Source of the DNA: Candidatus Zixiibacteriota bacterium
GTDB lineage: Bacteria; Zixibacteria; MSB-5A5; GN15; PGXB01
DNA: 15,617 nucleotides
Reading direction: 5' to 3'
Assembly (NCBI GenBank): GCA_024230695.1
Contig: JAAERC010000877.1
Coordinates: 1-15,617 of the forward strand
The notes beneath the pieces were generated by a model. The model ran no database searches and was not told the DNA's origin. It saw only the letters and a list, made by a program, of their open reading frames with translations. Shown one piece after another: positions 1-15,617 of the stretch (its first letter is position 1; the number at the start of each line of letters is the position of its first letter). The position numbers and the translations under genes were made by a program.

Positions 1-26
1 ATAAACGTAGATTCGTAGGTACGCAT
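1..26 (-). CDS. rpsF: 30S ribosomal protein S6, N-terminal fragment (window edge)
   Basis: Partial gene cut by the window edge. Reading leftwards from an ATG at 26-24, the first eight codons give Met-Arg-Thr-Tyr-Glu-Ser-Thr-Phe, the usual start of ribosomal protein S6 (consensus M-R-x-Y-E-x-x-F). S6 binds S18 and 16S rRNA in the platform of the small subunit. A strong Shine-Dalgarno sequence lies 6 nt upstream, and pth ends 45 nt upstream on the same strand. The pth-rpsF order is common in bacteria and supports the call. Only eight codons are visible, so identity rests on this short match plus synteny. Confidence 0.75.
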
Positions 27-32
27 TCAAGA

Positions 33-40
33 TCCTCCCT
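33..40 (-). promoter_or_regulatory. Ribosome binding site of rpsF
   Basis: On the minus strand this reads AGGGAGGA, a near-perfect anti-16S match, 6 nt before the ATG at 26. It is what makes the truncated start at the window edge credible. Confidence 0.75.
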
Positions 41-71
41 ATGGACGTTAAAGGTTCAAACGGCCCCGGAT

Positions 72-674
72 TTATTGCGTGGTATCCGAAGCAGGGTTAA
101 TGTTATATTCACTTTTCGCCTTTTCGAGGCGATTCTTTAACGAATATAATACTGCTTCCCCCGATTTGGCAAGCATTTTCATGACATTTTCGCGTTCATT
201 ATCATCAAATTTGCCCAAAACAAACTCGATTTGGTCAAAATCCTCTGGTAATGGCCCGACACCCATCCTTAAACGGGGAAAATTCTCGGTTTCAAGATGA
301 TAAATGATCGACCCCAAACCGTTATGACCGCCATCCGAACCGTTTGACCGGATGCGGATTCTGCCAAGCGGGAGATGAATATCATCGCATAATATCATTA
401 TTTCTTCAGGCTTTAATTCATATTTATCTATAATTTGCTTTACCGCTAATCCTGAATTATTCATATATGTCGTTGGCCAGATAAGACGGATTATATCTCC
501 GTCGATCTCATCTTCAGCTATATAATAATCGCCTTTGCCAGATGACGGTTTGATATTTAATTTTTGTGCTAATAGACTAAGAACATCAAACCCAAGATTA
601 TGACGGGTTTGTGCGTATTTATCCCCAATATTCCCCAGCCCGATAAATGTAGAAATTGTATTATCATCAGCCAT
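72..674 (-). CDS. pth: Peptidyl-tRNA hydrolase
   Basis: Pth cleaves the ester bond of peptidyl-tRNAs that drop off the ribosome, recycling tRNA in the cytoplasm. The 200-residue length is normal for the bacterial Pth family. All family landmarks are present: the N-terminal G-L-G-N-x-G strand (Asn15), T-R-H-N-x-G-F with the catalytic His25, Y-M-N-N-S-G (Asn72), the acidic residue Asp97 before L-P-L-G, and G-G-H-N-G-L (His117, Asn118). These line up with E. coli Asn10, His20, Asn68, Asp93, His113 and Asn114 at an offset of 4 to 5. The C-terminus after about residue 185 is a polar tail. The ATG at 674 has only a weak ribosome binding site. The gene is probably co-transcribed with rpsF, whose start is 45 nt downstream. 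Function is certain by family; the start codon is slightly less so. Confidence 0.97.
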   Translation of the reverse strand: MADDNTISTFIGLGNIGDKYAQTRHNLGFDVLSLLAQKLNIKPSSGKGDYYIAEDEIDGDIIRLIWPTTYMNNSGLAVKQIIDKYELKPEEIMILCDDIHLPLGRIRIRSNGSDGGHNGLGSIIYHLETENFPRLRMGVGPLPEDFDQIEFVLGKFDDNERENVMKMLAKSGEAVLYSLKNRLEKAKSEYNINPASDTTQ

Positions 675-764
675 AGTTTTATATAAATATTACAATTGGG
701 GAGACTTGGCAATATATAACAGATGGGGAAGCATAAACGCCCAAAAGTGGGAGACAGATTTAGG

Positions 765-1811
765 TTAATAGTTCTCCGTATATCTACATTTTGGATAACC
801 GGAGCAACCCCAAAACGTACCCCGATAGCTATTGATGACTCTCAGTTCTTTGCCGCATCTTCTGCAGTATTTTTTGCCTGTTAGAAGTTTAACCGATACA
901 TTTTTAATTGTATTATATGATGATACTGCGTGTCCATTGGAACAAAGATGCTCATTTGATTCGTCTGTGAGGGCAAATATTAATACTTCTCCGCATTCTT
1001 CACACATTACATTGAATTGATTTTTATTTTCTTCTGGAAATGCTTTTTGCATCATAATTGATAATTCTTCACCATTAATTAGTTTAATCTTATTTTCTGA
1101 TGCATACTTCACTCCAGTTGAGGCAAAATCGGATGTCGTAACAAAAATACCACCATCTGCCTTTTCTTCAAACATTGCTGCAAAGAATTTTTGCATTGGT
1201 GGTCGGCCAATATTCTTTCCGAGAGCATATCGCTTACATTCAATTAAGTATTTTTTCCCATTCTTTGTTGCTATAGCATCCTTTCCTCTGTCGTTGGAGA
1301 ATTTTGTTTGAATTACTTTATAACCCATGTTGCTGTACATCTTGGCTACTATATTTTCAAATTCTTTTGGATCGAGTGATAGTAAATATTCCAGTTTACC
1401 AATATTAATTCTCGATAGTCTTCTGATTTCAGTATTCCTTAGTTTTTCAGCCCTACCGAGAATCTCATTTTTGACTTGAGCTGCTTTTTCTTCACTTATT
1501 TTTCTTCTTTCCTCTTGTTTTTTATCCTCAATACAATTTTCACATAAATCAAAATGATATCCACCCTTTATACCATGAGGGCATAATTCATTTTTTTTTC
1601 GCTGTTTCTCTTTGAATCCTTTGATTATTTTTGATATTTCAGTTATTGAAACATAGGTAAAAATAATAAATACATATATTACAATTGCAGAAGGAATTAA
1701 AATCCACATTGAAAAGTCGGGGAAAATCGCGTTCAATATCATTACAAGGAAAAATATTATATACCCAAGTCCCCATATCATTTTTATTATTTCAAGAAAT
1801 TTATTAAACAT
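765..1811 (-). CDS. Membrane-anchored Mrr-like PD-(D/E)XK endonuclease with zinc-finger modules
   Basis: A 348-residue protein. Two hydrophobic helices (about residues 12-30 and 36-56) anchor it in the membrane. A small Cys cluster follows (Cys77, His79, Cys90, Cys93), then a charged probable coiled coil (95-135). Residues 146-257 form an Mrr_cat restriction-endonuclease-like domain: it begins D-P-x-E-F-E-x-I-V and carries Asp178 in R-G-K-D-A and Glu191-x-Lys193 in I-E-C-K-R, the PD-(D/E)XK catalytic set. A second Cys region (Cys270, Cys273, Cys290) precedes a topoisomerase-type C4 zinc ribbon (Cys316, Cys319, Cys336, Cys342). The family cuts DNA, often modified or foreign; the substrate here is unknown. 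No methyltransferase is nearby. It looks like accessory cargo between pth and copA. The domain call is secure; a role in defence is only inferred. Confidence 0.85.
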   Translation of the reverse strand: MFNKFLEIIKMIWGLGYIIFFLVMILNAIFPDFSMWILIPSAIVIYVFIIFTYVSITEISKIIKGFKEKQRKKNELCPHGIKGGYHFDLCENCIEDKKQEERRKISEEKAAQVKNEILGRAEKLRNTEIRRLSRINIGKLEYLLSLDPKEFENIVAKMYSNMGYKVIQTKFSNDRGKDAIATKNGKKYLIECKRYALGKNIGRPPMQKFFAAMFEEKADGGIFVTTSDFASTGVKYASENKIKLINGEELSIMMQKAFPEENKNQFNVMCEECGEVLIFALTDESNEHLCSNGHAVSSYNTIKNVSVKLLTGKKYCRRCGKELRVINSYRGTFWGCSGYPKCRYTENY

Positions 1812-1834
1812 ATTTCAATTTTAATAGAGTGAAT

Positions 1835-1885
1835 TTGTATCCCTTAATTAGGCTAAGGTGGCCCAGCAAAATTGGTAGGATACAA
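1835..1885. repeat. 8-bp inverted repeat between the two accessory genes
   Basis: TTGTATCC at 1835-1842 is mirrored by GGATACAA at 1878-1885. A smaller stem, CCTTA (1842-1846) with TAAGG (1854-1858), overlaps its left arm. The element fills most of the 77-nt gap between the 189-residue gene and the Mrr-like gene. It could be an mRNA hairpin or an operator. It lacks a T tract, so it is not a canonical terminator, and an 8-bp match over this distance could be chance. Confidence 0.3.
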
Positions 1886-1888
1886 TTT

Positions 1889-2458
1889 CTACTTGATATT
1901 AGTTTCCTCGTTGGCAAATTCATCAAATAAATTATATTGTTCCATTAATCGAGCAAAAGCCCGCTCTATATCTGTAAACATGTTACTTACTTCTTGAAAT
2001 GCATCTGCTGTTAAACTACGCCCTGCTGGATTTAGAGAAGTTAATGTAATATTGGTGAATCGAATCACTCTTCCTCTAACTGCCTTGGGAAGATAGAATA
2101 AATTTCCCTCCCAATAAATTCTAGCTTCAATAATTTGCTTGTATATCTCTTTTTGGGCTGATTGGTCAGCACCTCCGAAATCATTTAATGCTCTGTTGTA
2201 TTTATGTACAAGATGATATGATTTTGCCATTACTTCAATTGTCTTATTAGATATATCATGTCTTAGCCTAAAAAGCCGTGCGTTTTCAGAATCAGAAATT
2301 TCCAGTTTTTTCATTTTTTTTGTGTGCCGTAATGTAAAATATGGCACTAACACTGCTACCAACAGTGGACCAACTCTTGCAATCCAGTCGAAAAACATTG
2401 ACCAAAAACTAGGTTCAACATTTATAATTTGTTCCAATAAAACAGTAAGACTATCCAT
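1889..2458 (-). CDS. Unrecognised membrane-anchored protein, 189 residues
   Basis: I do not recognise the family. A single hydrophobic segment at about residues 27-43, after a short amphipathic N-terminus, is followed by a basic patch (R-H-T-K-K-M-K-K). The rest is a mainly helical soluble domain rich in charged and aromatic residues. The layout fits a bitopic protein with its bulk in the cytoplasm (positive-inside rule). There are no Cys pairs, no nuclease motif and no obvious enzyme motif. The ATG at 2458 has a G-rich stretch close upstream, a modest ribosome binding site. The stop lies 77 nt before the Mrr-like membrane nuclease on the same strand, so the two may be transcribed together and act together. 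That pairing is inference from position and shared membrane anchoring only. Confidence 0.75.
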   Translation of the reverse strand: MDSLTVLLEQIINVEPSFWSMFFDWIARVGPLLVAVLVPYFTLRHTKKMKKLEISDSENARLFRLRHDISNKTIEVMAKSYHLVHKYNRALNDFGGADQSAQKEIYKQIIEARIYWEGNLFYLPKAVRGRVIRFTNITLTSLNPAGRSLTADAFQEVSNMFTDIERAFARLMEQYNLFDEFANEETNIK

Positions 2459-2591
2459 AACTTCCCCGATATTTATTATTATTTATTGTAATTTTTGTCA
2501 GAATAATACTTCAATAACTTGGACATATATAAATATAATTGGGTGATTGTGTCGTGTCAATATGTTTTATAATCGGCAACACTATATATTA

Positions 2592-2651
2592 CTGTCGGGT
2601 ACGGCGACCCGACAGCACGTAATTTGAAGCTGTGGGCGATCCGGTCCACAG
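2592..2651. repeat. Pair of GC-rich palindromes downstream of copA (REP-like)
   Basis: Two hairpins stand side by side in an AT-rich gap. The first is a perfect 9-bp stem, CTGTCGGGT (2592-2600) with ACCCGACAG (2607-2615), and a 6-nt loop. The second pairs CTGTGG (2630-2635) with CCACAG (2646-2651) and extends inward by one G-U and one C-G pair. Both begin CTGT and end ACAG, so they look like two variants of one unit. They lie directly after the copA stop. No T tract follows either stem on the minus strand, so they are not canonical intrinsic terminators. They may still protect the copA 3' end or belong to a dispersed repeat family. The remainder of 2459-2666 shows no further structure. Confidence 0.65.
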
Positions 2652-2666
2652 AGCTCGAACAAATAT

Positions 2667-4889
2667 CTATTCAGATTTTAATAGTCGTAATGAATTTGAG
2701 ATAACAAATATCGATGAAAACGCCATTGTTGCCGCCGCCACAACCGGCGAGAGGCTCCACCCAAAAACCGGATAAAACAAACCGGATGCTACCGGAATCG
2801 CGATAACATTATATGCAAACGCCCAAAATAGATTCTGTTTGATTATTCGATAAGTCATACTGGATATTTTGAAAGCCTCCGTCAGCGAATCAAGATTATC
2901 TCGAACCAAAATAATATCAGCCGATTCAATCGCCACATCGGTCCCGCTACCCAAAGCAACACCAATATCAGCCGAGGCCAGCGCTGGGGCATCATTGATA
3001 CCATCGCCGACCATCATAACATTATACCCGGCCCGGCGATATGTCTCAACGATTATTGCCTTTTGATCCGGTTTGACTCCGGCTTCAAATCGGCCAACTG
3101 TTAGTGTTTTGGCAACTCCTTTAGCTGTCAAATAATTATCTCCGGTCAGAATTACAACATTACGACCAGTCTGATTGATTTCATTTAAAACCTGTGGTGC
3201 CTCATCTCTGATTTTATCTGACAACGCCAGAAATCCAATTACCCGATTATCAATCGCCACATAAACAATCGTATGACCCTTTTCCATTTCATCGCCGGCT
3301 TTTTTGGTCAACATTTTTATATCAATCTTTTCTTTTTCCATCGTAGCTTTATTGCCGACCAATACCATACTGTTTCTTACTTTAGCCTGAAGTCCAAACC
3401 CGGGAAATTCGGTCAGATCAGATTCAGGAAAAAGTTCTATTTCCATCTGTTTGGCTTTATCAATAATACTTCGAGCCAAAGGATGCGTCGAACCAGATTC
3501 AGCCGATGCGGCCAGTTGGATCATTTTTCTCTCAACTTTATCTTCTTCATCTTTTTCGCTGATTGTTTCTACAGCGACGACTTCAAAATTACCTTCGGTC
3601 AAAGTTCCGGTCTTGTCGAAGACTACATAATCAACCTTCACAACATTTTCTAAAATATCTCCGCCACGAATATAGATCCCTCTTCGGGCCGCCCACCCGG
3701 TTCCGGTAAGTATCGCCGTTGGAGTTGCCAAACCAAGCGCGCAGGGACAGGCAATAATAAGAACCGCCACCGGTGCCGTCAAAAGCATGGAACTTTGCGG
3801 ATCGATTAAAAACCAAATACCAAATGTTAGTATAGAGACAAGAATCACAACCGGTACAAAAATGCCAGCGATTTTATCAGCAAGCCTTTGAACCGGCGCT
3901 TTACGGTTTTGGGCTTCTGAAACTAATCTTACCACACCACTCAAAAATGTATCTTCACCGGTTTTATTTACTTTGAATTTAAATGAGCTGTTTCCATTGA
4001 CTGAACCGCCAATAATTTCGTCATCTATCTGTTTTTCGACCGGGACCGATTCGCCGGTGATCATAGATTCATCAACCGCCGGTTCCCCCTCTATTATCAA
4101 ACCATCGGCAGGTACCTTTTCACCCGGTTTAACAAATAAAATCATCCCGACTTCGATTGCGGAGATATCTATTTCAATTTTTTCATCCTTTATTATCGCA
4201 ATCGCTTTTTCCGGGCGAAGTCTGAGTAAGGCTCCAATGGCATCGCGAGCTTTAGTTTTGGCACGGCTCTCAAGAAATCGACCGAGTAAAATCAAAGTTA
4301 TAATCATCGCCGATGTCTCATAATAGAAAAAGTCGGATATTTCACTTGATGATATCAATGACTCAATTGTGATCCAAACACTAAAAAGAAAGGCCGATAA
4401 TGAACCCAGCGCGATAAGTGAATTCATATTGGCCCGCCAGCGTTTCAATTGCTTGAAAGCGTCGACAAAAATAGTTCGACCCGGAAACAGAAAAACGGGT
4501 AGAGTCAGGAAAAATAAAATTAAACCGGTTGTTGGTTTATCAAATGGCAGAGCCAATGATAATATATCTTTCATACTGATTACAGCAATCGGGATAGTTA
4601 AGGCCAGGGATAATAAAAAACTGTTTTTGGCTTCAACATGCTCGCTTTTATTATCTAAATCTTCAGAATTGTTTATTTCGGCTTTAAAACCAAGATCACC
4701 GATTTTGTCAATTATTTGTTTTTCATCTGTTTGATTACTAAAATATTCAACAGCGGATGTGGATGTTGCGAAATTTACAATTACCTTCTCAACTCCATCA
4801 AGTTTTGAAAGGTCCTTTTCAATACCCATTGCGCAACCCGCACAATGCATACCTGATATGTTTAGATTGATCTCTTTTGTTTTGGCCAT
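2667..4889 (-). CDS. copA: Cu(I)-exporting P1B-type ATPase
   Basis: This is an inner-membrane pump that couples ATP hydrolysis to export of Cu(I) from the cytoplasm. The 740 residues hold, in order: one N-terminal heavy-metal-associated domain with G-M-H-C-A-G-C (Cys16, Cys19); membrane helices; the actuator T-G-E-S (278-281); the Cys381-Pro382-Cys383 metal site; the phosphorylation motif D-K-T-G-T-L-T with Asp425; the His469-Pro470 nucleotide-binding pair typical of P1B pumps; the hinge G-D-G-I-N-D (628-633); and two last helices with Tyr693-Asn694 and Met722-x-x-Ser725-Ser726. CPC plus YN plus MxxSS is the P1B-1 copper(I) signature rather than Zn/Cd. Length is normal and no catalytic residue is missing. 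The ATG at 4889 lacks a clear ribosome binding site. No copper regulator or CopZ chaperone is adjacent; the gene 98 nt upstream encodes an ECF sigma factor. Confidence 0.96.
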   Translation of the reverse strand: MAKTKEINLNISGMHCAGCAMGIEKDLSKLDGVEKVIVNFATSTSAVEYFSNQTDEKQIIDKIGDLGFKAEINNSEDLDNKSEHVEAKNSFLLSLALTIPIAVISMKDILSLALPFDKPTTGLILFFLTLPVFLFPGRTIFVDAFKQLKRWRANMNSLIALGSLSAFLFSVWITIESLISSSEISDFFYYETSAMIITLILLGRFLESRAKTKARDAIGALLRLRPEKAIAIIKDEKIEIDISAIEVGMILFVKPGEKVPADGLIIEGEPAVDESMITGESVPVEKQIDDEIIGGSVNGNSSFKFKVNKTGEDTFLSGVVRLVSEAQNRKAPVQRLADKIAGIFVPVVILVSILTFGIWFLIDPQSSMLLTAPVAVLIIACPCALGLATPTAILTGTGWAARRGIYIRGGDILENVVKVDYVVFDKTGTLTEGNFEVVAVETISEKDEEDKVERKMIQLAASAESGSTHPLARSIIDKAKQMEIELFPESDLTEFPGFGLQAKVRNSMVLVGNKATMEKEKIDIKMLTKKAGDEMEKGHTIVYVAIDNRVIGFLALSDKIRDEAPQVLNEINQTGRNVVILTGDNYLTAKGVAKTLTVGRFEAGVKPDQKAIIVETYRRAGYNVMMVGDGINDAPALASADIGVALGSGTDVAIESADIILVRDNLDSLTEAFKISSMTYRIIKQNLFWAFAYNVIAIPVASGLFYPVFGWSLSPVVAAATMAFSSIFVISNSLRLLKSE

Positions 4890-4987
4890 AGCTATAACTT
4901 TATTTTGTTTAGGGAAGAAAGAAAAGAATCAGCAAGAAATCAATCAAAATAAAAAATCAAAAGCAATAGCCATCAACAATTATATGG

Positions 4988-5635
4988 CTATTTGAACCCA
5001 AGCGCCAAAAGCAGATGTGGGCATTTTCTAAGTAAATCTTTTTTTACCAATGCTCGGGCCCGGTGAAGATACCAACGGACAGTTGCGACCGGCATATTCA
5101 TGGTGTCGGCGACATCGTTAATATTAAAACCATCAACATCCCGAAGAACAAATGCCGAACGCTGTTTTTCATTGAGACCCTCGGTTGCTTCATCAATGTA
5201 TTGGCGAATTTGTCCTCTCTGAAATGATAACTCAGGAGTGGCAAATTTATCATCAGCTTTACTATTAGCGCGATCAATTGATTCATGGTAATGACGTTTA
5301 TGTTTTCGTTTATAATCAATCGAGGCATTTATAGTGATACGATAAAGCCAGGTATAGAATTTTTTGGTTTCATCGTAACGCCATATATTCTGATTTGTTT
5401 TTACAAAAACATCCTGGGCAATATCAGCCGCCTCGTCATAGTCACCAACCATTTTGTAGGCCAAGGAGGCAACCTGATTATGATAAAGTTTAACTAATTT
5501 TGCAAAGGCAGTCTTATCACCATCTTTTATTTTTATAATAATTTCACGTGTTTCTTTTTCCGCACGTTCTTCATCCTGACGTTGTTTATCAGTCTTCTTG
5601 TTTAAATCTTTTATTTCATTATTTGCAATCACCAC
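4988..5635 (-). CDS. RNA polymerase sigma factor, ECF subfamily
   Basis: The 215-residue protein has a charged N-terminal extension (1-40), a sigma-70 region 2 at about 44-112 (A-x-I-A-Q-D-V-F core-binding motif; aromatic -10-melting stretch ending W-L-Y-R-I-T-I-N-x-x-I-D-Y-x-R) and a region 4 helix-turn-helix at about 145-200 (L-N-E-K-Q-R; M-P-V-A-T-V-R-W-Y-L-H-R-A-R). There is no region 1 or 3, as expected for ECF factors. It would direct RNA polymerase to its own promoter set. The two first codons are both GTG (5635 and 5632); the Shine-Dalgarno spacing is better for the second, which would give 214 residues. ECF genes usually sit beside an anti-sigma gene; here copA follows 98 nt downstream and a DUF523 gene lies upstream. 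Regulation by partner binding therefore cannot be assigned from this context. Confidence 0.95.
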   Translation of the reverse strand: MVIANNEIKDLNKKTDKQRQDEERAEKETREIIIKIKDGDKTAFAKLVKLYHNQVASLAYKMVGDYDEAADIAQDVFVKTNQNIWRYDETKKFYTWLYRITINASIDYKRKHKRHYHESIDRANSKADDKFATPELSFQRGQIRQYIDEATEGLNEKQRSAFVLRDVDGFNINDVADTMNMPVATVRWYLHRARALVKKDLLRKCPHLLLALGFK

Positions 5636-5638
5636 ATA

Positions 5639-5646
5639 TCCTCCTT
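5639..5646 (-). promoter_or_regulatory. Strong ribosome binding site of the ECF sigma gene, overlapping a two-codon ORF
   Basis: The minus strand reads AAGGAGGA, a perfect Shine-Dalgarno. From its GGAGG core the first GTG (5635) is 4 nt away and the second GTG (5632) 7 nt away, so GTG-5632 is the better placed start. An ATG at 5637 is too close and opens only a two-codon frame (ATG TGG TGA) that overlaps the sigma start in another frame. Confidence 0.7.
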
Positions 5647-5695
5647 GGTAATATATAATACAAAATAGACCGTATCAGTATATGATTGTAACATA

Positions 5696-5725
5696 TAATT
5701 AGCCTAAAGGTTCCCCCTTTGTCAA
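5696..5725 (-). promoter_or_regulatory. Candidate promoter of the sigma gene (TTGACA box overlapping an ECF-like GGAAC box)
   Basis: On the minus strand a perfect TTGACA lies at 5725-5720, and 18 nt later TAATTA (5701-5696) can serve as a -10 box. Between them, GGGGGAAC (GGAAC at 5714-5710) resembles the -35 element recognised by many ECF sigma factors. Both readings leave a 5' leader of roughly 50-60 nt before the start codon. The motif is visible; which sigma factor uses it, and hence autoregulation, is inference. Confidence 0.5.
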
Positions 5726-5755
5726 GAAAAAAAGATTATTTATTTGGATTGCCGA

Positions 5756-6220
5756 TTAATCGAATTCTTCCAGGAAAAAACCGTTTTGATATAAAAGGGC
5801 GGCAGTAACGCCTGAGCCCTTTATTTGATTACCTTTTCTGATAATTGTCGTAACACCGCATGATGGCGATTTTGATTTCAAGAAGACTCGCTTAACCTGA
5901 TATTTCTTCGCTATTTGCAGGGACTTTTTCGCACCTTCAATAAAATTGGAAGTAACATCTTTACCGGATTTGTCCAAAATTTTTGATTTTCCGTCCAAAA
6001 CAGAAATACCATCGCCCGTATCAATCTCTGCAGGTGGTCGAGGGATCGGTAAACCACCCAAACTCTCAGGACAAAAAGGGATTAGCTTAAATTTGTCGGC
6101 CAATTTGGTGATCTCGCCGCTTTTCTTATGATTTCCATCATAGCGGCATTTTTGGCCAAGCAAACAAGCCGAAATAATTATTTTTTCAACTTTTTCATTT
6201 TTTTCTTTTTTGTCTGACAT
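5756..6220 (-). CDS. DUF523 family protein (TudS-like thiouracil desulfurase relative)
   Basis: A 154-residue cytoplasmic protein matching the DUF523 family through its three Cys regions: S-A-C-L-L-G-x-x-C-R-Y-D-G (Cys19, Cys25), P-F-C-P-E-x-x-G-G-L-P-x-P-R-P-P-A-E (Cys50) and K-S-x-S-P-S-C-G (Cys121), then G-V-T-A-A-L-L near the end. One characterised member, TudS, uses a [4Fe-4S] cluster held by three conserved cysteines to remove sulfur from thiouracil; a similar cluster is likely here, but the substrate is not proven. The first dozen residues are Lys/Glu-rich and probably disordered. The ATG at 6220 has no clear ribosome binding site and lies only 30 nt after the T tract of the upstream gene's terminator, leaving little room for its own promoter. 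It may depend on terminator read-through. Confidence 0.9.
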   Translation of the reverse strand: MSDKKEKNEKVEKIIISACLLGQKCRYDGNHKKSGEITKLADKFKLIPFCPESLGGLPIPRPPAEIDTGDGISVLDGKSKILDKSGKDVTSNFIEGAKKSLQIAKKYQVKRVFLKSKSPSCGVTTIIRKGNQIKGSGVTAALLYQNGFFLEEFD

Positions 6221-6250
6221 GATTTAAACTGCGAAAATAATTTCTGTTCC

Positions 6251-6280
6251 AAAAAAAATGCCCTCAATTAATGAGAGCAT
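6251..6280 (-). terminator. Intrinsic terminator of the M23 peptidase gene
   Basis: Read on the minus strand, a 9-bp stem (ATGCTCTCA with TGAGGGCAT, one U-G wobble) with a 5-nt loop runs straight into eight T residues (6258-6251). It lies 24 nt after the peptidase stop codon, where a factor-independent terminator is expected. Confidence 0.85.
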
Positions 6281-6304
6281 ATTAATTTATTTTTATAATA
6301 ATTC

Positions 6305-7207
6305 CTAATTCAGAATATATTTCAAAGGATCGATCTTCTTATTATTTTTTATTACTTCATAATGAAGATGCGGCCCGGTTGAATATCCTGTGGAACCCAT
6401 CAAACCGATTAAATCACCTCGACGAATTTTCTGGCCCCGTTTGACCTTGATGTCATTTAGATGACCATATTTTGTCATATATCCAAAACTATGATTTAAC
6501 ACAATATACTTTCCAAGGTCCTCGCCCCGTCCGGTAGTTTTGACAACTCCATCAGCGGCGGCATAAATCGGTGTCCCGGTTTTATTGGCAATATCAATTC
6601 CCCAGTGAAATCTTTTGTAACCGGTGAATGGATCATCTTTCATCCCAAATCCGCGAATCTGATAACCACGCGCCGGACGGATTGATGGAGTATGATTTAA
6701 GAGGTCTTTTTTCTCAGTGAGAATTTCATAAACTTCGCCATATTTTTCCTGCTCAAAATGAGAAAGACGAATCAATGCGTCAACTTCCGATTCAGTTGAA
6801 TGAGCTACCTGTAATGCTTTGGTGAATTGCGCATTAGAAAGATTATCCGGTCCGCCAATACCAAGCTGACGTTCATCACTGCTGATTTCTGGCAGGTTGA
6901 ATATATTACGAATTACTATTTCCTTCTCAACCAGATCACCATAGAATTTTGAGATATCGGACACTTCACCTCTAAGCTCATCATATTTCGTTATCAGGTG
7001 ATCATTTTCCATCTGAAGTCTTTCGGCTTCATGTCTGGCAATTTGTGAATTAATATAATTGGTAGTTAAAATCAGATTTGATGTTAACAAGAAGGCCACA
7101 ACAAACGCAACCGTTAATATAAGTCCATAAGATATATTAAACTGACGTAATTTATCTCGACTGCCCCCGATCAAGACAAATGAAAGCTTTTTCCCCAGCA
7201 TACCCAT
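6305..7207 (-). CDS. M23 (LytM-type) metallopeptidase, membrane-anchored with coiled coil
   Basis: A cell-envelope peptidase of 300 residues. It has a short basic cytoplasmic N-terminus, one transmembrane helix (about 25-46), a periplasmic coiled coil (about 52-95), a linker, and a C-terminal M23/LytM domain (about 180-300). The zinc and catalytic residues are all present: His201-x-x-x-Asp205, His249 in Y-G-H, and His280-x-His282. The domain is therefore likely active on peptidoglycan cross-bridges, unlike degenerate LytM activators such as EnvC. The layout resembles MepM and bactofilin-associated M23 proteins, but no bactofilin gene follows here. The ATG at 7207 is chosen because AGGG lies 8 nt upstream; a second ATG two codons later is possible. 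The gene has its own promoter and terminator, so it looks monocistronic. Confidence 0.95.
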   Translation of the reverse strand: MGMLGKKLSFVLIGGSRDKLRQFNISYGLILTVAFVVAFLLTSNLILTTNYINSQIARHEAERLQMENDHLITKYDELRGEVSDISKFYGDLVEKEIVIRNIFNLPEISSDERQLGIGGPDNLSNAQFTKALQVAHSTESEVDALIRLSHFEQEKYGEVYEILTEKKDLLNHTPSIRPARGYQIRGFGMKDDPFTGYKRFHWGIDIANKTGTPIYAAADGVVKTTGRGEDLGKYIVLNHSFGYMTKYGHLNDIKVKRGQKIRRGDLIGLMGSTGYSTGPHLHYEVIKNNKKIDPLKYILN

Positions 7208-7273
7208 TTTTTTATCCCTGCTTACGTTCTTTCAAGTTATCAGATGATAAATGCATCTGTAAAAATCTGGGCG

Positions 7274-7302
7274 AACATATCACAAATTTCGTCTCAAGTC
7301 AA
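7274..7302 (-). promoter_or_regulatory. Candidate promoter of the M23 peptidase gene
   Basis: On the minus strand TTGACT (7302-7297) and TATGTT (7279-7274) are separated by exactly 17 nt. This is a good sigma70-type match about 67 nt upstream of the ATG. A weak A/T-only stem sits just upstream, after the small gene. Confidence 0.6.
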
Positions 7303-7356
7303 CAAAAATCGTAGATTTTTATTTTTTGCCTTCGAAATTGCCTGTTAGCTCTAAAA

Positions 7357-7506
7357 TTACTTTATCAACTGATATTCTTTTCTCAGTACTTTATTGACCA
7401 CCTTAATGAACTTCTCGCTGTTAAGGTTTTGCAGACTGTAAAGGTGCCAATAAATCTTCCTCGGTAAGAGATTTCTATTCTTCTTATCTTGTGCCATTTC
7501 TTTCAC
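7357..7506 (-). CDS. Small basic protein of about 49 residues, unrecognised
   Basis: The open frame extends to a GTG at 7548, but the start I prefer is the GTG at 7506: GGAGGG (7520-7515) lies 8 nt upstream, an ideal Shine-Dalgarno. The product, about 49 residues, is Lys/Arg-rich and begins K-E-M-A-Q-D-K-K. Its central stretch has aromatic residues (K-I-Y-W-H-L-Y-S-L), and it ends with a helix-like K-F-I-K-V-V-N-K-V-L-R-K. No membrane segment or known motif is visible; nucleic-acid or protein binding would fit the charge but is a guess. It has a possible structured leader and sits upstream of the M23 gene without sharing its promoter. The ribosome binding site is the main evidence that it is real. 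Confidence 0.5.
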   Translation of the reverse strand: MKEMAQDKKNRNLLPRKIYWHLYSLQNLNSEKFIKVVNKVLRKEYQLIK

Positions 7507-7522
7507 TTTGACATCCCTCCAC

Positions 7523-7567
7523 CGGGTCAAAATATAAATCAAAGACACTTTAATTATTATCGACCCG
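7523..7567. repeat. Inverted repeat in the leader of the small gene
   Basis: CGGGTC (7523-7528) and GACCCG (7562-7567) form a 6-bp GC-rich stem enclosing 33 AT-rich bases, ending two bases from the Shine-Dalgarno of the small gene. In mRNA it would place a hairpin just ahead of the ribosome site. It could equally be a spaced operator. The match is short. Confidence 0.35.
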
Positions 7568-7801
7568 ATACAAAAAATTGTTAGTCATGTTGCAATTCTG
7601 ATCTGTCATCCAATATTGCATATAGCGTGCCTTTATTCTGTTTTGTCCCAAATATTGTCAGTGTAGTTATATGTCCTTGTATTATAAGAGGTTAAATAAG
7701 TGTGCAACCGTTTGTCATGGTGTCAAAAACTGACCTGTTTTGCAGAAAATATGGGAAAGAGACAATAATTAAGACAACAACCCTATATGGTATTGGCAGG
7801 C
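7568..7801. other. Non-coding region upstream of the dehydrogenase gene
   Basis: No convincing gene. On the minus strand a perfect TATAAT (7686-7681) follows TTGCAC (7707-7702) at a short 15-nt spacing, a possible promoter for the small gene that would give a leader of about 170 nt. Within that leader a 23-codon frame (ATG at 7621, TAA at 7552-7550) has AAAGG at a suitable distance, but its Asn/Met/Thr-rich product looks like chance. A small RNA or leader cannot be excluded. No tRNA or recognisable riboswitch is seen. Confidence 0.4.
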
Positions 7802-7830
7802 TTGACATAAACGTTCTTGAACGATAAATT
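7802..7830 (+). promoter_or_regulatory. Promoter of the short-chain dehydrogenase gene
   Basis: A perfect TTGACA (7802-7807) and TAAATT (7825-7830) are separated by 17 nt. The start codon is 37 nt downstream of the -10 box, with AAAGGA at 7857-7862 as ribosome site. Confidence 0.7.
7812..7823. promoter_or_regulatory. Putative operator inside the dehydrogenase promoter
   Basis: CGTTC-TT-GAACG is a perfect 5+5 inverted repeat with a 2-nt centre lying wholly between the -35 and -10 boxes. A dimeric repressor bound there would block RNA polymerase. No regulator gene is adjacent, so the protein is unknown. Confidence 0.4.
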
Positions 7831-7867
7831 GATATTATTCAAATTAAAAAATTGATAAAGGAATAAA

Positions 7868-8656
7868 ATGAACCTGAAAACAAAAAATAAGAGAAAATCT
7901 AATAAGCTGGTATTCATAACCGGAGCCTCATCAGGAATTGGGCAGGCCACCGCTGAGATTTTTGCGCAAAATGGAGATAGCCTTTTATTGGCGGCCAGAC
8001 GTCTGGGGCGTCTTGAAAAACTTGCGGCCAAATTACATAAACTCTATAAGAACGATATTCACTGCATCAGACTTGATGTCAGACATCAGGGCGAAGTCGA
8101 AGGCAAAATCAATGCCCTACCGGCTAAATGGAAAAAAATTGATATTCTGATCAATAACGCCGGTCTTAGCAGGGGGCTGAGTAAACTTCATCAGGGCGAT
8201 TTGACTGATTGGGAAGAGATGATCAATACCAATGTCAAAGGACTTCTCTATATAAGCCGAGTTATTATCCCCGGAATGGTCAAAAGAAATAAAGGGCATA
8301 TTATAAATATCGGCTCCGTTGCCGGGCATGAAGTTTATCCCGGTGGCAATGTATATTGTGCAACCAAACATGCCGTTGACGCCCTGACCAAAGGAATGCA
8401 AATAGATCTGGTCGATACACCAGTGAGAGTCAGCGCCGTTGATCCCGGAATGGTTGATACCGAATTCAGTTTGGTTCGTTTTCATGGAGATAAAAATAAA
8501 GCCAAGTCTGTATATAAAGGTATAAAACCTCTCAAAGCGATTGATATTGCCGAAGCGGTGTATTTTTGTTCCTCCCGACCGGCTCATGTTAATATCCATC
8601 AGATTCGTATTATGCCGAACTCTCAGGCAACAGCTACAATCGCCCACAGGAAATAA
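7868..8656 (+). CDS. Short-chain dehydrogenase/reductase, YdfG-like
   Basis: A 262-residue cytoplasmic classical SDR. The cofactor loop T-G-A-S-S-G-I-G is at 18-25, N-N-A-G at 96-99, and the catalytic Ser150, Tyr163 and Lys167 (Y-C-A-T-K) are in place. Arg44-Arg45 after the second strand points to NADP(H) over NAD(H). The whole length, including D-V-R-x-x-x-x-x, the N-x-K-G-L-x-Y stretch, V-x-P-G-x-V-x-T-E-F-S and the closing P-A-H-V-N-I segment, resembles E. coli YdfG, which oxidises L-serine, L-allo-threonine and 3-hydroxy acids and reduces malonic semialdehyde. A 3-hydroxy acid dehydrogenase role is therefore likely, though SDR substrates are hard to predict. An extra Lys-rich N-terminus of about 12 residues precedes the Rossmann fold. 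The gene stands alone with its own promoter and terminator. Confidence 0.93.
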   Translation: MNLKTKNKRKSNKLVFITGASSGIGQATAEIFAQNGDSLLLAARRLGRLEKLAAKLHKLYKNDIHCIRLDVRHQGEVEGKINALPAKWKKIDILINNAGLSRGLSKLHQGDLTDWEEMINTNVKGLLYISRVIIPGMVKRNKGHIINIGSVAGHEVYPGGNVYCATKHAVDALTKGMQIDLVDTPVRVSAVDPGMVDTEFSLVRFHGDKNKAKSVYKGIKPLKAIDIAEAVYFCSSRPAHVNIHQIRIMPNSQATATIAHRK

Positions 8657-8668
8657 TATATTATTAAT

Positions 8669-8699
8669 AAAAAAAGGCTGATATCAAATCAGCCCTTTT
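8669..8699. terminator. Bidirectional intrinsic terminator between convergent genes
   Basis: A perfect 7-bp stem, GGCTGAT (8676-8682) with ATCAGCC (8688-8694), has a 5-nt loop. On the plus strand it is followed by C-TTTT; on the minus strand seven T residues follow (complement of 8675-8669). It lies 19 nt after the dehydrogenase stop and 24 nt after the stop of the convergent DUF5916 gene, serving both. Confidence 0.88.
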
Positions 8700-8718
8700 C
8701 TATCTATTTCACTATTTT

Positions 8719-11061
8719 CTACAACTGGAACAGATATTGAAATTTCATAAAGAACTGCCGTGAATCCAATTTATAATGCTCATGAGCGGTAACAAGCGGG
8801 TTACTTGTATCAACTAATCTTGTGCCATCGGCATTTAATCCGCCATATTTTTGTACATAATAGGTCGAACCAACATAAAAAAGCGAAAATGGCGTTATCT
8901 GATAAGTAATCAGCGGGTCAAAATCCCAGGTTTTCGAATAATCATTATACTGCGAAAATAGTCTGAAAGACAATTTTCGATTATACTGAAAACTTATTCT
9001 TGAGCCGTAGATAAAAAACTTAAAAAGTTCGCTATCATCAGCCATATTGTAACTTTTAAGATGAGTGACCCAGTTTTCTATAAACAGTCGATCAAAAAGA
9101 TTTAGATCGACCCATCCGCGCACTTTGGTTTGTCTGCCCTGAGCATTATGTCCATAGGCCAATTGATGGCCATAATCGTAGGCCCCTCCAAATGATATCA
9201 ATTCTGATGGCGAAGTATTAAATTCGAAATGATTATTCAAGATGTCATCATGGTGTATTCCACCAAAATATTCGTTACTCACTAAATTCTGATAAGTAAA
9301 ACTTGTCTGATGAAATCTTAGTGGGATATAAAATGTTGTAAAGATCGCTTCATCTTTCTTTACTCCATCAGTATTCCAGATACGCATTGGATTTATGTCA
9401 ATATTAATTCTTTCAAGTAATCCTTTGTCAAACCTTAAATTATACGATGCATAGATACTGGCGTCACGACGGTTATTTCGCGGCATGTAGCCATTATCTG
9501 CCCGGAAAGTAGGTCCCTTTTCAGTATATGATCCACTGATATAAAAATTACGACTGTTAAAGCTTAGATTCCCGGAGAAAGCATACCCACCAAATGATTC
9601 GCCGTCGAACATCCCGGTGTACTTATTATCATCAAAAAGCATATAATCCAAATGACCGGTCCGTCCCGCATTCTCAGGTTCCTTGGTATAGCTCCCAACG
9701 GCTTGTGCCCTGAGAGTAACCTGTCTTGAAAAACTGATTGTGGCATCTGTGCTATAATTGGTATTACTTCCGCCGCCTTCCCAACGTCGATCAGTTATCA
9801 ATATACCCACCTGCGAACCCGAACCGATGGTTCGGCGAGCCCGTAAAATATTGGAATAACTTTTTCCCGTTGGTATTGAACTTGAACTTGTTTCCTCGAA
9901 TGGAATAATAACCGGTGTTTCCAAATCATGGGCACTTAAGAAACTTATTGAGTTTCGGCCCAGACGAGCCGTTAGTTTGGCGGCAAAATCCGGTTTGTTT
10001 ATCGAGCGGGTATAAACCAGATTTAATCGAGTTCGATAAAGATCACTACCTTCCTGGAAAAACGGTCTTTTCTCAGGATATGAAAGAGCAGTCGGTGAAT
10101 TTACATCGATTTGGAACTGGTCTGTTTCCACATTGCTAAAATCAGGATTGATTGTTGCATCGAGAGTAATATTCGATGATATCGCGTATTTTCCGGATAA
10201 GGATAATTCACCATGAGCGTCGCTATTTTGGATAATCAGATTACTATCGGCGTCAATATCAAGTGCTCCAGCGGTTGATCCGGTCCAGGCCGGTAAAATT
10301 TCTATCCCCTTACCGGGAGTAACGTTTTTGATTCCACTCAAAGTTCCCCAGTCCCGAACCCAGTTAGATTCATTTCGATCACTCGCGGCCCAAGTAATAT
10401 TGTAATGAGTCTCTCGGTAATGATGACGCCAAAATTGCATCCGCCAAGTTTGCACATCCTTATTGGGAAAACGCAGACTGGCAAATGGTATAGCAAGTTC
10501 CACTTGATAACCAGAATCGGTGATCTGACCAGCCGATTCAAAAACTAGGTCAAACATCCCATCTTCGCCAAAACCGTTGGTCCAGAGTGCGTCAGATTGA
10601 ACTCCAAATGGATTAACATTGACTGTATATGCCCAGGCGGCGTCTCCATATGTATCAATAAAGAATCCGATATTATCCCCGCCCCAGGTGTCTCGTCGGC
10701 CAAGAGTTGCGCGGATTTTCGACGGATCAGCGTAACATATCGCAGATAAATACAAAAAATCATCATCATATGTAATAAAAGCACGCGTCTCCACGGGGGG
10801 CTTGATATTATCTCCCGGATTGATCTCATGAAAATGATTAGCCTCGGCCGCACCCTGCCAGCCGGAATCATTTAGAAAACCATCAACTTTGATCTCACCA
10901 GAAGTTCGGGGCACATTTAGTTCCGGTTTAAAAATCGGCGGATATTCCGATTGGGCGGTAGCCGATCCAACCAAAAGCAGTAATATCACCGCAAAACAAT
11001 TGATTGTTGTTGTTGTTTGTCTAATCTTAGATAAAAATTGTCCCATAAATCCCTCAACCAT
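8719..11061 (-). CDS. DUF5916 outer-membrane protein with N-terminal CBM9-like domain
   Basis: A 780-residue exported protein. A signal peptide with hydrophobic core F-A-V-I-L-L-L-L-V-G ends at about S-A-T-A-Q (residue 36-37). Residues 45-230 form a CBM9-like beta sandwich: I-K-V-D-G-x-L-x-D-x-x-W near the start, R-D-T-W-G-G-D-N-I-G-F-F-I-D-T-Y-G in the middle, then a Y-x-V-E-L-A-I-P-F-x-S-L-R-F strand. After that comes the DUF5916 region, with alternating polar/aromatic strands and the family-typical Y-P-E-K-R-P-F-F-x-E-G. The protein ends F-Q-Y-L-F-Q-L, consistent with an outer-membrane barrel. Such proteins may bind or import glycans or other polymers, but none is biochemically defined to my knowledge. 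Two starts are plausible: ATG 11061 (AAAGG upstream) and ATG 11046 (GAGGGA upstream); both keep the signal peptide. No SusC/SusD or glycosidase genes adjoin it. Confidence 0.88.
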   Translation of the reverse strand: MVEGFMGQFLSKIRQTTTTINCFAVILLLLVGSATAQSEYPPIFKPELNVPRTSGEIKVDGFLNDSGWQGAAEANHFHEINPGDNIKPPVETRAFITYDDDFLYLSAICYADPSKIRATLGRRDTWGGDNIGFFIDTYGDAAWAYTVNVNPFGVQSDALWTNGFGEDGMFDLVFESAGQITDSGYQVELAIPFASLRFPNKDVQTWRMQFWRHHYRETHYNITWAASDRNESNWVRDWGTLSGIKNVTPGKGIEILPAWTGSTAGALDIDADSNLIIQNSDAHGELSLSGKYAISSNITLDATINPDFSNVETDQFQIDVNSPTALSYPEKRPFFQEGSDLYRTRLNLVYTRSINKPDFAAKLTARLGRNSISFLSAHDLETPVIIPFEETSSSSIPTGKSYSNILRARRTIGSGSQVGILITDRRWEGGGSNTNYSTDATISFSRQVTLRAQAVGSYTKEPENAGRTGHLDYMLFDDNKYTGMFDGESFGGYAFSGNLSFNSRNFYISGSYTEKGPTFRADNGYMPRNNRRDASIYASYNLRFDKGLLERINIDINPMRIWNTDGVKKDEAIFTTFYIPLRFHQTSFTYQNLVSNEYFGGIHHDDILNNHFEFNTSPSELISFGGAYDYGHQLAYGHNAQGRQTKVRGWVDLNLFDRLFIENWVTHLKSYNMADDSELFKFFIYGSRISFQYNRKLSFRLFSQYNDYSKTWDFDPLITYQITPFSLFYVGSTYYVQKYGGLNADGTRLVDTSNPLVTAHEHYKLDSRQFFMKFQYLFQL

Positions 11062-11281
11062 TTTGACCTTTCATGGTCGTTGTTAAATCTCCAATTTGAC
11101 CTCAGAATTATTTACGTAAAAAGGTTCTTTTTTGTTGCGCGATTAATCGGAAGGTTTTTCCTTTCTTTCAATTATCATTTCCTAATTGATATAGAGTTAA
11201 CAATCCGAATTCTTACATTTTATTCTTATATTATTTTTAGCCAGGTATTTTTGTGATTTTATAAACAATGGTTTATTAGAC
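11062..11281. other. Divergent intergenic region
   Basis: AT-rich, no gene visible. It must hold the promoter of the minus-strand DUF5916 gene, but I see only weak candidates. GACC/GGTC arms (11066-11069 and 11076-11079) flank the ribosome site of that gene, a short stem that could be chance. Confidence 0.4.
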
Positions 11282-11311
11282 TTGACTAAAGGATCAGAAT
11301 ATTGCTATACT
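11282..11311 (+). promoter_or_regulatory. Promoter of the cheD-kinase operon
   Basis: TTGACT (11282-11287) and TATACT (11306-11311) are 18 nt apart, one mismatch each from the sigma70 consensus. Transcription would begin near 11318, giving a leader of about 55 nt before cheD. No other promoter is evident before the kinase gene, so both genes probably share this one. Confidence 0.65.
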
Positions 11312-11373
11312 TAAGGCTAAGTTATAATTAAAAAATCCGAGTAAAAATCTGTTCTATGTTGTGAGATAAATTG

Positions 11374-11853
11374 ATGTATTTTTCTAATGAAAAGGTCATT
11401 GATGTTGATACTGGAGAAATAAGAGTATCTAACGAATCAGTTATTTTGCAGAGTGTTGCACTTGGCTCATGTATCGCACTGGCCGTTTATGATAGAACCA
11501 AAAAAATCGGCGGTTTGGCTCACATCATGTTACCCGGAAAATCCCCATCCTCTAAGAATAATACTAAATATGCCGAAGATTCTATTGAAGCTTTACTTGA
11601 GTGGATGAATAAATTGGGGGCCACAAAAAAAAATTTGGAGATAAGTATTGTCGGCGGGGCAAACGTTCTTCAAGAAGGGGATATTCCTGACAAAGTAATA
11701 AAATCTGTTTTGGATTATTTGAATAAATTAAATTTAAAAATAAATTCTAAAAGAATTGGCGGCATTAAAAGGCGGAGTTTGTATTTTAATACCGAAACGG
11801 GTGATGTTCATTATACCGAAGGTGATGATTCTAAGAAAATATTGCTGATATAA
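11374..11853 (+). CDS. cheD: CheD-family chemoreceptor glutamine deamidase
   Basis: CheD proteins convert specific receptor glutamines to glutamate and so reset chemoreceptor sensitivity. The 159 residues show the family core: A-L-G-S-C-I-A-L with catalytic Cys33, G-G-L-A-H-I-M-L-P with His50, K-Y-A-E-D-S-I-E-A-L-L, I-V-G-G-A-N, and G-G-I-K-R-R-S-L-Y-F-N-T-x-T-G. By analogy with Thermotoga CheD (Cys27, His44, Thr21, from memory), Cys and His are kept and the Thr position six before Cys is Ser27, a mild change. The frame opens with TTG at 11371, but ATG 11374 is the more natural start; the ribosome site is weak. The usual partners (chemoreceptor, CheC, CheA, CheW) are absent. Instead a multi-PAS hybrid kinase begins 32 nt downstream in the same transcript, and its first linker is full of CheD-like target motifs. 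Family is near certain; the target is inference. Confidence 0.94.
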   Translation: MYFSNEKVIDVDTGEIRVSNESVILQSVALGSCIALAVYDRTKKIGGLAHIMLPGKSPSSKNNTKYAEDSIEALLEWMNKLGATKKNLEISIVGGANVLQEGDIPDKVIKSVLDYLNKLNLKINSKRIGGIKRRSLYFNTETGDVHYTEGDDSKKILLI

Positions 11854-11885
11854 ATTGAGGGAATAGAAATACCAAGGCTGATCAA

Positions 11886-14800
11886 ATGAAAAAAGAAAAC
11901 GATAAATTCACTGATAAAGAGAAAAAACAGCTAATACACCAATTAGGCGAACGGGTCAAAGAACTTAACTGTTTATATGGGATTTCACATCTAATTGAAA
12001 AAGATAATACTTCGTTGGAAGATATTCTTAATAGCACCTGTAATATTATTAAAGAGTCTTGGCAGTTTCCGGATGATACCTGCGTAAGGATTGTTGTTGA
12101 TGGAAATAAATATAAGACATCCAATTTTAAAACGACAAAATGGAAACAAGTAGCCCAAATAAAGTCTAAAAAAGAGAGTTTTGGTCAAATTGAGGTTTAC
12201 TATTTAAAAAGCAAACCAAAATCAGATGAAGGACCATTTTTAAAGGAAGAGCGTAATTTAATTGAAGCGGTTGCCGAAAGACTTGGTAAAATCATCATAC
12301 GATATAGGACTGAAGAGGAGTTAAGAGCCTACAACCAACAATTGCAGGCCAGCGATCAACAGTTCAAAGCATCCAACCAGCAACTGCAAGCCAGCGAACA
12401 ACAACTAAAAGCCTCGAATCAGCAACTTCAAGCGAGTGGGCAACAGCTAAAATCCTCCAACCAACAACTTCAGGCCAGCGAGGAAAATTATAGATCGACA
12501 ATAGATGATCTGCCGGTTGGTGTTGTTGTTCATAATAGTGATTCATCTATTTTGCTAAGTAATCCAGAATCCTCAAAAATTCTCGGACTATCAGCCGAAC
12601 AGATGATGGGAAAAGAAGCTATCGATCCGTCTTGGTGTTTTGTGCATGAAGACTCCACTAAAATGAAGATCGAGGATTATCCGGTAAGCAAAGTGATCTC
12701 TACTAAAAAACCGATCTATGAATATAATGTTGGTATTAAAGTTCCCAAAAGAGATGGTATCACCTGGGTAATCGTTAACGCAATTCCTATTTTTACCAGT
12801 AATAATGAATTAGACAGAATAATCATAAACTTCATCGATATCACCAAACGCAAACGGGCAGAGGAAGAGTTAAAGGATTCCAAGAGTAAAAGTCATGCCT
12901 GGCTTGAGAATTCACCGGTTTGTACCAAAGTATTGGACCTTGATTTTAATCTGCAATACATGAGCAAAGCCGGAGTAGATGCACTTAAAATCGATGATGT
13001 TACGACCCTCTATGGGAATCCTTATCCGTTTGATTTTTATCCTGACTCATTCAAAATACCAATGACCGCAAATTTGAATAAGGCCAAAGAAACTGGTAAA
13101 ACAATAACGCAGGAAGCCTTTGTAACTGATGTTGAGGGAAACAAGCTGTGGTATCACTCAACCATATTACCGATCAATGATGATAAAGGTCAGCTTGATT
13201 ATATTATGGTTTTGTCCGTTGAAACAACCGATCGCAAACGGGCGGAAGAAAAATTACAGGCAAGCGAAGATAAATACCGCCTGTTAGTCGATAACTCGAC
13301 AGCATCGATTATCTTATTTGATATTGAGGGCAACATTCTTTTTATGAACAAAGCATCAATCAAAATGACTTTTGGTGATGAGTCGGCATCCTATGACGGA
13401 TTATCATTATATGATATTGCTCCAAATCGCGAGAAGGCTGATTTCTTGTTGGAAAGACATCGTAAGATCAAAGAATCCGGTAAGGGTGACGAATTTGAAG
13501 ATGAAATTGTTACACCCGATGGGGCTCACTGGTATAGGTCAAGTATTCAACCGGCTACAAATGCCAACAATGAAGTAATCGGCATTCAAGTGGTTTCTAA
13601 CAACATAACTGAACGCAAACGGGCTGAGAAGGCATTGGAAAAACAACAATACTATCTTACCAAAGCTCAAGAAATAGGCAGTATAGGAACATGGGAGCTT
13701 GATCTAATAAAAAATGTACTTATTTGGACGGATGAGAACTATCGGATTTTTGGGGTGCCACTTGGAACAGAGCTTAATTATGAGATATTCCTTGAGCAAA
13801 TCCATCCTGATGACAGGGAATATGTAAATAAAGAATGGATGGCCGCTACCAAAGGTAAGCCTTATGACATCGAACATAGACTGATAGTCGACGGTAAGGT
13901 CAGATGGGTAAGAGAGAAAGCTGACGTAATATTTGATGATAATGGAAAAGCTATAAGTGCAATAGGTTTCACACAGAATATCACTAAATTCAAAGTTGCT
14001 GAAGCGGCACTAAATAAAAGCAATTCACGATATAAACTTCTTTTTGATAATTTAGATTCCGGTATAAATCTTCTTGATAAAGATGGGAACTTCCTGTTGG
14101 TCAATGAAGTTTCGGCCAATACCTGGGGAAAAAAACCGGAAGACCTTATTAATAAAAATGTCAAAGATGTTTTTCCTCCCGAGTTTGCCAAAAAGGCTTT
14201 GGACACTATTCAAAAAGTAAAGGAAAAAGGTGTCGGTTTCAAACGAGAGCAATTTATTAAATATCTTAATAAACATTTTGTTGAAAATGTTCAACCCGTA
14301 TTTAATGACCAAAACGAATTTTCGGGTGTTCAGGTAGTAACAGTTGATATCACCGAAACCAAACGACTTCAGGAATTGGAATCACGAGCCGAGCGGCTTG
14401 AAATGGCCGGAACGATTGCCGGACAGGTCGCCCATGATTTTAATAATCTTTTAGCACCAATTGTAGCCTACCCCGATTTTATCCGCGATGAGATCGCGTT
14501 TGATAATAAATCCCACACCTACCTTAATTCTATTGAAGCCGCCGGGTTGAAGATCGCCAGTATCAACCAGGATCTTCTCGCGATGGGTCGAAGAGGGCAT
14601 TATACAATGGAAGTGTTGGACCTCAACCAAATAGTTATCCAGACCGCAATGGAGATAGAATCACGAACAAGAACTATTGCACTGGAAAAAGTTCTTTGTG
14701 ATGACTTAATGAAAATAAAAGGCGGAAACGCACAGATTCATCGGATGCTCACTAATTTGCTGGTAAATGCACAGGATGCGATGGCTGATATTGGGCAAAT

Positions 14801-15521
14801 CAGTATCAGAACTGAAAATTACTATGCTGATGATACAGCGATTGCGTTTGGCCGGGTTCCAAAAGGTGAATATGTCAAACTTACCGTTTCCGATAATGGT
14901 TGCGGCATTCCCGATGATATTATTAATAGTATTCTTGATCCTTTCTTTTCAACAAAAAGTGCCGACAAAAAACGCGGTTCCGGCCTTGGATTGAGCGTGG
15001 TTGATGCAGTGATGAAAGATCATAATGGTTATCTTGACCTAAGCAGTAAGATCGGTCAAGGAACATCTTTTTACGCCTATTTTCCTGTGAGTAGAGAGTA
15101 TATTGAAAGTGAGAAATCTGAAAAAATATTGGCCGGTACCGAGAAGATATTGGTTATTGATGATGATTCTGTTCAGCGCGAAGTGACCACGAGGGTTTTG
15201 ATGAAACAGGGATATAAGCTCAGCTCGGTCGAGAGTGGTGAAAAGGCCGTCGAATTTATCCGGGAGAATCCGCAGGATCTAATTGTTTTGGATATGGTTA
15301 TGCCGGGCGGTATTGATGGAGCCGAAACGTATCGACAAATTATTGAAATCTATCCGAATCAAAAGGCTATTATTGTTTCTGGATTTTCCGAATCAGAAAG
15401 AGTTCTCGAGGCTCAAAAAATGGGTGCCGGTGCATTTATAAAAAAACCAGTCACAAAAAATATTATCGCGACTGCTGTCAGAACCGAACTTGACCGACCA
15501 CAAAAAACCCTCCAATCTTGA
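11886..15521 (+). CDS. Soluble hybrid histidine kinase: GAF-like, Q-rich heptad linker, five PAS, HisKA, HATPase, REC
   Basis: A 1211-residue sensor with no signal peptide or membrane helix, hence cytoplasmic. Order: GAF-like domain (about 10-143, V-K-E-L-N-C-L-Y-G-I-S); seven perfect heptads (150-198); PAS1 (about 200-320); PAS2 (337-448); PAS3 (462-575); PAS4, PAS_3-type (592-700, H-P-D-D-R-E); PAS5 (713-823); HisKA with H-D-F-N-N at His850; HATPase with N-box Asn961, D-N-G-C-G (1003-1007), D-P-F-F-S-T-K and G-S-G-L-G-L (1031-1036); REC (about 1086-1203) with Asp1092-1094, phospho-acceptor Asp1136 and Lys1187. Three PAS domains are followed by the usual D/N-I-T-x-R/K-K-R-A-E-type helix. All catalytic residues are present, so autophosphorylation and transfer to the REC are expected. 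There is no DNA-binding output, so phosphate probably moves on to another protein. Ligands are unknown. Operon partner: cheD. Confidence 0.95.
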   Translation: MKKENDKFTDKEKKQLIHQLGERVKELNCLYGISHLIEKDNTSLEDILNSTCNIIKESWQFPDDTCVRIVVDGNKYKTSNFKTTKWKQVAQIKSKKESFGQIEVYYLKSKPKSDEGPFLKEERNLIEAVAERLGKIIIRYRTEEELRAYNQQLQASDQQFKASNQQLQASEQQLKASNQQLQASGQQLKSSNQQLQASEENYRSTIDDLPVGVVVHNSDSSILLSNPESSKILGLSAEQMMGKEAIDPSWCFVHEDSTKMKIEDYPVSKVISTKKPIYEYNVGIKVPKRDGITWVIVNAIPIFTSNNELDRIIINFIDITKRKRAEEELKDSKSKSHAWLENSPVCTKVLDLDFNLQYMSKAGVDALKIDDVTTLYGNPYPFDFYPDSFKIPMTANLNKAKETGKTITQEAFVTDVEGNKLWYHSTILPINDDKGQLDYIMVLSVETTDRKRAEEKLQASEDKYRLLVDNSTASIILFDIEGNILFMNKASIKMTFGDESASYDGLSLYDIAPNREKADFLLERHRKIKESGKGDEFEDEIVTPDGAHWYRSSIQPATNANNEVIGIQVVSNNITERKRAEKALEKQQYYLTKAQEIGSIGTWELDLIKNVLIWTDENYRIFGVPLGTELNYEIFLEQIHPDDREYVNKEWMAATKGKPYDIEHRLIVDGKVRWVREKADVIFDDNGKAISAIGFTQNITKFKVAEAALNKSNSRYKLLFDNLDSGINLLDKDGNFLLVNEVSANTWGKKPEDLINKNVKDVFPPEFAKKALDTIQKVKEKGVGFKREQFIKYLNKHFVENVQPVFNDQNEFSGVQVVTVDITETKRLQELESRAERLEMAGTIAGQVAHDFNNLLAPIVAYPDFIRDEIAFDNKSHTYLNSIEAAGLKIASINQDLLAMGRRGHYTMEVLDLNQIVIQTAMEIESRTRTIALEKVLCDDLMKIKGGNAQIHRMLTNLLVNAQDAMADIGQISIRTENYYADDTAIAFGRVPKGEYVKLTVSDNGCGIPDDIINSILDPFFSTKSADKKRGSGLGLSVVDAVMKDHNGYLDLSSKIGQGTSFYAYFPVSREYIESEKSEKILAGTEKILVIDDDSVQREVTTRVLMKQGYKLSSVESGEKAVEFIRENPQDLIVLDMVMPGGIDGAETYRQIIEIYPNQKAIIVSGFSESERVLEAQKMGAGAFIKKPVTKNIIATAVRTELDRPQKTLQS
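12333..12479 (+). repeat. Seven tandem 21-bp units encoding Q-Q-x-x-A-S heptads in the kinase linker
   Basis: Seven consecutive 7-residue units (residues 150-198). Units 1, 3, 5 and 7 are identical as protein (NQQLQAS); units 2, 4 and 6 are DQQFKAS, EQQLKAS and GQQLKSS, so there is a 14-residue super-period. At DNA level the copies differ at many third positions (Ser as agc, tcc, tcg and agt; Leu as ttg, ctg, cta and ctt), so this is not a fresh slippage product. The pattern predicts a parallel coiled coil with Leu/Phe at d, Asn and polar residues at a, and the Gln pair at exposed b and c positions. Confidence 0.95.
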
Positions 15522-15617
15522 TACTATTTTGTAATAAAAGCAAAACGGTTCATAATTAATCTGCAACTTAGTTTTTGTCACCCGCCGCTTGTTATAAATC
15601 CTGAGATAAACGAAGGG
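15522..15617. other. Region downstream of the kinase gene
   Basis: AT-rich; no gene start, no hairpin with T tract and no repeat seen before the window ends, so it is unclear whether the operon continues. Confidence 0.4.

Follow-up and report, generated by a model that had tools for sequence, protein, structure and literature searches.

A CheD subfamily encoded beside histidine kinases with tandem Gln-Gln heptads: a probable deamidation system acting on kinases

INTRODUCTION

What is the target of a chemotaxis-type deamidase whose neighbour is a histidine kinase? We analyzed a stretch of 15,617 nucleotides from Candidatus Zixiibacteriota bacterium (contig JAAERC010000877.1; hereafter, the window), in which cheD directly precedes a hybrid histidine kinase gene. 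The known substrates of CheD are chemoreceptors, and no chemoreceptor, cheA, cheW, cheR or cheB gene was found in the 15.6-kb window. The kinase contains a series of tandem heptads, each with a Gln-Gln pair (the QQ array), and the question is whether the neighbouring CheD acts on this array. The features concerned are as follows.

11374..11853, + strand: cheD, encoding a deamidase family protein of 159 aa (PF03975; matched to 2f9z by profile and by fold; member of the array-side clade described below)
11886..15521, + strand: hybrid histidine kinase of 1211 aa (PAS families, HATPase_c at residues 949–1069 and Response_reg at residues 1088–1198, by Pfam)
11886..12305, + strand: N-terminal region of the kinase, residues 1–140 (aligned with relatives; no Pfam match)
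12336..12482, + strand: seven QQ heptads, residues 151–199, candidate CheD sites (inside a predicted helix, residues 120–206)
15147..15479, + strand: receiver domain of the kinase, residues 1088–1198 (PF00072, E = 2e-22)

RESULTS

CheD and the QQ array of the window

The CheD of the window matched PF03975 with an E-value of 2.4e-20 (73.1 bits against a curated cut-off of 25), and its AlphaFold model (mean pLDDT, 95.1) found T. maritima CheD, 2f9z_C, as the best structural match (TM scores, 0.86/0.89). The protein nevertheless fell short of all equivalog cut-offs for chemotaxis CheD in NCBIfam, with a best score of 109.2 bits against 240. Catalytic residues were present as Cys33 (codon 11470–11472) and His50 (11521–11523), the equivalents of what we take to be the catalytic Cys27 and His44 of T. 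maritima CheD. At the position of Thr21, presumably the third catalytic residue of the T. maritima enzyme, the CheD of the window has Ser. A plasmid search with this CheD gave only relatives below 60% identity, five of them at 30–31% among the matches listed. A promoter scan gave 5 promoter-like sites against 3.7 expected, and no promoter was assigned. Elsewhere in the window, an Mrr-type restriction endonuclease domain with a zinc ribbon (765–1811) and a heavy-metal P-type ATPase with an N-terminal HMA domain (2667–4889) were observed.

The kinase reading frame starts at 11886, 32 nt past the cheD stop, in agreement with the initial annotation. Along the protein, an unnamed sensor-like N-terminus is followed by the QQ array, several PAS domains, the kinase core and the receiver; Pfam reported no HisKA in this kinase. 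The earlier description of the array also proved exact to the residue: the first Gln of each pair lies at 151, 158, 165, 172, 179, 186 and 193, the flanks are A148, A155, A162, A169, A176, A183, S190 and A197, and the sixth heptad has Ser in place of Ala. All seven heptads fitted the pattern A/S-x-x-Q-Q/E-x-x-A/S, which we take to be that of a chemoreceptor-type adaptation (deamidation) site, as had been claimed. A heptad with a Glu-Glu pair, at residue 144, lies ahead of the seven.

At the nucleotide level, the QQ pairs mix CAA and CAG, six Leu residues are encoded by four codons, and Ser is encoded by both AGY and TCN; Tandem Repeats Finder gave a match of 76% at period 42 and of 70% at period 21. 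By these measures, it is the amino acids (QQ, Leu, Ala and Ser) that constitute the conserved feature of the array. The synonymous changes rule out a recent, mere tandem duplication of DNA. An AlphaFold single-sequence model of residues 1–329 was poor overall (mean pLDDT, 54.6) and placed the array within one helix, residues 120–206, with block pLDDT values of 85–91 over residues 151–190 and 71 over residues 191–200; the linker carrying the array is thus predicted to be helical.

The N-terminal region of the kinase (11886–12305), with the motif ERVKELNCLYGISHL ... W.YP and sometimes in multiple copies, is common to many kinases, some chemoreceptors (P0212 and P0225) and PEP/pyruvate-binding proteins (P0144). 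Judging from this distribution of related sequences, this region, GAF-like according to the initial annotation, is a putative, unnamed sensor domain.

Genes beside cheD in a survey based on CheD similarity

The CheD of the window and 25 aligned relatives were used to scan 84,980 species genomes, and 28 loci were picked without regard to arrays. At 23 of them a QQ array was found in a gene beside cheD; a strict heptad count scored 20 of these arrays as clear and three (L013, L020 and L022) as degenerate. As for the other five loci, cheD lay at a contig end in L002, L018 and L023, was a fragment at a contig end in L027, and encoded a canonical-type CheD in L028. In most cases 'beside' means that the array gene comes directly after cheD in the same orientation; one gene intervened in L007 and two in L009, the array gene preceded cheD in L008, and it was convergent to cheD in L012. 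The loci belong to Zixibacteria, Omnitrophota, Bacteroidota, Planctomycetota, Spirochaetota, Elusimicrobiota and Nitrospirota. Because the intergenic gap was –58 to 104 nt in 17 of the 24 same-strand pairs measured (window included), gene spacing suggests that cheD and the array kinase are likely co-transcribed.

Two loci were laid out differently. In L017 (10499–14016), the array, PAS and kinase parts occupied three consecutive open reading frames, with the array in a short protein separate from the kinase gene; in L008 (1312–6020), a HAMP-array-PAS protein preceded cheD and a kinase without an array followed it. These layouts could represent split genes, sequence errors or genuine separate subunits.

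Composition of the arrays and variety of the kinases

Arrays beside cheD were 3–17 heptads long, and Gln occupied 95.3% of their Glx positions (224 heptads from 25 proteins); the value for arrays without a near cheD was 94.4% (14 proteins). Beside cheD, heptad position 5 was A, S or T in 96%, and position 7 was N (0.49) or E (0.41), so that Glu was common just one place from the Glx pair.

The array preceded the phospho-acceptor domain in all 20 proteins in which Pfam named one. This domain was HisKA, or HisKA_3 in L010, L019 and L066, and the sensors of array-side kinases included CHASE (L001, L006 and L065), dCache with HAMP (L007), DUF4118 (L010 and L022) and GAF (L011, L025 and L026). PAS or receiver-first layouts also occurred, and the content of receiver and Hpt domains differed. 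The CheD clade and the array were constant; the kinases were variable.

A separate clade of array-side CheDs

A tree of 74 CheD rows was constructed, with 14 loci that repeated others omitted; one canonical gene was entered twice (L028 and L077), so that the 39 rows outside the clade described here represent 38 genes. One clade of 35 members was obtained (support, 100/99), set apart by a branch of 1.58 changes per column. It consisted of 28 array-side CheDs (25 with clear and 3 with degenerate arrays), 4 CheDs with arrays elsewhere in the genome and 3 at contig ends; among the 28, L063–L065 had been reached by way of their arrays, and the window was the starting point. No QQ array (at least 3 heptads, Gln at least 75%) was detected by the strict heptad count at the 38 loci with non-clade CheDs. 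Mixed Gln/Glu heptads were detected at 12 of these 38 loci, and all nine such proteins checked were chemoreceptors. The same blind count thus returned the known substrate beside canonical CheDs and a kinase array beside the rest.

The equivalent of Thr21 was Ser in 25 and Thr in 4 of the 35 clade members, and Thr in 29 of the 39 other rows; in array-side CheDs, Ser could play the same role. The equivalents of Cys27 and His44 were kept in 35/35 clade members. Three residues, N97, V98 and L99, were specific to the clade (97%, 89% and 97%, respectively) and lie in a loop aligned with Ser-Met-Phe of T. maritima CheD.

This loop bears on the possibility that CheD binds the array, with or without modifying it as well; the coiled coil would then mimic the docking site of chemoreceptors, and CheD would be a switching subunit of the kinase. 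The B. subtilis CheD mutants M101E and F102E were reported to be affected in deamidation or binding, and the interaction of B. subtilis CheD with receptors and CheC is reported to matter more than deamidation for chemotaxis (PMC3513319). M101 and F102 may fall within the N97-V98-L99 loop. However, a pure docking site would need neither up to 17 heptads nor Gln in preference to Glu, and the full retention of the catalytic Cys and His also argues against it. We regard this explanation as unlikely and favor deamidation of the array.

Genome samples starting from the arrays

Arrays were also sought directly in samples of single phyla. In Bacteroidota (198 genomes), arrays with at least 60% identity were found in four genomes besides the one at the centre of the sample, and all four possessed cheD, compared with 13 of the 198 overall. 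Their CheDs were encoded 39–84 kb from the array or on another contig, yet belonged to the array-side clade. The co-occurrence of cheD and array in this phylum (P = 8e-6) is an overstatement, given that three of the four genomes are close kin and that two of their CheDs are identical; the other samples alone gave P-values of 0.06, 0.18 and 0.15. In Planctomycetota (246 genomes; cheD in 63), arrays were present in two genomes besides the centre, with cheD next door in both. In the phylum of the Zixibacteria centre (118 genomes; cheD in 26), six genomes had arrays, all adjacent to cheD; five of them were already known from the CheD scan and one was new. In the phylum of G028 (247 genomes), QQ-like arrays were found in G433, G296 and G259 (degenerate), with cheD present, as in 133 of the 247 genomes. 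No cheD lay within ~9 kb of these three QQ-like arrays, and the 4 fetched of the 11 CheDs of these genomes were all of the canonical type (65–76 bits). Some CheD matches in the samples of this phylum and of Planctomycetota lay within open frames of ~450–615 aa, which may represent fusions of CheD with further domains.

Taken together, all ten further array genomes carried cheD; adjacency and membership of the special clade were not always seen. Arrays without a near cheD, and genomes of the G028 phylum in which only canonical CheDs were seen, count against an exclusive pairing.

These samples are relevant to a further explanation, namely that the array serves as a common coiled-coil spacer of PAS proteins and that cheD stands next to it because a single mobile operon was inherited. 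PAS proteins with QQ arrays are indeed numerous (64 of the best 120 matches to the kinase N-terminus), and some are far from any cheD. Against this explanation, arrays are rare (4 of 197 further Bacteroidota and 2 of 245 further Planctomycetota genomes), all of these genomes have cheD, and Glu is nearly absent at both Glx positions; moreover, the neighbours are diverse in their phospho-acceptor families and sensors, and both the place of the array and the order of the genes vary. We consider this explanation improbable. The view of the array as an all-purpose PAS linker is likewise weakened by its rarity and by its pairing with cheD in the genome samples.

Two kinds of cheD within the 28 genomes

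With the window array as a query, 40 array loci were obtained in the 28 genomes at E ≤ 1e-3, and the 32 loci with at least 45% identity were taken as QQ-array loci. A cheD gene was located within 4 kb of 24 of the 32 (binomial test under a uniform model, P = 5e-52); of the eight without one, seven were fetched, and three of these were cut at the upstream end. The initial annotation had suggested looking for an enrichment of cheD near array kinases, and such enrichment was seen in these 24 loci, together with a CheD clade of their own. It had also cautioned that similar coiled coils occur in other kinases. That holds in part: QQ arrays were present in kinases without a near cheD (8 of the 32 loci, and the Bacteroidota sample loci except that of the centre).

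The 28 genomes contained 43 cheD genes, of which 24 had a QQ array within 4 kb, 3 were at contig ends and 16 were of the canonical type. In CheR and MCP searches, no match lay within 10 kb of any of the 24 array-side cheD genes, as far as the contigs reach, whereas CheR or a chemoreceptor lay within 10 kb of 13 of the 16 canonical-type genes. These counts used 39 of 63 CheR rows, those omitted being on contigs without cheD or an array, and 9 MCP rows selected by contig; of the omitted MCP rows, those on the same contig as an array-side cheD lie at distances of 16 kb (G021:C19) and 38 kb (G004:C45) from it. The opposite neighbourhoods indicate that array-side and canonical cheD genes keep different company, often within one genome.

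Among the 28 genomes, nine had no chemoreceptor match and nine had no CheR match above the cut-off. Neither was found above the cut-off in G005, G008, G012, G017, G019, G020 and G025, which all possess an array-side cheD; G008 had one CheR match under the cut-off. In these seven genomes, whose assembly completeness is not stated, a true absence of chemoreceptors and cheR is likely. Although 19 of the 28 genomes had a chemoreceptor match, it is highly improbable that the array-side CheD acts on chemoreceptors encoded at other places in the genome, with the kinase as an unrelated neighbour, given these seven genomes and given that the CheDs on the chemoreceptor or cheR side of the same genomes are different genes outside the clade.

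Glu-Glu arrays in CheB-CheR-PAS fusions

Seven array proteins had 100% Glu and 0% Gln at the Glx positions, values that are partly due to choice since the set was picked by eye as Glu-Glu. Six of them (L067–L071 and L033) contained a CheR domain, five or six also contained CheB (L033 in part), and L032 had a Glu-Glu array without CheR. Five members of this set accounted for five of the eight low-identity array loci of the 28 genomes, and six of these eight loci were within 1 kb of a CheR match. By sequence, the Glu-Glu heptads of these CheB-CheR-PAS fusions have the form that would be expected of methyltransferase targets.

DISCUSSION

The genomic enrichment of cheD beside arrays and the existence of a separate CheD clade make the array a likely CheD substrate. 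We propose that the QQ array is probably what the neighbouring CheD modifies, and that this CheD subfamily acts by deamidation on histidine kinases rather than on chemoreceptors. Points against this proposal are the arrays without a near cheD and their similar Gln content, the prevalence of Ser at the Thr21 position and, for B. subtilis, the reported importance of CheD binding over its enzyme activity (PMC3513319). In the proposed mechanism, CheD would bind the array, located in the coiled coil between the sensor end and the PAS and kinase domains, and turn its Gln residues (up to 14 in the window) into Glu. With each deamidation, this coiled coil, of two or four helices, would become more negative by one charge; its place between sensor and kinase is suggested by the position of the array in the 20 proteins. 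It is established that Glx changes in the adaptation helices of chemoreceptors shift the signalling state; by analogy, the added charges may alter helix packing, move the kinase between states and change its output. In cells without CheR, the change from Gln to Glu would be one-way, and a timer, a memory or a maturation step is therefore as plausible as adaptation.

A broader proposal, to which we would give rather less than even chances, is that tandem Glx heptads form a portable adaptation module inserted between the sensor and the output of many kinds of kinase. The letter would be matched to the enzyme, all-Gln to a dedicated CheD and all-Glu to a fused CheB-CheR. In the absence of CheR, the Gln ladder would then act as a one-way charge counter of the duration or strength of CheD action, reset only by new synthesis.

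To our knowledge, covalent adaptation is known almost solely from chemoreceptors, with RsbM-RsbK as a case of methylation in a kinase. If the proposed deamidation is correct, covalent adaptation would extend by this reaction to ordinary sensor kinases across the seven phyla named above, and the array kinases, which are uncharacterized, would gain a mechanism testable by mass spectrometry. The array would also provide a ladder with countable steps for measuring how the charge of a coiled coil tunes a kinase. In the openly licensed PubMed Central literature, we found neither a description of QQ arrays nor a report of a histidine kinase as a target of CheD. What is new is the CheD version; the modification of a kinase helix is already known as a principle from RsbM-RsbK.

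Comparison with known systems

Array-side CheDs share with the CheDs of B. subtilis and T. maritima the PF03975 family, the fold of 2f9z_C, the catalytic Cys and His, and the association with Glx-pair heptads flanked by small residues. They differ in forming a separate clade, in having mostly Ser at the Thr21 position, and in being encoded beside a histidine kinase instead of cheR, cheC or a chemoreceptor.

The chemoreceptor methylation helices, as seen in 9 chemoreceptors beside canonical cheD, resemble the array in having small residues and pairs of Glx at a spacing of seven; they have 3–6 mixed Gln/Glu heptads with 44% Gln, whereas QQ arrays have 3–17 heptads with 95% Gln. The CheB-CheR-PAS fusions likewise have tandem Glx heptads with the same spacing, Leu at position 3 and A, S or T at position 5, located before PAS, but their pairs are Glu-Glu, and the methylesterase and methyltransferase are fused to them.

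The closest precedent is RsbM-RsbK, with the methylation of the RsbK helix. In B. cereus, the methyltransferase RsbM is encoded with the hybrid kinase RsbK and methylates its signalling helix, according to excerpts of PMC4574943. No CheR-type methyltransferase gene, as would be expected for an RsbK-type arrangement, lies beside the kinase in the window. In the excerpted account, the reaction on RsbK is methylation and not deamidation, and a tandem QQ array goes unmentioned for RsbK (PMC4574943). Common to both pairs is that a chemotaxis-type enzyme is encoded with a hybrid histidine kinase and that a helix before the kinase core is what is acted on, in RsbK according to the same excerpts (PMC4574943) and, as we propose, in the kinase of the window.
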